From the NCBI RefSeq assembly GCF_024508235.1, contig NZ_CP101943.1, positions 2,453,112-2,517,111 of the forward strand: 64,000 nucleotides of DNA. The letters run 5' to 3'. The notes below the pieces were generated by a model. It saw only the letters and a list, made by a program, of their open reading frames with translations, was not told the origin of the DNA and made no database searches. This document shows, piece by piece, positions 1-64,000 of this stretch (position 1 is the stretch's first letter; every line of letters starts with the position of its first letter). This stretch comes from Halococcus qingdaonensis (lineage in GTDB: Archaea > Halobacteriota > Halobacteria > Halobacteriales > Halococcaceae). The position numbers and the translations under genes are program-made.

Positions 1-678
1 AGAGCCGAATCAGTCGCCCCGACCGTCCGCTCAGTGCTTCGTTCGTACGTTTCGGACCTCCAGGACGGGGTCAGGATGCTCCGCGGGACGGTGTTCGTCG
101 AACTGATACTGATGACTGCGGTGGCGAACTTCACCACCGGCGTTACGCTGGCGATACTGCCAGCGTTCGGCGACGGCCTCGGCGGCCCCGCTGTCTACGG
201 CCTGCTGCTAGGTGCGCTCGGAATCGGCCGACTCGTCGGTTCGCTCGTCGGTCCGTGGTTTGAGGGAGTTCCCTACGGAAGAATGCTCCTCGTCCACGGG
301 CTGGCTGCCTGCTGCTGGCTCGCTGCGGTTCTCGTATCGTCGCCGGCACTCACCGTCGTCCTGTTCGGCCTTGCGTTGGTGCCCGCCGGGATCTCTGGCG
401 TGCTCAGTTCGACGCTGAACCAGCGCGTGTTCCCGGCCGACCTGCTGGGTCGGATTTCGGCGACAAAGGGTACCGCTTCCGGGGCGACGCTCCCGCTCGG
501 TTCGCTCATCGGAGGAGCGATCGCAGAGACGTTGGGAACAACGACGACGATGGCGCTGGCCGCCAGCGGCTTCGGGTTCACGGCTGTCTACGTCCTCTTC
601 CGTCCACGACTCCGACGACTTCCCGCTATCGGGACGGCTACACCGGACGACTTCGATGTCGAGGCTGAGATAAAATAG
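1..678 (+). CDS. MFS transporter, C-terminal part (5' end outside window)
   Basis: This is the C-terminal half of a major facilitator superfamily permease. The reading frame is open from base 1, so the true start lies before the window; the GTG at 34 is only an internal candidate. About six hydrophobic segments alternate with short Arg/Gly-rich loops (for example LLGALGIGRLVGSLVG and SGATLPLGSLIGGAIAETLG), as in the second six-helix bundle of MFS proteins. The tail after the last helix is short and acidic. No substrate can be read from the sequence. It resembles the 'MFS transporter' proteins common in haloarchaea, many of which are drug-efflux-like. Confidence 0.8.
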   Translation, partial: RAESVAPTVRSVLRSYVSDLQDGVRMLRGTVFVELILMTAVANFTTGVTLAILPAFGDGLGGPAVYGLLLGALGIGRLVGSLVGPWFEGVPYGRMLLVHGLAACCWLAAVLVSSPALTVVLFGLALVPAGISGVLSSTLNQRVFPADLLGRISATKGTASGATLPLGSLIGGAIAETLGTTTTMALAASGFGFTAVYVLFRPRLRRLPAIGTATPDDFDVEAEIK

Positions 679-772
679 GCGACCAGTAGGGAATCATCAC
701 CGCTTCGCACCCCCCCTCCTTGCTCGTGTTCTGTTCGGTGTCCCCGGCTTCGACGCTTTTCGAAATCCGTCG

Positions 773-907
773 TCAGTGTTTGACCGCCAGCTCGCCGCCA
801 CACTTCGGGCAGCTCTCCGTTTCCTCGACGCTCTCGTAGCTACAGTCGAGGCAGATGAACAGTTCGTCGCTCTCGTCGGGCGTCGGTTGATCCTCGTGGC
901 GTGTCAT
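773..907 (-). CDS. Zinc-ribbon microprotein (rubrerythrin-like zinc domain), 44 aa
   Basis: A 44-residue protein with an acidic N-terminus (MTRHEDQPTPDESDE) followed by two CxxC knuckles, CLDC and CPKC, 15 residues apart, ending GGELAVKH. This is the fold seen in rubrerythrin/rubredoxin-like zinc ribbons and is a common haloarchaeal microprotein class. The ATG at 907 lies 24-31 bases from a TATA-like element, which supports a leaderless transcript. It stands alone, downstream of the formate dehydrogenase operon on the same strand, and could also be read through from it. The four Cys predict one zinc site; the partner is unknown. Confidence 0.75.
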   Translation of the reverse strand: MTRHEDQPTPDESDELFICLDCSYESVEETESCPKCGGELAVKH

Positions 908-930
908 ACGTTCTCTCGGGGCGGAAAACG

Positions 931-938
931 GATAAGAG
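931..938 (-). promoter_or_regulatory. TATA-like box for the 44-aa zinc protein
   Basis: On the minus strand the motif reads CTCTTATC, 24-31 bases before the ATG at 907. That is the spacing of a haloarchaeal TATA box feeding a leaderless mRNA. It is a weak match. Confidence 0.4.
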
Positions 939-962
939 CGCTGGCCAGGGTAAAATCGACCC

Positions 963-1232
963 TTACTCCGGCGGGATGTTGCCGGTGAGTACGTTCCGGA
1001 TCGCGTGCAGGCCGGTCGCCGCGAGCACCACGAACAGGTTGAACAGCGCGTGCGGGACGACTGTCTTCGTCCGACTCAGTCGACTACCGCACGCTGGACA
1101 CGTCGTCTTACCGGTGTCGAAGCGCTCCCCGCAGACCGTACACTCCCGGACATCGTGTTCACGATCGCTCTCGACGCCGACTTCGCCGTCGCCGAGCCCC
1201 GCCGCCTGCTTGATGCGTCGTGTGAGCGTCAT
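963..1232 (-). CDS. Small zinc-ribbon protein with one membrane segment, last gene of the formate dehydrogenase operon
   Basis: 89 residues. The middle carries two CxxC pairs (CTVC and CPAC, about 20 residues apart), predicted to bind one zinc. The C-terminal part holds a single hydrophobic stretch (FNLFVVLAATGLHAI) that could anchor it in the membrane. Its ATG overlaps the stop codon of the formate dehydrogenase catalytic subunit (TGATG), so it is almost certainly translated with it. No function is known to me. Position and anchor suggest an accessory or membrane-tethering factor for the dehydrogenase, but that is inference. Confidence 0.7.
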   Translation of the reverse strand: MTLTRRIKQAAGLGDGEVGVESDREHDVRECTVCGERFDTGKTTCPACGSRLSRTKTVVPHALFNLFVVLAATGLHAIRNVLTGNIPPE

Positions 1233-3580
1233 CAGTCGTCGGACTCCGCGAGCGTTCGGTCGCCGCTCTCACGGGTCGTTCGTGCCGGGTCGCTCTCCTC
1301 GCCGGAGCGGAGCCGGACGCTCGTCACCTTGTACTCGGGCGTTCGCGCCGCCGTGTCGAGATCGTTCTCGTCGGTGAGCGTATTGACAGCCGATTCGGCG
1401 AAATGCATCGGGACGAACACGGTGTCCTGTCCGGGCCGTTCGGTGACTTGCGCTTTGACGCGAATCGTCCCGTGGCGCGATTCGACGCGGACGTAGTCGC
1501 CGTTTGCGATGCCGGCGTTGGCGGCCGTCTCTGGGTTGATCTCGACGAAGTCCTCGCCGACGTAGGACATGATCCCCTCCTCGCGGTGGGTCATCGTGCC
1601 CGTGTGATACTGGTAGAGCACTCGCCCCGTGGTCATCGTCAGCGGGAACTCGTCGTCCGAGAGGTCGGCCGGCTCGTTCGGCCCCGTCGGGATGAGCGAC
1701 GCTTTGCCGTCCGCGGTGTTGAACTCCTCCTCGTAGAGGCGCGTGGTGCCCGGGTGGCCGTCGTCCCAACAGGGCCACTGGAGCTCCGCGCCGTTTTCGA
1801 GCCGTTCGTGACTAATCCCGCCGTAGATCGGCGTCAGCTCGGCGATCTCGTCCATGATCTCGGAGGGCGACGCGAAGTCCCAGTCGTGGCCGAACCGCCT
1901 GGCGAGTGCCTGCAGGATCTCCCAGTCCCCACGCGTGTTGCCCTTCGGCTCGATCGCTCGCTTCACCAGCTGGACGTGTCGACTCGAACTCGTGAACGTC
2001 CCGTTGGACTCGACGGCGGTCGTCGCCGGCAGGACGACATCGGCGTGTTCGGCGGTCTCGGTGAGGAAGATGTCCTGCACCGCTAGGAAGTCGAGATCGT
2101 CGAGGACTTCCTGGGCGTGATCGACGCCGGGTTCGGAGAGCGAGGCGTTCTCGCCCATGATGTACATCCCGCGGAGATCGCCCCGATCGGCCGCGAGGAA
2201 CTGCTCGGTCGTCCGCCACCCCTCCTCGCTCGGGATCTCGGTGTCGTACGCCGCCTCGAACTTCTCGCGGATCTCGTCGTCGGTGACGGGCTGGTAGCCC
2301 GGGAAGTTGTTCGGCAGCGGGCCCATGTCCCCGCCGCCGCCCTGGACGTTGTTCTGCCCGCGGAACGGCGACAGCCCCGCACCGGGCTTGCCGATGTTGC
2401 CCGTGACGAGCGCGAGGTTCGACATCGAGATGATGTTCTCCGTCCCGTTGGTGTGCTCGGTCAGCCCGAGCGTCCAGCAGAAACAGCACGAATCGGCTGC
2501 GGCGATCGTCTCCGCTGCCGACGCCAACTCCTCCGGTGGCACTCCCGACACCCGCTCGACGTACTTGGGGGTGAACTGGTCGAGATGTTCCTTCAGATCG
2601 TCGAAGCCGTCGGTGCGCTCGTCGATGAACTCCTCGTCGTGGAGATCGTTTTCGATGATGTAGCGGGTGAGTCCGTTGATCCAGGCCGTGTCGTAGCCCG
2701 GTTCGGTTCGGGTGTACTGGTCGGCGTATTCGGCGATCTGGACCTTCCGCGGGTCGAACACCACCATATCGGCCCCGTCGGCGACGTTCTGTTTAATCCG
2801 TGTCGCCAGCACGGGGTGGGCCTCGGTCGTGTTCGAGCCCGAAAGCAGGTAGCAGTCCGTGTTTTCGAGGTCGTCCATCCCCACCGAGGCCGCGCCGTAG
2901 CCGACGGTCTGTTTGAGCGCCGCGACCGTCGGCGCGTGACAGAGGCGATTGCAGTTGTCGACGTTGTTCGTCCCGATGACCTCGCGGGCGAACCGCTGCA
3001 TCGCGTAGTTGTCCTCGTTCGTGGCCTTCGACGAGGAGATCAGCCCGAGCGCATCGGGACTGTCTTCCTCGATGATCCCGCCGAGTCCGTCGACCACTCG
3101 CGAGAGCGCCTCGTCCCACGATGCTTCCCGAAACTCACCGTTCTCCTTGACCAAGGGTTCGGTGAGGCGATCGTCGCTGTTGACGTAGTTATAGCTGAAC
3201 TTCCCCTTCACGCAAGTCGAGATGCCGTTGATCGGCGCTTTTTCCGGGTCCGTGGGTCGTGCGCCGAGCACTTCTCCATCTTTGGTGTGGAGGTCGAACC
3301 GACAGCCCACGGCGCAGTAGCCACAGGTCGTGTCGGTCACGTCCACGTCCTGCAGGCGGTAGTCCGAGAGCGCGTCGGCCACATCGAACAGTCGCCCCTC
3401 AGTCATCGTGTTCAGCGCGACCGACTCGGTCGCGTGCTCGAATGCCTTGAACGGGGCCGTCTTCGTCACGTCCTTCTCGCTCGCCTCGTGGGCCTGGTCG
3501 CGTGCGCGCTGCATGAAGCCCGCGACGCCTTTCTTTTCGTCCTCTCCGCCGTTCGTGCTGTTGGTTTGCTGTTCAGTCAT
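1232..3580 (-). CDS. fdhF: Formate dehydrogenase catalytic (molybdopterin) subunit
   Basis: 782 residues, molybdopterin oxidoreductase family, formate to CO2. After a roughly 75-residue acidic N-terminal extension comes the [4Fe-4S] motif (Cys86, Cys89, Cys93, Cys123). The motif NRLCHAP places Cys214 at the position of the Mo/W-ligating Cys or Sec of formate dehydrogenases, followed by the conserved His215. The rest has the usual bis-MGD binding elements (FRGQNNVQGGGDMG-type region, VLPATTAVESNGTF) and the C-terminal beta-barrel domain (PLTMTTGRVLYQYHTGTMT). The start overlaps the upstream NuoG-like gene by 8 bases and the stop overlaps the downstream small gene, so this is one translation-coupled operon. 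The protein lacks the N-terminal Fe-S domains of FdsA-type subunits; these are on the separate upstream gene. Confidence 0.93.
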   Translation of the reverse strand: MTEQQTNSTNGGEDEKKGVAGFMQRARDQAHEASEKDVTKTAPFKAFEHATESVALNTMTEGRLFDVADALSDYRLQDVDVTDTTCGYCAVGCRFDLHTKDGEVLGARPTDPEKAPINGISTCVKGKFSYNYVNSDDRLTEPLVKENGEFREASWDEALSRVVDGLGGIIEEDSPDALGLISSSKATNEDNYAMQRFAREVIGTNNVDNCNRLCHAPTVAALKQTVGYGAASVGMDDLENTDCYLLSGSNTTEAHPVLATRIKQNVADGADMVVFDPRKVQIAEYADQYTRTEPGYDTAWINGLTRYIIENDLHDEEFIDERTDGFDDLKEHLDQFTPKYVERVSGVPPEELASAAETIAAADSCCFCWTLGLTEHTNGTENIISMSNLALVTGNIGKPGAGLSPFRGQNNVQGGGGDMGPLPNNFPGYQPVTDDEIREKFEAAYDTEIPSEEGWRTTEQFLAADRGDLRGMYIMGENASLSEPGVDHAQEVLDDLDFLAVQDIFLTETAEHADVVLPATTAVESNGTFTSSSRHVQLVKRAIEPKGNTRGDWEILQALARRFGHDWDFASPSEIMDEIAELTPIYGGISHERLENGAELQWPCWDDGHPGTTRLYEEEFNTADGKASLIPTGPNEPADLSDDEFPLTMTTGRVLYQYHTGTMTHREEGIMSYVGEDFVEINPETAANAGIANGDYVRVESRHGTIRVKAQVTERPGQDTVFVPMHFAESAVNTLTDENDLDTAARTPEYKVTSVRLRSGEESDPARTTRESGDRTLAESDD

Positions 3581-4526
3581 CGTCGGCCTCCCCGTCGAGC
3601 GCGTCGTCCTCGTAGGTCTGATTCCCTTTCATCGGCGTCGCCGGATTCGGCTGGCCGTCGTAATCCTCGCCGATGGTCTCGCCGATGGAGTTCTCCTGCG
3701 TGAATCCAGGGACCGGGATCGTCGCCGCGTCGGTGTAGTCCTGCTCGACGAGCGAACCGGTCGGACAGACCGTCGCACAGTGGCCACAGGAGACACACGT
3801 CGAGTCCATCATCTCGTCGGCACCGTTCTGGAAGCCGATGCGCGTGTCCGGACCGCTCCCCTCGATACGGAGCACGCCCTCGACCTGGACGTCGTTGCAG
3901 GCCTCGACGCAGCGATTGCAGAGGATGCACTTGTTCCGGTCGATCTGGATGAACGGCGAGGACTCGTCGATGGGTTCGTACTCGTCGCGGTCGTCGAACA
4001 CGCCATACCGGGGCACCTCGACGTCGGCCTCGATGGCGGCGTCCTGGAGCTCGCAGCGCCCGTTCTTCCCACAGGTCGTACACCGGAGGTTGTGGTCCGA
4101 GAGCACGAGATCAAGATTGACCGATCGTGCCTCTTCGGCCTCCGTACTGTCCGTGCGTACCGTCAGCCCCTCCTCGGCGGGGAAGCTACACGACGGTACC
4201 AGGCCGTGTTCGTCGGTCTCGACCATACAGGTCCGACACTCGCTGCGCGGGCCGATCCGGTCGGTGTCCTCGCGGTCGTAGTAGCACAGTGCCGACAGGT
4301 CTTCGTCGGCCCCTACCTCTTCGAGCGCGTCGATGATCGTCGCCTCCTCGTCGACGCTCACTTCTTCGCCGTCGACGGTGAGACTGCTCGTCTCGCGCGC
4401 GCCCACGTCGGGATCGGTCGCAGTACCCGTGTTGAAGTGTTCAGTCAGTGGCGGTTGTGGCCGCGGATCGTCGATCGACGGCACGCTCGGGAGCGATTCG
4501 GGTCGTCCTGTGTGGTCGGTGCTCAT
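3573..4526 (-). CDS. Iron-sulfur subunit resembling the NuoG N-terminal region
   Basis: 317 residues that carry electrons between the formate dehydrogenase active site and the NuoF-like subunit. Four cluster motifs occur in order: a ferredoxin-like [2Fe-2S] set (Cys81, Cys97, Cys100, Cys113), a NuoG-type His-Cys3 motif (His145, Cys149, Cys152, Cys158), and two classical [4Fe-4S] motifs (Cys200/203/206/210 and Cys244/247/250/254). This matches the N-terminal part of FdsA-type formate dehydrogenases and NuoG. In bacteria it is usually fused to the molybdopterin domain; here it is a separate gene. One base separates it from the upstream NuoF-like gene and it overlaps fdhF by 8 bases. Confidence 0.9.
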   Translation of the reverse strand: MSTDHTGRPESLPSVPSIDDPRPQPPLTEHFNTGTATDPDVGARETSSLTVDGEEVSVDEEATIIDALEEVGADEDLSALCYYDREDTDRIGPRSECRTCMVETDEHGLVPSCSFPAEEGLTVRTDSTEAEEARSVNLDLVLSDHNLRCTTCGKNGRCELQDAAIEADVEVPRYGVFDDRDEYEPIDESSPFIQIDRNKCILCNRCVEACNDVQVEGVLRIEGSGPDTRIGFQNGADEMMDSTCVSCGHCATVCPTGSLVEQDYTDAATIPVPGFTQENSIGETIGEDYDGQPNPATPMKGNQTYEDDALDGEADDD

Positions 4527-4527
4527 A

Positions 4528-6042
4528 TCAGTTGGTCTCCGTGCAGACGCCGCTCGGACAGCGCCCCTCGGCGTGGGCGGCGATCTCGCGCTCGAAGGCG
4601 TCCATCGCCGTCGTCACCGGCCGTGGGGCGGCCTGTCCGAACTCGCAGGTACTCGATTCCGCGACGACACGACTCAGCTCGCGCAGCTCGCTCGGTTGGA
4701 AATTGCCATCATACACGTCGCGCAGCAGTTCGACGAGCTGTTTCGACCCCTCGCGACAGGGGACGCAGCGCCCGCAGTTTGCCTCGCGGGCGAATTTCGC
4801 ACGTGCGCCGGCGAACTCCAGTGCACACGTCGCGCCGTCGAACAGTTCGATCCCTCCTTCGGTGCCGAGGCGCGCGCCGGCGAGTGCGGGCGCGCTCGCG
4901 GGCACGTCGAGCGAGCGCGTGATCCCGCCGAACCGACCGCCGACACAGGCCATCTTGTACTCCTCACCGTCGGCGACCGCTTCCGCCAGCGCGGTGTCGG
5001 TGGCCAGCTCGACGGTCGTCGGCCCGGTCACACCGTCGCCCGTCACGGTGAGCAGTCGACTGCCGGGATCGGCCGCGCTCGTCTCGAACTCGTCCGGGGC
5101 GGCCGCGAACGCTCGAACTTGCGCGAGCGTCCGTGGCGTGTGGACGACCGTCGGCCGGCCGTAGAGGCCGACCTCGCTCGGCCCCGGTGGGCGGAGGCGG
5201 GCTTCGAGGCGGTCGGCCCCCTCCATCGCTTCGAGCGCCATCGTCATCTCGCCGGCGATATACCGATCCGGACCCGCAACGACGTCGATCTCCGTCCCGC
5301 CCGCGTCGACGTTCTCGACGGCCTCACGGACACGCTGCGCCGCGAGGTCGTCGTCCTCGTTCAGATAGACGACGACGTCGGTCGCCTCGACGGCCGCCGC
5401 GACCGCGAGCGCGCCGTCGAGCACTTCCGCGGGGCGACTTTCGAGTAGCAGTCGATCGCCGCCCACGGCGGGATCGCTCTCGTTGCCGTTGACGACGACC
5501 ACCGTCTCGCCGTCGCTCCTGCGGGCGGTCTCCCACCCCTCCGCGATCGATTCGTCCGTGTGGCCGTCGCCGCGCCCGCGCCCGAGCAGGCCCGCGCCGG
5601 CCACAGCCTCGAAGAGATCCTCCGGCTCGTCGCGTGCCCGTTCGGCGAGCGACTCGTCGAGTGCTGCCGGCGCGGCCCAGCCACAGCGTGCGAGCACGTG
5701 CCGCTGTCCGGCCGCGAGCGGTCCCGTTTTGGGCATCGATATTCCCTCGTCGCTCTCGGCGACCGCGTGTGCGTCGTCGGTCGGTACGTCACCCGCTTCG
5801 AGCGTTTCGACCAGTTCACGCGCACGATCGGGTGAGACGTTCGCGTGGACGGCGGTTCGATCGTCGGCGGTGGCCAGCACCACCGGGGCGAGCGCTGCCG
5901 CACCGGTCGGGCCGGTCTCGACGATGTGAACGTCGGTCGCCGCTTCGCGCGCCGCTTCGAGCACGCCGTTCGCGCGGTCGTGCTCGGCGGAGCCGACGGC
6001 GACGCGGATCGCCGGCGTCGTTGCTGCTTCGGTACCTACCAT
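4528..6042 (-). CDS. NuoF-like flavoprotein/iron-sulfur subunit of the formate dehydrogenase operon
   Basis: 504 residues from the ATG at 6042; a TTG 27 bases upstream is a weaker alternative. Order: about 110 residues of thioredoxin-like sequence, a divergent NuoF FMN/NAD domain, an SLBB-like stretch (EVGLYGRPTVVHTPRTL), and the C-terminal N3 cluster motif CGRCVPC followed about 45 residues later by another Cys. The N-terminal part lacks the cysteines of a [2Fe-2S] thioredoxin domain. The FMN loop GRGGAGFPTG of NuoF reads GRGRGDGHTD, and the NADEGEPG region reads NGNESDPA, so nucleotide binding may be altered. It is the first gene of the operon. The electron acceptor (NAD+, ferredoxin or other) cannot be read from the sequence. 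Confidence 0.85.
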   Translation of the reverse strand: MVGTEAATTPAIRVAVGSAEHDRANGVLEAAREAATDVHIVETGPTGAAALAPVVLATADDRTAVHANVSPDRARELVETLEAGDVPTDDAHAVAESDEGISMPKTGPLAAGQRHVLARCGWAAPAALDESLAERARDEPEDLFEAVAGAGLLGRGRGDGHTDESIAEGWETARRSDGETVVVVNGNESDPAVGGDRLLLESRPAEVLDGALAVAAAVEATDVVVYLNEDDDLAAQRVREAVENVDAGGTEIDVVAGPDRYIAGEMTMALEAMEGADRLEARLRPPGPSEVGLYGRPTVVHTPRTLAQVRAFAAAPDEFETSAADPGSRLLTVTGDGVTGPTTVELATDTALAEAVADGEEYKMACVGGRFGGITRSLDVPASAPALAGARLGTEGGIELFDGATCALEFAGARAKFAREANCGRCVPCREGSKQLVELLRDVYDGNFQPSELRELSRVVAESSTCEFGQAAPRPVTTAMDAFEREIAAHAEGRCPSGVCTETN

Positions 6043-6107
6043 CGGACGAACTTTCACCGTGAGAACCAAAAGGGTTGTTCACAGCTACCGTACACGAGCC
6101 GCCTCGA

Positions 6108-8888
6108 TCAGGCGTTCAGCACCTGCCGCAGCACGTCGGGCGCTTCGTCGAGCGCCTCGTCGAGCGCCCCCGTTTGCGGGCCGCCACCTTGTGCGAAATC
6201 CGCCGGCCCGCCGCCGCCGCCGCCGACGCGCCCGGCGAGTTCGCCGACGACCTCGCCGGCGTCGATCGCCACCCCGTCGGGCACGGCGACGACGAACTGC
6301 GCGCCGTCGGCTCCGCTGGCAATCACTGCGACCTGGCCACCCTCGGCGAGCGCGTTCGCCGTCGCTCGCAGCTCCTCGATATCGCTGTCGATGCGCTGGA
6401 TGACGGCACTCGTCTCGCCGACGGTAATCTCCTCGCCCTCGACGCCACCGCTCGCGCGCGCCTCGGCGAGTTCTGACTCCAGCTCCTCGATGCGCTTGCC
6501 GCGCTCCTTCCACTCGGTGAAAAAGCGTGCGGCGGTCTCTGGCACCTCTTCGGGCGTGACGTCGAGCGTTGCGGCCGCCCCGGCGAGCGCGTCCTCGGTG
6601 TCCTGGGTCGCCTCGATGGCCGCCGGACCGGCCGCGAACGAGAGCCGCTCGACACCGTCCTGCACGCGCTCGGTGTTGAGAACCTTGATCGCGCCGATAT
6701 CGCCCGTGCGGGCGACGTGTGTCCCGCCACAGGCCTGGACGTCGTCGGCGACGTGGATCAGTCGGATGCGCTCGCCCGGCGGGATCCCGCCCTGGTAGAG
6801 GTCGAACCCGTACTCCTCCTCGGCGTCGTGGCGGTCGGGCCACTCCGACCCCACCGAGACGTTGTCGGTGACGATCCCGTTGGCGATCCGTTCGATCTCG
6901 CGGACCTGCTCGCGGTCGATGCGGTCGTAGTGGCGTACGTCGATCCGGGATCGGTCGGTGCCCTTCTGTGCGCCGGCCTGTCTGATGTGCTCGCCGAGCA
7001 CCTGCCTCGCGGCGTGGATCACGATGTGGGTCGCGGTGTGGTTGCGCATCAGCTGGCGTCGCCGGCCGGCGTCGATCTGCCCGCGGACGAACTCGCCCGT
7101 TCCGGGATCCCCGTCCGTGTGATGGACGACGACGTCGCCCTCTCGATGGACGTCCTCGACGTCGACGGTGGTGTCGTCGGTGCTCAGTGTGCCCGTATCG
7201 GCCGGCTGGCCCCCGCCTTCGGGGTAGAACAGCGTTCGATCGAGCACGACGTCGTAGCCCTCCTCGCGCTCGAACGTGTCGAGCACCATCGCCTCGAACG
7301 CCATGCGCGTCTGGTCGTCGTAGTAGAGTAACTCGGTCTCGGGCAGGTCGGCGACGCGCTCGTCGCCCTGCTCTCCCGTCTCCTCGGCCACCCCTTCCTC
7401 GCCGTGACGGGCGGCCACGAGGCTGTAGAAGTCATCGGGCACCGATACATCAGTTCCCTTCTCGCGGGCGATGTCGGCGACCATGTCGGGCTGGATCCCG
7501 TGGGAGTCGTACAGCTCGATCAGCTCCTCGGTCGGGATCGCCTCGTCGCGCTCGGCGTACTCCGCGGCGAGCTGGCGTACGCGTCGACCGCCGCGTTCGA
7601 GCGTCTCGCGGTACTTCTCGAGCTCCGTCCGCACCATGTCGCGGATCGTGTCGCGGTTCTCGTAGCCGAGGCGCTCGGCCTGCATGTCGACCAGTTCGTC
7701 GAGCGGCGCGTCCACCCCAACCGTATCACAGAGTCGCTTCGTCCGCCGGAGCACCATTCGGGCGAGATATCCAGTGCCGACGTTCGAGGGGACGATCTCG
7801 TCGCCGAGCATGTAGGCCAGGGTGCGGCAGTGATCGGCGATGGCGTAGATCGCCTCCAGCGGCTCGAGCAGCTCGCGGAGCTCGGTGACGTCGACGCCGA
7901 GCTGTTCGGCGATCGTCCCGCGGGCGCGTTCGGCGTCCTCGGCCTCGTCGATATCCATGTGGCCAGCGAGCGTCGCCGCGCGCGTGACGAGCTCCTCCTC
8001 CTCGTCGGTGTGGTCGATGCCGGCGTTCCCCTTCAAAAAGGAGATCATCTCGGGGTAGATCGCCTCGTAGACGGTGGGCGTTCCCTGCGAGACCCACGTC
8101 CAGCGTTCGAGCCCGTAGCCCGTATCGACGATGTACGTGTCCATCTTCGAGTACGTGTTGCCGTCCTTCAGCTCGTACTCGCCGCTGGGATCCTGTTCCA
8201 TCGACATGAAGACGAGCGTCGCGAGCTCGACGCCGCGGTAGATGACCTCGATCGCCGGGCCGGCGTTGCCGCCGCCGACCCAGGGGTCCTCGATGTAGGT
8301 GATCTCTTCGGGGTTCGCACCCATCGCCTCGAAGAACTCGTCGCAGTATTCCACGGTTCGATCCTTCCAGTAGACCTCGCCCTCGTAGGCGTACTGGTCG
8401 GGATCGTCGAGCTCCTCGCGCGCGTTGAACGCGTGGTGAGCCATCATCTCGAAGGCCATCGTGTGTCGGCCCGTCTTGCCCACGTTGTCGATGTCCTGCA
8501 TCCGGATGCAGGGCTGGGAGATCGTCAGCGGGTTCGCCGGCGGCGGCGTCGCGCCGCTCGTCACCAGCGGTTGGAAGTCGTAGACTGACGCCTGGGTCAA
8601 CAGGACGTCGTCGCGCCAGCGGTTCGCCGCGACGGGGTAAGGGTCGATGCGTTCGTGATCGTGGTCTTCGAAAAAGGAGAGAAACGCCTCGCGCATCTCC
8701 TCCAGACTGTACTCTTCGTCGAGACTCGGATTGCCGATGAACTCGTACTCCGCACAGGGTGGCTCGCCGCAGTTCTCACGGTCCGCGTCGCGCGTCCAGA
8801 AGAAATCGCCGCAGTCGGGGCACTCCTTCCGGACGAACCCCTCCTCCTCGAAATACTGCAGTCGGTACTCCGCTTCGAGCGTACTCAT
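6108..8888 (-). CDS. alaS: Alanyl-tRNA synthetase, archaeal type
   Basis: 926 residues, cytoplasmic, charges tRNA-Ala. An archaeal N-terminal extension has a Cys cluster (Cys23, Cys26, Cys40, Cys45). It is followed by the class II aminoacylation domain (motif 2-like region around [13 protein letters not shown]; glycine-rich motif 3). The editing domain carries HTATH (His617, His621) and CGGTH (Cys720, His724), the usual zinc-binding hydrolytic site. The C-terminal part has the coiled region and the Gly-rich tail of the C-Ala domain. Length is typical for archaea and no intein is present. A TTTTAGG-like box lies about 28 bases upstream on the minus strand. Confidence 0.96.
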
Positions 8889-8993
8889 GCTATCCGCTCA
8901 AACCGCCGTTCGCCTAAAACAGTTGCGTCCCGTTCGGAACGGTCGATTCACGGTTCAGTCGGGCGGTTTCGGTGCCCCGGCTCGGGCCGTCTC

Positions 8994-9019
8994 AGCCGGC
9001 GGTAGTGCTAAGCCGGCGG
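8994..9019 (+). repeat. Direct repeat AGCCGGCGG x2 in the tspO promoter region
   Basis: AGCCGGCGG occurs at 8994-9002 and again at 9011-9019, 8 bases apart (17-base period, somewhat under two helical turns). The second copy ends 16 bases before the tspO ATG. It could be a regulator site, or it could be a chance GC-rich duplication. Confidence 0.4.
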
Positions 9020-9035
9020 CCGCTCTACGAGGGGT

Positions 9036-9539
9036 ATGTCGGCAGTCAACTGGCGGTCACTCCCCGATCGACGGCCGTTCGTCACGCTCTCGTCGGTCGT
9101 CGTGGCTTGCGTCCTGCTCGGCGCGGCCGGCGGGTTGATCACGGCCCCGCAGATCGAGACGTGGTACACGACGCTCAACAAGCCGGGATTCACCCCGCCG
9201 AACTGGCTCTTCGGCCCGGTCTGGACGGTGCTCTATGCATTTCAGGGGCTGGCCGCGTGGCTCGTCTGGCGCGCGGGTCTCGACGACCGCCGGGTTCGGG
9301 TCGCGCTCGGGCTGTTCGTCGTCCAGTTCGTACTCAACGTCGCGTGGTCGCCGGCGTTCTTCGGGCTCGAATCCCCTGTTTTGGGACTCGTCGTCATCGT
9401 TCCGCTCTGGTTCGCTATCGTTGCCACGATCGGTGCCGCGGCGCGCGTCGAACGCCGGGCGGCTGCGCTGCTGGTGCCATATCTCGCCTGGGTCTCCTTT
9501 GCGACGGCGCTCAACTACGCTATCTGGACGCTGAACTAA
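9036..9539 (+). CDS. tspO: TspO/MBR family tryptophan-rich sensory protein
   Basis: 167 residues with five hydrophobic segments and the family hallmarks: WYTTLNKPGFTPPNWLFGPVW near residue 45, followed by VLYAF and a conserved NVAWSPAFFG region. TspO proteins bind tetrapyrroles and related ligands in the membrane. In bacteria they modulate pigment and stress responses; the role in haloarchaea is not established. The gene is monocistronic and converges with the SLC13-type transporter, with one base between the two stop codons. Confidence 0.93.
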   Translation: MSAVNWRSLPDRRPFVTLSSVVVACVLLGAAGGLITAPQIETWYTTLNKPGFTPPNWLFGPVWTVLYAFQGLAAWLVWRAGLDDRRVRVALGLFVVQFVLNVAWSPAFFGLESPVLGLVVIVPLWFAIVATIGAAARVERRAAALLVPYLAWVSFATALNYAIWTLN

Positions 9540-9540
9540 C

Positions 9541-11361
9541 TCATACGCCCCAGAACAGCGAGATACCGAGCACTGTCACTACCGACAGCAGCGCCTGCAG
9601 CGGTGCACCGACCCGGAAGTAATCCGTGAAACGGTAGCCACCTGGACCGTAGACGAGCAGATTGGTCTGATAACCGATTGGCGTCATGAAATCCGCACTC
9701 GCCGCGAACGTCACCGCGAGGACGAACGCGAACGGGTTCGCGCCGATCTGTGCCGCCGTCGCCACACCGACCGGAACCATGAGCACGACGCTGCCGGCGT
9801 TGCTCACTACGGCGGTCGTGAGTGCCGTTATCACGTAAAACACCCAGAGCACACCGAGCGGCGGGAGGTAGTTCGCGCTCTCGGCGACGAGCGCACCGAT
9901 GAGCGCGGCTGCCCCGGTCTGGGAGAAGGCGATCCCCAGTGGAATGAGTCCCGCGAGCAAGAAGATGACGTCCCACTCGACGGCGTCGTAGAGTTCGTCG
10001 GGTTCGAGCACGCCCGAAAACACCATCGCCACGACGCCAGCGAGCGCGGCGACGAGGATATCGAGAACTCCGAACGCGGCGAGACCGACGACCGCGACCA
10101 CGATACCGACGGCGATCGGCATCTTCGCCGTGCGGTAGTTCGATGCTTCGAGCTCGCGTGCGACGATGACGTTCGGGTTCGTCGCCAACCGCTCGATGCT
10201 CTCGGCGGTCGCTTGCACCAACACCGTGTCGCCACGATCGAGCGCGATGTCCCCCAGTTGGTGGTGGAGCAGCTCGGTACCGCGACGTATCGACAGCAGA
10301 TTCACGTCCGCACCGAACGGTGCAGTCACGCTCTCCCCGACGAACGACGACCCTGTCGGAACGACGAGCTCGACGAACTGTTGGCGCTCGTCGGCGGTGA
10401 ATTCACCCTCGCCCACGTTGGTTCTCGCAACGTCGAGACCCTCGGTCGCGGCGAACGCACGGAGTTCCCTGACGTCGGCTCGAACGACGAGCGCGTCGCC
10501 GCCCTCGACCGTCTCGGTGGCGAACGGTTCGATGTGAGCGCCGTCACGAATCACCTGCACTACGGTCGGCCCGCCGTCCTCGGTGATCGTCGCGATCTCC
10601 TCCCCCACGAGCGGCGAGTCCGCCTCGACGACCACTTCGGTTAGATACTCGCTCATCGCGAACTCGGCGAGCAGACCCTCGCCGGCCGCGATGCGCTCGG
10701 GGATGAGACGATAGCCAACGAGCAGGAGATAGAGCGCCCCCGTGACGAAGACGAGTGCGCCCAGTCCGGTGAACTCGAACATCGAGAACGGACGGTCGAG
10801 CAGCCGTGCCGAGACATCGCTGGCCACGAGGTTGGTCGAGGTCCCGATGAGAGTGAGCATCCCTCCGACCATCGAGGCATACGAAAGCGGCAACAGCAGC
10901 TTCGACGGCGAAGTGCCGCCCTCGCGCGCCAGATCCGAGACCGCCGGAATCAACATCGCAACGATCGGTGTGTTGTTCAGCAGTCCCGAGGGGATCCCGG
11001 CGACGCCGATGACCGACAGCAGCTGCCGGCGCTCGTCACCGCGGGCGACGCTGGCCATCCACTTGCCGAGGCGTTGGACCGCGCCCGTCCGGCTGATGCC
11101 CGCGCTCAGGATGAACATCGCCAACACCGTGATCGTCGCGCTGTTGGAAAAGCCGGAGACACCCTCCTCGATGGAGACCTGTGTCCACGGGCTGAGCACC
11201 ATCAACGCGACCATGACGAGCAGTGCGGTGACGTCTACAGGAACGAGTTCGCTCGCAAAGAGCACGAAAGCACAGATCGTGATGGCGAAGACGACGACCA
11301 TACCGGTCGTTATCGGCGGTAGTTGTCCGAACTGCGCGAGAGCGAGCACGCCGGTAGCCAT
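9541..11361 (-). CDS. SLC13/DASS-family transporter with two TrkA-C domains
   Basis: About 606 residues from the ATG at 11361 (a longer frame reaches 11409). The layout is about five helices, then a cytoplasmic region with two RCK-C/TrkA-C-like domains (LTEVVVEADSPLVGEEI... and FVELVVPTGSSFVGESV...), then about six helices. The pattern, including SNAGSVVLMVPV and the early NNTPIVAMLIPAV hairpin, is that of the SLC13 'citrate transporter-like' family with RCK-C insertions, which move dicarboxylates, sulfate or similar anions. The substrate is unknown. It converges with tspO and lies 60 bases downstream of rfcS on the same strand. Confidence 0.87.
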   Translation of the reverse strand: MATGVLALAQFGQLPPITTGMVVVFAITICAFVLFASELVPVDVTALLVMVALMVLSPWTQVSIEEGVSGFSNSATITVLAMFILSAGISRTGAVQRLGKWMASVARGDERRQLLSVIGVAGIPSGLLNNTPIVAMLIPAVSDLAREGGTSPSKLLLPLSYASMVGGMLTLIGTSTNLVASDVSARLLDRPFSMFEFTGLGALVFVTGALYLLLVGYRLIPERIAAGEGLLAEFAMSEYLTEVVVEADSPLVGEEIATITEDGGPTVVQVIRDGAHIEPFATETVEGGDALVVRADVRELRAFAATEGLDVARTNVGEGEFTADERQQFVELVVPTGSSFVGESVTAPFGADVNLLSIRRGTELLHHQLGDIALDRGDTVLVQATAESIERLATNPNVIVARELEASNYRTAKMPIAVGIVVAVVGLAAFGVLDILVAALAGVVAMVFSGVLEPDELYDAVEWDVIFLLAGLIPLGIAFSQTGAAALIGALVAESANYLPPLGVLWVFYVITALTTAVVSNAGSVVLMVPVGVATAAQIGANPFAFVLAVTFAASADFMTPIGYQTNLLVYGPGGYRFTDYFRVGAPLQALLSVVTVLGISLFWGV

Positions 11362-11421
11362 TGTGCGTGCTACCGATGGCGGGTATATGATTGCTGTCGT
11401 TGTCGTCAATCAGTCCCGGCC

Positions 11422-12396
11422 TTACTCCGCTTCGAGCGCGAGCGACGCCAACAGTGCCTCCAGCTGGAGCCGTTCGTTCGCGCCCTGCGTGATGCGGTAG
11501 TCCGTCTCCCCCACCCGTTCGAGCAGTCGTACAGTCGCCTGATCGTCCAACTCGAACGACCACGCCGAGCGGTGGAGCTGGTCGATGACGTCGCCGCCGC
11601 CGAGCCCCCAGTCGGTGAGCAGGTCGTCGAGTTTCGCGCGCGCGGCGGTGAAATCGCCCCCGATCGCGTGCTGGACCATCGTCTCGATCTCCTCGGGCCG
11701 TGCGGCGGCCGTGATGGCGTAGACCGCCTCCTCGTCGACCGTTTCTCCTGTGGTGGCGGCGGCCTGCAGCCCGTTGATCGCCTTGCGCATGTCGCCGTCG
11801 GCGGCGTAGACGAGGGCATCCACTCCGTCGTCGGTGATCTCGATGCCCTCCTCGCCGGCGATCCGCTCGACGTACTCTGCGACGGCCGTCTCGGGCAGCG
11901 GCCCGAATCGGAAGACCGCACAGCGCGACTGGATCGGATCGATGATCTGGTTCGAGTAGTTACACGAGAGGATAAAGCGGGTGTTGTTCGCGAACTGCTC
12001 CATCGTCCGGCGGAGCGCGGACTGGGCGTCGCTCGTCAGCGCGTCGGCCTCGTCGAGGAAGATGACTCGGTAATCGTAGCCGCCGAAGCTCGTGCGCGCG
12101 AAGTTCTTGATGCGATCGCGCACGACGTCGATCCCGCGCTCGTCGCTCGCGTTGAGCTCCAGGAAGTTCTCGCGCCAGTCGTCGCCGTAGATCTCGCGCG
12201 CGATGGCCATCGCCGAGGTCGTCTTCCCGACGCCGGCGGGGCCCGAAAAGAGCAGGTGTGGCAGGTCGTCCTGGGCGACGTAGCTCCGCAGCCGCTCGGT
12301 GATGTCGTCCTGGCCGGCGACCTCGGCGAGCGCCGACGGGCGGTATTTCTCGATCCAGATCTCGCCCCGGCCCCCCGATCCGCTGGTCTCGCTCAT
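11422..12396 (-). CDS. rfcS: Replication factor C small subunit
   Basis: 324 residues, AAA+ clamp-loader subunit that loads PCNA. Walker A is GPAGVGKTT (residues 52-60), Walker B is LDEADAL, the arginine finger is in the SRC motif ([10 protein letters not shown]), and the C-terminal collar domain is intact. This gene often carries inteins in archaea, but here it is uninterrupted. A TATA-like CTTAAGAG lies 22-29 bases before the ATG. It is divergent from the SAMP2-GNAT pair. Confidence 0.96.
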
Positions 12397-12417
12397 GGCG
12401 ATGCGAAGGGTGGCCGA

Positions 12418-12425
12418 CTCTTAAG
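12418..12425 (-). promoter_or_regulatory. TATA-like box for rfcS
   Basis: CTTAAGAG on the minus strand, 22-29 bases before the ATG at 12396. This suits a leaderless transcript. Confidence 0.45.
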
Positions 12426-12495
12426 ACACCCGAGACCGGGACGAGCGCTCGGAGCCGTCCGACAGCATCAAACCCGATCGCCGGCTCGTGTCGAT

Positions 12496-12687
12496 ATGGT
12501 CACGGTCGATATCGTCGGCGGCGACACTCACGAACTCGCCGTCGAAGGGACCTACGGCGACCTGCTCGACGCGGTGGGGCTGAGCCGCCACGAGGCGACG
12601 GTGCTCCGGGACGGCCAGCCGGTCCCGGCCGATGCGGAGATCGACGCCGAGTCGGTGCGCGTACTCAGGCTCATCAAGGGCGGCTAA
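12496..12687 (+). CDS. samp2: Ubiquitin-like small archaeal modifier protein, SAMP2 type
   Basis: 63 residues with a beta-grasp pattern and the C-terminal diglycine RLIKGG needed for conjugation. The segments SRHEATVLRDGQPVP and VRVLRLIKGG closely resemble SAMP2 of Haloferax volcanii, which acts both in protein conjugation and as sulfur carrier for tRNA thiolation. The E1-like activator UbaA is not in the window. Four bases separate its stop from the GTG of the GNAT gene, so the two are probably co-expressed. Confidence 0.88.
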   Translation: MVTVDIVGGDTHELAVEGTYGDLLDAVGLSRHEATVLRDGQPVPADAEIDAESVRVLRLIKGG

Positions 12688-12691
12688 GACG

Positions 12692-13060
12692 GTGGAAACC
12701 CGTCTCGCGCGCCCGGCGGAGCGCCCGGCAGTGATGAACGTCCTGGATGGAGCGTCGCTTGCAACCGACGCCGACACCGTTCGCAAGCGTATCCGGGCGG
12801 ACGCGGTGTGGATCGCCGTCGCGGACGATCGGCTTCTCGGCGCGTGCGTTCTCGACGACCGGGAGATCGACGCCATCGCCGTCCGTCGGCGGCGACGCGG
12901 CCAGGGTATCGGGACGCGACTGGTCGAGCGCGCCGCCGCAGCGACCGCTGGCGATCTCCGGGCCGAGTTCCACCGCCGCGTTCGCCCGTTCTACGATTCA
13001 CTCGGATTCGCCATCGAGCCGACCGACGAACCGGATCGGTTCCGTGGTCGGTACGAGTAG
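12692..13060 (+). CDS. GNAT-family N-acetyltransferase
   Basis: About 122 residues from the GTG at 12692; a longer frame from 12632 would overlap the SAMP2 gene. The acetyl-CoA pyrophosphate loop is clear: IAVRRRRRGQGIGTRLVE, matching V-x-x-x-x-R/Q-x-x-G-x-G/A. The C-terminal part FYDSLGF is the usual last strand and helix of GNAT folds. The substrate is unknown. Coupling to SAMP2 makes a role in the modifier or tRNA thiolation pathway conceivable but unproven. Confidence 0.82.
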   Translation: METRLARPAERPAVMNVLDGASLATDADTVRKRIRADAVWIAVADDRLLGACVLDDREIDAIAVRRRRRGQGIGTRLVERAAAATAGDLRAEFHRRVRPFYDSLGFAIEPTDEPDRFRGRYE

Positions 13061-13449
13061 CGCGTTGACTGCTGACGATCCGCCAGCAACGGCTGCTGCG
13101 CGACTTGATATACTGTATGTCGCGATATCGAACGCCCCTTGTGATGATCGACGGCCGATATTCGGTGTTCCACCGTCTGCCGAACCGCTGGTCGACTGGT
13201 TGTTGGGATCACGCGAAGCGAAACCGATCCGTCACCGATCGCAGTAGCCGAACGAGACATCGGGGATCGATGCCGTCCGTCCGACTCGGATAGTACGCTT
13301 CGTTCGTCAGATCATCCTGATTGGGCGATCTGTCGGTGTTTGAACGCGCGTTCCCGCTTTTTGCGCCCACGATGCATGCACGATCAATATGGCGACGCCG
13401 ACCTCTCTCGATCGATCAGGATCGAGACGACTGCAAATGACACAAAGTT
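13061..13449 (+). other. Gene-free stretch before the insertion sequence
   Basis: 389 bases of lower GC than its neighbours. The only frames are short and lack family features (a 62-aa frame at 13105-13293 has no start signal and an unlikely composition). It contains GCATGCA-type palindromic pieces near 13374 and the left 5-base target duplication AAGTT at 13445-13449. I see no RNA gene. Confidence 0.6.
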
Positions 13450-13462
13450 CGGTAGTTCCCAA
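13450..13462 (+). repeat. Left terminal inverted repeat of the ISH3-family element
   Basis: CGGTAGTTCCCAA, exact complement of 14875-14887. Confidence 0.93.
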
Positions 13463-13506
13463 TCGAGTTGAGAGGCGGAGCTAAAGCGTCGGTCTGATTG
13501 CAGAAG

Positions 13507-14697
13507 ATGTCTGGTTGGGTGAATGTGTTAGAATTACCGCAACCAGACGGCTTCCTTTCGGCGTGGGATGTCAAAGGTGTAGCGGCGGATGTGATCGGAG
13601 AGCTTCCCTTGCCAGGGATCGAGGGCTCGCCCCTCGATCCTGGCGACATCTGGTCCGTCGTTATCCTTGCCAGCACCAATCAGAGCTCCATTCGAGAGGT
13701 CTGTGCCGAGAATCACGAGGCTCCCTGTGACGATACTGTCTTCGAGTGGCTCCACACGCTCGATCGAGGCTGGCTCGAATTCGCCGCTAACCTCCTGTTC
13801 ATGCAGTTGGCTATGACGATCCTCGACCCTGACCGGTCGAGGATCGTCTCCATCGATTTCGTCGATAACCCCTATCACGGCACCTACAGCGACGAGGTAG
13901 GCGAACTCTGTCGAATGAGCCCCAAAGACGGTACCACGACCTGCCACCGATACTGCACTGCTTACCTCGTCTCGAACGGGAAACCGATCACGCTCGCGAT
14001 GACGTACGTCCGCAGCGACGAGAAGCAGGCCGACGCGGTCGAGCGCGTCCTCGACCGCGTCGAGGCCTATCCCTTCGAGATCGAGCTGCTACTGGCTGAT
14101 TCGGGCTTCTACAACGAGCGCGTCATCCGCCGCTCACGAGAGATCGCCGCGACTGTCGTGCCGGTCGCCGAGAAAGGCGACCGGCTCGAAGAGAAGCTTG
14201 AGACGCACAAATCGTACATGACGACCTACCGGATGTACAAGGACAGCGAGCGGGAACTGCGCTTCCCGCTCGCAGTCTCTGTCTCGTATCAGAACGGCGA
14301 TCGCGGCAAGCATGGTGAAGTGGTCCGAGGGTACGCGGCGTGCGATCTGGGCGATCGCACGCCTACACAGGTCGAACACTGCTACCGAAAGCGGTCAGCG
14401 ATCGAATCGAGCTACCGTCTGTTTCGGAGTGCACGAGCGGTAACGTCGACGCAAGATCCGATCGTGCGGTTTGCGTTCGTGGTGGTGAGCTTTCTGCTGG
14501 AGAACCTGTGGTTGGTGCTACGATGGGCGGTCGTCGCCCGCCCTCGCCGAGGCGGGCGCGACCTGCCCGAGGAGTTCACGTTCTCGGTGTTCTGTGACTG
14601 GATTCGACACGCGTTGGAAGAAGAGTTGGAGCGGCGGTGGAAGATCGAGATGAATGGTGTCGGCGTGCCGGACGCATACACCGCGGCCGCGGGCTGA
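13507..14697 (+). CDS. ISH3-family transposase
   Basis: 396 residues from the ATG at 13507 (a TTG at 13498 is in frame). It is a DDE transposase: candidate acidic residues are in IVSIDFVDNPYHG, LLLADSGFYNERV and YRKRSAIESSYRLF, the last resembling the IS4-type Y-R-E signature. The product cuts and joins the element ends. No frameshift or internal stop is seen, so it is probably active. The stop codon lies inside an 11-base-pair hairpin. Confidence 0.92.
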   Translation: MSGWVNVLELPQPDGFLSAWDVKGVAADVIGELPLPGIEGSPLDPGDIWSVVILASTNQSSIREVCAENHEAPCDDTVFEWLHTLDRGWLEFAANLLFMQLAMTILDPDRSRIVSIDFVDNPYHGTYSDEVGELCRMSPKDGTTTCHRYCTAYLVSNGKPITLAMTYVRSDEKQADAVERVLDRVEAYPFEIELLLADSGFYNERVIRRSREIAATVVPVAEKGDRLEEKLETHKSYMTTYRMYKDSERELRFPLAVSVSYQNGDRGKHGEVVRGYAACDLGDRTPTQVEHCYRKRSAIESSYRLFRSARAVTSTQDPIVRFAFVVVSFLLENLWLVLRWAVVARPRRGGRDLPEEFTFSVFCDWIRHALEEELERRWKIEMNGVGVPDAYTAAAG

Positions 14698-14712
14698 GGC
14701 CAGCCCGCGGCC
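14685..14712 (+). terminator. Perfect 11-bp hairpin across the transposase stop codon
   Basis: GGCCGCGGGCT pairs with AGCCCGCGGCC around a six-base loop. The stop TGA lies at the loop edge. It may act as a terminator or block read-in; there is no poly-T tract after it. Confidence 0.5.
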
Positions 14713-14874
14713 TCGGGGGTGCCCTTCGTGAGCTCCAGCTGTTGGCTGGGTTCGTGAGGAGTCGATGCTGGGAAGCGTTGAGTACGCAGCGGCGCTTCTG
14801 ACCTCCAGCCAACCGGTCCACTACGATGTTTACCTCGATAGCACACCGGTTCAGAGGAGATGTTGAGATTTCAG

Positions 14875-14887
14875 TTGGGAACTACCG
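14875..14887 (-). repeat. Right terminal inverted repeat of the ISH3-family element
   Basis: TTGGGAACTACCG, exact complement of the left end, followed directly by the target duplication AAGTT. Confidence 0.93.
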
Positions 14888-14892
14888 AAGTT

Positions 14893-15506
14893 CCACGTGA
14901 ATATCTACCGTGCAGCCCTCACGGATCATCCAGCGGAGACCGCTCTCGGCCCGTGCTCATCGTGGTTCCCGCCGATCACTGCTGGCTTCGTTGACGGAAC
15001 GACTGTTTCGTCCCGGGGCGAAATGCGCCTGACGGTAGCCGCGTGCAAACCGAGAAATTCACTTCTGACGAGCGGTCGCCGAAGCTCCCCCTCTGACTCC
15101 CATTGCTCATCTCGTCGGCAACGCTCGTGATTGCAGCGCCACGGGTCGCCGATTGTTATAGCGATAACTGGTGTATAACGGCCTCGACATTCCTCTGACG
15201 ACTGTCCGATCAGTTGCATTCGTTCGTTTCGTCGTACGGACCGGGATCGTGCGCACGATCTCCACGAACCCGTGACCCGTTGGATCACCGTTCCAAGCGA
15301 TTATTGCCGACTGTCAGCGTCCAAGAAACAGTGAATGCCCGTCAACGTCGCTGGCACTCGTAATCTGGGTCCGACAGGTTGGCAACTACTCTCTCTGGCG
15401 ATCCCATCGGCCGTGATCACCGCTTCGAAACTCTGCCGTGTTGCCTGTCGATCACTGACCCCGGACACTGCTGGCCCGTCGCCGATGTGCGCTCGCCGCG
15501 CCGACC
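14893..15506 (+). other. Gene-free stretch after the insertion sequence
   Basis: 614 bases with no convincing gene. A 120-aa frame on the minus strand (14926-15288) is Arg/Cys-rich with no haloarchaeal acidic bias. Contents seen: GTTAT/ATAAC inverted pairs at 15155-15168 and a 16-base perfect palindrome at 15245-15260. It may be remnant or regulatory DNA. Confidence 0.55.
15245..15260 (+). repeat. 16-base perfect palindrome
   Basis: GATCGTGCGCACGATC reads the same on both strands. It lies about 250 bases after the stop of the leftward MFS gene, in DNA with no gene. Confidence 0.55.
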
Positions 15507-16706
15507 TCAGCGGACCGCCACGGCGATACCGCCCCCGAAGATGGCCAAGCAGCCGATACCGGCGAACACGGCCGGGAAGCCGATCGTGCTCGATCCGAGC
15601 GACAGGGAGGCAGCTGCGGTGAATGCGACCGGGCCGATCGTCTGGCCGAGTCGGAGCATGCTCGTTCTGACGCTCATCAGCCCCGCGCGCAGCTCCTCGG
15701 GGACGAGCCCGACGATCGTGCTGTCGAGCGACGGCGTGATGAGGCCGACGCCGGTGCCGAACGCGAGCAGACAGACGACGACGAGCGCGAGCGACGGCTG
15801 TGTCGCGAGCCCGAGCAACGATCCGCCGTAGAGGAGGAAGCCGACGGCGATCAGGACGACCGGGCCGACACGCGTCGAAATGCGCCCGTACTGGGTGTTG
15901 CAGGCGGCGCTGGCAATCGAGAGCGTGGCGAGGACGATCCCGATGCGGCTGCTCGACAGCCCGTAGCTGTCGCCGAGCACCAGCGGGATCGCCGTCAGCA
16001 TGCCGTAGAACATGAAAAAGTGGACGAGTACGGTCAGGTTGGCGGCGACGGCGCGCGGGTACGCCAGCACACCCCGTATTCGCCGGAAATACTCCCGTAC
16101 CGACTGCTGCTCGCCGATCGTCGGCTCGTCGAGCACCGACAGCGCGTAGAGGCCCACCAGGATCGCCACCCCGAAGAACAGGAAGGGTACTTGCCAGCGC
16201 ACCGCCGCGAGCGTGCCGCCGACGAACGGGAAGATCGCCCCACTGCTCCCGATGGCCCCGCCGTTGATGCCGATGACGGCGCTGCGGCGCGGGTCGTCGT
16301 AGTAGTCGCCGATCAGCGTGATCGCGAGCATGATCAGCGCGCTGCCGCCGACTCCCTGAAGCACTCGCAACAGCAGGACCTGCCGGAACGTCGAGGCGAA
16401 GGCGATCCCCGCACCCGCCACGCCGAACAGCAGCAGGAGCGGGACGAGGGTCCAGCGACGGCCGATCCGGTCGGCCAGCAGGCCGATGAACGGGGTGAGC
16501 ACGACCCCGGGGATGGTGAACGCCGGCACGATCAGGCCGACAGCGGCATCGCCGACACCGAACACGCCCTTCAGCTGGGGGAGCACGGGCGTGAGCAACG
16601 AGACGCCCATGATCCCGACCATCGAACTCGCGAGAACGACGTGGAGGTTCGACGCCTGCCACGGAACGGTGCCCGATCGAAGGCTCCCGGATTCGTTGGC
16701 ACTCAT
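15507..16706 (-). CDS. MFS transporter
   Basis: 399 residues from the ATG at 16706, with twelve predicted membrane helices. The loop motif LLADRIGRRWTLVPLLLLFG after helix 2 is the MFS motif A (G-x-x-x-D-R-x-G-R-R), and the GGALIML-type helix 4 region resembles drug:H+ antiporters. The substrate is unknown. The gene is isolated, next to the gene-poor zone that carries the insertion sequence. Confidence 0.9.
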   Translation of the reverse strand: MSANESGSLRSGTVPWQASNLHVVLASSMVGIMGVSLLTPVLPQLKGVFGVGDAAVGLIVPAFTIPGVVLTPFIGLLADRIGRRWTLVPLLLLFGVAGAGIAFASTFRQVLLLRVLQGVGGSALIMLAITLIGDYYDDPRRSAVIGINGGAIGSSGAIFPFVGGTLAAVRWQVPFLFFGVAILVGLYALSVLDEPTIGEQQSVREYFRRIRGVLAYPRAVAANLTVLVHFFMFYGMLTAIPLVLGDSYGLSSSRIGIVLATLSIASAACNTQYGRISTRVGPVVLIAVGFLLYGGSLLGLATQPSLALVVVCLLAFGTGVGLITPSLDSTIVGLVPEELRAGLMSVRTSMLRLGQTIGPVAFTAAASLSLGSSTIGFPAVFAGIGCLAIFGGGIAVAVR

Positions 16707-16902
16707 CGTCCCTCGGCTACGACCCATTCACCGTCCGACATCAGCCGGAAGATGACGGACGACGACGGTTGGACGGCTATCCATTCTACGGGCCGTTCTC
16801 CGGATGGCGGTTTGATAGTTTGGGTTTCACGTATTTTTGCGTCCACATGGGTACGATCACACCCCGTTTGGCTATCCCACGGTGAGACGGTGAGTCGACG
16901 GG

Positions 16903-17268
16903 CTACTGGCCGACGATGTCGTCTTCGAGCGCCGCGACCTCGTCGATGATGCTCTCGACGTGGGGTTCCGCGACGCCGTTCGCACGCATGGCGTCGGCGA
17001 GATGGCCGGCGACGTGCGAGAACGCCGTCTCCGTGATCCCCATCCCTTCGTGGGCGCTCTGCATGTCGTCGCCGCTGTAATCGACCGGCCCGCCGGCGAC
17101 GGCGCTCACGAACTGGACCTGGTGTGCGAAGAGCGCCTCCATGTCGTAACCCTCGAAGTACGGTTCGAGAAGCGGATCGTCGAGGACGCGCTCGTAGAAG
17201 TTCGCCACGACTGCTTCGACGGCCTCGCTGCCACCGATCTCCTGATACATCGAACTCCGTGCTGGCAT
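16903..17268 (-). CDS. Truncated hemoglobin, group I type
   Basis: 121 residues from the ATG at 17268 (MPARSSMYQEIGG; another ATG at 17250 gives MYQEIGG). The trHb pattern is complete: YQEIGG...VVANFYERVLDDPLLEPYFEGYDM, HQVQFVSAVAGGPVDYSG, and QSAHEGMGIT, which carries the proximal heme His. Such globins bind O2 or NO and often protect against nitric oxide. It is monocistronic, with an inverted repeat 53-95 bases upstream. Confidence 0.92.
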   Translation of the reverse strand: MPARSSMYQEIGGSEAVEAVVANFYERVLDDPLLEPYFEGYDMEALFAHQVQFVSAVAGGPVDYSGDDMQSAHEGMGITETAFSHVAGHLADAMRANGVAEPHVESIIDEVAALEDDIVGQ

Positions 17269-17320
17269 CACCGGAACGAGGTGAGGGAGACGGGAATAGT
17301 TTCACCCGAACTCGTTCGGA

Positions 17321-17363
17321 ATGAATGACTATCACAACCATGGTCCACAATAGCGTCATTCAT
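17321..17363 (-). promoter_or_regulatory. Inverted repeat upstream of the globin gene
   Basis: ATGAATGAC (17321-17329) and GTCATTCAT (17355-17363) are perfect complements 25 bases apart, with an ACCATGGT palindrome between them. It is a candidate regulator site for the globin. A hairpin in the upstream transcript is the alternative. Confidence 0.45.
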
Positions 17364-17433
17364 CACTCCCGCTCGCACGCATTTTCATTATCTCTGATAT
17401 GGTAGTTCGACGACTACTGGCTCGATACCGATC

Positions 17434-17463
17434 GACGGGCATCGCACCGACGGGCATCGCACC
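17434..17463 (+). repeat. Tandem 15-base repeat (2 copies)
   Basis: GACGGGCATCGCACC occurs twice head to tail, followed by a partial third GACGG. It lies in the gap after the halocyanin stop codon, with no gene. Confidence 0.7.
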
Positions 17464-17520
17464 GACGGCGAACGGGAGGGGTCCGGCCGACGGCGAATCG
17501 GTCCCCGTCGATTCGGTGGC

Positions 17521-18528
17521 TCACGGCTCCCGATCGCGGCTTCTCCGAACCGCGAGGAACCCGCCGAAGACGAGCGGCGAGAGAACGGCCATCAGCCCGC
17601 TCCCGGCCAGCGCGCCGCCCCACGGCGTCGAGAGCACGTCGCCGGCCGACGGGAGATCGGGGTTGCCGACGACGAGCAGCCCCTTCATCCCGAGCTGCTC
17701 GTAGGCCGGGCAGGAGTATTTCACCACCCGATTGCCGGTGAACGTCCACTCGAACGTCTCCCCGTCCGTCCCGCTGAAGTCGGTCCAGAACGACTCGTCG
17801 TCGGCGACGACTGTGAGCGCCTCGCTCTCCTCCAGCCGTCGCCAGACGACCGTCGTCCCGGGATCGACGTGGATCGCTGGTGGGTCGAACGCGAAGATCC
17901 CGCCGTTGCCCGGCGCGCCCACCCCGATCTCGACCCGATCGCGACCGGTGCGGTCGACGACCTCCTCGAAGTTCTCGACATCGTCGAGCCAGCCACCGTA
18001 CGGCGACGATGATTCCTCACTACCGTTCCCCGCGCCGCTCTCGACGGCGGCATCGGCACCGACGAGGATCGCCCCGCGCATCCCCATGCTCCGGTGGGGC
18101 ACGCAGGCGTAGTTGACCGCCCCCTTCTCCTCGACGGTGTGCTCGAACGTGTGGCCGGCCTCGCTCGCGGTCTCGCTCTCGAAGGCCCCGTTTTCGGCGA
18201 CGACGTTGTGGCCACCGCCCTCGCCGGTCCACTTCCAGGTGACCGTGGTTCCTGGATCGACGCGGACGGCCGGCGGCGAGAACGCGAAGTTCCCGCCGTT
18301 GCCCTTCGCGCCGACGGCCACTTCGATCTGCTTCGTTCCCGTCTTGTCGACCACCTTCTCGAAGTTGTCGACGCCGTCGAACCAGCCCGCAGCGCCGCTC
18401 TCCTGTGCGCTGGCGGTTCCCGCCGTCGCGCCGACCGTCCCGATGCCGACGGCCGTGCTGCCGGCGACTTTCAGGAACCCCCGTCGACCGCATCGTGCCG
18501 CGCTTGGGTCCGCTGTGGTTCCCCGCAT
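17521..18528 (-). CDS. Tat-exported protein with two halocyanin domains, the second lacking copper ligands
   Basis: 335 residues. The N-terminus has a Tat signal (CGRRGFLKVAGSTAVG) ending near SAQES, so it is exported. Two homologous halocyanin domains follow, each opening with (D)NFE(K/E)VVD(K/R)TG. Domain 1 has all type 1 copper ligands (His107, Cys142, His145, Met150 in YACVPHRSMGM). In domain 2 the first His is Leu239 and the second is Tyr276 (YSCPAYEQLGM), so copper binding is probably lost. A C-terminal helix plus Arg-rich tail (GSGLMAVLSPLVFGGFLAVRR) anchors it in the membrane. It starts 5 bases after the multicopper oxidase stop, so the two form one operon and may exchange electrons. 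Confidence 0.9.
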   Translation of the reverse strand: MRGTTADPSAARCGRRGFLKVAGSTAVGIGTVGATAGTASAQESGAAGWFDGVDNFEKVVDKTGTKQIEVAVGAKGNGGNFAFSPPAVRVDPGTTVTWKWTGEGGGHNVVAENGAFESETASEAGHTFEHTVEEKGAVNYACVPHRSMGMRGAILVGADAAVESGAGNGSEESSSPYGGWLDDVENFEEVVDRTGRDRVEIGVGAPGNGGIFAFDPPAIHVDPGTTVVWRRLEESEALTVVADDESFWTDFSGTDGETFEWTFTGNRVVKYSCPAYEQLGMKGLLVVGNPDLPSAGDVLSTPWGGALAGSGLMAVLSPLVFGGFLAVRRSRDREP

Positions 18529-18533
18529 CGCGA

Positions 18534-19694
18534 TCACTTCCCGTCGTAGCCGGCGTACTCCATGAGCTGGCCGAAGATGTCGGAATCCATCGCCTCGCGG
18601 TAGACGATCGCGCCGAGCATCCCGCCGGGATAGCTGTCGCCGTTCATCACGTGGTTGACCTTGTGGCAATGCAGGAGGTAGATACCCGGGTCGGCGTCGG
18701 CGGTGAACTCGATCACGCGGCGCTCGGCGGGCGCGACGTTGGTGACGTCCTGATCGTAGCGGGCGACCTCGGGAATCACGCCGCCGTCGTGCTCGATCAC
18801 CTCGAAGCGGTGGTTGTGGGTGTGCAGCGGGTGGGACATGTAGCCGCCGTTGACGAAGTGGACTCGAACGGTGTCGCCCTTGTCGACGATGATCGGCGAG
18901 CCGTCCTCGGGGTGGAACGAGCGCGGGGCGCTCTTGCCGTTGATCGTGAACACGTCGGGATTGCGATCGCGTGGGCTGTACTGGGCGTCGCCGCCGGCCA
19001 TCATCCGGTTGAGCCGGGAGTCCCACTCCTTGACCGTCATGAAGTACTCCTTGTCGGCCGGCTCGTATCCCTTCGGGTCGACGCGGAGGATGCCGTACAT
19101 CCCCATGTCGATGTGACGATGGGTCTGGTAGTGGCAGTGATAGAAGTGCGTGCCGGGGACGTTCGCCGGGATGGAGTAGGTGTGTTTCTCCCCCGGCTCG
19201 ACCTGGATCCCGGTCGTGGTCGGTACGCCGTCGTTCTTCCAGGTCTTCTGTGAGCCGTGGAAATGGACCGTGTGCGGGCGCATCCCGTCGGTGTTGTCGA
19301 GAGTCACTTCCATGTCGTTGCCCTCGGTAGTCCGGAGGATCGGTCCCGGCACGCTCGCCGGCCCGTCGTCGGCCTTGAACGCCCAGACCTGCGGGAGTTC
19401 GATCGGCCCGCCCATCGTCTCCTTGGGATGGACCGCGTGTCGGCACTGCTGGGTGCTGAGCGTCACCTTCCCACCCTGATCGTCGACCTGCACGACCTCG
19501 GGTGGCGAGGTGTACGGGAGTTTGCCGCCGCTCCCGCTCACGTTCGCCGGCGGATCGCCGAGCGTCGGGTTCGTCGCCGACTGCCGGCCACCCGCCGTGC
19601 AGCCGGCGAGCAGCGCCGTGCCGACACCGCCGCTCGCCGCCAGAAACTCCCGCCGTGAGATGCCCGTCCCCGGAGCGCCGATCCGATCGGTCAT
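18534..19694 (-). CDS. Tat-exported two-domain multicopper oxidase
   Basis: 386 residues from the ATG at 19694. A Tat motif SRREFLAASGG is followed by LLAGC, so it is probably a Tat lipoprotein. Two cupredoxin domains each hold a full set of copper residues. Domain 1: His141/144/146 and His186-Cys187-His188-x3-His192-x4-Met197. Domain 2: His288/291/293 and His342-Cys343-His344-x3-His348, Met359. Eight His can form the trinuclear centre and each domain also has type 1 ligands, as in type A two-domain oxidases. It oxidises an unknown substrate (laccase- or nitrite-reductase-related) at the cell surface. It is co-transcribed with the halocyanin. Confidence 0.9.
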   Translation of the reverse strand: MTDRIGAPGTGISRREFLAASGGVGTALLAGCTAGGRQSATNPTLGDPPANVSGSGGKLPYTSPPEVVQVDDQGGKVTLSTQQCRHAVHPKETMGGPIELPQVWAFKADDGPASVPGPILRTTEGNDMEVTLDNTDGMRPHTVHFHGSQKTWKNDGVPTTTGIQVEPGEKHTYSIPANVPGTHFYHCHYQTHRHIDMGMYGILRVDPKGYEPADKEYFMTVKEWDSRLNRMMAGGDAQYSPRDRNPDVFTINGKSAPRSFHPEDGSPIIVDKGDTVRVHFVNGGYMSHPLHTHNHRFEVIEHDGGVIPEVARYDQDVTNVAPAERRVIEFTADADPGIYLLHCHKVNHVMNGDSYPGGMLGAIVYREAMDSDIFGQLMEYAGYDGK

Positions 19695-19720
19695 GATACA
19701 GTTGCAGCTACGAACGGGAG

Positions 19721-19730
19721 TTGAATAAAC
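19721..19730 (-). promoter_or_regulatory. TATA-like box for the multicopper oxidase operon
   Basis: Minus-strand GTTTATTCAA, 27-36 bases before the ATG at 19694. Confidence 0.5.
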
Positions 19731-19873
19731 CGCGAACCCGATTTTCATTCGGTGAGAACCGGCCTACTGGTGGCTGACGGTAATACGTATTTCCATCACG
19801 ATCTCACACGACCCGTCACGATCGGCCCCATGGACGCGCCCGCTCGCCGACAGTCCGGTGGCTGCCGCCCGAT

Positions 19874-21256
19874 TCAGACGAGCGGCGCGACCAGTTCCTC
19901 GCCGGCGTCGAGCAACGCCGCGACCCGCTCCTCGCTTTCGGCCTCGGCGTAGACCCGAAGCACGGGTTCCGTCCCGCTCGGACGGACGAGCAGCCACGCG
20001 CCGCTTTCGAGCACGGTCTTGAACCCGTCTGTGGTCACGACGTCCGCGACCGCCTCGCCCGCGACCCGGTCGGGCAGTTCACCCTCCAGCTCGTCGAGTA
20101 CACGCGCCTTCTCGTCGTCCGGACAGTCGACACTGATCTTCGACTGGTGGATTTCGCCGTGCTCGTCGAGTAGGCGATCGACCCGGTCGTCGAGCGGTTC
20201 CTCGCGCTCGGCGGCCGCCGCGAGCAGTGCCAGGAGCACACCGTCCTTCTCCCGGACGTGGCCGGCGACCGAGAACCCGCCCGACTCCTCGCCGCCCACG
20301 AGCGCGTCGGCTTCAGCCATCGCCCGCGCGACCCACTTGAACCCGACCGCCGTCTCGACGACCGACTCGCCGTGGGCCTCGGCGATGCGATCGACGAGGA
20401 ACGTCGTCGAGACGGTTCGCACCGCCGACCCCGATGCCGATTCCAGGAGGAAGTCGTAGAGCGCGGCGAAGAACAGGTTCTCGTCGAGATGGCCCCGTTC
20501 GGGCGTCACCACGGCGAGCCGGTCGGCGTCGCCGTCGTTGGCGATGCCGAGGTTCGCGTCGCCGTCCTGGACGTGCGTCGCCAGCTCGCCGAGATGCTCG
20601 GCGCTCGGTTCGGGCGACGTGCCGCCGAAGTCGGACGCGCGCTCGCAGCGCAGCCGCTCGACCGACGCACCCGCCGCCGAGAGCAGTTCGTCGGTGACAC
20701 CACGGCCGCTGCCGTGCATGGCGTCGTAGGCGACGGTCAGGTCGTCGAGGGCGGCCTCGTCGGCGTACTCCGCCACGAGATCGTGGGCGTGTTCGGCGTG
20801 CGAGGCGACGAAATCCGTCTCCCGGATCGTCCCCCACTCCGCTTCGGGGAGCGACGTCGGCTCGGCGAGGTTCGCCTCGATCGACTCCGTGATCTCGGGC
20901 AGCGCGGGCGCGCCGTCGTCGGGGATGAACTTCACGCCGTTGTACTCCGCCGGGTTGTGCGAGGCCGTGACCATCAGCCCGCCGGCGAGATCGCGGTCGG
21001 CGATCGCCCAGGCCAGCAGCGGCGTCGGGCGATCACGCTCGGGGAGGAGCACGTCGAACCCGTTGGTCGCGAGCACGCGCGCGAGCTCCTCGGCGAACCC
21101 GCGCGAGCTCTCGCGGGCGTCGTAGCAGACGCCGACCGGCGCGTCGCGCCCGTCGAGGTGGGTCGCGACCGCCTGGCCGACCATCCGCACGCGGGGTGCG
21201 GTGAAGACGTCGAGCGTCGCCCGCCAGCCGTCGGTACCGAACGAGATAGCGTCCAT
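19874..21256 (-). CDS. Phosphohexomutase (phosphoglucomutase/phosphomannomutase family)
   Basis: 460 residues, alpha-D-phosphohexomutase family, interconverting 1- and 6-phospho sugars. All four sites are seen: the phosphoserine loop TASHNPAEYNGVKF, the Mg site NDGDADRLAVV, the sugar loop GGEESGGFSV, and the phosphate loop RPSGTEPVLRVY. Substrate choice (glucose, mannose or glucosamine) is not readable. A second family member lies at 26079-27398. It is upstream of the GIY-YIG gene on the other side of a short gap. Confidence 0.92.
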   Translation of the reverse strand: MDAISFGTDGWRATLDVFTAPRVRMVGQAVATHLDGRDAPVGVCYDARESSRGFAEELARVLATNGFDVLLPERDRPTPLLAWAIADRDLAGGLMVTASHNPAEYNGVKFIPDDGAPALPEITESIEANLAEPTSLPEAEWGTIRETDFVASHAEHAHDLVAEYADEAALDDLTVAYDAMHGSGRGVTDELLSAAGASVERLRCERASDFGGTSPEPSAEHLGELATHVQDGDANLGIANDGDADRLAVVTPERGHLDENLFFAALYDFLLESASGSAVRTVSTTFLVDRIAEAHGESVVETAVGFKWVARAMAEADALVGGEESGGFSVAGHVREKDGVLLALLAAAAEREEPLDDRVDRLLDEHGEIHQSKISVDCPDDEKARVLDELEGELPDRVAGEAVADVVTTDGFKTVLESGAWLLVRPSGTEPVLRVYAEAESEERVAALLDAGEELVAPLV

Positions 21257-21292
21257 GCCTCCGGTGTCGCCGCCGTGAACAAAAGCTTCCCG

Positions 21293-21532
21293 TCACTCGC
21301 ACAGCCGTTCCTTCCGACTGTGCGAGAGCCCCTTGATCTCGTGTTCGCGCGACAGCGCCGCTCCTTTGGCGTCGAACGTCTCCGTGTGGCGCAGCTCGAC
21401 AGGTGTCCGCCCGCGGGTGTATTTCGCGCCGGTGCCGGCGTTGTGCTCGGCCACCCGTCGCTCGACGTCGGTCGTGTAGCCGGTGTAGAGGGAGCCGTCG
21501 CTACACTCGACGATGTAGACGTGGTGGCTCAC
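21293..21532 (-). CDS. GIY-YIG domain protein (UPF0213 type)
   Basis: 79 residues from a GTG start. The N-terminus [27 protein letters not shown] matches the Y-I-V-x-C-x-D-x-S-x-Y-x-G motif of the GIY-YIG superfamily. The compact single-domain size is that of UPF0213/YhbQ proteins. Nuclease activity is not proved for these. It starts 9 bases after the zinc microprotein stop. Confidence 0.88.
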
Positions 21533-21541
21533 GGAGGGCGT

Positions 21542-21691
21542 TCAGGCGTTTTTCGCGCGTTCTTTGGCCGCCTCGGCGATGCCGGCGTTCGCCGCGCAGC
21601 CGGGACAGGCGAACAGCCGCCCGTCCTCGTCGGCGAACACCCGCTCGAACTGCTCCGAGACGTGCTCGCCACAGTAGTCACATTCTGGCAT
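21542..21691 (-). CDS. Zinc-ribbon microprotein, 49 aa
   Basis: 49 residues: MPECDYCGEHVSE..., with Cys4, Cys7 and a second pair CPGC near residue 30, then an Ala/Glu/Lys-rich helix. It likely binds one zinc. It resembles the microprotein at 25918-26076 in its MPEC opening. No function is known. It is probably co-transcribed with the GIY-YIG gene. Confidence 0.75.
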   Translation of the reverse strand: MPECDYCGEHVSEQFERVFADEDGRLFACPGCAANAGIAEAAKERAKNA

Positions 21692-21806
21692 ATGTGGTAT
21701 GCTGGCAGTGGTTTTGCCAACGATGATTGTAGGGTCTCAAGCAGTAAATACCCTTTCCGCGGCGGTATCGCCGCTGCACAACCCTGTCCTCCGTGCCCGT
21801 CTTCGC

Positions 21807-22571
21807 TCATTTTCGTGCCTCGTCGAGTGCCCGTGCAATCAACCCTGCCTGTGCGCCCGCGACGAACCCCGCATCGACGTTCACGGTCGTGAGTGCGGTA
21901 CACGACTGGAGCGCGCCGGCGAGCGCCGCCTCACCCTCTCCCCCATAGCCGTAGCCCGAGGCGGTCGGCAGGGCGATCACGGGAACGCCGACGAGTCCGG
22001 CGATCACGGTCGGCAGCGCGCCCTCGCGCCCGGCGGCGACCACGAGCACGTCCATATCTCGGAGTTCGCCGAGTTCGTCGAACAGTCGATGGACGCCGGC
22101 GACGCCGACGTCGTCGTAGCGCTCGACGGTGGCCCCCATCTCACGAACGACGGCCGCCGCCTCGCCCGCCGGCCCCGCGTCGACCGTGCCGGCGGTGACG
22201 ATCCCGACCGTCGCCTCCAAGACTGGCGGCTCGAAGTCGACCGTCCGCACTCGGAGGACGTTCGCGCGCTCGTCGTGGTCGATCTCCGCCGCAGGCCAGT
22301 CGTCGGAGAGTCGGTCACGCACCGTCGCGGCGGTGTCGTCGTCGATCCTGGTGGCGAGTCCGCGTCCCGTCGTTTCGAGGGCGAGATCGAGTAGTTCGTG
22401 GATCTCGTCGGTCGTCTTCCCCTCGGCGAACACCGCCTCGGGGACCCCGCTCCGTGCCTCGCGGGCGGCGTCGAACCGTCCCGCCTCGCCCGTCGCGTAG
22501 CCCGCGAGGCGCGCTTCGGCGGTCGCTATCGAGATCTCGCCCGCCGCGAGGGCGGCCAGCGTTTCGCGCAT
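21807..22571 (-). CDS. larB: Nickel-pincer cofactor biosynthesis protein LarB
   Basis: 254 residues from the ATG at 22571. LarB carboxylates and hydrolyses nicotinic acid adenine dinucleotide to start synthesis of the nickel-pincer nucleotide. The C-terminal two-thirds is the PurE-like domain: VGIVTAGTVDAGPAGEAA, GREGALPTVIAGLVGVPVIALP, GYGYGGEGEAALAGALQSC. The Cys of QSC is at the position of the catalytic Cys known in LarB. A longer frame reaches 22670 but lacks family sequence. larE is about 8 kb away at 30156; larC is not in the window. Confidence 0.9.
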   Translation of the reverse strand: MRETLAALAAGEISIATAEARLAGYATGEAGRFDAAREARSGVPEAVFAEGKTTDEIHELLDLALETTGRGLATRIDDDTAATVRDRLSDDWPAAEIDHDERANVLRVRTVDFEPPVLEATVGIVTAGTVDAGPAGEAAAVVREMGATVERYDDVGVAGVHRLFDELGELRDMDVLVVAAGREGALPTVIAGLVGVPVIALPTASGYGYGGEGEAALAGALQSCTALTTVNVDAGFVAGAQAGLIARALDEARK

Positions 22572-22770
22572 GCGCTCCCTGGGTGCTGGACGTACTACTC
22601 CTCGTCGTCTTTCCGACGGCCGATCACCGTCGATCGGCGGTCCGCTTCGGCCGTCTTTGGTAGATTTCACACCGCTGTTCGTGGTATTTTCCGACCGCCG
22701 GCGTCGCCATCATCCCGGGTGACTGGACGAACCGCTTCGAGAGCGCCGATATCGAGTGATTATGGCAATA

Positions 22771-22778
22771 TTTATAAA
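22771..22778 (+). promoter_or_regulatory. TATA box for the histone-fold-like gene
   Basis: TTTATAAA, 25-32 bases before the ATG at 22803. It is the strongest TATA match in the window and predicts a leaderless mRNA. Confidence 0.7.
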
Positions 22779-22802
22779 GCGCCCTTTTGAAAACGGCCCT
22801 GT

Positions 22803-22970
22803 ATGGCAGACCTGATCGTCAAAGCCGCCGTGAAGGATGAGCTGAGTGACATGAATGTCTCGTCGGACTTCTACGATGCCCTCGACGAGGAGGTCTCGTC
22901 GCTGCTCGAAAACGCCGCCCGCCGCGCCGACGAGAACGACCGCAAGACCGTGCAGCCGCGCGACCTGTAA
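22803..22970 (+). CDS. 55-aa histone-fold-like (NF-YB/HAP5, DUF1931-like) protein
   Basis: 55 residues: a short amphipathic helix (VKAAVKDEL), a loop, a long central helix (residues 20-46, ...YDALDEEVSSLLENAARRADEN), then RKTVQPRDL. The last motif matches the L2 loop and beginning of helix 3 of histone folds (R-K-T-V-x-x-x-D-L), and the protein ends there. It is thus a histone fold without helix 3. Similar proteins are widespread in haloarchaea as NF-YB/HAP5-like. DNA binding or dimerisation is inference. It has its own strong TATA box. Confidence 0.82.
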   Translation: MADLIVKAAVKDELSDMNVSSDFYDALDEEVSSLLENAARRADENDRKTVQPRDL

Positions 22971-23059
22971 GGTCGACCGCTCGATTTTCGAACTATTTTA
23001 CCGCCGATCAGCGACGGCTACAGCCCGCATCGATCGTCAGGGCCGTGTGGTGGGACATC

Positions 23060-23863
23060 TCATTGGATATCCATCCGGATGAAGCGATGCCGGCTCACTC
23101 CCACCAGTACGACTGTGGCGGCGAGCAGGAGGGCCGCGCCGGCGACGTCGTACACACCATCCAGCAGGATGTCGTTCGGGTCGAAGTGGGCCATCGGGGC
23201 GACGTTCGCCAGCCAGCCGACGTCCGTCACGGGGACGAACGATTGGAAGAGATACAGCGCGAACAACAGCCCGATGGCGGCGTTTCTCGCGGTGTCGGCG
23301 TCGTCGAGAAACACCGAGAGCGCCAGTCCGATCGCCCCACAGCAGAGCAGATACGGGATCGAGAGCGCGTGGAGGGCGGCGAGCTCCGCGAGGGGAACGG
23401 TGACGTCGACGTACCATGCGGCGAGGGCGATCACCGCCGGCGTGACGACGCTCGCGGTGACGATCGGGACGAGCAGCGCGAGGAACTTCTCGAACACCAC
23501 CGTGCCCCGCGAGATCGGCGCGGAGAGCAACACGTCCATCCGGTCGGTCTCGACGTCGTCGGCGATCGACCCCGCTGCGGTGTAGGCGAGGTAAATACCG
23601 AAGAACAGACTCCAGAACAGGGTGTAGAACTCGCCGGCGAGCAACCCCTCGGCGCTCGATAGGCTTTCGAGACCGAACGCCTGGACGAACGGCTGTGGCA
23701 GTTGCGTGGTGAGCTGCTCGAACTGGGCGCTCGTGGCGACGTCGGCCGTGACGAGCGGCGCGGCGGCGACGAACGCGACACCCATGAGCGCGAAGGCTGC
23801 GCTGAGGCCGAGTGCGGCGGTGATCCGTTGTTCGCCCTCGTATCGGAAGACGTCGAGCGTCAT
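23060..23863 (-). CDS. ABC-2 type transporter permease (second of pair)
   Basis: 267 residues with six hydrophobic segments and the ABC-2 layout: N-terminal helix after RYEGEQR, a large extracellular loop, and RMDVLLSAPISR before helix 3, which is the usual coupling motif (DR/LLSxPISR). It overlaps the upstream permease by 4 bases (ATGA). With the next gene it forms the membrane part of an ABC exporter. The substrate is unknown. Confidence 0.87.
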   Translation of the reverse strand: MTLDVFRYEGEQRITAALGLSAAFALMGVAFVAAAPLVTADVATSAQFEQLTTQLPQPFVQAFGLESLSSAEGLLAGEFYTLFWSLFFGIYLAYTAAGSIADDVETDRMDVLLSAPISRGTVVFEKFLALLVPIVTASVVTPAVIALAAWYVDVTVPLAELAALHALSIPYLLCCGAIGLALSVFLDDADTARNAAIGLLFALYLFQSFVPVTDVGWLANVAPMAHFDPNDILLDGVYDVAGAALLLAATVVLVGVSRHRFIRMDIQ

Positions 23864-24645
23864 CCGATATCCATCCTCCCGAACCGAACGAGACCGACGA
23901 GCACCAACACCACAGCCGCCACGAGCAGGATCGCCCCGCCCGCGAGGTCGTAGCTGCCGTCGACGAGGATCGCGGTCGGATCGATGTAGTTCATCGGTGC
24001 GACGATTCCTAGGATCTCGTAGTCGGTGCCGATGAACACCGTTTCGAGCAGATACGTGACGACGAGCGTTCCGACGGCGGCGATCCGTGCGTGGCTCTCG
24101 TCCGTGAAGAACACCGAGAAGACGAAGCCGACGGCCGCACAGCAGAGCAGGTAGGGGACGGCGAGCGCGTGGAGCACGACGAGGTTCACGGGATCGAGGG
24201 TTTGGTCGAGGACGCTCGCAGCCACGGCGAGCACGATCGGCGTGACCGCGTTGATCGCGAGGATCGGGAGTAGTAGCGAGAGGAACTCCTCGCCGGCGAG
24301 TCGTGTCCGCGAGACCGGCGCGGCGAGCAGGCTGTCGATCCGGCCGGACTCGATCTCGCCGGCGATCATCGAGGCCGCGTTGTACGCGAGGTAGATGCCG
24401 AGCACGAGCAGCCAGCCGACCTGGTAGAGTTCGACCGCGAGGATGCCCGAAAGGGTGTTCATGCTCTCGATGCCGAGCCCCTCCGTGAGCTGTTTGGGAA
24501 GCTCGGCGAAGAGACTCGCCAGATCGAGGTCGGTGAACGAGGGGGCGATCGCCACGAACATCGTGCCGTAGAACGCCGCCGCGATCACGATCGTGAGCGC
24601 GAGCATCGCCCGGCGCTCGCTCTCGTAGCGCGCGACCTCAAACAT
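23860..24645 (-). CDS. ABC-2 type transporter permease (first of pair)
   Basis: 261 residues, paralogous to the neighbouring permease: it opens FEVARYESERR and holds GRIDSLLAAPVSRTRL before helix 3. Six membrane segments are seen. It starts 8 bases inside the end of the ATPase gene and ends 4 bases inside the next permease. The duplication of the permease within one operon points to a heterodimeric channel. Confidence 0.87.
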   Translation of the reverse strand: MFEVARYESERRAMLALTIVIAAAFYGTMFVAIAPSFTDLDLASLFAELPKQLTEGLGIESMNTLSGILAVELYQVGWLLVLGIYLAYNAASMIAGEIESGRIDSLLAAPVSRTRLAGEEFLSLLLPILAINAVTPIVLAVAASVLDQTLDPVNLVVLHALAVPYLLCCAAVGFVFSVFFTDESHARIAAVGTLVVTYLLETVFIGTDYEILGIVAPMNYIDPTAILVDGSYDLAGGAILLVAAVVLVLVGLVRFGRMDIG

Positions 24646-25723
24646 CCGCGCTCTCCTCCGGACTCGATTCCGCTTCAGCCGTCCCGCCGGCTGTCGACTC
24701 CGTGTCGGGATCGACCTCGCCGTAGAAACGCATGAACACGTCCTCCAGGGGTGCGTCCGCGATGTCGAGATCGAGGATATCGTACGCCACGAGATGCGAG
24801 AGGAGATCGTTGTAGTCGCCCGTGAACGTGAAGTTCACGCTCGTGCCGTCGCGGCCGCCCGACGAGACATCCCCGTTTTTGGCGGCTCCATCGGTGGACG
24901 ACGATCGGTCGCCCGTCGTTTGCGCCCCGTCACCTCTCTCGCCCCCATCGGCCGTCGTCGGCCGGGACGATTGCTCGTCGCCAGCGACGCTCACGTCGTG
25001 TGCGCCCTCGATGGCGAACTCTTCTCTGTCGACGGGATCGGCGACGCGCACCGAGACGCGCTTGCCGCCGCGGTCGAGCAGGGTTTCGACGTCTTCGAGT
25101 TCGACGAGGTGGCCGTTCCGGATGACGCCGACCCGATCGCAGATCTTCTGGACCTCGCTCAGGATGTGTGAGGAGAAGAAGAACGTCTTCCCCTTCGCCT
25201 GCTCGTCGCGGATGAACTCGTAGAAGCGCTCCTGCATCAACGGATCGAGCCCGGAGGTGGGCTCGTCCATGATGACGAGATCGGGGTCGTGCATGAACGC
25301 GAGCACGATGGCGAGTTTGCGCTTGTTGCCCGTCGAATACTCGCCGATCTCCCGCTCCATCGGCGGGTCGAACAGTTCGAGCAGCTCCTCGCTGCGCGTG
25401 TCGCCCTTGAGCGACGCCTGATAGCGCAGAAACCGCTCGCCGGTGACGTCCTCGTCGAATCCCATCTCGGCGGGGACGTATCCCAGGTGGCGCTTGGCCT
25501 CGATCATCGCGTTCCGATCGGTGACGTCGTGACCCAACACCGTTGCGCTCCCGCTCGTCGGCGACTGAAACCCCATCAGCGTGCGGATCGTGGTCGATTT
25601 GCCAGCGCCGTTCGGGCCCAGATAGCCGAACACCTCGCCCTCGCGCACCTCGAAGGTGAGATCCTCGTTGGCGCGAACGTCGCCGTAGTGTTTGGTCAGC
25701 TCCTCGGTTGTGATTGCGGCCAT
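24638..25723 (-). CDS. ABC transporter ATP-binding protein
   Basis: 361 residues. Walker A GPNGAGKST, Walker B LVIMDEPTSGLDP and the H-loop (SSHILSEV) are standard. The signature is degenerate: YSTGNKRKLAI instead of LSGGQ. After about residue 235 a Ser/Asp/Gly/Thr-rich low-complexity stretch (GDEQSSRPTTADGG...) separates the ATPase from a C-terminal domain ending DIADAPLEDVFMRFYG, as in CcmA/NatA-type exporters. It is the first gene of a three-gene exporter operon and overlaps the first permease by 8 bases. Confidence 0.93.
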   Translation of the reverse strand: MAAITTEELTKHYGDVRANEDLTFEVREGEVFGYLGPNGAGKSTTIRTLMGFQSPTSGSATVLGHDVTDRNAMIEAKRHLGYVPAEMGFDEDVTGERFLRYQASLKGDTRSEELLELFDPPMEREIGEYSTGNKRKLAIVLAFMHDPDLVIMDEPTSGLDPLMQERFYEFIRDEQAKGKTFFFSSHILSEVQKICDRVGVIRNGHLVELEDVETLLDRGGKRVSVRVADPVDREEFAIEGAHDVSVAGDEQSSRPTTADGGERGDGAQTTGDRSSSTDGAAKNGDVSSGGRDGTSVNFTFTGDYNDLLSHLVAYDILDLDIADAPLEDVFMRFYGEVDPDTESTAGGTAEAESSPEESADV

Positions 25724-25887
25724 GGTTCGGCTCGTCCCGATCGCTACGCCCCATGAACGGATGAACGTTGGTCCGAGTCGTTGTCACCGATGCTCGATCC
25801 GTGATTTTGTTCCATGGTGAAACTGTCACGAACAGCGGTCGTACGGCCGACAGGAACCCGGAGACCGGCCGCGAGCGTATCGTCGCC

Positions 25888-25895
25888 TATATATT
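25888..25895 (+). promoter_or_regulatory. TATA box for the 52-aa zinc protein
   Basis: TATATATT, 23-30 bases before the ATG at 25918. This is the leaderless spacing. Confidence 0.6.
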
Positions 25896-25917
25896 GGATG
25901 GCACGAAATGACACTGC

Positions 25918-26076
25918 ATGCCGGAATGCCAGAACTGTGGTGCGTTCGTGACGGCGGCGTATGCGCGAGTGTTCACCCCAAGCGGCATCGACGAACCACG
26001 CGTCTGTCCCCAGTGTGAGGACAAGATCCGCGACGGCGCGGACGTCAGACAGGCGCGCTCGACGCGACGAAGCTAA
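25918..26076 (+). CDS. Zinc-finger microprotein, 52 aa
   Basis: 52 residues with Cys4, Cys7, Cys30 and Cys33 (MPECQNCG ... VCPQCEDK) and a basic tail (RQARSTRRS). It is a conserved haloarchaeal type (I recall a DUF7563-like family, name not certain). One zinc and nucleic-acid binding by the tail are plausible, not shown. The stop TAA converges with the second phosphohexomutase two bases away. Confidence 0.82.
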   Translation: MPECQNCGAFVTAAYARVFTPSGIDEPRVCPQCEDKIRDGADVRQARSTRRS

Positions 26077-26078
26077 CC

Positions 26079-27398
26079 TCACTCCTTCTGACGTGCATTC
26101 GCGACGACGGCGCTCGCCAGCTCGAACAGCTCCTCGCAGCGCCCCTCGTCGCGCGCCTCGGCGGTGATTCGTACGAGCGGCTGTGTCCCGCTCGCTCGCA
26201 CCAGCACCCAGCCGTCGTCGAAATCGATCCGAACGCCGTCGAGCGTCCGCACGTCGTCGTACTCCGCAGTCACCTGCTCCTCGACACGCTCCATCACTCC
26301 GCTCTTGTCCGCGACCTCGATGCTCTCGCGGCGAATGGGATACGTTTCGATCTCGGCGACGCGCTCGGCGAGCGGGCGCTCGGCGGCGAGGGCCACCAAC
26401 CGACAGGCTGCGAGCGGGCCGTCCGGACAGAGGGTTTGTGTGGGCCATATCCACGCACCGCTCGGCTCGCCGCCGAAGACCACGTCCGCATCGGTCGCGC
26501 GCTCGGCGACGAAGACGTCGCCGACCTTCGTGTGAGTCACCGACGCCGCCGGCGCGAGCGCGTCGTCGACCGCGAGGCTCGTGTCGACGGGGACGGCGAC
26601 TTGGGGATCGTCGACGTCGCTCTCGGCGACTGCCTCGCGGGCGAAGAGTGCGAGCTGGACGTCGCCCGGAACGAACTCGCCCTCACCGGTCACGGCACGC
26701 AGGCGGTCGGCGTCGCCGTCGTGGGCGAGCCCCACCGTGGCGTCGCTCGCCTCGACCAGCGCGCGGAGCGACTCGCAGTTCTCGGCGGTGGGTTCGGAGG
26801 GCCGTCCCGGGAAGGAGCCGTCGGGCTGGGCGTTGAGCGTCTCGACCTCGCAGCCGAGCGTCTGGAGCGCCCTGACCGTGACCTCGCCGGCACCGTTGCC
26901 GAGATCGACGATCACTGATGGCGGATCGTCGATTTCGATCTCGGCGAGCACGTTCAGGTGGTGTTCGCCCGCGTCGATCTCGCGTCGCTCGCCGAGCTCG
27001 TCCCACGGGACGAGGTTCGACTCGCCTTCGCGTACGCGTCGGGCGATCTCCTCGCGTCGTTCCTCGTCGAAGGCCTGTCCGCTCGGCTGCCAGAGCTTGA
27101 TCCCGTTGTCCGGTGCCGGGTTGTGGCTCGCCGTCACCGAGACGCCCGCGTCGGCCTCCTGCCAGCCGACCGCTCTGGCCACCGTCGGCGTCGCTGCCAG
27201 TCCTGCGTCCAGGACGTCGGTGCCGGACTCGCGCAGGCCGGCAGTTAGTGCGTCGGTCAGGAAACGGCCGCTCGCGCGCGGGTCGCGTCCGACGACGACG
27301 CGCTCGGCGTCGATCCCGAGCGCGCGCCCCACGTCGAGGGCGAGCGCTGCGGTGACTTCCTCGCCGACCGGTCCCCGGATACCGCTGGTGCCGAACAT
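26079..27398 (-). CDS. Phosphohexomutase (GlmM/phosphomannomutase-like), second paralog
   Basis: 439 residues from the ATG at 27398 (MFGTSGIRGPVG, the family's normal start); the frame extends to 27506 without family sequence. It has the phosphoserine loop TASHNPAPDNGIKLW, Mg loop HDGDADRLRAV and sugar loop FGGEPSGAWI. The phosphate loop is RASGTQPLVRI, with Gln where most members, including its paralog at 19874-21256, have Glu. FGTSGIRG and GEPSG fit GlmM-like enzymes making glucosamine-1-phosphate, but specificity is uncertain. It is divergent from the phosphatase gene 101 bases away. Confidence 0.9.
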   Translation of the reverse strand: MFGTSGIRGPVGEEVTAALALDVGRALGIDAERVVVGRDPRASGRFLTDALTAGLRESGTDVLDAGLAATPTVARAVGWQEADAGVSVTASHNPAPDNGIKLWQPSGQAFDEERREEIARRVREGESNLVPWDELGERREIDAGEHHLNVLAEIEIDDPPSVIVDLGNGAGEVTVRALQTLGCEVETLNAQPDGSFPGRPSEPTAENCESLRALVEASDATVGLAHDGDADRLRAVTGEGEFVPGDVQLALFAREAVAESDVDDPQVAVPVDTSLAVDDALAPAASVTHTKVGDVFVAERATDADVVFGGEPSGAWIWPTQTLCPDGPLAACRLVALAAERPLAERVAEIETYPIRRESIEVADKSGVMERVEEQVTAEYDDVRTLDGVRIDFDDGWVLVRASGTQPLVRITAEARDEGRCEELFELASAVVANARQKE

Positions 27399-27498
27399 AG
27401 TCGTTCGAGTGCCGAGCCGTACAAAACGCTGACTCACGCGACCACGCCGCTCCAACCCGGATACGAACGCTCTTTCGGATGGCCGACACACACGCTCC

Positions 27499-28110
27499 AT
27501 GACCATCGTACTCGTCCGTCACGGCGAAACCGACTGGAACGCCGAGCGACGCCTCCAGGGCTGGGCACCGACGCCGCTGTCCGAGCGCGGGCGTGAGCAG
27601 GCAACCCGTGTCGGCGAGCATCTCGCCGCGCGCTACGCGTTCGATCGGGTGATAGCCTCCGATCTCCGGCGGACCCGCGAGACGGCCGAGCGCATTCAGC
27701 AGGCGGGTGTCGAACCCGAACCGACGTTCGAGCAGCGCTGGCGCGAGCGCGATTTCGGCGTCTATCAGGGGCTGACCTACGAGACGATGTTCGAGGAGTA
27801 TCCCGAATTCTCCGTGGGCCAGTCAGGCGAGTCAGCGCTCGCAGTGACGCCCGAACGCGGCGAGAGCCTGCTCGATCTGCGCGAGCGCGTGCTCGCCGGC
27901 TTCGACGCGATCGCTGACGACGAAACGGTGCTGGTCGTCACCCACGGCGGGCCGCTCTACGCGGTCTGTAGCCACGCTCTGGACGCTGATTACGCGACGG
28001 TTCTCGACGAGCACTCACAGGACAACTGTGCAGTGAACGAGATCAGGCCCGCGGCGGACGGGTTCGAGCTGGTTCGACGGAACGATACGAACTACCGCGA
28101 TGCGGCGTAG
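27499..28110 (+). CDS. Histidine phosphatase family protein
   Basis: 203 residues. The catalytic motif RHGETDWN is at residues 7-14 and the second His is in VTHGGPLYAV near residue 155. LQGWAPTPLSERGREQA is typical of cobalamin-type and broad phosphoglycerate mutase-like phosphatases. Exact substrate unknown. Confidence 0.9.
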   Translation: MTIVLVRHGETDWNAERRLQGWAPTPLSERGREQATRVGEHLAARYAFDRVIASDLRRTRETAERIQQAGVEPEPTFEQRWRERDFGVYQGLTYETMFEEYPEFSVGQSGESALAVTPERGESLLDLRERVLAGFDAIADDETVLVVTHGGPLYAVCSHALDADYATVLDEHSQDNCAVNEIRPAADGFELVRRNDTNYRDAA

Positions 28111-28125
28111 AGCCGATCGATCGTC

Positions 28126-29169
28126 CTATCGCTGGGACTCCCGGAGGATCAGCGGCTCGATGGCGAGCGTCCGCTTGGCGAGCGTCACGATGCGTGAGAT
28201 GTAGGAGACGAGCAGCAGGAACGGCAGCAGCGTTATCGTCAGGCTGGCACCGACCAACAGCGCAATGTTCTCGATGCCGAGCGTGCTCCCCGGGAACGTC
28301 CCCGCCTCACCGATCACCATCATGATGCCAGCGACGGCGAGCGCGGGGACCGCCGCGTAGAGGATGAGCTGTGAGAGCGACGTCAGCGCCCACTCGAAAT
28401 ACAGCGTCTTGACGTGTTCGCGCGCCGGGCCGAACATCGAGAGCGCGGTCTTCAGCTCGTTCAACAGCTCGTTCTCGCGCTCGCCGAGGTCCGCCTCGTG
28501 ATCGTTGAGCAGACGTTCGACCTGAAAGATCTTCCAGCCGTAGTTGTAGTTCAGCGCGGCGAACACCACGTCGAAGTTGCCGAACGTGCCTCCCTGCAGC
28601 TGATCGCGGACGGTCTCGGAGTTGCCGATGACGCTCTGGGTGAACTGGTCGATCTCCCACCGGAGCTGGTCGCTCTCGATGTCGTCGAACCCGTCGCGGA
28701 TCGCTTCGGCCCGATCCTGACTGACGTCGATGATGTTCCGGAGGAACGCCGAGGGGTCGGCCGGGCTCGGCGAGCCGACGAGTTCCTCGGTGTAATCACG
28801 GAAATCCATCGAGTCCTCCATGCGCTGGCGCTGCTCGCCCAGCGGACCGTTCTCCTGTGAGAGCACGAGCTGGGAGATGGTGACGACGAGTGTCACGCCG
28901 GTGATGACCGCGCTGATCATCGTCGAAAAGAGCGTATCGATCGTGTCGCTGTTGTTGAGTTGGGGGACCAACGGCGGTGGTAGTTCAGTCACGCCGATGA
29001 CGAACACGATGAAGAACGCGATCGCGAGCCCGGCCGTGACGAGGAGTCGGTTCGCCTTGAGCAGTAGCCAGAGTTTGAGGCGGCTCTCGTTGGCGCGCTC
29101 GCGCATCGTGTTCGCCGTGCTCACGTCGAGATCTTTATCGACCGCTGAATCGTCGATGTCGGCCGTCAC
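28126..29169 (-). CDS. Conserved four-helix membrane protein of unknown function
   Basis: 347 residues from a GTG. The GTG overlaps the stop of the upstream gene (GTGA), so the two are coupled. Two hydrophobic segments lie in the first 110 residues (RLLVTAGLAIAFFIVFVIGV and ISAVITGVTLVVTISQLVL), then an acidic helical region of about 150 residues, then two C-terminal segments. I do not recognise the family. No enzyme motif is visible. Confidence 0.75.
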   Translation of the reverse strand: MTADIDDSAVDKDLDVSTANTMRERANESRLKLWLLLKANRLLVTAGLAIAFFIVFVIGVTELPPPLVPQLNNSDTIDTLFSTMISAVITGVTLVVTISQLVLSQENGPLGEQRQRMEDSMDFRDYTEELVGSPSPADPSAFLRNIIDVSQDRAEAIRDGFDDIESDQLRWEIDQFTQSVIGNSETVRDQLQGGTFGNFDVVFAALNYNYGWKIFQVERLLNDHEADLGERENELLNELKTALSMFGPAREHVKTLYFEWALTSLSQLILYAAVPALAVAGIMMVIGEAGTFPGSTLGIENIALLVGASLTITLLPFLLLVSYISRIVTLAKRTLAIEPLILRESQR

Positions 29170-29378
29170 GACCCGTCTCCCGTCGCTGCCGAGTGGGGCC
29201 GTTCGAAGACGATATACTTGGTTCCCCCACTGGTGTAGTCGATCGTCTCGACGAGTCGCCAGCCCTCGGCCGCCAGTTCGTTGATCGCGGCCTCCGGGTT
29301 GGCGGCCTCCTTTTTCGTCTCGTCGCGTGGTGGCCTGAGAATCTCGTACTCCCACCGCCGGGAGTCCTGATCGTCCAT
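29166..29378 (-). CDS. DUF4177-like small protein
   Basis: 70 residues from the ATG at 29378. The pattern WEYEILRPP..., INELAAEGWRLVETIDYTSGGTKYIVFERP matches DUF4177, a small fold of unknown function defined by 'LN.LG.EGWEL' and a final strand. It overlaps the membrane protein by four bases, so both probably act together. Confidence 0.8.
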   Translation of the reverse strand: MDDQDSRRWEYEILRPPRDETKKEAANPEAAINELAAEGWRLVETIDYTSGGTKYIVFERPHSAATGDGS

Positions 29379-29439
29379 ATGCCGTCCAGATTCGGCGACA
29401 GTAAAAGTCCCCACGTCTGCCGCACGGCTCGCCGCTATC

Positions 29440-29829
29440 TCAGGGCAGCCGGTTCCCGCCGGTCGAGACGTTGAGCGTGTCGAGCGTCGTCGAGTTCACG
29501 CTGTTGGAGGCGACGATCGTCGCGTTCCGGTTCGTCGGCACCCAGATCGGAACGACGCTCTGGCCCGACGCGACGCTTACCGTGTCGTACGCCTCACCGC
29601 TCTCGCCGATGATCGCGATCGTCGTGACGTTGCTCGCCGCCGGTGTTGAGCGCAGCGTGGCGTTCACGCGGAAATGCTCGCTCGCCCACGGCTCCTCGAC
29701 CGAGAGACTCTCGAAGACCGCCGAGTCGTCCGTATCCGCCGATATCGACGGTCCGAGCGTGAGACAACCGCTGGAAACGAGAACGACGACGAGCACGATC
29801 GCGAGAGCACGACGCGGGGCTCCGACCAT
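29440..29829 (-). CDS. Lipoprotein with beta-rich extracellular domain
   Basis: 129 residues. The signal is RRALAIVLVVVLVSSGC: a basic start, a hydrophobic core and a lipobox with Cys22. The rest is Ser/Thr/Asn-rich (VNATLRSTPAASNVTTIAIIGE, SNSVNSTTLDTLNVS), with many N-x-S/T sites for glycosylation, and probably forms a single beta sandwich. Family not recognised. Confidence 0.75.
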   Translation of the reverse strand: MVGAPRRALAIVLVVVLVSSGCLTLGPSISADTDDSAVFESLSVEEPWASEHFRVNATLRSTPAASNVTTIAIIGESGEAYDTVSVASGQSVVPIWVPTNRNATIVASNSVNSTTLDTLNVSTGGNRLP

Positions 29830-29899
29830 ACCCGTCGTTCACCGGTCGCGAGGAAAACGATTCTGGTCGGTACAACCACCGGCTGAAACGCCCACCCCG

Positions 29900-30097
29900 T
29901 CAGCTCCGTTCGACCATCGTCGTCAGCATGATCCCGTAGCCGATGACGAGCGCCACGAGGCCCGTCACCAGCGCGATCTCCACGGGACCGCTCGCACCCG
30001 AGCCGATGGCAACGACCGTGCCCGTCGCGCCGGCGACTGCTCCCGCTTCTGCGCGTCGCGCTTTGTCGAAGCTCTCCCGATCGAGCCGAACGCCCAT
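29900..30097 (-). CDS. Small two-helix membrane protein
   Basis: 65 residues from the ATG at 30097. A charged N-terminus (GVRLDRESFDKARRAEAG) is followed by two hydrophobic stretches and a short VERS tail. No family is recognised. Opposite frames here are not better candidates. Confidence 0.6.
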   Translation of the reverse strand: MGVRLDRESFDKARRAEAGAVAGATGTVVAIGSGASGPVEIALVTGLVALVIGYGIMLTTMVERS

Positions 30098-30155
30098 GTA
30101 CAATATTTCAACTGGCGATCAATGAATCTTTCTCCGACGGCAGCGCGTGTGCGCT

Positions 30156-31016
30156 TCAGTCCTCTGGGGTCGGGTACTCCGCACCGAGATCGAGATCATC
30201 CTCGGTGGTTCCTTCGCCGGGGCTGACGCTGCCGGTTCGATAGCCCTCCAGATCGAGCGTCACGTGCTCGAAGCCGATGTCCGAGAGGTGATCGCGGGCC
30301 GCGCGGGCGAAGTCGGGATCGAGCGCGCGCTCCAGCTCGTCGGGCGCGACCTCGATACGGGCTAGGCCGTCGTGATCGCGCACGCGGAACTGCTCGAACC
30401 CCCAGGTTCGCAACAGGGTTTCGGCCTTCTCGACGCGCGTCAGCCGCTCCTCGGTGACCTCCAATCCCGTGGGGATCCGCGAGGAGAGACACGCCATCGA
30501 TGGTTTCTCCGAGACCGAGAGCTCGTACTCGCGGGCGATCTCCCTGACCTCCTCCTTGGTGATCCCGTGTTCGAGCAGCGGCGAGTAGGCGTTCAGCTCC
30601 TCGACGGCGCGAAGGCCGGGCCGGTGGCCCCCGCCCGGATCGGAAGCGTTCGTCCCGTCACAGACGGTCTCGATTCCCAGCTCGCGGGCGGCGTCGAACA
30701 TCGCCGACAGCCGCATCGTCCGGCAGTGATAGCAGCGCTCGCCGTCGTTCTTGACGAACTCGTCGCTATCGAGCTCGGAGAACTCGACGATCTCGTGGCG
30801 GATCCCGATCTCCTCGGCGACCTCGCTGGCCCCGCCGAGTTCGGCGTCGGGCAGCGTCTCGCTTTTCGCGGTGCAGGCCACCGCGTCGTCGCCGAGCGCG
30901 TCGTGGGCCAGCGCTGCGACGACGCTCGAATCTACGCCGCCGGAAAAGGCGACGAGCACGCCGTCACTGTCCGCGAGATCTTCGCGGGCGGCGACCGCTT
31001 TCTCTCGGACGCTCAT
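30156..31016 (-). CDS. larE: ATP-dependent sacrificial sulfur transferase LarE
   Basis: 286 residues. LarE converts the LarB product to the dithio-acid by giving up its own Cys sulfur. The PP-loop is SGGVDSS (residues 25-31), with a CYHCR pair at 95-99. KPSMACLSSR places Cys176 at the sacrificial position described for LarE. The rest is the NAD-synthase-like fold. An upstream extension of the frame lacks family sequence. It is divergent from the MutS-like gene by 87 bases. It pairs functionally with larB at 21807. Confidence 0.92.
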   Translation of the reverse strand: MSVREKAVAAREDLADSDGVLVAFSGGVDSSVVAALAHDALGDDAVACTAKSETLPDAELGGASEVAEEIGIRHEIVEFSELDSDEFVKNDGERCYHCRTMRLSAMFDAARELGIETVCDGTNASDPGGGHRPGLRAVEELNAYSPLLEHGITKEEVREIAREYELSVSEKPSMACLSSRIPTGLEVTEERLTRVEKAETLLRTWGFEQFRVRDHDGLARIEVAPDELERALDPDFARAARDHLSDIGFEHVTLDLEGYRTGSVSPGEGTTEDDLDLGAEYPTPED

Positions 31017-31103
31017 GGTCACGATGGGCGGTCGCGCGCCAAAAGCACGGCGCTCGTGCGCTGCCCGGATGGTTTTTCTCCCCGGCGGGGGAGTATCGAC
31101 TCG

Positions 31104-33083
31104 ATGGAGCTCGAATCCATCTCCGGGGTCGGGGAGAAGACCGCGGCACGCCTCCAGTCGATCGAGGAGCCGGAGCGCGCGCTGCGGGAGGGTGACGTGG
31201 CGGCGCTCGCGCGCGCACCGGGGATCACGCCGGGACGGGCGGCGGCTATCGCCCGCGCGGCCATCCGTGCCGAACACGACGATTCGGGGACCTTCCTCGC
31301 CACCGATCGCGCACGGGAGATCCATCGCACCGTGCTCGATCTCCTCCAGGAACGCGCGGTCACCGACGACGCCGCCCACAGGTTAGAGACGCTCTTCCCG
31401 ACGGGCAGCGCTTCGCGCATTGAGGAGGTCCGCGAGTGGGTCGAGACGGCGATGGAACGCGAGCCCGATCCCGACACTCTGGACGCGCTCGTCGGCGTCG
31501 GGCCACTTGAATCCCCGCCGACGGACCGAATTCGTGAGCGCTGTCTCGCGACCGCGGACGCCGAACGCCACGCCGAGGCCCAGGAGGCGTTCCCGGAGCT
31601 GTCGGTCGAGATCGTCGAGGACACGCGCGGGCTGGCGGATCTCGCGCGCGGCTACGCGACCGTCATCGTTCTCGACGAGGCGTTCGCCGGCGTCGACATC
31701 GACGGCGACGTGCGCGTCATGCCGGACGCGCTCGACAGTCCTGAGGAGGTGGTGCCCGAGCGCACGCTCGCCTTCTTCGCGCACAACCGCGAGCGCATCC
31801 GCGCGGCGAGCGCCGTCCATCGCGTCGCAGAGCTCGACGCACCCCTCGATCTCGCGGCGCTCAACGATCGGCTCGTGAAGCTCGACGACGACGGCACGGT
31901 GATCGGCGACGACGAACTCGACCGGCTGGAACGCGCCGTCGCGGACCTCGATGCGGCGGTCTCCACGGCCGAAAGCGTCGCCAACGATCGTCTTCGGGAG
32001 GCCATCGAGGAGCGCGACGTCACGATCGAGGGGGCCGATCTGCTCTCGCTGGTCGAGCAGGGCGCGGGCGTCGATTCGCTTCTCTCGCGCGAACTCGAAG
32101 ACGAACACGCCGCCGCCATCGAGGCCGCACGCGACCAGCTCGTCGATGCGCTGGCGCTCGACAGTAGCGAGGCCGAACTCGCGACGCGCGCGTTCCCCGA
32201 GGAGCCGATGTTTCCGGTCGAGCACGACGAGGGGATCGTCAACCGCCTGCGCGAGGACCTGACGGTGGCGCGCGATCGGCGGGCGAGTCGATTGAAACGC
32301 GATCTCGCGGCCGATCTCGCCGGCATGCGCGAGGGCTGTGACGAGCTCGTCCAGGCGGCGCTCGCGCGCGACGTCGAACTCGCCGTGTCGCGCTTCGCCC
32401 GTGATTTCGACTGCGTGCTCCCCGCCTTCGAGGGCTCGGGCATCGCCATCGAGGGGGGTTGCTCGCCGCTGCTCGACTGCGCCTTCGCGAAGGTCGAGCC
32501 GATCGACTACGAGGTGTCGGGCCCGACCCTCCTCTCGGGCGTGAACTCGGGCGGCAAGACATCGACGCTCGACCTGCTCGCGCTCGTGACGGTGCTCTCG
32601 CATATGGGGTTGCCCGTCCCCGCCGACTCGGTTCGCATCGAGCGCTACGAGGCGCTGCACTACCAGGAGAAGAGCCAGGGCACGCTCGATGCGGGCGCGT
32701 TCGAGGCCACGCTCCGGGAATTTGCCGGCCTCGTCGCCGGCGGAAAACACCGACTCGTCCTCGTCGACGAACTCGAAAGCATCACCGAGCCCGGCGCGTC
32801 GGCGACGATCATCGCCGGCATCCTGGAGGAGCTCGCCGGCAGTACGACGGGCGTGTTCGTCTCACATCTCGCTGGCGAAATCAGCGAGGCGGCGGATTTC
32901 TCGGTCTCGATCGACGGGATCGAAGCCGTCGGACTCGAAAATGGAGAACTGGTCGTCGAGCGCTCGCCGAAGAAGGACGTGCTCGCGCGCTCGACGCCCG
33001 AACTCATCGTCGAGAAGCTCGCCACGGAATCCGACGACGACACCGACGGGTTCTACGAGAAACTGCTGGGGAAGTTCGAGTAG
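31104..33083 (+). CDS. MutS-related ATPase with N-terminal helix-hairpin-helix
   Basis: 659 residues. Residues 1-55 hold two HhH motifs (ISGVGEKTAARL, APGITPGRAAAIARA), which bind DNA non-specifically. A long helical lever region follows, then a MutS-type ATPase: Walker A GVNSGGKTS near 478-486 and Walker B LVLVDEL near 550-556. It lacks the mismatch-recognition domain of MutS, as in archaeal MutS-like proteins annotated 'DNA mismatch repair, HhH'. Role inferred: DNA repair or recombination intermediate binding. Divergent from larE. Confidence 0.9.
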   Translation: MELESISGVGEKTAARLQSIEEPERALREGDVAALARAPGITPGRAAAIARAAIRAEHDDSGTFLATDRAREIHRTVLDLLQERAVTDDAAHRLETLFPTGSASRIEEVREWVETAMEREPDPDTLDALVGVGPLESPPTDRIRERCLATADAERHAEAQEAFPELSVEIVEDTRGLADLARGYATVIVLDEAFAGVDIDGDVRVMPDALDSPEEVVPERTLAFFAHNRERIRAASAVHRVAELDAPLDLAALNDRLVKLDDDGTVIGDDELDRLERAVADLDAAVSTAESVANDRLREAIEERDVTIEGADLLSLVEQGAGVDSLLSRELEDEHAAAIEAARDQLVDALALDSSEAELATRAFPEEPMFPVEHDEGIVNRLREDLTVARDRRASRLKRDLAADLAGMREGCDELVQAALARDVELAVSRFARDFDCVLPAFEGSGIAIEGGCSPLLDCAFAKVEPIDYEVSGPTLLSGVNSGGKTSTLDLLALVTVLSHMGLPVPADSVRIERYEALHYQEKSQGTLDAGAFEATLREFAGLVAGGKHRLVLVDELESITEPGASATIIAGILEELAGSTTGVFVSHLAGEISEAADFSVSIDGIEAVGLENGELVVERSPKKDVLARSTPELIVEKLATESDDDTDGFYEKLLGKFE

Positions 33084-33269
33084 TCGGGTCGGTATCGCGC
33101 GTCCGATCCGCCATCGCGCTCCCGAACGGCTGTCCGCACGGAGTGGAACCGCTGATCGACTCACCGCGAATCACGACACGGACGGGAGTCGCGTGCCGCC
33201 GCAACCGCGGCAAACGAAACTCCGGTTGTACCAGCAGTTATGCCGTTGGGCCGTCTCCCGTCGATCGCA

Positions 33270-33647
33270 ATGGACGTCCACGAGGGTCTAACCCGTTCGT
33301 ACGAGCGCACGTTCAGCGAGGACGACATCCAGCGATTCGCCGAACTGTCGGGCGATACGGGCCAACAGCACGTCGAGCGCGATGCCGAGGGCCGACTGAT
33401 GGCCCAGGGACTGCTCACCGCGACGCTCCCGACGAAACTCGGCGGCGACATCGACTATATCGCCCACACGCTCGAGTTCGAGTTCGTGCGCCCGGTCTTC
33501 GCCGGCGACGCCATCACCTGCGAGTCGGAGATCCGATCGCTCACCGAGACCGACGACCGGACGCTGATGGAGTCGACGTTCGTCTGCCACAACGGGGACG
33601 GGGAGGTCGTCATGCGCGGCGAGTCCGAGGGGATGATCCCCGCGTAG
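33270..33647 (+). CDS. MaoC-like hot-dog dehydratase
   Basis: 125 residues from the ATG at 33270 (a second ATG at 33240 adds 10 residues). The pattern FSEDDIQRFAELSGDTGQQHVERDAEGRLMAQG resembles the MaoC hydratase-2 motif; SGDTGQQH gives the catalytic Asp and His at the usual spacing. It ends in the typical hot-dog strand ITCESEIRSLTETDDRTLMESTFVC. Substrate unknown, probably an enoyl-CoA. Confidence 0.82.
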   Translation: MDVHEGLTRSYERTFSEDDIQRFAELSGDTGQQHVERDAEGRLMAQGLLTATLPTKLGGDIDYIAHTLEFEFVRPVFAGDAITCESEIRSLTETDDRTLMESTFVCHNGDGEVVMRGESEGMIPA

Positions 33648-33764
33648 AACCGCCCGCCGCCCGCACTGACCTCTCCCCTCCCAAATTACCACTGCTCATA
33701 TCGCGCTGGCAATAATTACTGACAACTAACGAAGGGTTTTGGTGAGGGAGCCGGTAGCACGGGT

Positions 33765-34979
33765 ATGGACGACGACCGGCGGTTCGACACGACTGCTATC
33801 GCCACCGGCGGGCGCGCCTCGGAGACCGGCGACGTAGTGCGACCGATTCACCTCTCCTCGACGTTCGAACTCGACGCGCTCGATCCGAGCGTCGGGCTCG
33901 ACGACGCCGACCCGGCGGCCGGCGAGTTCCTCTACTCGCGACTCTCGAACCCGACGCGACACGCCCTCGAAGAGCGCCTCGCAGCGCTCGAAGGTGGCGA
34001 CCGCGCGTTCGCCTTCTCTTCGGGCACGGCGGCGATCGCGACCACGGCGCTCTCGGTCGTCGAACCCGGCGACCACGTCGTCGCGTTCGACGATCTCTAC
34101 GCCGGCACGCGCCGCCTCCTGGAGACCGTCTTCGAGAACCGTCTCGACGTGGCCGTCGATTTCGTCGACGCGACCGATTCCGAGACCGTGGCGGCAGCCA
34201 TCGAGCCCGAAACGACCCTCGTGATGATGGAGACGCCGACGAACCCCCTGCTGAAGCTCTGCGACATCGAGGCCATCGCGGCGGCGGTCGGCGACGACGC
34301 GACCTTCGTCGTCGACAACACCTTCCTGAGTCCGTACTTCCAACAGCCGCTCGAACTGGGAGCCGACGTCGTGGTCCACAGCACGACCAAGTATATAAAT
34401 GGTCACTCCGACTCGGTCGGCGGCGCGGCGATCACGAGCGATGCCGACCTCGCCGCGACGCTCGAATTCCACCAGCGGGTCGGACTCGGCGACATGCTCG
34501 CCCCCTTCGATTCGTTCCTCGTCGCGCGCGGGCTGAAGACGCTCCCCGTCCGGATGGAGCGCCACGCGGACAACGCATCGATCCTCGCCACCCACCTCGA
34601 CGAGCACGAGGCGGTTCGCACCGTGCACTACCCGGGGCTCGAGAGCCATCCCCAGCACGAACTCGCGCGCACACAGCAGTCCGGCTTCGGCGGTGTGCTC
34701 TCGTTCGAACTCGACGGCGACTTCGAGGATGCGCAGGCCTTCCTCGAAGCGCTCGACGTGTTCTCGCTCGCCGTGAGCCTCGGCGGCGTCGAGAGTCTCA
34801 TCGAGCATCCCGCCGGGATGACCCACGAGCCGATCCCGCGCGAGACGCGCCTCGAAAACGGCATCACCGACACCCTGATCCGGGTCTCTGTCGGCATCGA
34901 ACATCCCGAAGACCTGCTCGCCGATCTCGAACGCGGCTTCGCGGCGATGGAGCGGGCCGACGCGCCGACGACCGACTGA
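33765..34979 (+). CDS. Cystathionine gamma-synthase/lyase family PLP enzyme
   Basis: 404 residues, Cys/Met metabolism PLP family. The PLP lysine is in the STTKYINGHSD motif, and the conserved SNPTRHALEERLAALEGG, SSGTAAIATTAL and SLGGVESLIEHPAGMTH segments are present. It could be cystathionine gamma-synthase, gamma-lyase or O-acetylhomoserine sulfhydrylase; the sequence does not decide. A small gene-free gap of 117 bases lies upstream. Confidence 0.92.
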   Translation: MDDDRRFDTTAIATGGRASETGDVVRPIHLSSTFELDALDPSVGLDDADPAAGEFLYSRLSNPTRHALEERLAALEGGDRAFAFSSGTAAIATTALSVVEPGDHVVAFDDLYAGTRRLLETVFENRLDVAVDFVDATDSETVAAAIEPETTLVMMETPTNPLLKLCDIEAIAAAVGDDATFVVDNTFLSPYFQQPLELGADVVVHSTTKYINGHSDSVGGAAITSDADLAATLEFHQRVGLGDMLAPFDSFLVARGLKTLPVRMERHADNASILATHLDEHEAVRTVHYPGLESHPQHELARTQQSGFGGVLSFELDGDFEDAQAFLEALDVFSLAVSLGGVESLIEHPAGMTHEPIPRETRLENGITDTLIRVSVGIEHPEDLLADLERGFAAMERADAPTTD

Positions 34980-35004
34980 GTTGAGGGGTGGTCGGGGTGA
35001 GTTT

Positions 35005-36876
35005 TCAGAGCCCTCGCGTCGCTCCGCCGTTCCGGAAGTCCGCCGCGCCGGTGTATTCACCGGTCTCCGGGTCTTGTCGGATCGTCATGACGTTGCCGAG
35101 CGTCGTGAACGGCGAGAGCTCGTAGCCGAGATCGCGTAGCCCCTGCTGGACGTCCTCTGGCACGCTTGCCTCGGGATAGATCGCGGGCTCCGAGTTGGCG
35201 TAGAGGCGCGGTTCGGCGACCGCCTCGGCGAGGTCCATGTCGAAGTCGACGAGATTGATGATCATCTCCGCGACCGTCGTGATGATCGTCGTGCCACCGG
35301 GCGATCCCACCGTGAACAAGGGTTTCCCGTCGCGGAAGACGATCGTCGGGCTCGTCGAGCTGAGCGGCCGCTTGAGGGGTTGGACCTCGTTCGGACCGCC
35401 GGGTTCGGCATCGAAGTCGGTGATCTCGTTGTTGAGCATGAATCCGTGGCCGGGCACCATGATGCCGCTGCCGAACAGCTGCTCGATCGTGCTCGTCCAC
35501 GAGACCATGTTCCCCTCGCTGTCGGCGACCGTGAAGTGCGTCGTGCTGCCGCGCGGGCTGGGAATGTACGGGCGCGGTGCGTCCTTGACTTGGGAGACGT
35601 CGTCGACAGTGAGTGGGTCGATGGCGTACGGTTCGCCGGGCTGGTAGCTCCACGGCTCCCCCGGCTGCTGGGTCTTGGTCGTCACCCCGCCGCCCTCGAT
35701 CGTCGCCCGGCGCTCGCCGAGATACTCCTCGTCGAGCAGCCCCTGCCACGGCGCATCGACGAACTGTTTGTCGCCCATGTACTCGCCACGGTCGGCGTAG
35801 GCCAGTTTGTACGCCTCCGCCAGCAGTCGGTAGAGCTCGATCGACTGTCGATCGTACCCCGCGAGATCGAACGGTTCGAGCAGCGAGAGGATATGCGCGA
35901 TCGTCAGCCCGCCGGAGCTCGGCAGCGGCTGCGTTCGCACCGTGACGTCGCCGTATTCGACGTACTCCGGCGTGTCGATGGTCACGTTGTACGCGCCCAG
36001 ATCGGCGGGCGTCATGCTGCCGCCGTTCTTTTGGACGACGTCGGCGACCGCCTCACCGACACCACCTTTGTAGAGTGCGCCGACACCGTTCTCGGCGATG
36101 GTCTCGAAGGTCGCGGCGAGATCCGGCTGTTCGACACGATCACCGATGGCGAGCGGTGTTCCGCCGGGTGCGAACACCGAACGTGCTGCGTCGTTGAACT
36201 TCTCGTACTCCTCCTCGATCGTCCGTCCGAGGTAGTAGTCGACCCGCGTCCCGCCAGCGAGATCGATCGCGGGATCGATGAGATCGGTGATCTCCCGCGT
36301 GCCGAACCGTTTCAGTGCGATGTCGCAGGCCTTGAGCGTCCCAGGCACGCCGACCGCCTGTCCGAGCGTGATGCGCTCGTCGAACGGTATCGGCTCGCCG
36401 TCCTCGAGGAACATATCGGGCGTCGCGCCGAACGGCGCGCGCTCGCGGTTGTCCACCGAATAGAGCTCGTCCTCGCCCGCGTCGTAGACGAGCATGAACC
36501 CGCCACCGCCGATGCCCGACGTGTGGGGTTGGACGACGTTGAGCGCGAACTGGACGGCGACCGCCGCGTCGACCGCGTTGCCGCCCGCATCGAGCACGTC
36601 GGCCCCGATGGTGCTCGCCCGCGGGTCCGACGAGGCGACCATCCCCTCGCCGCTGGTGGCTGTCCCGACGCGATCGACTCGATCGCCGTCATCCGATTCG
36701 TCGTCGTGACCTGTGGCCCGATCGGCCGCAGCTGGGAACGCGCCCGCACCGAGTGCGACGGCCGACCCCTTCAGAAACGTTCGGCGTCGCGTTTCACTCC
36801 GTCCGGTGCCCGCTTCTCCCTGCTCGTCGACGGACTGTCCGTCCTCCACGCTCCTTTGGCTGTCATCGTCTGTCAT
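35005..36876 (-). CDS. ggt: Gamma-glutamyltransferase, Tat-exported
   Basis: 623 residues. A Tat motif RRRTFLKGSAVALG at about residues 31-44 sends it outside. The Ntn-hydrolase precursor cleaves before the Thr of RGSTTHFTVADSEGNMVS, giving large and small subunits. The small-subunit glycine loop and GSPGGTTIITTVAEM oxyanion region are present. It hydrolyses or transfers gamma-glutamyl groups (glutathione-like or gamma-glutamylcysteine). A TATA-like box and a Shine-Dalgarno GAGGTGG precede the ATG. Confidence 0.94.
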   Translation of the reverse strand: MTDDDSQRSVEDGQSVDEQGEAGTGRSETRRRTFLKGSAVALGAGAFPAAADRATGHDDESDDGDRVDRVGTATSGEGMVASSDPRASTIGADVLDAGGNAVDAAVAVQFALNVVQPHTSGIGGGGFMLVYDAGEDELYSVDNRERAPFGATPDMFLEDGEPIPFDERITLGQAVGVPGTLKACDIALKRFGTREITDLIDPAIDLAGGTRVDYYLGRTIEEEYEKFNDAARSVFAPGGTPLAIGDRVEQPDLAATFETIAENGVGALYKGGVGEAVADVVQKNGGSMTPADLGAYNVTIDTPEYVEYGDVTVRTQPLPSSGGLTIAHILSLLEPFDLAGYDRQSIELYRLLAEAYKLAYADRGEYMGDKQFVDAPWQGLLDEEYLGERRATIEGGGVTTKTQQPGEPWSYQPGEPYAIDPLTVDDVSQVKDAPRPYIPSPRGSTTHFTVADSEGNMVSWTSTIEQLFGSGIMVPGHGFMLNNEITDFDAEPGGPNEVQPLKRPLSSTSPTIVFRDGKPLFTVGSPGGTTIITTVAEMIINLVDFDMDLAEAVAEPRLYANSEPAIYPEASVPEDVQQGLRDLGYELSPFTTLGNVMTIRQDPETGEYTGAADFRNGGATRGL

Positions 36877-36882
36877 TCACTT

Positions 36883-36907
36883 CCACCTCACGGCAGACCA
36901 TATTAAC
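36883..36907 (-). promoter_or_regulatory. Promoter and ribosome binding site for gamma-glutamyltransferase
   Basis: Minus strand: TATA-like GTTAATA at 36901-36907, 25-31 bases before the ATG, and GAGGTGG at 36883-36889, 6 bases before it. The latter matches the anti-Shine-Dalgarno. Both leaderless and SD-led signals are present. Confidence 0.5.
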
Positions 36908-37086
36908 GCTATTTGATGTATTACGCACTGGATGACATCGAAAACAACCCGTTCGGCGGCCATGGCCAGCATGCAGACGGACGAATCGTGGTGTGATAAC
37001 GCTCCAGTTCTTGATCCCGTCGAATCGGTTCGGACTCCGTCGGATCTCGTTGCTGTCTTTGGGATCGTAGCGGGTCGATTCGTGGC

Positions 37087-37133
37087 TATATAAAATATCT
37101 CACAAAAAATATACACGGGTAGCTGTCCGAGGA
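37087..37133 (+). promoter_or_regulatory. Promoter and ribosome binding site for the SDR gene
   Basis: TATATAAAA at 37087-37095, then GAGGA at 37129-37133 ending 6 bases before the ATG at 37140. The TATA-to-ATG distance of 45-53 bases predicts a leader of about 20-25 bases that holds the SD. Confidence 0.55.
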
Positions 37134-37139
37134 CTGATC

Positions 37140-37937
37140 ATGTCCGATCTGTTGGACGGTCAGACAGCCGTGATCACCGGGGCAGCGAGCGGGAACGGGC
37201 GCGGCATCGCCCGGCAGTTCGCCGAGGAGGGCGCGGACGTCGTGGTCGCCGACATCCGGGAGGAGGACCGTCTCGGCGGGCAGCCGACGCACGAACTGCT
37301 CGAAGCCGAGACCGACGTTCGCGCGAAATACGTCGAGTGCGACGTGACCGACAGCGAATCGCTGGAAAATGCGGTCGGGGCGACCGAGGAGTTCGGCGGG
37401 ATCGACGTGATGGTCAACAATGCGGGGATCATCGGTCCGCAGAAACCGCTCACGGAGGTCGGTTACGACGAGTACCGGCAGCTCATGGAGATCAATCTGG
37501 ATGGGGTCTATTTCGGGACCCAAGCCGCAGCGGCGGCGATGATCAATCAGGAGGAAGGCGGCTCGATCGTCAACATGGCGAGCGCGGCCGGTTTCGAGGG
37601 CTACCCGAACCTCACACCGTACTCGACCGCGAAAGGCGGTGTTCGGCTGTTCTCGTACGCCGCGGCGGCCGATCTCGGTCAGCACGACATTCGCGTCAAT
37701 TCGATCCATCCGGGTCAGATCGAGACCGCGATGACCGCCGAGGACATGGCACCCGACGACTCCGAGGGGAGCGAACGGACGGAGCAGGGCGATCAAGCGT
37801 CCCCTAGTATCCCGCTCGGTCGGCCCGGCTCACCCGAGGAGGTCGGTGACGTCGTCGTGTTCCTGGCGAGCGATCTCGCGAGCTACGTCACCGGCGAATC
37901 GATCCTCATCGACGGCGGACTGACCAACACCGGGTAG
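37140..37937 (+). CDS. Short-chain dehydrogenase/reductase (classical SDR)
   Basis: 265 residues. NAD(P) motif TGAASGNGRGI, NNAG motif (MVNNAGIIG) and the catalytic YSTAKGG (YxxxK) are intact, with Ser in MASAAGFEGYP. It ends with the usual tail VTGESILIDGGLTNTG. It is like 3-oxoacyl-[acyl-carrier] reductases or glucose-1-dehydrogenases; substrate not readable. The promoter has a clear TATA box. Confidence 0.93.
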   Translation: MSDLLDGQTAVITGAASGNGRGIARQFAEEGADVVVADIREEDRLGGQPTHELLEAETDVRAKYVECDVTDSESLENAVGATEEFGGIDVMVNNAGIIGPQKPLTEVGYDEYRQLMEINLDGVYFGTQAAAAAMINQEEGGSIVNMASAAGFEGYPNLTPYSTAKGGVRLFSYAAAADLGQHDIRVNSIHPGQIETAMTAEDMAPDDSEGSERTEQGDQASPSIPLGRPGSPEEVGDVVVFLASDLASYVTGESILIDGGLTNTG

Positions 37938-37984
37938 GACTCGCCGCCGAAGCCTTGAAATCGTCGCGGAGCGTGGTGAAAGTG

Positions 37985-39100
37985 ATGGCCGAGGACGGCA
38001 TACTCTCGTGGGACGAGTCGATCTTCCGTGACGAGCACGTCTTCGAGATCGACTACCTGCCCGAGACCTTCCGGCATCGCGACACGCAGCTGGAGGGGCT
38101 GCAGTACGCGCTCCGGCCCGCCGTCCGGGGCTCGCGCCCGCTCAACGCGATGGTGCGCGGACCGCCCGGGACGGGGAAGACGACCGCGATTCAGAAGCTG
38201 TTCGGCGAGCTCGACGGCCGGCGCGGGGTTCGAACCGTCCGCGTCAACTGTCAGGTGGACTCGACGCGCTACGCGGTCTTCTCGCGGATCTTCGAGCAGC
38301 TCTTCGAGTACGAACCGCCGGCCAGCGGCGTCTCGTTCAAGAGCCTGTTCAAGCAGATCACCGACCACCTCACCGACGAGGACGAGATCTTGACCGTGTG
38401 TCTCGACGACGTGAACTACCTCTTCTACGAGGGCGAGGCCTCCGAGACGCTCTACTCGTTACTCAGGGCCCACGAGACGCACGCGGGCGCGAAGATCGGC
38501 GTGCTGCTCGTTTCCTCGGATCTCGATCTCGACGTGATCGCCGAACTCGACGGCCGCGTCCAGAGCGTCTTCCGCCCGGAGGAGGTGTTCTTCCCGGCCT
38601 ACGACGAGGACGCGATCGTCGACATCCTCGGCGAGCGCGTCGAGCGCGGTTTCCGCAATGGCGTTCTCGCACCCCCCGTCCTGGATCGGGTGGCCGCCCT
38701 CACCGCCGAGACGGGTGATCTGCGGGTCGGGATCGATCTCCTCCGGCGGGCAGGGTTAAACGCCGAACGCCGTGCGAGCGACGCCGTGGAGAGCGAGGAC
38801 GTCGAGACGGCCTACGAGACGGCCAGACACGTCCACCTCTCGCGGCGCGTTCGCGGGCTGTCCGAGCCCGAGCGAACGCTCCTAACGACGATCGCCGACC
38901 ACGACGGCGAGCGCGCCGGCGCGGTCTACGAGGCCTTTCAGGAAGCGACGGGGCTCGGCTACACCCGCTATTCGGAACTGGTCAACAAACTCGATAGCGT
39001 TGGGCTGGTCGACGCCGATTACACCACCGTCGAGGGCCGCGGGCGCTCGCGCGAGCTGTCGCTTTCCTACGATGCCGACGCGATCCGCGATCGTCTCTGA
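37985..39100 (+). CDS. Orc1/Cdc6 family replication initiator
   Basis: 371 residues from the ATG at 37985. AAA+ with Walker A GPPGTGKTT, Walker B CLDDVNYL, Sensor 1 LLVSSDL and Sensor 2 GDLRVGIDLLRRA, followed by a winged helix (LNAERRASD... SELVNKLDSVGLVD). At 371 residues it is shorter than many haloarchaeal Orc proteins. No ORB-like origin repeats are seen in the adjacent gaps, so it may be a paralog away from an origin. Confidence 0.92.
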   Translation: MAEDGILSWDESIFRDEHVFEIDYLPETFRHRDTQLEGLQYALRPAVRGSRPLNAMVRGPPGTGKTTAIQKLFGELDGRRGVRTVRVNCQVDSTRYAVFSRIFEQLFEYEPPASGVSFKSLFKQITDHLTDEDEILTVCLDDVNYLFYEGEASETLYSLLRAHETHAGAKIGVLLVSSDLDLDVIAELDGRVQSVFRPEEVFFPAYDEDAIVDILGERVERGFRNGVLAPPVLDRVAALTAETGDLRVGIDLLRRAGLNAERRASDAVESEDVETAYETARHVHLSRRVRGLSEPERTLLTTIADHDGERAGAVYEAFQEATGLGYTRYSELVNKLDSVGLVDADYTTVEGRGRSRELSLSYDADAIRDRL

Positions 39101-39126
39101 GGCCCGTCGTCGCTCGTGGCGCTTCG

Positions 39127-39900
39127 CTACTCGCTCCCCGTCCAGCGGAGTAGTAGTAGTGTGCCCTCGAACAGGGTGATCATCGTCGCCGCGACGAGGA
39201 TGGGGGCCATCCCGGTCGGGTCGGGGCTGAACAGGAAGGAGAGCCCGAGAAAGGCCCCCCAGAAGTAGAGCCGTTTGCTCGCGAGCCAGGCCCGCGAGGT
39301 GACACCCATCATGATCGCGAGCATCACGAACAGCGGGATCTGGAAGACGAGCGCGAAAAAGCCCATCAGCAGCGTCATCAGCCCGAACGTCTCGGTCAGC
39401 CCGAACGCGATCGTTGTCACGCCCTCGGAGTACTGGAGGAAGTAGGTGAAGATCACGGGGAGGACGAGGTAGAACGCGAAACCGACGCCGGCGATCGCGA
39501 GGATGAGGCTCGTCGGCACGGCCGCGAGATAGTAGCGGCGTTCGTTCGGGTAGAGCCCGGGGCGCATGAACCGATAGGTCTGAAAGACGAAGAGTGGGAG
39601 CGCGATCACGAAACCAGCGAGCGATGAGACCTTGAGTCGGGCGAGAATTAGCGCGAGCGGGTCGTAGACGCGTGGTTTGGCCGCTCCTGGTCCCATCGGT
39701 CCCGGCAGCAGCTCGTACCAGATGAAGTTGATGAGGTCGTCGGCGACGGGGAAGACGATGCCGCTGACCAGCGCCATGACGACCAGCACGATCGCCAGGC
39801 GCTTGATCATCTCCTCGATGTGGTCGGCAAGCGGCATCTCGGTGTCGTCGATCGGCGCGCTCTCGCCGTCGGTGACACCCGTCCCCGTCGACTCGGCCAT
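39127..39900 (-). CDS. tatC: Twin-arginine translocase subunit TatC
   Basis: 257 residues with six predicted helices. The N-terminal DHIEEMIKRL carries the acidic residue that binds the Tat signal, and RPGLYPNERRYY is the conserved first cytoplasmic loop. It exports folded proteins with twin-arginine signals. It is divergent from the fused TatC gene, with a 94-base promoter gap. TatA/TatB are not in this window. Confidence 0.94.
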   Translation of the reverse strand: MAESTGTGVTDGESAPIDDTEMPLADHIEEMIKRLAIVLVVMALVSGIVFPVADDLINFIWYELLPGPMGPGAAKPRVYDPLALILARLKVSSLAGFVIALPLFVFQTYRFMRPGLYPNERRYYLAAVPTSLILAIAGVGFAFYLVLPVIFTYFLQYSEGVTTIAFGLTETFGLMTLLMGFFALVFQIPLFVMLAIMMGVTSRAWLASKRLYFWGAFLGLSFLFSPDPTGMAPILVAATMITLFEGTLLLLRWTGSE

Positions 39901-39994
39901 TCGATCGACGGTTTCGCGGTCAGCGTTGTAAGCCTTCTTCTCGCGGGCGCGACCGACAAGATTGATAACCGGGAGTCGGCAATCGTCTCGTAGG

Positions 39995-42223
39995 ATGTCC
40001 GGAGCCGTCGACGACGACGTTCGCCGCTCGGTCGCGCGCGGACGGGAGACGCTGGGTGCGCTGCTGTCGGCCGCCCAGACGCATCTCCAGAAGGTCGCGA
40101 TCGTCTTCCTCGTCGCCTTCCTCGGCTCGTTCTACGCGCTCTGGCTCTACGTCTGGGATCGCCTCAAAACCGATCTCTTCGCTCGACTGCCGCCCGCGGT
40201 CGCCAAACAGACCTCGGTCGTCGCCACGACGCCGTTCGACGTGCCGCTCCTCCAGGTGAAGATCGCGCTGTTCGTCGCCGCGTTCGTCTCGCTGCCGGTC
40301 CTGCTCTACTACTCGCGCGACGCGCTCAAGACCCGCGGCTACTGGCCGCGGATCGGCGGCCGCTGGAAGGCCGCGCTCGTCGTGGTCATCGCCGCGCTGT
40401 TGTTCGTTCTCGGCGCATCGTACGGCTATTTCGTCTTCTTCCCGCTGATGTTCGAGTTCCTCGCGTCGAACTCCGTCGCGGTCGGCTTCCAACCGACCTA
40501 CTCGATCGTGCTCTGGGCACAGTTCATCCTCCTGCTCTCCATCTCGTTCGGTATCGCCGCCCAGCTCCCGCTCGTGATGACCGGGCTCTCGCTGTCGGAG
40601 ATCGTCCCCTACGAGACCTTCCGCGAGAAGTGGAAGTACGCCATCGTCGCCGCCTTCGGCTTCGGCGCGCTGTTCTCGCCGCCGGACCCGTTCACGCAGG
40701 TGCTCTGGGCGCTGCCGATCATCCTCCTCTACGTGCTCAGCCTCGGCCTCACGCGCTTCGTCGTGACGCTCCAGCGCGGCGGGAGCGCCGTCAGCGTTCG
40801 CGGGGTCGTCCGCGATCGCTGGCTGCGAATCTTCGGTATCCCCACGCTGATCGCCGGCGGCGTCGCCGGTGCCATCGTCGCCGGTTTCGGCGGCTACTTC
40901 AACCAGGTGATCGTCCCACAGATCCCGTTCTTCGCGCCCGAGGAGCCGGTGTTCAAGTACATCGGTCCGCTGCTCGGCCTGCCGCGGGACGCGGCCATCG
41001 CGGTCGTCGCGACCGCGATCTTCCTCGCGCTGGTCGTCCTCGCGCTCGTCTACTACCTCTACCGCGCCATCGAGAGCGCTGCCGCCGAACCAGGTCGCCC
41101 CGACAGCCCCGCGACGATCGACGTCGGCGCGCTCGACGAGGCGGGCGTCCGGGCCGCACCGGCCGAGGCGTTCGCCGAAATGAGCGAAGAGGAGGCGACC
41201 GCACAGGCGAGCATGGCGATGAGCGACGGCGATCCGAACAAGGCACAGGCGATCCTCGATCGCTTCGACGACGCACAGACGCCGGACGACGAGGACGCCG
41301 ACCAGTCGGACGAGGAGTTCCCCGACGAGTTCGAGCCGGCCGTCGAGGACCAAGAGACCGAGGAACCCGAGGGCAACGCGCTCACCCGGACGACCGCCGG
41401 GATGGTCGATTCGTTCACCGCCGAGGAGACGACCGAGGAGGACATCGGCGGCTACTACTACGACATCGCGTTCGTCCTCAACAGCCTGCGCTCGCGGGCC
41501 TTCCTCCTCTTCGGGCTGTTCATGGCCGTGCTCGCCGGTACGTTCATCTGGCTCTCGCAGGGCGGTATCGGCGGGATCCGGTCGGACTTCCTCACGCGAC
41601 TGCCGGCGGCCGTCCGCCCCGAGAGCGTCGGCGTCGTCGAACTGCATCCTGTGGAGGCGCTCGTCTTCGAGATCAAGCTCAGCACCCTCCTGGCGGCGCT
41701 CGCCGTGCTCCCCTTCTTCCTCTACTGGGCGTGGCCGGCGCTCCGTGAACGTGGCCTGGCCGGCGGCGACAGACGGGTGCTGTTCGCGTGGGCCGGTGCA
41801 ATGTTGGCGAGTCTCGTCGGCGGCGTCGCCGTCGGCTACACTACCGTGGCCCCCACGGTCATCTCGTGGCTTGCCGCTGATGTCGTCGGCTCGAACATGG
41901 TGGTCGCCTATCGGATCAGCGCCGCAGGCTGGCTCGTCTTCTTCACGACCGCCGGTATCGGCCTGCTCGCGATGATCCCCGTGACGATGGTGCTGTTCCA
42001 TCGCGGGGGGTTGGTGCTCTACGGCGCGATGCGCAACCGCTGGCGCGAGGTGACGGTCGGCGTGTTCGCGTTCACCGCCTACGTCTCGCCGCGCGGCGTG
42101 TTCATGATGTTCATCATCGGTATCCCGATCATGCTCTGCTACGGGCTCGGACTCGGCCTGCTCTGGATATACACCCTCGGCGGGCGGCGGACGACGCGGA
42201 GCCAGCGCGAGAGCGCCGACTGA
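39995..42223 (+). CDS. tatCt: Fused double TatC protein (TatCt)
   Basis: 742 residues from the ATG at 39995. Two TatC domains (roughly residues 25-335 and 490-735) are joined by an acidic linker of about 130 residues (EEEATAQASMAMSDG..., DDEDADQSDEEFPDEFE...). This double TatC is known from haloarchaea. It lies beside ordinary TatC. The fused architecture may let one chain present two substrate sites. The reverse-strand long frame here is a GC artefact. Confidence 0.93.
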   Translation: MSGAVDDDVRRSVARGRETLGALLSAAQTHLQKVAIVFLVAFLGSFYALWLYVWDRLKTDLFARLPPAVAKQTSVVATTPFDVPLLQVKIALFVAAFVSLPVLLYYSRDALKTRGYWPRIGGRWKAALVVVIAALLFVLGASYGYFVFFPLMFEFLASNSVAVGFQPTYSIVLWAQFILLLSISFGIAAQLPLVMTGLSLSEIVPYETFREKWKYAIVAAFGFGALFSPPDPFTQVLWALPIILLYVLSLGLTRFVVTLQRGGSAVSVRGVVRDRWLRIFGIPTLIAGGVAGAIVAGFGGYFNQVIVPQIPFFAPEEPVFKYIGPLLGLPRDAAIAVVATAIFLALVVLALVYYLYRAIESAAAEPGRPDSPATIDVGALDEAGVRAAPAEAFAEMSEEEATAQASMAMSDGDPNKAQAILDRFDDAQTPDDEDADQSDEEFPDEFEPAVEDQETEEPEGNALTRTTAGMVDSFTAEETTEEDIGGYYYDIAFVLNSLRSRAFLLFGLFMAVLAGTFIWLSQGGIGGIRSDFLTRLPAAVRPESVGVVELHPVEALVFEIKLSTLLAALAVLPFFLYWAWPALRERGLAGGDRRVLFAWAGAMLASLVGGVAVGYTTVAPTVISWLAADVVGSNMVVAYRISAAGWLVFFTTAGIGLLAMIPVTMVLFHRGGLVLYGAMRNRWREVTVGVFAFTAYVSPRGVFMMFIIGIPIMLCYGLGLGLLWIYTLGGRRTTRSQRESAD

Positions 42224-42260
42224 CCGAACGGCCTATCTACCCGTGGCGTTCGCCTCCGGT

Positions 42261-42302
42261 ATGACTCAGTATCCAGCAGCCACCACACGGAGGCCACGAT
42301 GA
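42261..42302 (+). CDS. Thirteen-codon leader mini-ORF coupled to the transporter
   Basis: MTQYPAATTRRPR then stop. Its TGA (42300-42302) overlaps the ATG of the transporter (ATGA). A TATA-like CTATCTA lies 21-27 bases before its own ATG, so the mini-ORF could be leaderless, and the GGAGG that serves the transporter lies inside it. Too short to be recognised as a gene by composition; it may be a chance ORF. Confidence 0.4.
   Translation: MTQYPAATTRRPR
42289..42293 (+). promoter_or_regulatory. Shine-Dalgarno GGAGG for the transporter
   Basis: GGAGG, 5 bases before the ATG at 42299, within the mini-ORF. Confidence 0.65.
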
Positions 42303-43012
42303 GCGATCGCGGGGCCTCCGGCGTCCAGGTCGCGCTGATCGCCCTCTTTACCACGGCGCTCGTGACCGCCCAGCTCACCGCGACGAAGGTGCTCGCGTTC
42401 TCGATCCCGTTCTCGCTGCCGATCGTCGGTTCGGAGCTGATCCTCCCGGGTGCGTCGCTCGCCTACGCGCTGACCTTCCTCGCCTCCGACTGCTACTCGG
42501 AGCTGTACGGCCGGCGGTCGGCGCACGTCCTCGTCAACCTCGGCTTCGCGATGAACATCGTGCTCCTGGTCCTGGTCTGGGCGACGATCGCCGCCCCCGC
42601 CGCGGCCAGCAGCGCGGTCGATCCTGGAACGTTCGCCGCGGTGCTCGGCGCGAGCACCAACGTCGTCCTGGGAAGCCTGCTCGCCTATCTCGTGAGCCAG
42701 AACTGGGACGTGTTCGTCTTCCACCGGCTCAAGGAGTACACCGACGGGCGCGCGCTCTGGCTGCGCAACGTCGGCTCGACGGCGACGAGTCAGGCGATCG
42801 ACACCGTGATCTTCGTCGGCGTCGCCTTCTATCTCGCGCCCGAACTGCTCGGCGTCGGCAGCGCGCTCCCGCCGTCGATCCTGCTCGGCCTCGGGATCGG
42901 TCAGTACCTGCTCAAACTCCTCATCGCGCTGTTCGACACACCCGCGGTCTACGCCATCGTCGGCTACGCACGCTCGCGGACGATGGCCGGGTCGACGGCT
43001 GGTGCCGACTAA
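42299..43012 (+). CDS. Queuosine/archaeosine precursor transporter-type protein (YhhQ/VUT family)
   Basis: 237 residues with six membrane segments. SELILPGASLAYALTFLASDCYSELYGRR is the VUT_1/YhhQ signature. In bacteria the family imports 7-deazaguanine precursors of queuosine (preQ0, preQ1); in archaea the modification is archaeosine. Translation is coupled to an upstream 13-codon mini-ORF by an ATGA overlap and a GGAGG box. Confidence 0.88.
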   Translation: MSDRGASGVQVALIALFTTALVTAQLTATKVLAFSIPFSLPIVGSELILPGASLAYALTFLASDCYSELYGRRSAHVLVNLGFAMNIVLLVLVWATIAAPAAASSAVDPGTFAAVLGASTNVVLGSLLAYLVSQNWDVFVFHRLKEYTDGRALWLRNVGSTATSQAIDTVIFVGVAFYLAPELLGVGSALPPSILLGLGIGQYLLKLLIALFDTPAVYAIVGYARSRTMAGSTAGAD

Positions 43013-43028
43013 CCTTCTCTCCCCGCTC

Positions 43029-43640
43029 TCACTCGCCGTCGACCGACTCCAGCTCCGCCCGGCCGCTGGTCGCGCTCAGCAGTCGCTCGCGCAGCTCCTC
43101 GGCGTCGTCGCTCGGTACGCGTACCGCGAAACTCGCCCGCTCTTCGTACTCGGCCTGGAACTCCACGTCACTGCTTTCGAGGATCCCACGAACAGTCCCC
43201 GAGTCGTCGTAGTCGACAGTGAGACGAAGTCGTTCGTGCGGGCGCTGTTCGACGGTTCCGGCGTCGTCGAGCGCGAGCTTCACCGCCCGGCCGTATGCAC
43301 GGGCGAGTCCGCCGACGCCGAGGTTCGTCCCGCCGTAGTAGCGCGTGACGACCGCCGCGACGTTCTCCAGTTCCTCGCGTTCCAGGACCGTGAGCGCGGG
43401 TTTGCCGGCCGACCCGCCGGGCTCGCCGTCGTCGCTCGCGTACTCCCTGAGCGGATCGGCGCGCACCCGATAGGCCGGCACGTTGTGCGACGCGTCTGGA
43501 TGTTCGTTCTCGATAGCGGCGACGAATTCTTCGGCGTCGGCGACCGTTTCGGCGGGCGCGATGTAACCGATGAACCGCGAGCCGCGCTCCTCGAAGGCCG
43601 CCTCGCCGCGCCCCCTGACCGTGCGATAGGTCTCGCTCAT
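43029..43640 (-). CDS. IMPACT/YigZ family protein
   Basis: 203 residues. The N-terminal domain carries the family motifs: RFIGYIAPAETVADAEEF, DDGEPGGSAGKPALTVLER, NVAAVVTRYYGGTNLGVGGLARAYGRAV. The C-terminal half is an EF-G-like ferredoxin fold. Its role is uncertain in archaea (related to the eukaryotic GCN2 inhibitor IMPACT). It overlaps the ACT gene by 4 bases; third gene of the hisB operon. Confidence 0.93.
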   Translation of the reverse strand: MSETYRTVRGRGEAAFEERGSRFIGYIAPAETVADAEEFVAAIENEHPDASHNVPAYRVRADPLREYASDDGEPGGSAGKPALTVLEREELENVAAVVTRYYGGTNLGVGGLARAYGRAVKLALDDAGTVEQRPHERLRLTVDYDDSGTVRGILESSDVEFQAEYEERASFAVRVPSDDAEELRERLLSATSGRAELESVDGE

Positions 43641-44140
43641 TCGAGTTCGAGCTTGCGGACGAACGGGAGCTCGCGGATCTCGGTCAACACGTCACCGGGC
43701 AGCGGTTCGTCGGTGATGATCGACAGCCGCGGTTCGTCGGTGAACTCGGGGTCCTCGCTGATCGTCTGGCGGATCGAGACGTCGTGATCGGCGATCACGG
43801 TCGTGACGCGAGCGACGATGCCCACCCCTTCGGCGTCGCCGACTGCAACCGTGAGAACCGAGAGATCGAGCACCGGCGCGAGGTCCTTCAAACTGGGGAC
43901 CGCCGAAATATTCTGAAAAATCGGGCGCAGTTCGTCGTCGTCAAGCAGCGTGTCGGTCGTCGAATCGACGACTCTCCTGTCGACGCCGACCTCGGTCGCG
44001 ATCTGTGTGTTCGGGATCTCGATGCCGCCCGAGACCACCCGACCCTCCGAACTGACCGAGAAGCCGCGTTCGAGCAGTAGCCTGACGACCGCCTGCTGGC
44101 CCGGACTGCCAGCGAACTTCGCCATGATCTCGTCGAACAT
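43637..44140 (-). CDS. Regulatory protein with N-terminal helix-turn-helix and ACT domain
   Basis: 167 residues. Residues 1-80 look like a winged helix (SGGIEIPNTQIATEVGVDRRVVDSTTDTLL) and residues 90-167 are an ACT domain, which binds an amino acid (LSVLTVAVGDAEGVGIVARVTTVIADHDVSIRQTISEDP). It lies between hisB and the IMPACT gene, with one-base overlap to hisB (TGATG). A role as amino-acid-responsive regulator of the operon is inference. Confidence 0.85.
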   Translation of the reverse strand: MFDEIMAKFAGSPGQQAVVRLLLERGFSVSSEGRVVSGGIEIPNTQIATEVGVDRRVVDSTTDTLLDDDELRPIFQNISAVPSLKDLAPVLDLSVLTVAVGDAEGVGIVARVTTVIADHDVSIRQTISEDPEFTDEPRLSIITDEPLPGDVLTEIRELPFVRKLELE

Positions 44141-44724
44141 CACAGCGTGCCTTTCGTGCTCGGCGTTCCCTCACGGCGCTCGTCGGGCCGGGTGGCGTCG
44201 TCGAGCGCCCGCGCGACGGCCTTGAACAGCGCCTCGATCTCGTGGTGGGCGTTCTCGCCCGTCGCTTCAGTGTGAAGCGTCAGTCCGGCGTTCGTCGCGA
44301 GCGAGCGGAAGAAATGCGGGGCCATCGCGCTCGTGAACTCTCCGACCGTGGCCTGCGAGAACTCGCCGTCGAACTCGAACAACGGCCGGCCCGAGATATC
44401 GACGACAGCGCCCGCGACGGCCTCGTCGAGTGGGACTTTCCGATCGGCGAACCGTTGGATCCCGGCACGGTCGCCGAGCGCCTCGTCGAAAGCTGTCCCG
44501 AGCGCGATGGCGACGTCCTCGATCGTGTGGTGGTCGTCGATGTGGAGGTCGCCGTCGCAGGTCACGTCGAGATCGAACAGGCCGTGTTTCGCGAACGAGT
44601 CGAGCATGTGATCGAGAAAGCCGATGCCCGTCTCGGCGGTCGCGTCGCCGTCGCCGTCGATGGTGAGCGAGAGCTCGATGGCCGTCTCGGCCGTCTCGCG
44701 CGTTACGGTCGCGGTCCGGGGCAT
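44140..44724 (-). CDS. hisB: Imidazoleglycerol-phosphate dehydratase
   Basis: 194 residues. HisB removes water from imidazole glycerol phosphate in histidine synthesis. Metal motifs are [25 protein letters not shown] and the C-terminal [13 protein letters not shown] repeat. Only the dehydratase domain is present (no phosphatase fusion), normal for archaea. First gene of a coupled three-gene operon; hisA is 870 bases upstream on the same strand. Confidence 0.95.
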
Positions 44725-44782
44725 ATCGGTGCTTTCCGGGCAGACGTAAGGCCGTTGTGCTAGCCGTCGGTCGTTCCAAACC

Positions 44783-44790
44783 CTTATTTT
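44783..44790 (+). promoter_or_regulatory. TATA-like box for the acidic membrane protein
   Basis: CTTATTTT, 23-30 bases before the ATG at 44813. Fits a leaderless transcript. Confidence 0.5.
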
Positions 44791-44812
44791 CCAGCCGACT
44801 GCCATCTGAGCT

Positions 44813-45520
44813 ATGGATATCGACGATGGAACGAGCGACCGTAACCCGGACGACGACCGGTCCACTGCCGGTGACCGTTCCACGGCCGATGATTACTCCG
44901 CGACCGACGGCCGCTCCACGGCCGACACCACTCCGACCACCGACCGATCGACCGGCGAAACGCGCCACGAGGGTGGTGCCGGTGAGACGATCGGCCGGAG
45001 CCTCGACTCGGCGCGCGACACGCTCGCCCAGTCCGGCCCGCGATCACAGCTCACCTTCGTCATCGGGCTGTTCGGCATCGTCGGTGCCGGCTTCGGTCTG
45101 CTGGGCGTCATCGTCCTCGAACTGCTCGCCGGCGGCAGCGGTGGCGGGTTCGGCGGGGCGATCGTCGCCGCCCTGTTTCTGATCTCGGTGCTGATCGTCG
45201 TGTTGCTGACCGGTCCCGTCATGGCCGTCCTCTCCGGGCTCCGCATCGCCGAACGGTTGGACGAGGCGCGAGCGACCTATCTCACGAGCTTCATCGCCAC
45301 CGCGGTCGGCTACATCGTGATGGTGCTCATCGCTGCCGTCCTTATCGGTCTCGTCGCCGGCGGTGGCGGCGGTGGTGCCGAAGCCACCGCGACCGGGGGC
45401 ACGACCACGAACCCCTTCGACATCGCCGGTCTCATCGTCCCGCTGGTCGCTCTCGCCATCCCGGTCGGTCTCACCGGCTTGGCGTCGGCGTTCCTCACGC
45501 GCTGGAACGCCACTCGGTGA
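44813..45520 (+). CDS. Four-helix membrane protein with low-complexity acidic head
   Basis: 235 residues. Residues 1-60 are an Asp/Ser/Thr-rich disordered tail with imperfect RSTA(D/G)D-type repeats. Four helices follow (for example [37 protein letters not shown]). No motif or family is recognised. The promoter is a TATA 23-30 bases before the start. Confidence 0.7.
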
Positions 45521-45594
45521 AACGAAGCCGTCCTCTCACTCTCGATCGCTGATTCGCTAGCCGTCGCCGTACTGACCTCGTGCCGGCGGTTCCC

Positions 45595-46320
45595 TCACTC
45601 GTCGAGCGCCGCACGCGCGTCGGCAAGCGTGAACCGCCCCTCGTAGAGCGCGCTGCCGACGACGACCGCGTCCGCACCCGCCCCGCGGAGCGTCCGGATG
45701 TCGTCGATCGTGCCGACACCGCCGCTGGCGACGACCGGAATCGAGACCGCTTCCGCGATCCGACGGACGCGCTCGGCTTCGACACCCTCCAGCCGACCCT
45801 CGACATCGACGTCGGTGAACAGGATCCCGCCCGCCCCCCGCTCCGCGTACTCGACGGCTGCCTCGGCGGGATCCATTCCCGTACCCTCGGTCCAGCCGGC
45901 GACGACGACCTCCCCGCCGCTGGCGTCGAGGCTGACGAGCACCCGCCCGGGGTGGGTCTCGTTGATCTCGTCGACGAGATCGGGATTCTCGACGGCTGCG
46001 GTCCCCAGAATGACGCGCTCGACGCCGCTGTCGAGCAGCGAACGGGCGTCGGCGGCGGTGCGGATCCCGCCACCGAGCTGCACGGGGACGTCGACCGCTT
46101 CGACGATGCGCTCGATCGCCCGCGCGTTCTCGCGTTCGCCCTCGAACGCGCCGTCGAGATCGACGAGATGGAGCGTGCGCGCGCCCGCCGCGACCCAGCG
46201 CTCGGCCGCTTCGACCGGATCGCCGTACGCCGTTTCGCTCCCGCGCTCGCCGCCGACGAGCTGGACGACCTGCCCGTCCTGCACGTCGACGGCCGGGATC
46301 ACCTCGAAACCCTCGAACAT
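45595..46320 (-). CDS. hisA: Phosphoribosylformimino-AICAR-P isomerase
   Basis: 241 residues, TIM barrel, histidine pathway. The first strand has PAVDVQDGQVVQL with catalytic Asp, then DLDGAFEG, the phosphate loops QLGGGIRT and ASGGVGTIDD, and the second catalytic Asp in FTDVDVEG. The frame extends to 46440 but the ATG at 46320 gives the normal start. Near hisB on the same strand but not in the same overlap set. Confidence 0.95.
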   Translation of the reverse strand: MFEGFEVIPAVDVQDGQVVQLVGGERGSETAYGDPVEAAERWVAAGARTLHLVDLDGAFEGERENARAIERIVEAVDVPVQLGGGIRTAADARSLLDSGVERVILGTAAVENPDLVDEINETHPGRVLVSLDASGGEVVVAGWTEGTGMDPAEAAVEYAERGAGGILFTDVDVEGRLEGVEAERVRRIAEAVSIPVVASGGVGTIDDIRTLRGAGADAVVVGSALYEGRFTLADARAALDE

Positions 46321-46433
46321 GGGGGCTCTCCGCGAGCACCGGCCTAAATCCGTCGGAAATCGTCGTCGATAACTTACGAACTGGTTTCTCGTGGGCGAGA
46401 AAGAACTATCCGTTCGGCGTCGTATGTGGGAGC

Positions 46434-47579
46434 ATGACACTCTCGGTTCTCTTCGTCGTCGGCCTCGGCGTCGCGGTGTTCGTCGGCTTCAACGTCGGCG
46501 GCTCGAACATCGGCGTCGCCTTCGGGCCAGCCGCCGGCGCGAGCGCGGTCTCGAAGACCGGTGCGGCGGCGCTGATGACGCTCTCTTTCTTTCTCGGCGG
46601 CTGGACGGTCGGGCGCGGCGTCGTCCGAACGATGGGCGGGCGGATCGTCCCGTCGAGCCACTTCACCCCCGAGACGAGCGTCGTCGTGCTCTTCTTCATC
46701 GGGTTCGCGCTGTTTCTCGCCAACGTCGTCGGCGTGCCCGCCTCGACGTCGATGACCGGCGTCGGCTCGATCGCGGGTCTCGGGCTGGCGAGCGAGGCGC
46801 TCGACTGGGCGACGATGACCGAAATTCTGACCTGGTGGCTCGTCTCGCCGATCGTCGCCTTCTGGGTCAGCGCCGTCGTCGGCCGATATTTCTACTCACG
46901 GCTCGCCAGCGCGCTCGCGATCAACCAGACCGAGGGTTCGCTGTTCGCACTCGATCGTCGGGGGCTGCTGCCACGGCCACGCCTCGGGGCGAACACCACC
47001 CGTCGCGAGGCCGTCGGGACGCTGTTGGTGATCGTCGTGGCCTGCTACACGGCGTTTAGCGCGGGCACGTCGAACGCCGCCAACGCGATCGCGCCGCTGG
47101 TCGGCGCGGGCACGCTCGCGATAGAGCCCGGACTGTTGCTCGTCGGCGTCGCGGTCGGGCTCGGCGCGTTCACGATCGGGCGGCGAACGATCGCGACGAT
47201 GGGAGAGGGGCTCACCGAGATGCCGCTGCTCGCGGCGCTCGTAGTCGCGGTCGTGAGTTCGACGCTCGTCACGATTCTCTCGTGGTTCGACATCCCTGTC
47301 AGCGTCGTCATCATCGCCACGATGTCGATCGTCGGGCTCGGCTGGGGTCGGGCGACCCGGACCGTCGGCGAGCGCACCGACCCGCTGGCGACGGGCGGGA
47401 CGTCGGTCAGCGAGGCCGTGGTGGCCGACGAAGACCTGCGTGATCCGGGGGCGACCGACGAGGCGGCGGAGCTGTTCGAACCGGCGACGACGGCGAAAGT
47501 CATCGCCCTCCAGAACCTGGTTCCCGCGATCTCGACGATCGCTGCCTACCTCGTTTTCCGGTTTCTCACGGTCTTTTGA
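46434..47579 (+). CDS. Inorganic phosphate/anion permease, PiT family
   Basis: 381 residues with about ten membrane helices. The two PiT repeats are visible: [21 protein letters not shown] near the N-terminus and [16 protein letters not shown] in the middle. PiT proteins move phosphate (sometimes sulfate) with cations. Followed by the ferredoxin gene 57 bases later, unrelated by function as far as can be seen. Confidence 0.9.
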
Positions 47580-47635
47580 TCGATTCTGTGATCCGAACAA
47601 CAACACCTAACAAGCCGGGGGGTCAACGGCGGATG

Positions 47636-48025
47636 ATGCCCACCGTAGAATACGTCAACTACGAAGTGTTCGACGATCAGGGATGGGAGATCGAGGACGA
47701 GGACCTCTTCGAGAAGGCCGCGGACGCCGGTCTCGGCGAAGAGGATTACGGCACGATCGACGTCAACGAGTCGGAGTACATCCTCGAAGCCGCCGAGGCG
47801 CAGGGGTACGACTGGCCGTTCTCGTGTCGAGCGGGCGCGTGTGCGAACTGCGCCGCTATCGTCAAAGAGGGCGAGATCGACATGGATATGCAGCAGATCC
47901 TCTCCAACGAGGAGGTCGAGGACCGTAACGTGCGTCTGACCTGCATCGGCAGCCCGGCTGCCGACGAGGTCAAGATCGTCTACAACGCCAAACACCTCGA
48001 CTACCTGCAGAACCGCGTCATATAA
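47636..48025 (+). CDS. fer: [2Fe-2S] halo-ferredoxin
   Basis: 129 residues from the second of two adjacent ATGs (47636), giving a mature N-terminus [10 protein letters not shown] as in purified haloarchaeal ferredoxins. The halophile-specific acidic N-terminal insertion ([23 protein letters not shown]) is followed by the plant-type cluster CRAGACANC plus the later Cys in LTCIG. It is the main electron carrier for 2-oxoacid oxidoreductases in these organisms. Confidence 0.96.
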
Positions 48026-48359
48026 CGCCCCACTTTTCACACGGGGGACTCGCTCGCGCCTCGCGGCGTCTGCTCGCGGGCCGTAGGCCCGCTCGCACGG
48101 ATCGAGGCGGCTCTGCCGCCTCGCGGCGCTCGAACCCCGTGGAAACCCTATCCTCGTGCGTCGACAGTGAACGACGGCTCAGAAGCGCTCCGCTCTTCCG
48201 ATGGCCTAACTCCCACCCGCTTGGCCGTTGGCCTGCTTGCTACCGCTGCTTTCGCTCACCGCCACCGCACAGCACCGCAGCCACCCCGCCATCGCCGCCA
48301 CCCCGGTCGCTGCCGACGATCCACCGAACAGTTTTGTGACTGCGTGGTGAGTGATGGAT
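48026..48359 (+). other. Gene-free stretch with hairpins and pyrimidine-rich tract
   Basis: 334 bases between the ferredoxin and an SDR gene, with no convincing gene. The first 100 bases hold two perfect hairpins; the rest is rich in CCACC and CGCC runs (48245-48340). I do not see a TATA box close to the SDR start, nor an RNA gene. Confidence 0.6.
48076..48123 (+). terminator. Two tandem hairpins after the ferredoxin gene
   Basis: Hairpin 1: GCGGGCC/GGCCCGC (48076-48092, loop GTA). Hairpin 2: CGAGGCGGC/GCCGCCTCG (48103-48123, loop TCT), nine base pairs. They lie 51-98 bases after the ferredoxin stop. They may mark 3' ends or be structural RNA; no poly-T follows. Confidence 0.45.
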
Positions 48360-49055
48360 ATGACACGAACGGCCGTCATCGCGGGCGTCGGTCCCGGATT
48401 GGGTGCGTCGATCGCCCGGAAGTTCGTCGCGGAAGGCTGTGCGGTCGGTCTGTTCGCGCGCTCGGCGGCGTTCATCGAGGAGCTCGCCGACGAACTGAAC
48501 GAGAACGGCGAGGCGCTTGCGGTCCAAACGGACATCACCGATGCGGAGCAGGTCGCGGCGGGGTTCGCAGAGGTCCGCGAGGCGTTCGGTGCTGTCGACG
48601 TACTCGTCAACCACGCGAGCGGCGGTGCGTGGAAGGGACTGCTGGATCTCTCGGACGAGGAGTTCGAGCAAGCCCTCGCGGTCGGCCCGCAGGGGAGTTT
48701 CCACTGCTCGCAAGAGGCCGTTTCCGACATGCTCGACAACGACGGCGGGACGGTGATCTTCACCGGTGCGACCTCATCGGTCCGGGGCAACGAGAGTGCG
48801 CTCGCCTTCTCGGCCGGGAAGTTCGCCGTCCGCGGGATGGCCGAGTCGATGGCTCGCGATCTCGGCCCGCAGGGGATTCACGTCGCCCACGTCATCATCG
48901 ACGGCGGCATTCGCCCGCCCGATCGGGACATCGAAAACCCCGATGACTATCTCGATCCCGACGCCATCGCCACGAACTACTGGCAGCTCGTCGAACAGGA
49001 CGAGAGCGCCTGGACGCTCGAATTCGATCTCCGCCCGCACACGGAAACGTTCTGA
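48360..49055 (+). CDS. SDR-family protein lacking the catalytic tyrosine
   Basis: 231 residues from the ATG at 48360. NAD(P) loop AGVGPGLGASIA is present. At the active site, where classical SDRs have YxxxK, the sequence is FSAGKFAVRG: Lys is kept but Tyr is Phe. Ser is in TGATSSVRG. It is a divergent group of SDRs (HVIIDGGI, TETF tail). Activity is uncertain. The stop abuts the opposing aminopeptidase. Confidence 0.85.
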   Translation: MTRTAVIAGVGPGLGASIARKFVAEGCAVGLFARSAAFIEELADELNENGEALAVQTDITDAEQVAAGFAEVREAFGAVDVLVNHASGGAWKGLLDLSDEEFEQALAVGPQGSFHCSQEAVSDMLDNDGGTVIFTGATSSVRGNESALAFSAGKFAVRGMAESMARDLGPQGIHVAHVIIDGGIRPPDRDIENPDDYLDPDAIATNYWQLVEQDESAWTLEFDLRPHTETF

Positions 49056-50156
49056 TTACGCCTCGAAGCCGTCCTCGAACCGGAAGGTGCCGTCGCGCTG
49101 GACGACCTCGCCATCGACTTCGATCCGCGAGTCATCGCTCATGTCGACGATCATGTCGACGTGCTGTGCGCTCTGGTTCTGTTCGTTGCCCTCGCCGACG
49201 TTGTCGTCGTAGGCACGGCCGACGGCCATATGCACTGTGTCGCCCATCTTCTCGTCGAACAGCATGTTGTAGCTGAAGTGATCGATGTCGCGGTTCATCC
49301 CGATGCCCAGCTCGCCGAGGCGGCGTGCGCCCGCGTCGGTGTCGAGGATCGTCGTCAGGAGATCCTCGTTTTTCTCGGCCTCGTGGGAGATGACCTCACC
49401 CTCCTCGAAGGTGAGTCGCACGTCGGTGATCTCGCGACCACGGCGGTAGACGGGTTTGTCGAAGTGGACCTCGCCCGAGACGGAGTCAGGGATGGGGGCG
49501 GTGAACACCTCTCCGCCGGGCAGGTTGTGGCTGTCGGTGTCGTTGATCGCGTTGTTGCCCGCGATCGACATCGTGACGTCGGTCGTTTCGCCCGAGACGA
49601 TCCGGACCTCCTCAGCGTCGTCGAGGATTTCGACCAACTGGGCCTGGAACTCGGCCTGTTCATCCCAGTCCTTCAGGATGGCGTCGTAGACGAAGTTCTC
49701 GTAGGCTTCGATGCTCATCTCGGCGAGCTGTGCGTTCGCCGTCGTGGGATGCTGGGTGAGCGTCCAGCGGTGGCCGAGGCGCTCTTCGAGGATCGGGCCG
49801 TGGGCCTTCTCGTAGGCCGAGTTCACGTCCGGATCGACGTCGCCGAGCTCGGTGACGTTCTCGTGGCCGCGGATGATCGCGTGGCAGTCGGCGGCCTCGA
49901 CGAGCGCGCGCTGGTGGGCGGGCGTCTCGAACTCCACGCCACTCTCGTCGGCGGCGTTGAGATAGGCCCGCATCGCCCGGCCGCTGCGATTGGTCCGGAT
50001 CGCGAGCGGGTGGGCACCGCGCTCGCCGGCGACCTCGTAGAGGGCGGTCACGAGGTCGTCGGCCGGCGGCTCGGACTTGATGAGGAACTCGTCGCCGGCC
50101 GCGAGATCGACGGCATCGGCGATCAGCTGTGCGTGCTCGCGGACTCGTGGGTCCAT
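49056..50156 (-). CDS. M29-family aminopeptidase
   Basis: 366 residues, thermophilic metallopeptidase family. Metal-binding region features GGEVFTAPIPDSVSGEVHFD, EAEKNEDLLTTILDTDAGARRLGELGIGMN and MLFDEKMGDTVHMAVGRAYDD, which hold the Glu/His/Asp ligands of M29 enzymes. Cuts N-terminal residues from peptides. Length is typical. The stop codon abuts the preceding gene's stop on the opposite strand. Confidence 0.92.
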   Translation of the reverse strand: MDPRVREHAQLIADAVDLAAGDEFLIKSEPPADDLVTALYEVAGERGAHPLAIRTNRSGRAMRAYLNAADESGVEFETPAHQRALVEAADCHAIIRGHENVTELGDVDPDVNSAYEKAHGPILEERLGHRWTLTQHPTTANAQLAEMSIEAYENFVYDAILKDWDEQAEFQAQLVEILDDAEEVRIVSGETTDVTMSIAGNNAINDTDSHNLPGGEVFTAPIPDSVSGEVHFDKPVYRRGREITDVRLTFEEGEVISHEAEKNEDLLTTILDTDAGARRLGELGIGMNRDIDHFSYNMLFDEKMGDTVHMAVGRAYDDNVGEGNEQNQSAQHVDMIVDMSDDSRIEVDGEVVQRDGTFRFEDGFEA

Positions 50157-50243
50157 GTCTCGTCGAGCCGTGGACGCTCCAAACCAGTTTCGGAACCCGA
50201 CGTCCACCGGCCCGCTTTAGTCCGTGCCGCACGTGTGCCGTGC

Positions 50244-50579
50244 ATGACCGAGTTCAGCCCCGAGCAGTTCGAGGACAAGTACGCGAACTACTTCCCCGAG
50301 CTCCAGACCGCCTACCGCAACGCCTTCGAGTCGATGAGCGAGCGCTACGACTCCGAACTGATCCACGCCATCGACCAGCAGGTGCTCAACGAGAGCGAGC
50401 CGTTCTACGAGGAAGACGATGGTTTTCGCATCGAACTTCCCGAAAACCCCTACGATCGGCTCACGGCCATCGTCGTCGACGAGGAGAAATTCGAGGGCGT
50501 GCTCGCGGCCTACGTCGAGACGCTCGAAGCCGAACTTCGGGACGTCTTCGATCTCGATGCCGGGAGTCCAAAGGTCTAA
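50244..50579 (+). CDS. Conserved haloarchaeal acidic protein (DUF5783-like)
   Basis: 111 residues: FSPEQFEDKYANYFPELQTAYRNAFESM, AIDQQVLNESEPFYEED, LPENPYDRLTAIVVDEEKF. I recall this as the DUF5783 family of haloarchaea, function unknown. Mostly helical and acidic. It precedes the NifU-like gene by 25 bases. Confidence 0.82.
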   Translation: MTEFSPEQFEDKYANYFPELQTAYRNAFESMSERYDSELIHAIDQQVLNESEPFYEEDDGFRIELPENPYDRLTAIVVDEEKFEGVLAAYVETLEAELRDVFDLDAGSPKV

Positions 50580-50604
50580 GAAGCGTGCGAGCGTACCCAC
50601 GAAC

Positions 50605-50970
50605 ATGAGCACCGAGAGTCAGAGCAGCGATGACGACCTGCGCGAGGAGATCTCGAACTTCCTCCGTCGGAACTTCCCGCAGATCCAGATGCACGGCGGC
50701 AGCGCGGCGATCCAGGAACTCGACCGCGAGTCGGGCGAAGTGACCGTCTCGCTCGGCGGTGCCTGCTCGGGCTGTGGTATCTCGCCGATGACGATCCAGG
50801 CGATCAAGAGCCGGATGGTCAAGGAGATCCCCGAGATCAACCAGGTCCACGCCAACACCGGGATGGGCGGCGGTGGCATGGGCGACGGCGGCTTCGGTGG
50901 CGGCGGCATGAGCCCCTCGTTCCCCGGCGAGACGACCGACGACGACGAAGGCCCAGAGGCCCCCTTCTAA
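50605..50970 (+). CDS. NifU-like Fe-S scaffold domain protein
   Basis: 121 residues. The NifU C-terminal domain runs to about residue 90, with CxxC in SLGGACSGCGISPMTIQAIKSRM, which binds a [4Fe-4S] or [2Fe-2S] cluster. After that comes a Gly/Met-rich low-complexity tail (GGGGMGDGGFGGGGM) and an acidic end. It delivers or stores clusters. Probably co-transcribed with the gene before it. Confidence 0.9.
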   Translation: MSTESQSSDDDLREEISNFLRRNFPQIQMHGGSAAIQELDRESGEVTVSLGGACSGCGISPMTIQAIKSRMVKEIPEINQVHANTGMGGGGMGDGGFGGGGMSPSFPGETTDDDEGPEAPF

Positions 50971-51068
50971 GCCACTCCGCGGTTCCGACACACAGCCAGC
51001 GAAACGATCGACGATTTTTCGATCGGTTCTTTCCCTCCCAGTGACAACTCTCGCCACCGAGCGCCGCG

Positions 51069-52781
51069 TCAGTCGTCCGCGCCCCCGCCCTTCGGTTCGA
51101 TATCGAGCCCGAACTCCGCGGCCTGCGTGCGCCAGAACTCCTCGTAGGCCTCCTCGGTCTCGTCGACGGTGCTCCGGCCGTCGTCGACGCGGTCGAGTTT
51201 CAGATCGACCTCTTCGAGCAGTCGGTCGCCGATGTCGCCGCTAATGACGCCGTTCTGGATCGCGTCCTGCACGGCGCTCTTCTCGCGCTGGAGCAGGCGG
51301 CGCTCGCCGATGAGCAGCTCCTCGCGCCGGAGGTCGGGGTTCTCGCGCATGAGCTGTGAGATGGCCTCGCGGAGGTCGTCGCGTTCCTCCTCGTACTCGG
51401 TGGTAAAATCCTCGTAGACGTCGGCCGGGATGTCGCCGCGGCTGTGGAGGCGGTCGGCGGCGTCGAGGGCGGCGTCGGTGGCGCGCTCGCGCCCGCTGAG
51501 CAGTTCGTAGAGCTGCTGGTCGGCCGAGCGCGTGACGATGCCCAGCCCGTTGAGTAGCCGTGGCATCGTCAGCCCCTGGACGACGAGGCTGAAGGCGGCG
51601 ACACCGAAGACCATCGCCCGGAGCTGGGTGCCGAGCTCGAAGCCCGGCGGGAGTCCGAGTACGAGCGCGATCGGGATCGAGCCGTGCAGCCCACCCCAGA
51701 CCATGACGTGCTGGTAGTCGAAGGGCACCTCGGTGCTCGAAAACCGGTTGACGAGCCCGGTGAGCGGGTAGACCACCACCGCACGCGCGAGGATGACGAG
51801 CACGATCGCGATCGCGATCGGGACGGCGAACTCGCCCAGCCGGCGGATCGGCGTCGTCGCGCCGATGGCGACGAAGATGAAGGTGTTGACGATGAACGCG
51901 GCCGTTTCGAGCGTGTTGAAGATCGAGAGTTTCGTCTGCGGGCTCATCGCGTACTCGACGCCGCGGTTGCCGATGAACAGCCCCGCGACGACGGTGGCGA
52001 TTACGCCCGAGACGTGGAGGTAGTGTTCGGCCAGCAGGAAACTCCCGTAGGTGAGGATCAGCGTGAGGACGATCTCGGTCATGTGCTCGTCGAGGTTGAC
52101 CATTACGCGATAGACCGCGTAGCCCGCGAGCAGACCGACGACCATCCCGCCGAAGCTCGTCACGAGGATGTCCAACCCCGTCGAGCCGATCTCGCGCAGC
52201 GTGAGCAGCTCCGAGATGGGCGTGCCGGTCCGCCTGGCCTCCTGGACGAGCGCCAGCAGCGCCGTGAAGACGACGACGCCGACGCCGTCGTTGAGCAGGC
52301 TCTCACCCTCGACGAGCGTCGAGAGCCGTTCGGGCGCGCCGAGCTCGTCGAATAGCGCGAGCACGCTCACTGGGTCCGTCGGGAGGATCATCGCGGCGAA
52401 CAGCAGCGAAACCAGCAGCGGAAAACCGAAAGCGAACTGGCCCACGAGCCCGAGCACGAGCACGGCGAGTATCAGGCCGGGGACTGCGAGGACGAGGATC
52501 GTCACGAGGTTGTTGCGGAACGATTCGAGGTCGGTCGTCGCCGCGCCCTCGAACAGCAGCGGCGGCAGGAGCACCAGCAGGATCAGATCGTGCGAGAGCT
52601 GGATGTCGAACAGCTGGATGCCGGTGAGTGCCTGGATGATCGAGATCCCGAAGCCGGCGAGGAGGAGCGCGATCGTATAGGGGAAACGACCGATCTTGGC
52701 GACGAAGACCCCGACGCCCGCGGCGATCATGAAGACGACGAGGAGATTGACTTCGGTCGCCGCGACCGTCTGGGCCAGCAT
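51069..52781 (-). CDS. Na+/H+ antiporter, CPA1 (NhaP) family
   Basis: 570 residues from the ATG at 52781; a longer frame reaches 52889 but lacks sequence of the family. About twelve helices, with the ion-binding FAAMILPTDPVSVLAL (the conserved Thr-Asp-Pro) and the WGGLHGSIPIALVLGLPPG motif. A cytoplasmic tail of about 170 residues is helical and charged (EYEEERDDLREAISQLMRENPDLRREELLIGERRLL). Exchanges Na+ for H+, important for osmotic and pH balance. Confidence 0.92.
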   Translation of the reverse strand: MLAQTVAATEVNLLVVFMIAAGVGVFVAKIGRFPYTIALLLAGFGISIIQALTGIQLFDIQLSHDLILLVLLPPLLFEGAATTDLESFRNNLVTILVLAVPGLILAVLVLGLVGQFAFGFPLLVSLLFAAMILPTDPVSVLALFDELGAPERLSTLVEGESLLNDGVGVVVFTALLALVQEARRTGTPISELLTLREIGSTGLDILVTSFGGMVVGLLAGYAVYRVMVNLDEHMTEIVLTLILTYGSFLLAEHYLHVSGVIATVVAGLFIGNRGVEYAMSPQTKLSIFNTLETAAFIVNTFIFVAIGATTPIRRLGEFAVPIAIAIVLVILARAVVVYPLTGLVNRFSSTEVPFDYQHVMVWGGLHGSIPIALVLGLPPGFELGTQLRAMVFGVAAFSLVVQGLTMPRLLNGLGIVTRSADQQLYELLSGRERATDAALDAADRLHSRGDIPADVYEDFTTEYEEERDDLREAISQLMRENPDLRREELLIGERRLLQREKSAVQDAIQNGVISGDIGDRLLEEVDLKLDRVDDGRSTVDETEEAYEEFWRTQAAEFGLDIEPKGGGADD

Positions 52782-52897
52782 GTGGCGGGGTATTCGGCAC
52801 GATCGGTTAAGCGCCTCGCCTGCGGCGGAGACGACCGGTGGACTGCCGAGCAACGGCGAACCGCGCGTATTTAGGGTCGCGGTCGTCACGGGAACGT

Positions 52898-54364
52898 ATG
52901 AGCGATACGCCCGCGCGGAACGTCCTGTTCGTCGTCATGGACACGGTCCGCAAGGACCACCTCTCGGTCTACGACGACGAACGCGAGACGACGCCCGGAC
53001 TCGAAACGTTCGCCGAGGAGGCCGCCGTCTACGACCAGGCGGTCGCCCCGGCCCCGTGGACGCTTCCTTCCCACGCCTCGATGTTCACCGGGCGCTATCC
53101 CGGCGAGCACAACGCGACCCAGGAGAACCCCTATCTCGAAGGCCACCCGACGCTCGCCCAGTCGCTCACCGACCACCGGAGCTCGTGTTACTCCTCGAAC
53201 GCCTGGATCACGCCCTACACCCATCTCACCGACGGGTTCGATAGCCAGGACAACTTCTTCGAGGTGATGCCCGGCGACCTGCTCTCGGGACCGCTCGCGC
53301 GCGTCTGGAAGACGATGAACGACAACGAACGCCTCCGGCAGGCCGCCGACTGGCTCGTCAACCTCGGCAACGAGATCCACGAGTTCCTCGCGAGCGGCGA
53401 GGGAGCGGACTCGAAGACGCCCGCCGTCATCGACCGCACCATCGAGTTCATCGACGACACCGACGAGCCCTACTTCTCGTTCATCAACCTGATGGACGCG
53501 CACCTCCCCTACCACCCGCCCGAGGAGCACAAGGAGCTGTTCGCACCCGGTGTGGACTCGACGCAGGTCTGTCAGAACTCGAAGGAGTACAACAGCGGGG
53601 CACGCGACATCAGCGAGGCCGAGTGGAACTCGATCCGCGGGCTCTACGACGCCGAGATCCACCACGTCGACGCCCAGCTCCACCGGCTGTTCGAGTGGAT
53701 GCGCGCCAACGACGAGTGGGACGATACCCTGGTGATCGTCTGTGCCGACCACGGCGAGCTCCACGGCGAGCATGGACTGTACGGTCACGAGTTCGCGGTC
53801 TACGACCCGATCGTCAACGTCCCGCTCATGGTCAAACACCCCAACCTCGACCCGGGCCGGCGCGACGAACAGGTCGAACTCGCCGACCTCTACCACACGG
53901 TGCTCGATCACGCCGACGCGCGCGGCAAGGGGCTCCCGCTCGACTGCGACCGATCGCTGCTCTCGGAGAGCTACCGCGAGTTCGCCGGCGGCGAGAACGC
54001 TTTCGTCGAGTACCACCGGCCGGTCGTGGAGCTCAACCAACTCGAGAACAAGGCGAGCGCCGCCGGTATCGAGATCGACGAGAATTCACGGTTTTACTCG
54101 CGGATGCGCGCGGCGCGCCGGCCCGACGGGAAATACATCCACAACGAGCGCATCGCCGACGAGGCCTACCGGCTCGACAGCGATCCCGATGAACTCGCGG
54201 ATCGTACCGGCGACGAGGACCCGGTCATCGCCGAGCTCGAAAGCGCCCTCTCCGCATTCGAGCACGATCGCGACGACTGGGGAAGCGTTGAGGGCGAGGA
54301 AGTGCTCTCGGAGATGGGCGACGACGCCAAACAGCGCCTCGAAGATTTGGGCTATATCGACTGA
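52898..54364 (+). CDS. Sulfatase-superfamily protein with Thr at the nucleophile position
   Basis: 488 residues, alkaline-phosphatase superfamily. N-terminal strand FVVMDTVRKDHLSVY gives the first metal Asp. The sulfatase motif reads WTLPSHASMFTG: the Cys/Ser that becomes formylglycine is Thr55 and the Arg is His. Later metal ligands are seen in CADHGELHGEHGLYGH. It may hydrolyse or transfer phospho-substituents like the Thr-using relatives rather than sulfate esters. The gene is monocistronic and divergent from the antiporter. Confidence 0.87.
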   Translation: MSDTPARNVLFVVMDTVRKDHLSVYDDERETTPGLETFAEEAAVYDQAVAPAPWTLPSHASMFTGRYPGEHNATQENPYLEGHPTLAQSLTDHRSSCYSSNAWITPYTHLTDGFDSQDNFFEVMPGDLLSGPLARVWKTMNDNERLRQAADWLVNLGNEIHEFLASGEGADSKTPAVIDRTIEFIDDTDEPYFSFINLMDAHLPYHPPEEHKELFAPGVDSTQVCQNSKEYNSGARDISEAEWNSIRGLYDAEIHHVDAQLHRLFEWMRANDEWDDTLVIVCADHGELHGEHGLYGHEFAVYDPIVNVPLMVKHPNLDPGRRDEQVELADLYHTVLDHADARGKGLPLDCDRSLLSESYREFAGGENAFVEYHRPVVELNQLENKASAAGIEIDENSRFYSRMRAARRPDGKYIHNERIADEAYRLDSDPDELADRTGDEDPVIAELESALSAFEHDRDDWGSVEGEEVLSEMGDDAKQRLEDLGYID

Positions 54365-54388
54365 CTCTCACCGATCTCCACCGCCCGC

Positions 54389-55264
54389 TCAGTCGCCACG
54401 CTCGCGCGCACGAACGAGTGCGGCGAGCGTCCGGTTCACCGGCACTCGATCGTCGGCACGATCGACGACGGCACCGTTGATCGCGTCGATCTCGGTTTTC
54501 GTCCCTGCTTCGACGTCCTGTGCCATCGACGAAGTGTTTCTCGCGGTCGCTTCGACCACCGATTCGAGCGCCGCGACCGCCTCGCTCTCCGCGAGATTGA
54601 CGCCCTGCTCCCGGGCGACGCGAGCGACTTCGCAGGCGGCCTCGCTGGCGATGTCCTGAAGCGGGCCATCGGCGAGCGCACCGTTTTCGACCCCGGCGAG
54701 CGCGGTCGTCGGGTTGATGCCGGCGTTGACGGCGAGCTTTCGCCAGAGGCGCTTCGGCATCCCATCGTCGTGTACGGCGTCGATATCCGCCGATCGGAGC
54801 GCCTCGACCGCGCGCTCCGCAGCCGCCGAGGGACCGCCGTCGGGCGTACCGAGCGCGATCTCGCCGATGCCGGTACACTCGACCCGTCCGGCGGCGGGGC
54901 GTCGCGCGCCGTAAGTGCAGGTGCCGGCGAGCACGGTGTCGAGCTGCGCGGCGAGCGCCTCCTCGTTGCCGAGGCCGTTCTGGAGCGAGCAGGTTATCTC
55001 TGGGTTACAGTCAGCGAGCGCGTGCCCGGCAGCGGGCGTATCGAACGATTTCACCGTGACGAGCGCGAGATCGGCCCGCTCGGGGACCATCGTCCGGGCC
55101 TCGGGCTGGGTCGTGAACTCGACGGCTCCCTCGACGGCGAGCCCCGATTCGCGGATCGCCGCGATGTGGGGGTCGCGCCCGACCAGCGTCACGCGATGCT
55201 CGCGCGCGCAGAGCCCGCCGACGAGGCTGCCGAGACTCCCCGCGCCGAAAACCAGGATCTCCAC
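54389..55264 (-). CDS. panE: 2-dehydropantoate 2-reductase (PanE/ApbA family)
   Basis: 291 residues from a GTG. NAD(P) loop VFGAGSLGSLVGG at the N-terminus, LQNGLGNEEAL and the catalytic Lys in WRKLAVNAGINP (conserved KLxxNAxxN). Makes pantoate for coenzyme A. It begins one base after the stop of the zinc-ribbon gene; the two are probably one operon. Confidence 0.9.
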   Translation of the reverse strand: MEILVFGAGSLGSLVGGLCAREHRVTLVGRDPHIAAIRESGLAVEGAVEFTTQPEARTMVPERADLALVTVKSFDTPAAGHALADCNPEITCSLQNGLGNEEALAAQLDTVLAGTCTYGARRPAAGRVECTGIGEIALGTPDGGPSAAAERAVEALRSADIDAVHDDGMPKRLWRKLAVNAGINPTTALAGVENGALADGPLQDIASEAACEVARVAREQGVNLAESEAVAALESVVEATARNTSSMAQDVEAGTKTEIDAINGAVVDRADDRVPVNRTLAALVRARERGD

Positions 55265-55265
55265 G

Positions 55266-55559
55266 TCAGTCTTCGGTCCAGTAGTACAGTTCTTCCTTCG
55301 CTGCGTCGCACGAGGGACAGCTGTCGGGGAGGCCGCCCTTGAGATCTCCCATCTCGCCGCACTCGCCACAGCGCCACATCAGCTCGGCCTCGCCGAGCAC
55401 GTGACCCGCCCGCTCGTGTTCGACAGAGAGCGATTCGACGCCCTCGCGGGTCGTGATGAAGAAACCGTCCGTGTCGAACCCACGAACGGTCCCGAGCTTC
55501 GCGCCGTCTTCGGTGTAGACGGTCGTTCCGACCCCGACCGTTGGGCTCTCCTGACTCAT
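55266..55559 (-). CDS. Zinc-ribbon protein with N-terminal PRC-like strand region
   Basis: 97 residues. Residues 1-55 are beta-rich (VGVGTTVYTEDGAKLGTVRGFDTDGFFITT), like a short PRC-barrel. The C-terminus holds CGEC and CPSC, four Cys for one zinc. Annotated in relatives as a rubredoxin-like family (DUF7130 as I recall, not certain). Directly upstream of panE by one base. Confidence 0.78.
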   Translation of the reverse strand: MSQESPTVGVGTTVYTEDGAKLGTVRGFDTDGFFITTREGVESLSVEHERAGHVLGEAELMWRCGECGEMGDLKGGLPDSCPSCDAAKEELYYWTED

Positions 55560-55615
55560 AGCGGTCGTTCGTCGTCGATCGACATAAATTCCACCGGCCG
55601 ATCACCCTCGATCGA

Positions 55616-55816
55616 CTACCCGGAGCGCTCGCTCTCGCCGAACAGCTCCACGAGCACGGCCGCCCGCTCGTCGCTTGGCTCCTGGTTGCCCTCCTCCCAC
55701 GCTCTGATCGCGGTCGCCGTGGTGTCGAGGTGGGCCGCCAGCTCCGTCGGATTGAGGCCGCGTGCCTGCCGACGGGAACGGAGCTCTGCGCCGAGCGGCG
55801 GGTTATGCGTCGTCAT
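55616..55816 (-). CDS. Small XRE-type helix-turn-helix protein
   Basis: 66 residues. The HTH is SRRQARGLNPTELAAHLDTTATAIRAWEEG, matching the Cro/CI fold with its G/A-x-x-x-E turn. The start lies 14 bases inside the end of the GAF gene, so both are translated from one mRNA. The target is unknown. Confidence 0.83.
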   Translation of the reverse strand: MTTHNPPLGAELRSRRQARGLNPTELAAHLDTTATAIRAWEEGNQEPSDERAAVLVELFGESERSG

Positions 55817-56261
55817 GATCGAGGAGTCGTCGCCCGACGGCCATCAACTGCTCGCGTTCGTCGGGCCGGAACTCGTACCGTTCGGGCTTGGCGACCCCGA
55901 TCGTCCCTTCGACCCTGTCGTCGGCCCCGAAGATCGGCGCGGCCAGCGATCCCTCCATCCCGGTCGCCCGTGCGCCCTCCTCGGCGACGCCCGAGTCGTC
56001 GGTCTGGAGGTTGCAGACGTCGACCGGTTCGGCGCGCTCGGCGGCCAGCCCGGCCATCCCCTTGCCGATCGGGATCCGCTCGATCCGCGAGAGCACGGAC
56101 TCCGGAATGTCGACCGACGCGACGAGCGTCAGTTCGTCGCCGTCCCGCCGATGGAGCGTCCCCGACGTACAGTCGAACGTCTCGACCGTCTCACGGAGGA
56201 TTTCCGTCGTTTCCTCGCTGGGGTCCGATTCGATCGTCGAGGATGTGCGTTCGTCGCTCAT
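55803..56261 (-). CDS. GAF-domain protein
   Basis: 152 residues, essentially one GAF domain: FDCTSGTLHRRDGDELTLVASV, IGKGMAGLAAERAEPVDVCNLQTDD, APIFGADDRVEGTIGVAKPERYEF. GAF domains bind cyclic nucleotides, heme, bilins or small ligands. It overlaps the XRE-type HTH gene, so the pair resembles a ligand sensor plus DNA-binding partner. Confidence 0.88.
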   Translation of the reverse strand: MSDERTSSTIESDPSEETTEILRETVETFDCTSGTLHRRDGDELTLVASVDIPESVLSRIERIPIGKGMAGLAAERAEPVDVCNLQTDDSGVAEEGARATGMEGSLAAPIFGADDRVEGTIGVAKPERYEFRPDEREQLMAVGRRLLDHDDA

Positions 56262-56330
56262 CTTTCGCCGTTCCTACCGCCGCCGGCCGGTTAACGCTGC
56301 GGAACTCACGACGCCCGTCCGTACGCACTC

Positions 56331-56408
56331 CTGGCACCACCGTTTTCACATGAAGTCGGCGATACCGCCCTGGCACCACCGTTTTCACATGAAGTCGGCG
56401 ATACCGCT
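56331..56408 (-). repeat. 39-bp tandem duplication at the 3' end of the PolD gene
   Basis: Two copies of a 39-base unit (56331-56369 and 56370-56408), differing at one base. Read on the minus strand, each encodes GIADFM and a stop codon. The second copy holds the real end of the polymerase; the first lies after it and is untranslated. Confidence 0.9.
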
Positions 56409-59400
56409 CTGCTTGTTTTTGTCGTTCTCGAACACGCTCTCCAGTGTGCGTTCGAGCACTTCGAGGCGCTGTTTCGTGTAGTCGCGAGTGCCGTACTCCT
56501 CGGCGACGCGGGTGGCGGTGCCGATGTACTTCTTCACCGACCCCTCGTGTACTGTGAGATTTACATCGCCGCCACACTCCCGACAGTTGCCCGTGAGCGG
56601 CATCCGACGATACTTGGTCCCGCAGTCGAGACAGCGTGTCTCCTGCCGGGAGAAGGCTCTGAGGTTGCCGATGAGATCGGGCAGGAAGTGATATTCGATG
56701 ATGCGCTCGGCGACGTCGGTCTCGTCGACCGCGCGGAGCTTCCGGGCGAGTTCGAGCTGGGCGTCCATCTTCTCGGTCATCGAGCCCAAAGTTTTGTACG
56801 CCGACAGCGACGGCCCGAGCGCGAGGTTCGAGGTGTCGTGGGTGTGGCGAAAGCCCGAATACTCGCCCTCGGTGCCGACGCTCTCCTCGGCGATCTCGAT
56901 GTCGACGCTTCCTGGATCGGCCATCTCCAGGGTGGCCTCGTAGAACTCCTTCGGGTAGGAATCCACGACGTCCATGTTGTGGGCCTCGTCGTCGATCTCG
57001 GCCGGGTCGATTCGCGATGACATCACCAGCGGCGCGTCCATCCGCCCGCCGCGCTTGTCGGGCAGGTAGGCTTTCGAGAAGTTGAGCAAGCCGTCCAGCA
57101 GAAGCATCACACAGTCTTCATCCCCATCGCACTGGCCGACGAAGAGATCGTTTGCGACCAGCCTGTTCGTCTCCGCGACGGTGAGCGAGTAGACGTGGTC
57201 GACTGTCGATTCGACGATATCGACCTGGACCACCTCGTCGAGCCAGACGTCCGCGCTGCCACCGTCGCCGAGCAACCGCTGTGTGCGGACGTCGACCGTA
57301 TCGAGCACGGTAGCGAGCGTCCGTGATTTCCGGTCGAGATGGAACCCGATCTCCTCCGCGAACCGGACGACGTTTTCTGAGGTTATCTTACAGGTCCACG
57401 AGCGATACTCCGGCACTGGCCCGTCGTGGAATTCGGCAACGGCACCCGTCGACGGAACGCGACGTTCCTCGTAGGTTTTGGCTGCGACTCCGAAGCGCTT
57501 CAGTGCGGCGACAAGGTCGCGCTTCAACTCGTCGCTGACGGTCGTCGCACGGATCTCGATGCGGTCGCTCGATACGCTACCGTCGCCGCTGAAGTACGCT
57601 GCGAGAAACGCCTTGAGCTGTGGGATCGGTGCGTTCGTCATGCAGTCGGGGATCCGCTTCGTCTCCGCCCGCGTTCCAGCGGCGAAGACGTCCGCGAAAA
57701 GCGTGGCCACGAGTCGACTCGACGCCGTCACCTTCCACTCGCTTTCCTCGTAGGCCTCCACTCCGAGCACCTCCTCGAAAGCGTCGATGACGTCACGGCG
57801 TGCGGCGTCATCCGGCGTACAGATCGTCGTCTGATAGAAATCCCCCGCTTCTCGGCGTGTGAAACCCTCGGCTGCGTAGTAACCGAGCAGTGTCGCGAAC
57901 CCTTCGTCGATTTCGAGCGTTCGCGCGACAGCGGTCTTGTCGCGTTTCACCGAGAGCGAGACGTCCGCCGGCAGACGATCGAGCAACGCCGTACCGCCGA
58001 TGAGTGTGACCAGGACGGATGCCGGAACACTGTCGCGGCTGATCCAGTTATAGACGGTCGAACCGCTGCAATCGAGCGCTTCCGCAACGGGTTTGACGTG
58101 GCCTTCTGCTTCGGTCGCGTCATCGAACAGGAACTTGAGGTCTTCGGAGCCGATACCTCGTATCACTAGTTCGTCGTTCGGCACCGCATCGGCATCGAGG
58201 AACGCGTCGAGCAGATCGATACTTGCTGCCTCGCCCTCGTAGTCGATCCGTTTCGGCGACGGAATCGTATCACCGATCTCGAGCTCGTTCGCCTCGATAT
58301 CCTCGATGCCACCGTCCCATCTCACCATCGAGTGATCCGGCGTCACGGTCAGTTCGTGTCCGCTCCGCGTCTCGATCTCGATGAGGTGGTCGGGTGCAGT
58401 ATGCTTCGAAACCGCTTCGATCGGCTTTCGCACTCGTTCCCCATCGTCGTCGATCGAGGGAACGCGAACCTCGCCGTCGAGTTCTTCGACGAGCGTGCCG
58501 AAATCGTCCTCACGGGGATCTTCGAGTGACTCCTCGACTAACGACGAGATCCGTTCGTGTCGCCAGTCTCCCTCGTCCTCGACCCAGAGCTTGGTCTCGG
58601 GATGGAAACAGTTGCGTCTCTTCGATGCGTGAAAGTACGGATGTGCGTAGCCGACGGCGGCGCTCGTGAAGCCGATCACGCGGCCGACGACCGCCGCCGA
58701 CGTGTGCGGAGCCATCCCGAAGACGAGTTCGCCGACGAGGTCGTCGCGATCGTCGAGTTCGTAGAACGACTCCAACCCGTAGTAGCTTTCGAGCAGGTCG
58801 TCGACGAAGTCGGCCGTCTTGAGCATGTGTTCGGCCGCGCCGTTCGAGAGCACGACGTCCTGGACCTTGAGCTCGACGAGCTGGTCGTCGTGGCGCAGCG
58901 GGTCGCCGTTCATGTCCTCGTGGTAGCCGAGCTCGCGGAACTGCTCGACCGAGACGTCGAGTTCCGCCGGTCGCACACTCGTCACCGGGAGGTCGGTCAT
59001 GTCGTAGCGCACAGTCCCATCCTTGAACGTCGAGACGCCGTGTTTCGCCCGGAGAACACCCTTCTCCATCGGTTCGGGGGTTTTCAGCTCCGAGGTCAAC
59101 CCCTTCACGCCTTTCATGATGTCGAAGGCGCTCTCGCGCTCGCCGACCGCGTCCAGCGCGTCCTGGTACTCCTCACGGAGGTTCACCGTCCGCCACTCGG
59201 TCGGCCACGCCTCGCCCCCACACCGGGGACACTCCACCTGGCCGGACTCGTCGGGTTCGACCGCGATCTCGCAGTCGGGGCACTCGTAGCGCGGTTCGGT
59301 CGGCGCGCCACAGTCCGGACAGCGCGTCTCGTAGCTGCGCTCGCCGCAGTCGACGCACTCCCGGCGGCCGATCTCGACGGGAACGACGCCACGCTCGCCG

Positions 59401-61367
59401 CCGTCGTCGTGGACGTAGTCGGTGGCCTTGCTCACGTCGCGCTGGTTGCCGCCGGCCTCGCCGATCGGAAAGAGGGTATGGACCGCCGGCGAGAGCTCGC
59501 GCGTCTCCGATTTCTCCGGCCTGCCCATCCGCCCGCCGATGCGCGTCGGCGCGCGCTCGCGGAGAGCGAAGGGCGCGACGTCACGAACCGCCTCCATCGC
59601 GTTCGGCCACTCGCGTGCCTCCTCCGAGAGCTCCCCGGCCGTACTGTCGAGCGACTCGTCGAACCCGAGCGAGCGAACGAACGGTATGGGGTCGGGGATC
59701 CTGAGCGCGTCGCCCGCCTGCGAGTGGGGGACGAGGAGTGCTTCGAGTGCCTCGCGGACCGCAGGGCGCGGTTCGAGCGCCAGTCTGCCGTCGACGAACT
59801 CGCCGGCCGCGACCGCCTCGCGGAGCGTCGTGAACGCCTCGACGGTGATATCGTGCCAGCAGTAGGTGTAATTGGGATGCAGCGGTGCGTCGTACTCGAC
59901 GGCCCACTCGATGGCCTCCGTGGGCGTGGGATGTTCGAGATCGACGCGCGTCGAGTCGGCGAGCGCGCGCACGTCCGCAGCAGTAGCTTCGAACTCCTGG
60001 ATCCACCAGTCGTCGGTGTACGAGGCCGGTGCCAGGGGATGGTTGTTCTCGACGAACTCGCCGTAGTTGACGAGATATTCGCCGAGATCCAGGATCGCCT
60101 CCACCCCGTTCCGTAGTTCGAGCGCTTCGGCGGGGTCGTCGATGCGCCGGACGTCGCCGTTCGCCAGCCTGACCGTGGGCCCCTCGATCGAATCAACGGG
60201 AACGACGCCGGCGGCCTTCCCCGGTCGCTCGGTCTTGAGCTGCGTACCGGTCGCGAGGAAGTCGTCGACCAGATGCATCGTCGCCGGATGGACGCCAGCA
60301 GTCGCAAAGCCGTGATTCCGCGCGCGACCGTAGCGCAGGCGAAACCCGCCGGCCTCGCTCGGATGGCCGAAGACGGGTCGGCCGGCAATGAGGTCCCGGA
60401 GGAACTTCTCGGAGGGGTCGGGCCGGAGCGGTCCCACCGGTTCGTCGTCGGGCTCCTCGCTCGCTTCCGCGGCCGATTCGTCCGATGCGTCCTCGTCGTC
60501 CGGTTCGTCGTCGGTCTCGTCGGCACCGTTGATCGTCCCCGCGATCAGGTCGTCGAGCCACGGCCAGTCGACCTCGTCCAGCTCGCTGGTGTAGCGCTCG
60601 ATCTTCGGTGCCTTCTGGGCGATCCCCTCGCCGAGCACGAGACACATCCCCCCTCTCGCGCTGTTCGTCCCCACTCGTTCGAGATCGCGAAAGCCGGAGA
60701 CCTCCTCCTGGCCGGTGGCCTCGCCGTCGAGCATCACCGGCGAGTGGCGGGCGATGAACTTCGTCTCGGCGTCCTTCGGGGAGTACTGGAGCCCGGTCTC
60801 CGAATCGTAGAGATCGACCTCCTCGGCGTAGCGTTCGACCTCCTCGTCGCGGGGCTGATACCCACCGAGTCCGAGCAACGAGCGCGTGTAGTCGGCGACG
60901 AGCACCGACAGCGCCTGTGCGGTGCCGCCGGCCGAGCGGATCGGTCCCGCATAAAAGACGCGGACGAACTGCGTCCCGTCGGGGTTGTCCGCGAGCTCGA
61001 CCCGGTCGATCCCCTCGATCGGCGCGGCGACGACACCCTCGGTGAGCAGTGCGACCGCGGTTCTGACTGCGCCCTCGATCGTCCCGGCCTGTGTCTCGTA
61101 GTCGCCGACGCGGCCCTCGGCGAAATCCGCCGCGAGTTCGAGGGCGGCCTCCTCGCGGCTCATCTCGCCCTCCAATTCGCGCACGCGCTCGGCGACACCC
61201 TCGATCCCCAGGATGTTCTCCACGCGATCGGCCATGTCCTTGGCCACGGGGATCTCGATCTCGGGGGTCGGATCACCACCCTTCTCGCGTGCTTTCTCGG
61301 CGAGTGCGATGGCCTCGTCGAGTTGGCCCTCGATCCCCTCGAAGTATCGTTCGTCGTCCGCTCTCAT
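56385..61367 (-). CDS. polC: DNA polymerase D large subunit (DP2) with intein
   Basis: 1,660 residues from the ATG at 61367, of which residues 920-1412 are an intein; the spliced enzyme is about 1,167 residues. DP2 is the catalytic subunit of the archaeal replicative PolD. Zinc-ribbon cysteines are seen (CVDCGERSYETRCPDCG, CPDCE, CPRCGG before the intein; CLDCGTKY and CRECGG near the end). The intein splits the catalytic motif: ...ASKRRN|CDGDEDCVM. The last residues GIADFM end at a TGA that is duplicated just downstream. It starts one base inside the end of the PPC-domain gene. Confidence 0.95.
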   Translation of the reverse strand: MRADDERYFEGIEGQLDEAIALAEKAREKGGDPTPEIEIPVAKDMADRVENILGIEGVAERVRELEGEMSREEAALELAADFAEGRVGDYETQAGTIEGAVRTAVALLTEGVVAAPIEGIDRVELADNPDGTQFVRVFYAGPIRSAGGTAQALSVLVADYTRSLLGLGGYQPRDEEVERYAEEVDLYDSETGLQYSPKDAETKFIARHSPVMLDGEATGQEEVSGFRDLERVGTNSARGGMCLVLGEGIAQKAPKIERYTSELDEVDWPWLDDLIAGTINGADETDDEPDDEDASDESAAEASEEPDDEPVGPLRPDPSEKFLRDLIAGRPVFGHPSEAGGFRLRYGRARNHGFATAGVHPATMHLVDDFLATGTQLKTERPGKAAGVVPVDSIEGPTVRLANGDVRRIDDPAEALELRNGVEAILDLGEYLVNYGEFVENNHPLAPASYTDDWWIQEFEATAADVRALADSTRVDLEHPTPTEAIEWAVEYDAPLHPNYTYCWHDITVEAFTTLREAVAAGEFVDGRLALEPRPAVREALEALLVPHSQAGDALRIPDPIPFVRSLGFDESLDSTAGELSEEAREWPNAMEAVRDVAPFALRERAPTRIGGRMGRPEKSETRELSPAVHTLFPIGEAGGNQRDVSKATDYVHDDGGERGVVPVEIGRRECVDCGERSYETRCPDCGAPTEPRYECPDCEIAVEPDESGQVECPRCGGEAWPTEWRTVNLREEYQDALDAVGERESAFDIMKGVKGLTSELKTPEPMEKGVLRAKHGVSTFKDGTVRYDMTDLPVTSVRPAELDVSVEQFRELGYHEDMNGDPLRHDDQLVELKVQDVVLSNGAAEHMLKTADFVDDLLESYYGLESFYELDDRDDLVGELVFGMAPHTSAAVVGRVIGFTSAAVGYAHPYFHASKRRNCFHPETKLWVEDEGDWRHERISSLVEESLEDPREDDFGTLVEELDGEVRVPSIDDDGERVRKPIEAVSKHTAPDHLIEIETRSGHELTVTPDHSMVRWDGGIEDIEANELEIGDTIPSPKRIDYEGEAASIDLLDAFLDADAVPNDELVIRGIGSEDLKFLFDDATEAEGHVKPVAEALDCSGSTVYNWISRDSVPASVLVTLIGGTALLDRLPADVSLSVKRDKTAVARTLEIDEGFATLLGYYAAEGFTRREAGDFYQTTICTPDDAARRDVIDAFEEVLGVEAYEESEWKVTASSRLVATLFADVFAAGTRAETKRIPDCMTNAPIPQLKAFLAAYFSGDGSVSSDRIEIRATTVSDELKRDLVAALKRFGVAAKTYEERRVPSTGAVAEFHDGPVPEYRSWTCKITSENVVRFAEEIGFHLDRKSRTLATVLDTVDVRTQRLLGDGGSADVWLDEVVQVDIVESTVDHVYSLTVAETNRLVANDLFVGQCDGDEDCVMLLLDGLLNFSKAYLPDKRGGRMDAPLVMSSRIDPAEIDDEAHNMDVVDSYPKEFYEATLEMADPGSVDIEIAEESVGTEGEYSGFRHTHDTSNLALGPSLSAYKTLGSMTEKMDAQLELARKLRAVDETDVAERIIEYHFLPDLIGNLRAFSRQETRCLDCGTKYRRMPLTGNCRECGGDVNLTVHEGSVKKYIGTATRVAEEYGTRDYTKQRLEVLERTLESVFENDKNKQSGIADFM
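57132..58610 (-). other. Intein in DNA polymerase D large subunit, 493 aa
   Basis: It begins with Cys (CFHPETKLWVEDEG) after RRN and ends FVGQ before the Cys of CDGDED. Block B is TVTPDHSM. Homing-endonuclease motifs are LLGYYAAEGF and AAYFSGDGSV, acidic residues intact, so it is a LAGLIDADG type. The terminal residue is Gln, not Asn, which is known at this insertion site in other archaea (Pyrococcus PolII inteins). Between block B and the endonuclease there is a region with HTH character (VAEALDCSGSTVYNWIS). Confidence 0.93.
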
Positions 61368-61789
61368 CAGAGCGGCCAGAGATCGAGATCGGTCGTCTCG
61401 TCGTGTTCGCGTTCGAGGTGGGCGTCGAACTCGCGGAGATACACCTCGCCGGCGAACACCGTGCCCGAGTTCAGATGACCGGCCACGGTCGAGCCGTCCG
61501 CGCGCGAGCAGACCGCGTGGGTGTGGGCGAACCGCTCGCCGTCGAGCCACGAGACGTTACCGACGCACGAGGCGACTTCGAGCGGTTCGTCGAACACCAC
61601 CGAATCGTACTCCTGCCTATCCTGGTCGTAGAAGAACAGTTCGACGTCCTGCACCGCGCCGAGTGCGACGAAAAAACCCGCGTCGACACCCGCGTCGGTC
61701 GCGAGCGCTTCGATTTCCGCGCGCCAGTCCGCGCCGTGGTCCAGCCCGGCGACGAACTCGCGCCCCCCGTCGAGTTCCTGATAATCCAT
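61367..61789 (-). CDS. PPC-domain (DUF296) DNA-binding-type protein
   Basis: 140 residues from the ATG at 61789 (61795 also possible). PPC/DUF296 pattern: FVAGLDHGADW, FFVALGAVQDVELFFYD, SCVGNVSWLDGERFAHTHAVCSRADGSTVAGHLNSGTVFAGEVYLREFD. The HTHA-x-C and GHL motifs are diagnostic. Some plant members carry AT-hooks; this one is the bare domain. Overlaps the start of the polymerase gene by one base. Confidence 0.9.
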   Translation of the reverse strand: MDYQELDGGREFVAGLDHGADWRAEIEALATDAGVDAGFFVALGAVQDVELFFYDQDRQEYDSVVFDEPLEVASCVGNVSWLDGERFAHTHAVCSRADGSTVAGHLNSGTVFAGEVYLREFDAHLEREHDETTDLDLWPL

Positions 61790-61885
61790 ATCCATCCACT
61801 CGCGCGGCGGCGGCAAAAACCTTCAGTTCGTCACGGCATCGATCGGGGCGGCCCTGTCGAACGATCGACCCACCGGGACGGAGCT

Positions 61886-62107
61886 TCAGTCGTCGCGGTC
61901 CGTCCCGACCCCGTTCAGTTCGGGATCGAACAGGTCCTCGACCCGGCAATCGAAATGGGCAGCCAGTTTGAACGCCAGCTCGATCGAGGGATCGTAGCGC
62001 TCGCGCTCGACCGCGTTGATCGTCTGGCGAGTGACGTCGACGGCCGCCGCGAGGTCGGCCTGGCTCATGTCCGCCCTGTTTCGATGCCGTCGAACCGTGT
62101 TTTTCAT
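61886..62107 (-). CDS. XRE-type HTH regulator
   Basis: 73 residues. The HTH is MSQADLAAAVDVTRQTINAVERERYDPSIELAFKLAAHFDCRVEDLF, the compact YozG/YgzD class. Its ATG overlaps the stop of the membrane gene upstream (ATGA). The operator-like repeats before that gene (62530-62578) are its likely target, giving autoregulation. Confidence 0.9.
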   Translation of the reverse strand: MKNTVRRHRNRADMSQADLAAAVDVTRQTINAVERERYDPSIELAFKLAAHFDCRVEDLFDPELNGVGTDRDD

Positions 62108-62520
62108 CCGCGATACCGATACCACGCGGCGATGAACAGCGCCACCAGGAACAGTGCGATGTAGCCGTACAGTGCACCTGCGAGTTCCGGAGGAGCCGTG
62201 TAGATTCCGGCCCACGCCAGCACTCTAGTGGCTGACGCGCCAATGACCAATACCGCCGCGAAAACATTCAGTGTGGTCATCGCTGTGCGTCGTTCGAGTT
62301 CTTGATCGCGCTCGTCGAACAGTGTCAGGGAGGTGCTGCGCCAGATCGCGAGGACGCTGATGATCCCAAGCCAGTACACTGCTTCGCCAACGAATGGATA
62401 GCCGATCGATCTGAGGACAAGGCCGATGGCGACGCCGGCGAGGAGTACACCGACCATCACACGTCGGTAACGGCGTCTCTTCGTGAAGCGCTTCCGTCCG
62501 GTTGTTTCGGTTTGTGTCAT
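62104..62520 (-). CDS. DUF2178-like membrane protein
   Basis: 138 residues. A basic N-terminus (RKRFTKRRRYRR) and four hydrophobic segments, with a cytoplasmic loop LFDERDQELERRTAM typical of DUF2178 (x-DERD-x-x-x). The DUF2178/XRE pairing is common in archaea and Firmicutes; function unknown. Translated together with the HTH gene. Confidence 0.85.
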   Translation of the reverse strand: MTQTETTGRKRFTKRRRYRRVMVGVLLAGVAIGLVLRSIGYPFVGEAVYWLGIISVLAIWRSTSLTLFDERDQELERRTAMTTLNVFAAVLVIGASATRVLAWAGIYTAPPELAGALYGYIALFLVALFIAAWYRYRG

Positions 62521-62529
62521 GGTTCGTGT

Positions 62530-62578
62530 GTAAAGCAAACGTTCCGTAAAGCTCGCTTTACAGTAAAGCGTATTTTAC
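62530..62578 (-). promoter_or_regulatory. Operator array upstream of the DUF2178/HTH operon
   Basis: Two 16-base inverted repeats, GTAAAGCTCGCTTTAC (62546-62561) and GTAAAGCGTATTTTAC (62563-62578), start 17 bases apart. A third GTAAAGC half-site is at 62530, 16 bases before the first. They span about 10-58 bases before the ATG, where the promoter must lie. Likely sites for the co-encoded HTH protein. Confidence 0.7.
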
Positions 62579-62664
62579 ACACCATGATAAATCTGTCGCT
62601 GTTTGATCTCTGGCTCAGAACGGTCGATCGTACCCGAAACAGAGGCCAATGCTCGTCGACCCAC

Positions 62665-64000
62665 TCAGGGCGTCGGCGGGTCGCCGTCGTAGGCCGCGTG
62701 ATCGGAGTAGAAGTTGAGCATGGCGAACTTGAGCTTCTCCGGCGCGACGTCGAGCAGTTCGGCGCGTTCCTCCTCGGGGAACGTCTCGCGGACGCCGTAC
62801 TTGCCCATCTCTCGTCGGCCGCGCTCGGTGTAACGCGCGTCGAGCAGCGCGCGCACGCCGATCTCCTCGGGCGAGCGCAGCACACGCCCGAGCGCCTGCC
62901 GCGTCTTGCGGATGGTGGGGATCTCGACGGCGTACTGCCAGCCAGCGCCGTAGGCGGCGTCGTAGGCGTCCTCGACGGCTTCGAGGCGATCGTCGAGATG
63001 CGGGTAGGGGACGCCGACCACGACGACAGTGTGGGCGTCGTTGCCGTCGAAACTCACGCCCTCGGCGAGCGTGCCCCACAGTGAGGTGAAGAGTGCGCCA
63101 TGCTCGCCGGCGGCGAACCGCTCGCGCAGCGGCTCGACGGCCTCGCCCGGTTCGTCGAGATACGTCGTCGCGTTCGTCGCGGCGGCGACCCGATCGTGAT
63201 AGCGCTCGGCCTCGCTGTAACTCGGGAAGAAGAGGAGCGTGTTGCCCGGCGTGAACCGGATCGCGTCGTCGAGCGTGTCGGTGATCGTTCGCTGCACATC
63301 CGTGTCGTCGCGCTCGCTGGCGAACAGCGCCGGCGTGTCGACGGCGAAGGTCCGGCGGCGCTCCTCGGGAAACGTGAGCCCGTAGGCCATCGTTTCCGGC
63401 TCTTCCAGCCCGAGCACGTCGGTGACGACGTCGAACGGCCGCAGCGTCGCGCTCATCAGCACGCTCGCGTGCAGGTTCGCAAAGAGCGGTTCGGTCACGT
63501 CGCGCGGGATCGACGCGAACGACTCCGCACGACCGTAGACCCCGTCGGGCCCCTCGCGCACCGAGATCACGGGATGGCGACCACCGGATGCGCCGTCTTC
63601 GAGCCACGATTCGACGAACCGAGCTGTTTGAAGGGTCTGACACTCTTTCCGGACCTGTGTCTCGCCGTTACGGTATTTCTGGTCGTACTCCCGATCGAGG
63701 GCTGCTCCAAGCGCGAGCGCTGCCTCGACGTCACCCTCGATACCCTGCCCAGTGTAGGCATCGAGAAAGGCGAGCGTGAGGTCGTCGCGCCCCTCGCTGT
63801 TGGCGATCTCCAGGTCCTCCCAGTCCTCGCCGATCTGCTCGCGCTCGCCGAAGCCCAATTCCTCGTCGTAGGTCGAAACGAGCGCCTTCCGGAAGGCGCT
63901 CACGACGTTTCTCGCCTGTGCGGCCCGCGGGTCGTCGCTGTCGTCGCACTCGGCGAGGGCGCTATCGAGAGTCGTCTCGGTGAGTGTTCGGGTGGCGTGT
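62665..64000 (-). CDS. Rad3/XPD-like ATP-dependent helicase, N-terminus outside window
   Basis: The C-terminal 445 residues of a superfamily 2 helicase; the frame is open to base 64000. Visible motifs: VLMSATLRPFD (motif III-like), LLFFPSYSEAERY, FTSLWGTLAEGVSFDG and the terminal arginine motif RQALGRVLRSPEE. Related to XPD/DinG repair helicases. The Fe-S cysteines and Walker A are beyond the window edge. The ending is short, and the next gene upstream on this strand cannot be seen. Confidence 0.88.
   Translation of the reverse strand, partial: HATRTLTETTLDSALAECDDSDDPRAAQARNVVSAFRKALVSTYDEELGFGEREQIGEDWEDLEIANSEGRDDLTLAFLDAYTGQGIEGDVEAALALGAALDREYDQKYRNGETQVRKECQTLQTARFVESWLEDGASGGRHPVISVREGPDGVYGRAESFASIPRDVTEPLFANLHASVLMSATLRPFDVVTDVLGLEEPETMAYGLTFPEERRRTFAVDTPALFASERDDTDVQRTITDTLDDAIRFTPGNTLLFFPSYSEAERYHDRVAAATNATTYLDEPGEAVEPLRERFAAGEHGALFTSLWGTLAEGVSFDGNDAHTVVVVGVPYPHLDDRLEAVEDAYDAAYGAGWQYAVEIPTIRKTRQALGRVLRSPEEIGVRALLDARYTERGRREMGKYGVRETFPEEERAELLDVAPEKLKFAMLNFYSDHAAYDGDPPTP

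Follow-up and report, generated by a model that had tools for sequence, protein, structure and literature searches.

A multicopper oxidase and halocyanin gene pair of Halococcus in which the second halocyanin domain lacks both histidine copper ligands

In the window (the whole stretch of 64,000 nucleotides of Halococcus qingdaonensis DNA analysed here), the gene for a type A two-domain multicopper oxidase is followed by the gene for a two-domain halocyanin whose first domain carries a complete type 1 copper site and whose second domain has lost both His ligands. The oxidase part is already known; the domain 2 change is common to the genus and a sister lineage, and the wider pattern to which it belongs is the real find.

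Results

Gene pair and neighbourhood

Both genes were located on the minus strand at 18534-19694 and 17521-18528, as the earlier note on this DNA had placed them, with the halocyanin gene downstream and 5 nt between the oxidase stop and the halocyanin ATG. The pair and the elements closest to it are as follows:

18534..19694, minus strand: type A two-domain multicopper oxidase, 386 aa, with Tat motif SRREFLA (residue 13) and lipobox LAGC (Cys32)
17521..18528, minus strand: two-domain halocyanin, 335 aa, with Tat motif GRRGFLK and no lipobox
16903-17247, minus strand: truncated globin (PF01152), downstream of the pair
19724..19729, minus strand: TTTATT, candidate archaeal TATA box chosen by eye, 35 nt upstream of the oxidase ATG

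The upstream neighbour of the pair is a phosphosugar mutase gene (19874-21256), and downstream lie the genes for the truncated globin and an MFS transporter. A comparison of the window with 20 longer neighbourhoods and five other loci showed no third gene conserved beside the pair. A truncated globin gene was seen near the pair at every Halococcus locus examined, on its downstream side at some loci and on its upstream side at others. A scan for bacterial promoters and terminators, a type of scan unsuited to archaea, returned no match. Elsewhere in the window, LarB of nickel pincer cofactor biosynthesis is encoded at 21807-22670 on the minus strand (232.1 bits against a cut-off of 175), and an open frame of 399 aa (13498-14697, plus strand) resembles by eye an insertion-sequence transposase. 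The host genome comprises 2.70 Mb in one contig, and its closest named relatives by the halocyanin are Halococcus thailandensis (95%) and Halococcus morrhuae (93%).

The oxidase is an ordinary member of a known family

Pfam profiles matched the oxidase at residues 114-208 (Cu-oxidase_3) and 238-367 (Cu-oxidase_2 and Cu-oxidase), which gives the two cupredoxin-type oxidase domains by which a type A two-domain multicopper oxidase is recognised. The type 1 ligands that the earlier note had claimed for both domains, and the eight His claimed for the trinuclear site, are all present in the sequence; the individual ligands were assigned by alignment and general features of the family rather than from a structure. 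The eight His lie in four HxH-type motifs (residues 144, 146, 186, 188, 291, 293, 342 and 344), and the type 1 sites are:

19134..19136, minus strand: Cys187 of the domain 1 type 1 site His141/Cys187/His194/Met199
18666..18668, minus strand: Cys343 of the domain 2 type 1 site His288/Cys343/His348/Met359

Among full-length relatives position 350 holds M, R, T, Q or L and position 359 is always Met, so that Met359 is the likelier axial ligand. With Met350 set aside, the 17 columns that were checked agree with type A in each of the full-length relatives scanned, so that the type A architecture is backed by sequence and is common to all of them. Type A has been proposed as the ancestral form of the two-domain oxidases. 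The type A state is ordinary for the whole haloarchaeal oxidase family and is already in print: type A two-domain laccases have been reported from Halogeometricum, Haloterrigena, Haloarcula and Halobacterium (Ausec et al. 2011, PMC3192119), and three types of two-domain multicopper oxidase are defined in PMC13151041. Haloarchaeal type A oxidases have these type 1 ligands in each domain together with the eight trinuclear His; the window oxidase shows no family-level difference from them, and its directly downstream halocyanin is a feature of 47 of 138 oxidase loci.

The best PDB sequence matches, which cover both domains, were 3G5W from Nitrosomonas europaea (E 6.5e-39) and 2ZWN, a metagenome laccase (E 3.2e-38). 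Both have His-Asp-His in domain 2 where the window oxidase has His-Cys-His, and the second type 1 site separates the window oxidase from them because Asp there replaces Cys343; we take both to be type C. Identity as NirK was ruled out (70.7 bits against the TIGR02376 cut-off of 296.3). From the signal motifs we infer that the oxidase is a Tat-exported lipoprotein, and its type A class predicts that it would act in a homotrimer with trinuclear sites at the domain interfaces and four-electron reduction of O2.

Oxidase matches at E <= 1e-40 were found in 243 of the 392 genomes of the order, with identities of ~70-75% for most of the matches listed. Five of the ten Halococcus genomes carry a full oxidase, one a fragment and four none. 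Within the family to which the organism belongs, 9 of 18 genomes have a full-length oxidase, which a halocyanin adjoins in 9/9. Three other loci were recorded. A second oxidase of the same genome (464 aa; G000:C1:455141-455440; L002:925-2316, minus strand) has His-Cys-His in domain 1 and His-Gly-His in domain 2, hence by sequence one type 1 site only, and falls under the NirK cut-off. L256 (G247:C5) carries two type A oxidases, which belong to separate clades and lie ~7 kb apart, each with a double-site halocyanin after it. On a plasmid of Halomarina sp. BND7 (L264), the oxidase-halocyanin pair adjoins DUF2249, radical SAM/SPASM and RiPP genes, and a gene annotated as cbb3-type oxidase subunit I lies farther off.

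The halocyanin has lost both His in domain 2

The halocyanin scored 234.9 bits against TIGR03102 (cut-off 93.8) in two stretches and belongs to this family. Its features are:

18055..18330, minus strand: domain 1, residues 67-158, complete site His107, Cys142, His145, Met150
17662..17937, minus strand: domain 2, residues 198-289, without a His ligand and with a modelled plastocyanin fold
17815..17817, minus strand: Leu238 (CTC) at the first His position
17710..17712, minus strand: Cys273, kept type 1 Cys position
17701..17703, minus strand: Tyr276 (TAC) at the second His position
17686..17688, minus strand: Met281, kept axial position
17548..17604, minus strand: C-terminal hydrophobic stretch by hydropathy, residues 309-327, followed by Arg/Arg

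Sequence and alignment agree with the domain 1 site as first described. For domain 2, replacement of the His pair by Leu239 and Tyr276 had been claimed; Tyr276 stands, and the Leu has to be moved by one residue, since Leu238 aligns with His107 and residue 239 is Thr. The accompanying statement that the second domain had lost its ligands holds for both His and passed over Cys273 and Met281, which are kept. CTC and TAC are each one base from CAC. A complete type 1 site, which is present in most two-domain TIGR03102 members and is not family-defining, is absent from domain 2 of the window halocyanin, and the exclusion of a normal type 1 copper site there is supported by these residues.

The C-terminal hydrophobic stretch is a likely membrane anchor; together with the Tat motif, it gives putative signs of export and attachment from a script scan of the sequence. 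Other halocyanins of the genome (L034, L035) adjoin genes that by eye resemble those for a Rieske protein and a ferredoxin subunit of complex I, so the main respiratory halocyanin is probably another than that of the window.

Loss of the His pair recurs beside the oxidase

A survey of gene neighbours in other haloarchaea, a check that the earlier note had suggested, was performed on 138 oxidase loci, a non-random sample in which near relatives are favoured and to which a halocyanin search contributed 80 loci. A halocyanin was called linked when it lay directly downstream of an oxidase on the same strand. From the count of 83 two-domain halocyanins we left out repeat fetches (L033, L036-L041, L043, L046, L047, L066, L054, L059, L060), named copies (L163-L165 of L004, L005 and L008), the fragment L055, the three-domain L197, the split L214 and single-domain proteins. 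Domain states are given by the residues at the four ligand positions in order, for example YCYM for Tyr-Cys-Tyr-Met.

In this survey the loss of the domain 2 His pair recurs only in oxidase-linked halocyanins. A halocyanin lies directly downstream at 47 of the 138 oxidase loci, with the domain 1 site intact in 47/47, and is absent from this position at the remaining 91. The His pair is missing from domain 2 in 31 of the 47 linked proteins (24 YCYM, 1 YCHM, 5 LCYM and 1 LSYT), and the other 16 comprise 12 with two HCHM sites and 4 single-domain HCHM proteins; the latter indicate that a linked partner can do with a single intact domain. All 83 two-domain halocyanins have His-Cys-His-Met in domain 1. 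Among the 43 that are linked, the domain 2 His pair is lost in 31 (one YCHM counted) and 12 are HCHM, and among the 40 that are not directly linked, loss of both His was seen in 0/40, with 37 HCHM and 3 HSxM, a pattern whose third letter differs between two alignments. Fisher's exact test of linkage against His loss gave p 2.6e-13, on which no weight is placed because the rows are related.

A NirK gene lies near 16 of the 40 unlinked proteins (13 HCHM and all 3 HSxM), and neither oxidase nor NirK was seen directly beside the other 24. Of the NirK neighbours, three were checked, two of which are from Halococcus, and all three score above the TIGR02376 cut-off. Among the 24, six loci from Haloferax (L174, L176-L179, L181) have an oxidase ~1.2 kb off on the opposite strand. 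The NirK-near two-domain halocyanins share the family (TIGR03102) and layout of the window halocyanin, but both copper sites are kept in 13 of 16. A different loss happened in the other three, L191, L193 and L198 (from Halobellus, Halobaculum and Halobacterium): their domain 2 has kept the first His, and its Cys and second His are gone.

Conservation of the domain 2 change

Leu-Cys-Tyr-Met was found in domain 2 in all five Halococcus genomes that have the pair (L001 and L004-L007, separate assemblies). Sequence error, which the earlier note had named as a way in which the substitution might prove false, is thereby set aside: the same Leu/Tyr pair stands in five genomes. In a metagenome-assembled genome of the sister lineage, QH_8_64_26 (L008), Cys and Met are gone as well, and domain 2 reads Leu-Ser-Tyr-Thr.

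In an oxidase tree of 128 rows, a second clade of 33 rows was recovered with support 98, and after most of its oxidases comes a halocyanin whose domain 2 reads Tyr-Cys-Tyr-Met. A profile of this domain retrieved 26 domains in 392 genomes at no less than 198 bits, the next match scoring 175 bits; those listed span eight genus codes and five family codes, and one of them, L069 (Tyr-Cys-His-Met), is the sole single-His case. All 26 halocyanins adjoin an oxidase or its remnant. At L276 (G224), an intact Tyr-Cys-Tyr-Met halocyanin stands beside an oxidase that can be read only as a C-terminal remnant. In an alignment of 25 YCYM and YCHM sequences, Cys, Met and the first Tyr are present in 25/25 and the second Tyr in 24/25, and Asp, Leu and Arg after Met are invariant as well. 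Conservation of at least 90% is reached in 50 of the 122 columns, so invariance by itself is no proof of a site in this domain.

Origin, selection and fold of domain 2

A full-length halocyanin tree computed without the ligand columns separated the Halococcus group from the YCYM group, and a single clade of the two was rejected (AU p 0.035). Under the same one-clade constraint p was 0.092 for the domain 1 tree and 0.59 for the domain 2 tree, the constrained tree being slightly better in the latter. These single-domain trees do not back the full-length result, and a claim of two separate origins of the His loss was dropped. The oxidases of the two groups fall in different clades (clade II support 98). 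The His loss in domain 2 arose once or twice.

Pairwise dN/dS (NG86) for ten Halococcus pairs was 0.06-0.23 in domain 2 and 0.07-0.15 in domain 1, and in the YCYM groups domain 2 gave 0.03-0.56 (NG86). Between the two Halococcus subgroups, dN was 0.12-0.16 in domain 2 as against 0.07-0.09 in domain 1. Domain 2 is under purifying selection, yet between these subgroups it evolves faster than domain 1.

The AlphaFold2 model of the window domain 2 was confident (pLDDT 91.8), and that of one YCYM domain was fair (pLDDT 83.9). The window model aligned to plastocyanin 1bxu with Z 13.1 and rmsd 1.7 over 89 residues and to the C-terminal cupredoxin domain of 9cck with Z 13.1 and rmsd 2.4 over 97 residues, so that domain 2 is modelled as keeping the plastocyanin (cupredoxin) fold. 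A top fold match, 9CCK from Nitrosopumilus maritimus, is an archaeal oxidase fused to a plastocyanin-like domain; its cupredoxin is single and fused, whereas the window halocyanin is a separate two-domain partner. Copper-free cupredoxin domains are known from the middle domain of three-domain laccases and from plant early nodulin-like proteins, and these have the fold without type 1 ligands as domain 2 of the halocyanin does. The halocyanin differs from them in that the loss occurred inside a two-domain electron carrier, with Cys and Met still in place and Tyr where the second His would be.

Discussion

We consider it rather probable that the two proteins form a membrane-attached electron-transfer pair in which domain 1 is the donor and the copper-free domain 2 a pedestal. 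Gene order, ligand patterns, conservation and purifying selection are the observed basis of this reading, to which the domain 2 fold is added as a model; from these we infer electron flow, membrane anchor and pedestal role. The lipoprotein-type oxidase and the halocyanin would constitute one membrane-attached unit, with the halocyanin as dedicated partner of the oxidase. Electrons would pass from the blue copper of halocyanin domain 1 to one of the type 1 sites in the oxidase, and O2 would be reduced at the trinuclear cluster. Domain 2, without type 1 copper, would sit between domain 1 and the C-terminal anchor; given the fold that is kept and this position, its most likely role would be that of a pedestal or spacer, which would fix how far domain 1 reaches and which way it faces, and domain 2 may touch the oxidase as well. 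Halocyanins have been proposed as donors for haloarchaeal NirK (PMC8301774, PMC11218638, PMC7754194), and in Haloferax mediterranei, operons with plastocyanin or halocyanin, transmembrane and oxidase genes rise under denitrifying conditions (PMC11218638), operons that are similar to the window pair in gene content, if not necessarily orthologous to it.

Some observations go against this reading. A linked halocyanin is missing at 91 of the 138 loci, so the oxidase does not need one, and 12 linked halocyanins keep both sites; Cys273 and Met281 are kept although a pure pedestal would not need them. Domain 2 may also have decayed in part, since its dN exceeds that of domain 1 between the Halococcus subgroups. 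Another reading makes domain 2 a relic, with domain 1 enough for the oxidase and domain 2 retained only for folding and length while its ligands drift. QH_8_64_26, where Cys and Met have gone too, and the NirK-linked L191, L193 and L198, which lost the other set of ligands, would fit a relic; a domain 2 dN/dS far below 1 and Tyr-Cys-Tyr-Met positions that are invariant or nearly so in 25 sequences fit it poorly, and we regard it as quite unlikely. The earlier note had suggested a docking module, which would attach to the surface of the oxidase. Loss of both His only beside the oxidase (31 of 43 linked, with one YCHM counted, versus 0 of 40) agrees with such a module, as do the new residues invariant in the YCYM group (Tyr, Asp, Leu, Arg after Met), but the rows share ancestry, so that the association rests on one or two events, and linked halocyanins with a single domain or with two sites exist; docking strikes us as unlikely.

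The retained residues might instead form another metal or redox site of Cys, Tyr and Met, such as a Cu(I) site or a Tyr/Cys relay, reduced in Halococcus to Cys/Tyr/Met. Cys, Met and the first Tyr in 25/25 sequences of the YCYM/YCHM group, the second Tyr in 24/25 and Cys/Tyr/Met in 5/5 Halococcus would be expected of such a site, but with 50 of 122 columns at 90% or above this invariance says little, and QH_8_64_26 has lost Cys and Met; we hold the proposal to be quite unlikely. We know of no natural cupredoxin with Tyr-Cys-Tyr-Met-type ligands. Improbable in our view is the more specific form, by which domain 2 was rebuilt as a His-free Tyr-Cys-Tyr-Met cupredoxin site, metal-binding or a Tyr/Cys relay, between the membrane side and domain 1, with Leu-Cys-Tyr-Met of the window as a reduced form.

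The membrane-attached pair that we favour may serve a respiratory side path, copper handling or nitrogen oxide metabolism. In titles and abstracts of the open-licence literature, neither a halocyanin domain without ligands nor a Tyr-Cys-Tyr-Met halocyanin was found. The copper site in the first domain and its loss in the second, conserved across many species, suggest a division of labour, and the conserved Tyr-Cys-Tyr-Met form would be either a non-redox module or an unusual site. What might have been an oddity of one protein becomes a testable rule, namely that a two-domain halocyanin tied to one copper enzyme keeps the copper of domain 1 and often loses that of domain 2, and the pair suggests which protein probably donates electrons to a widespread and apparently little characterised haloarchaeal oxidase family.
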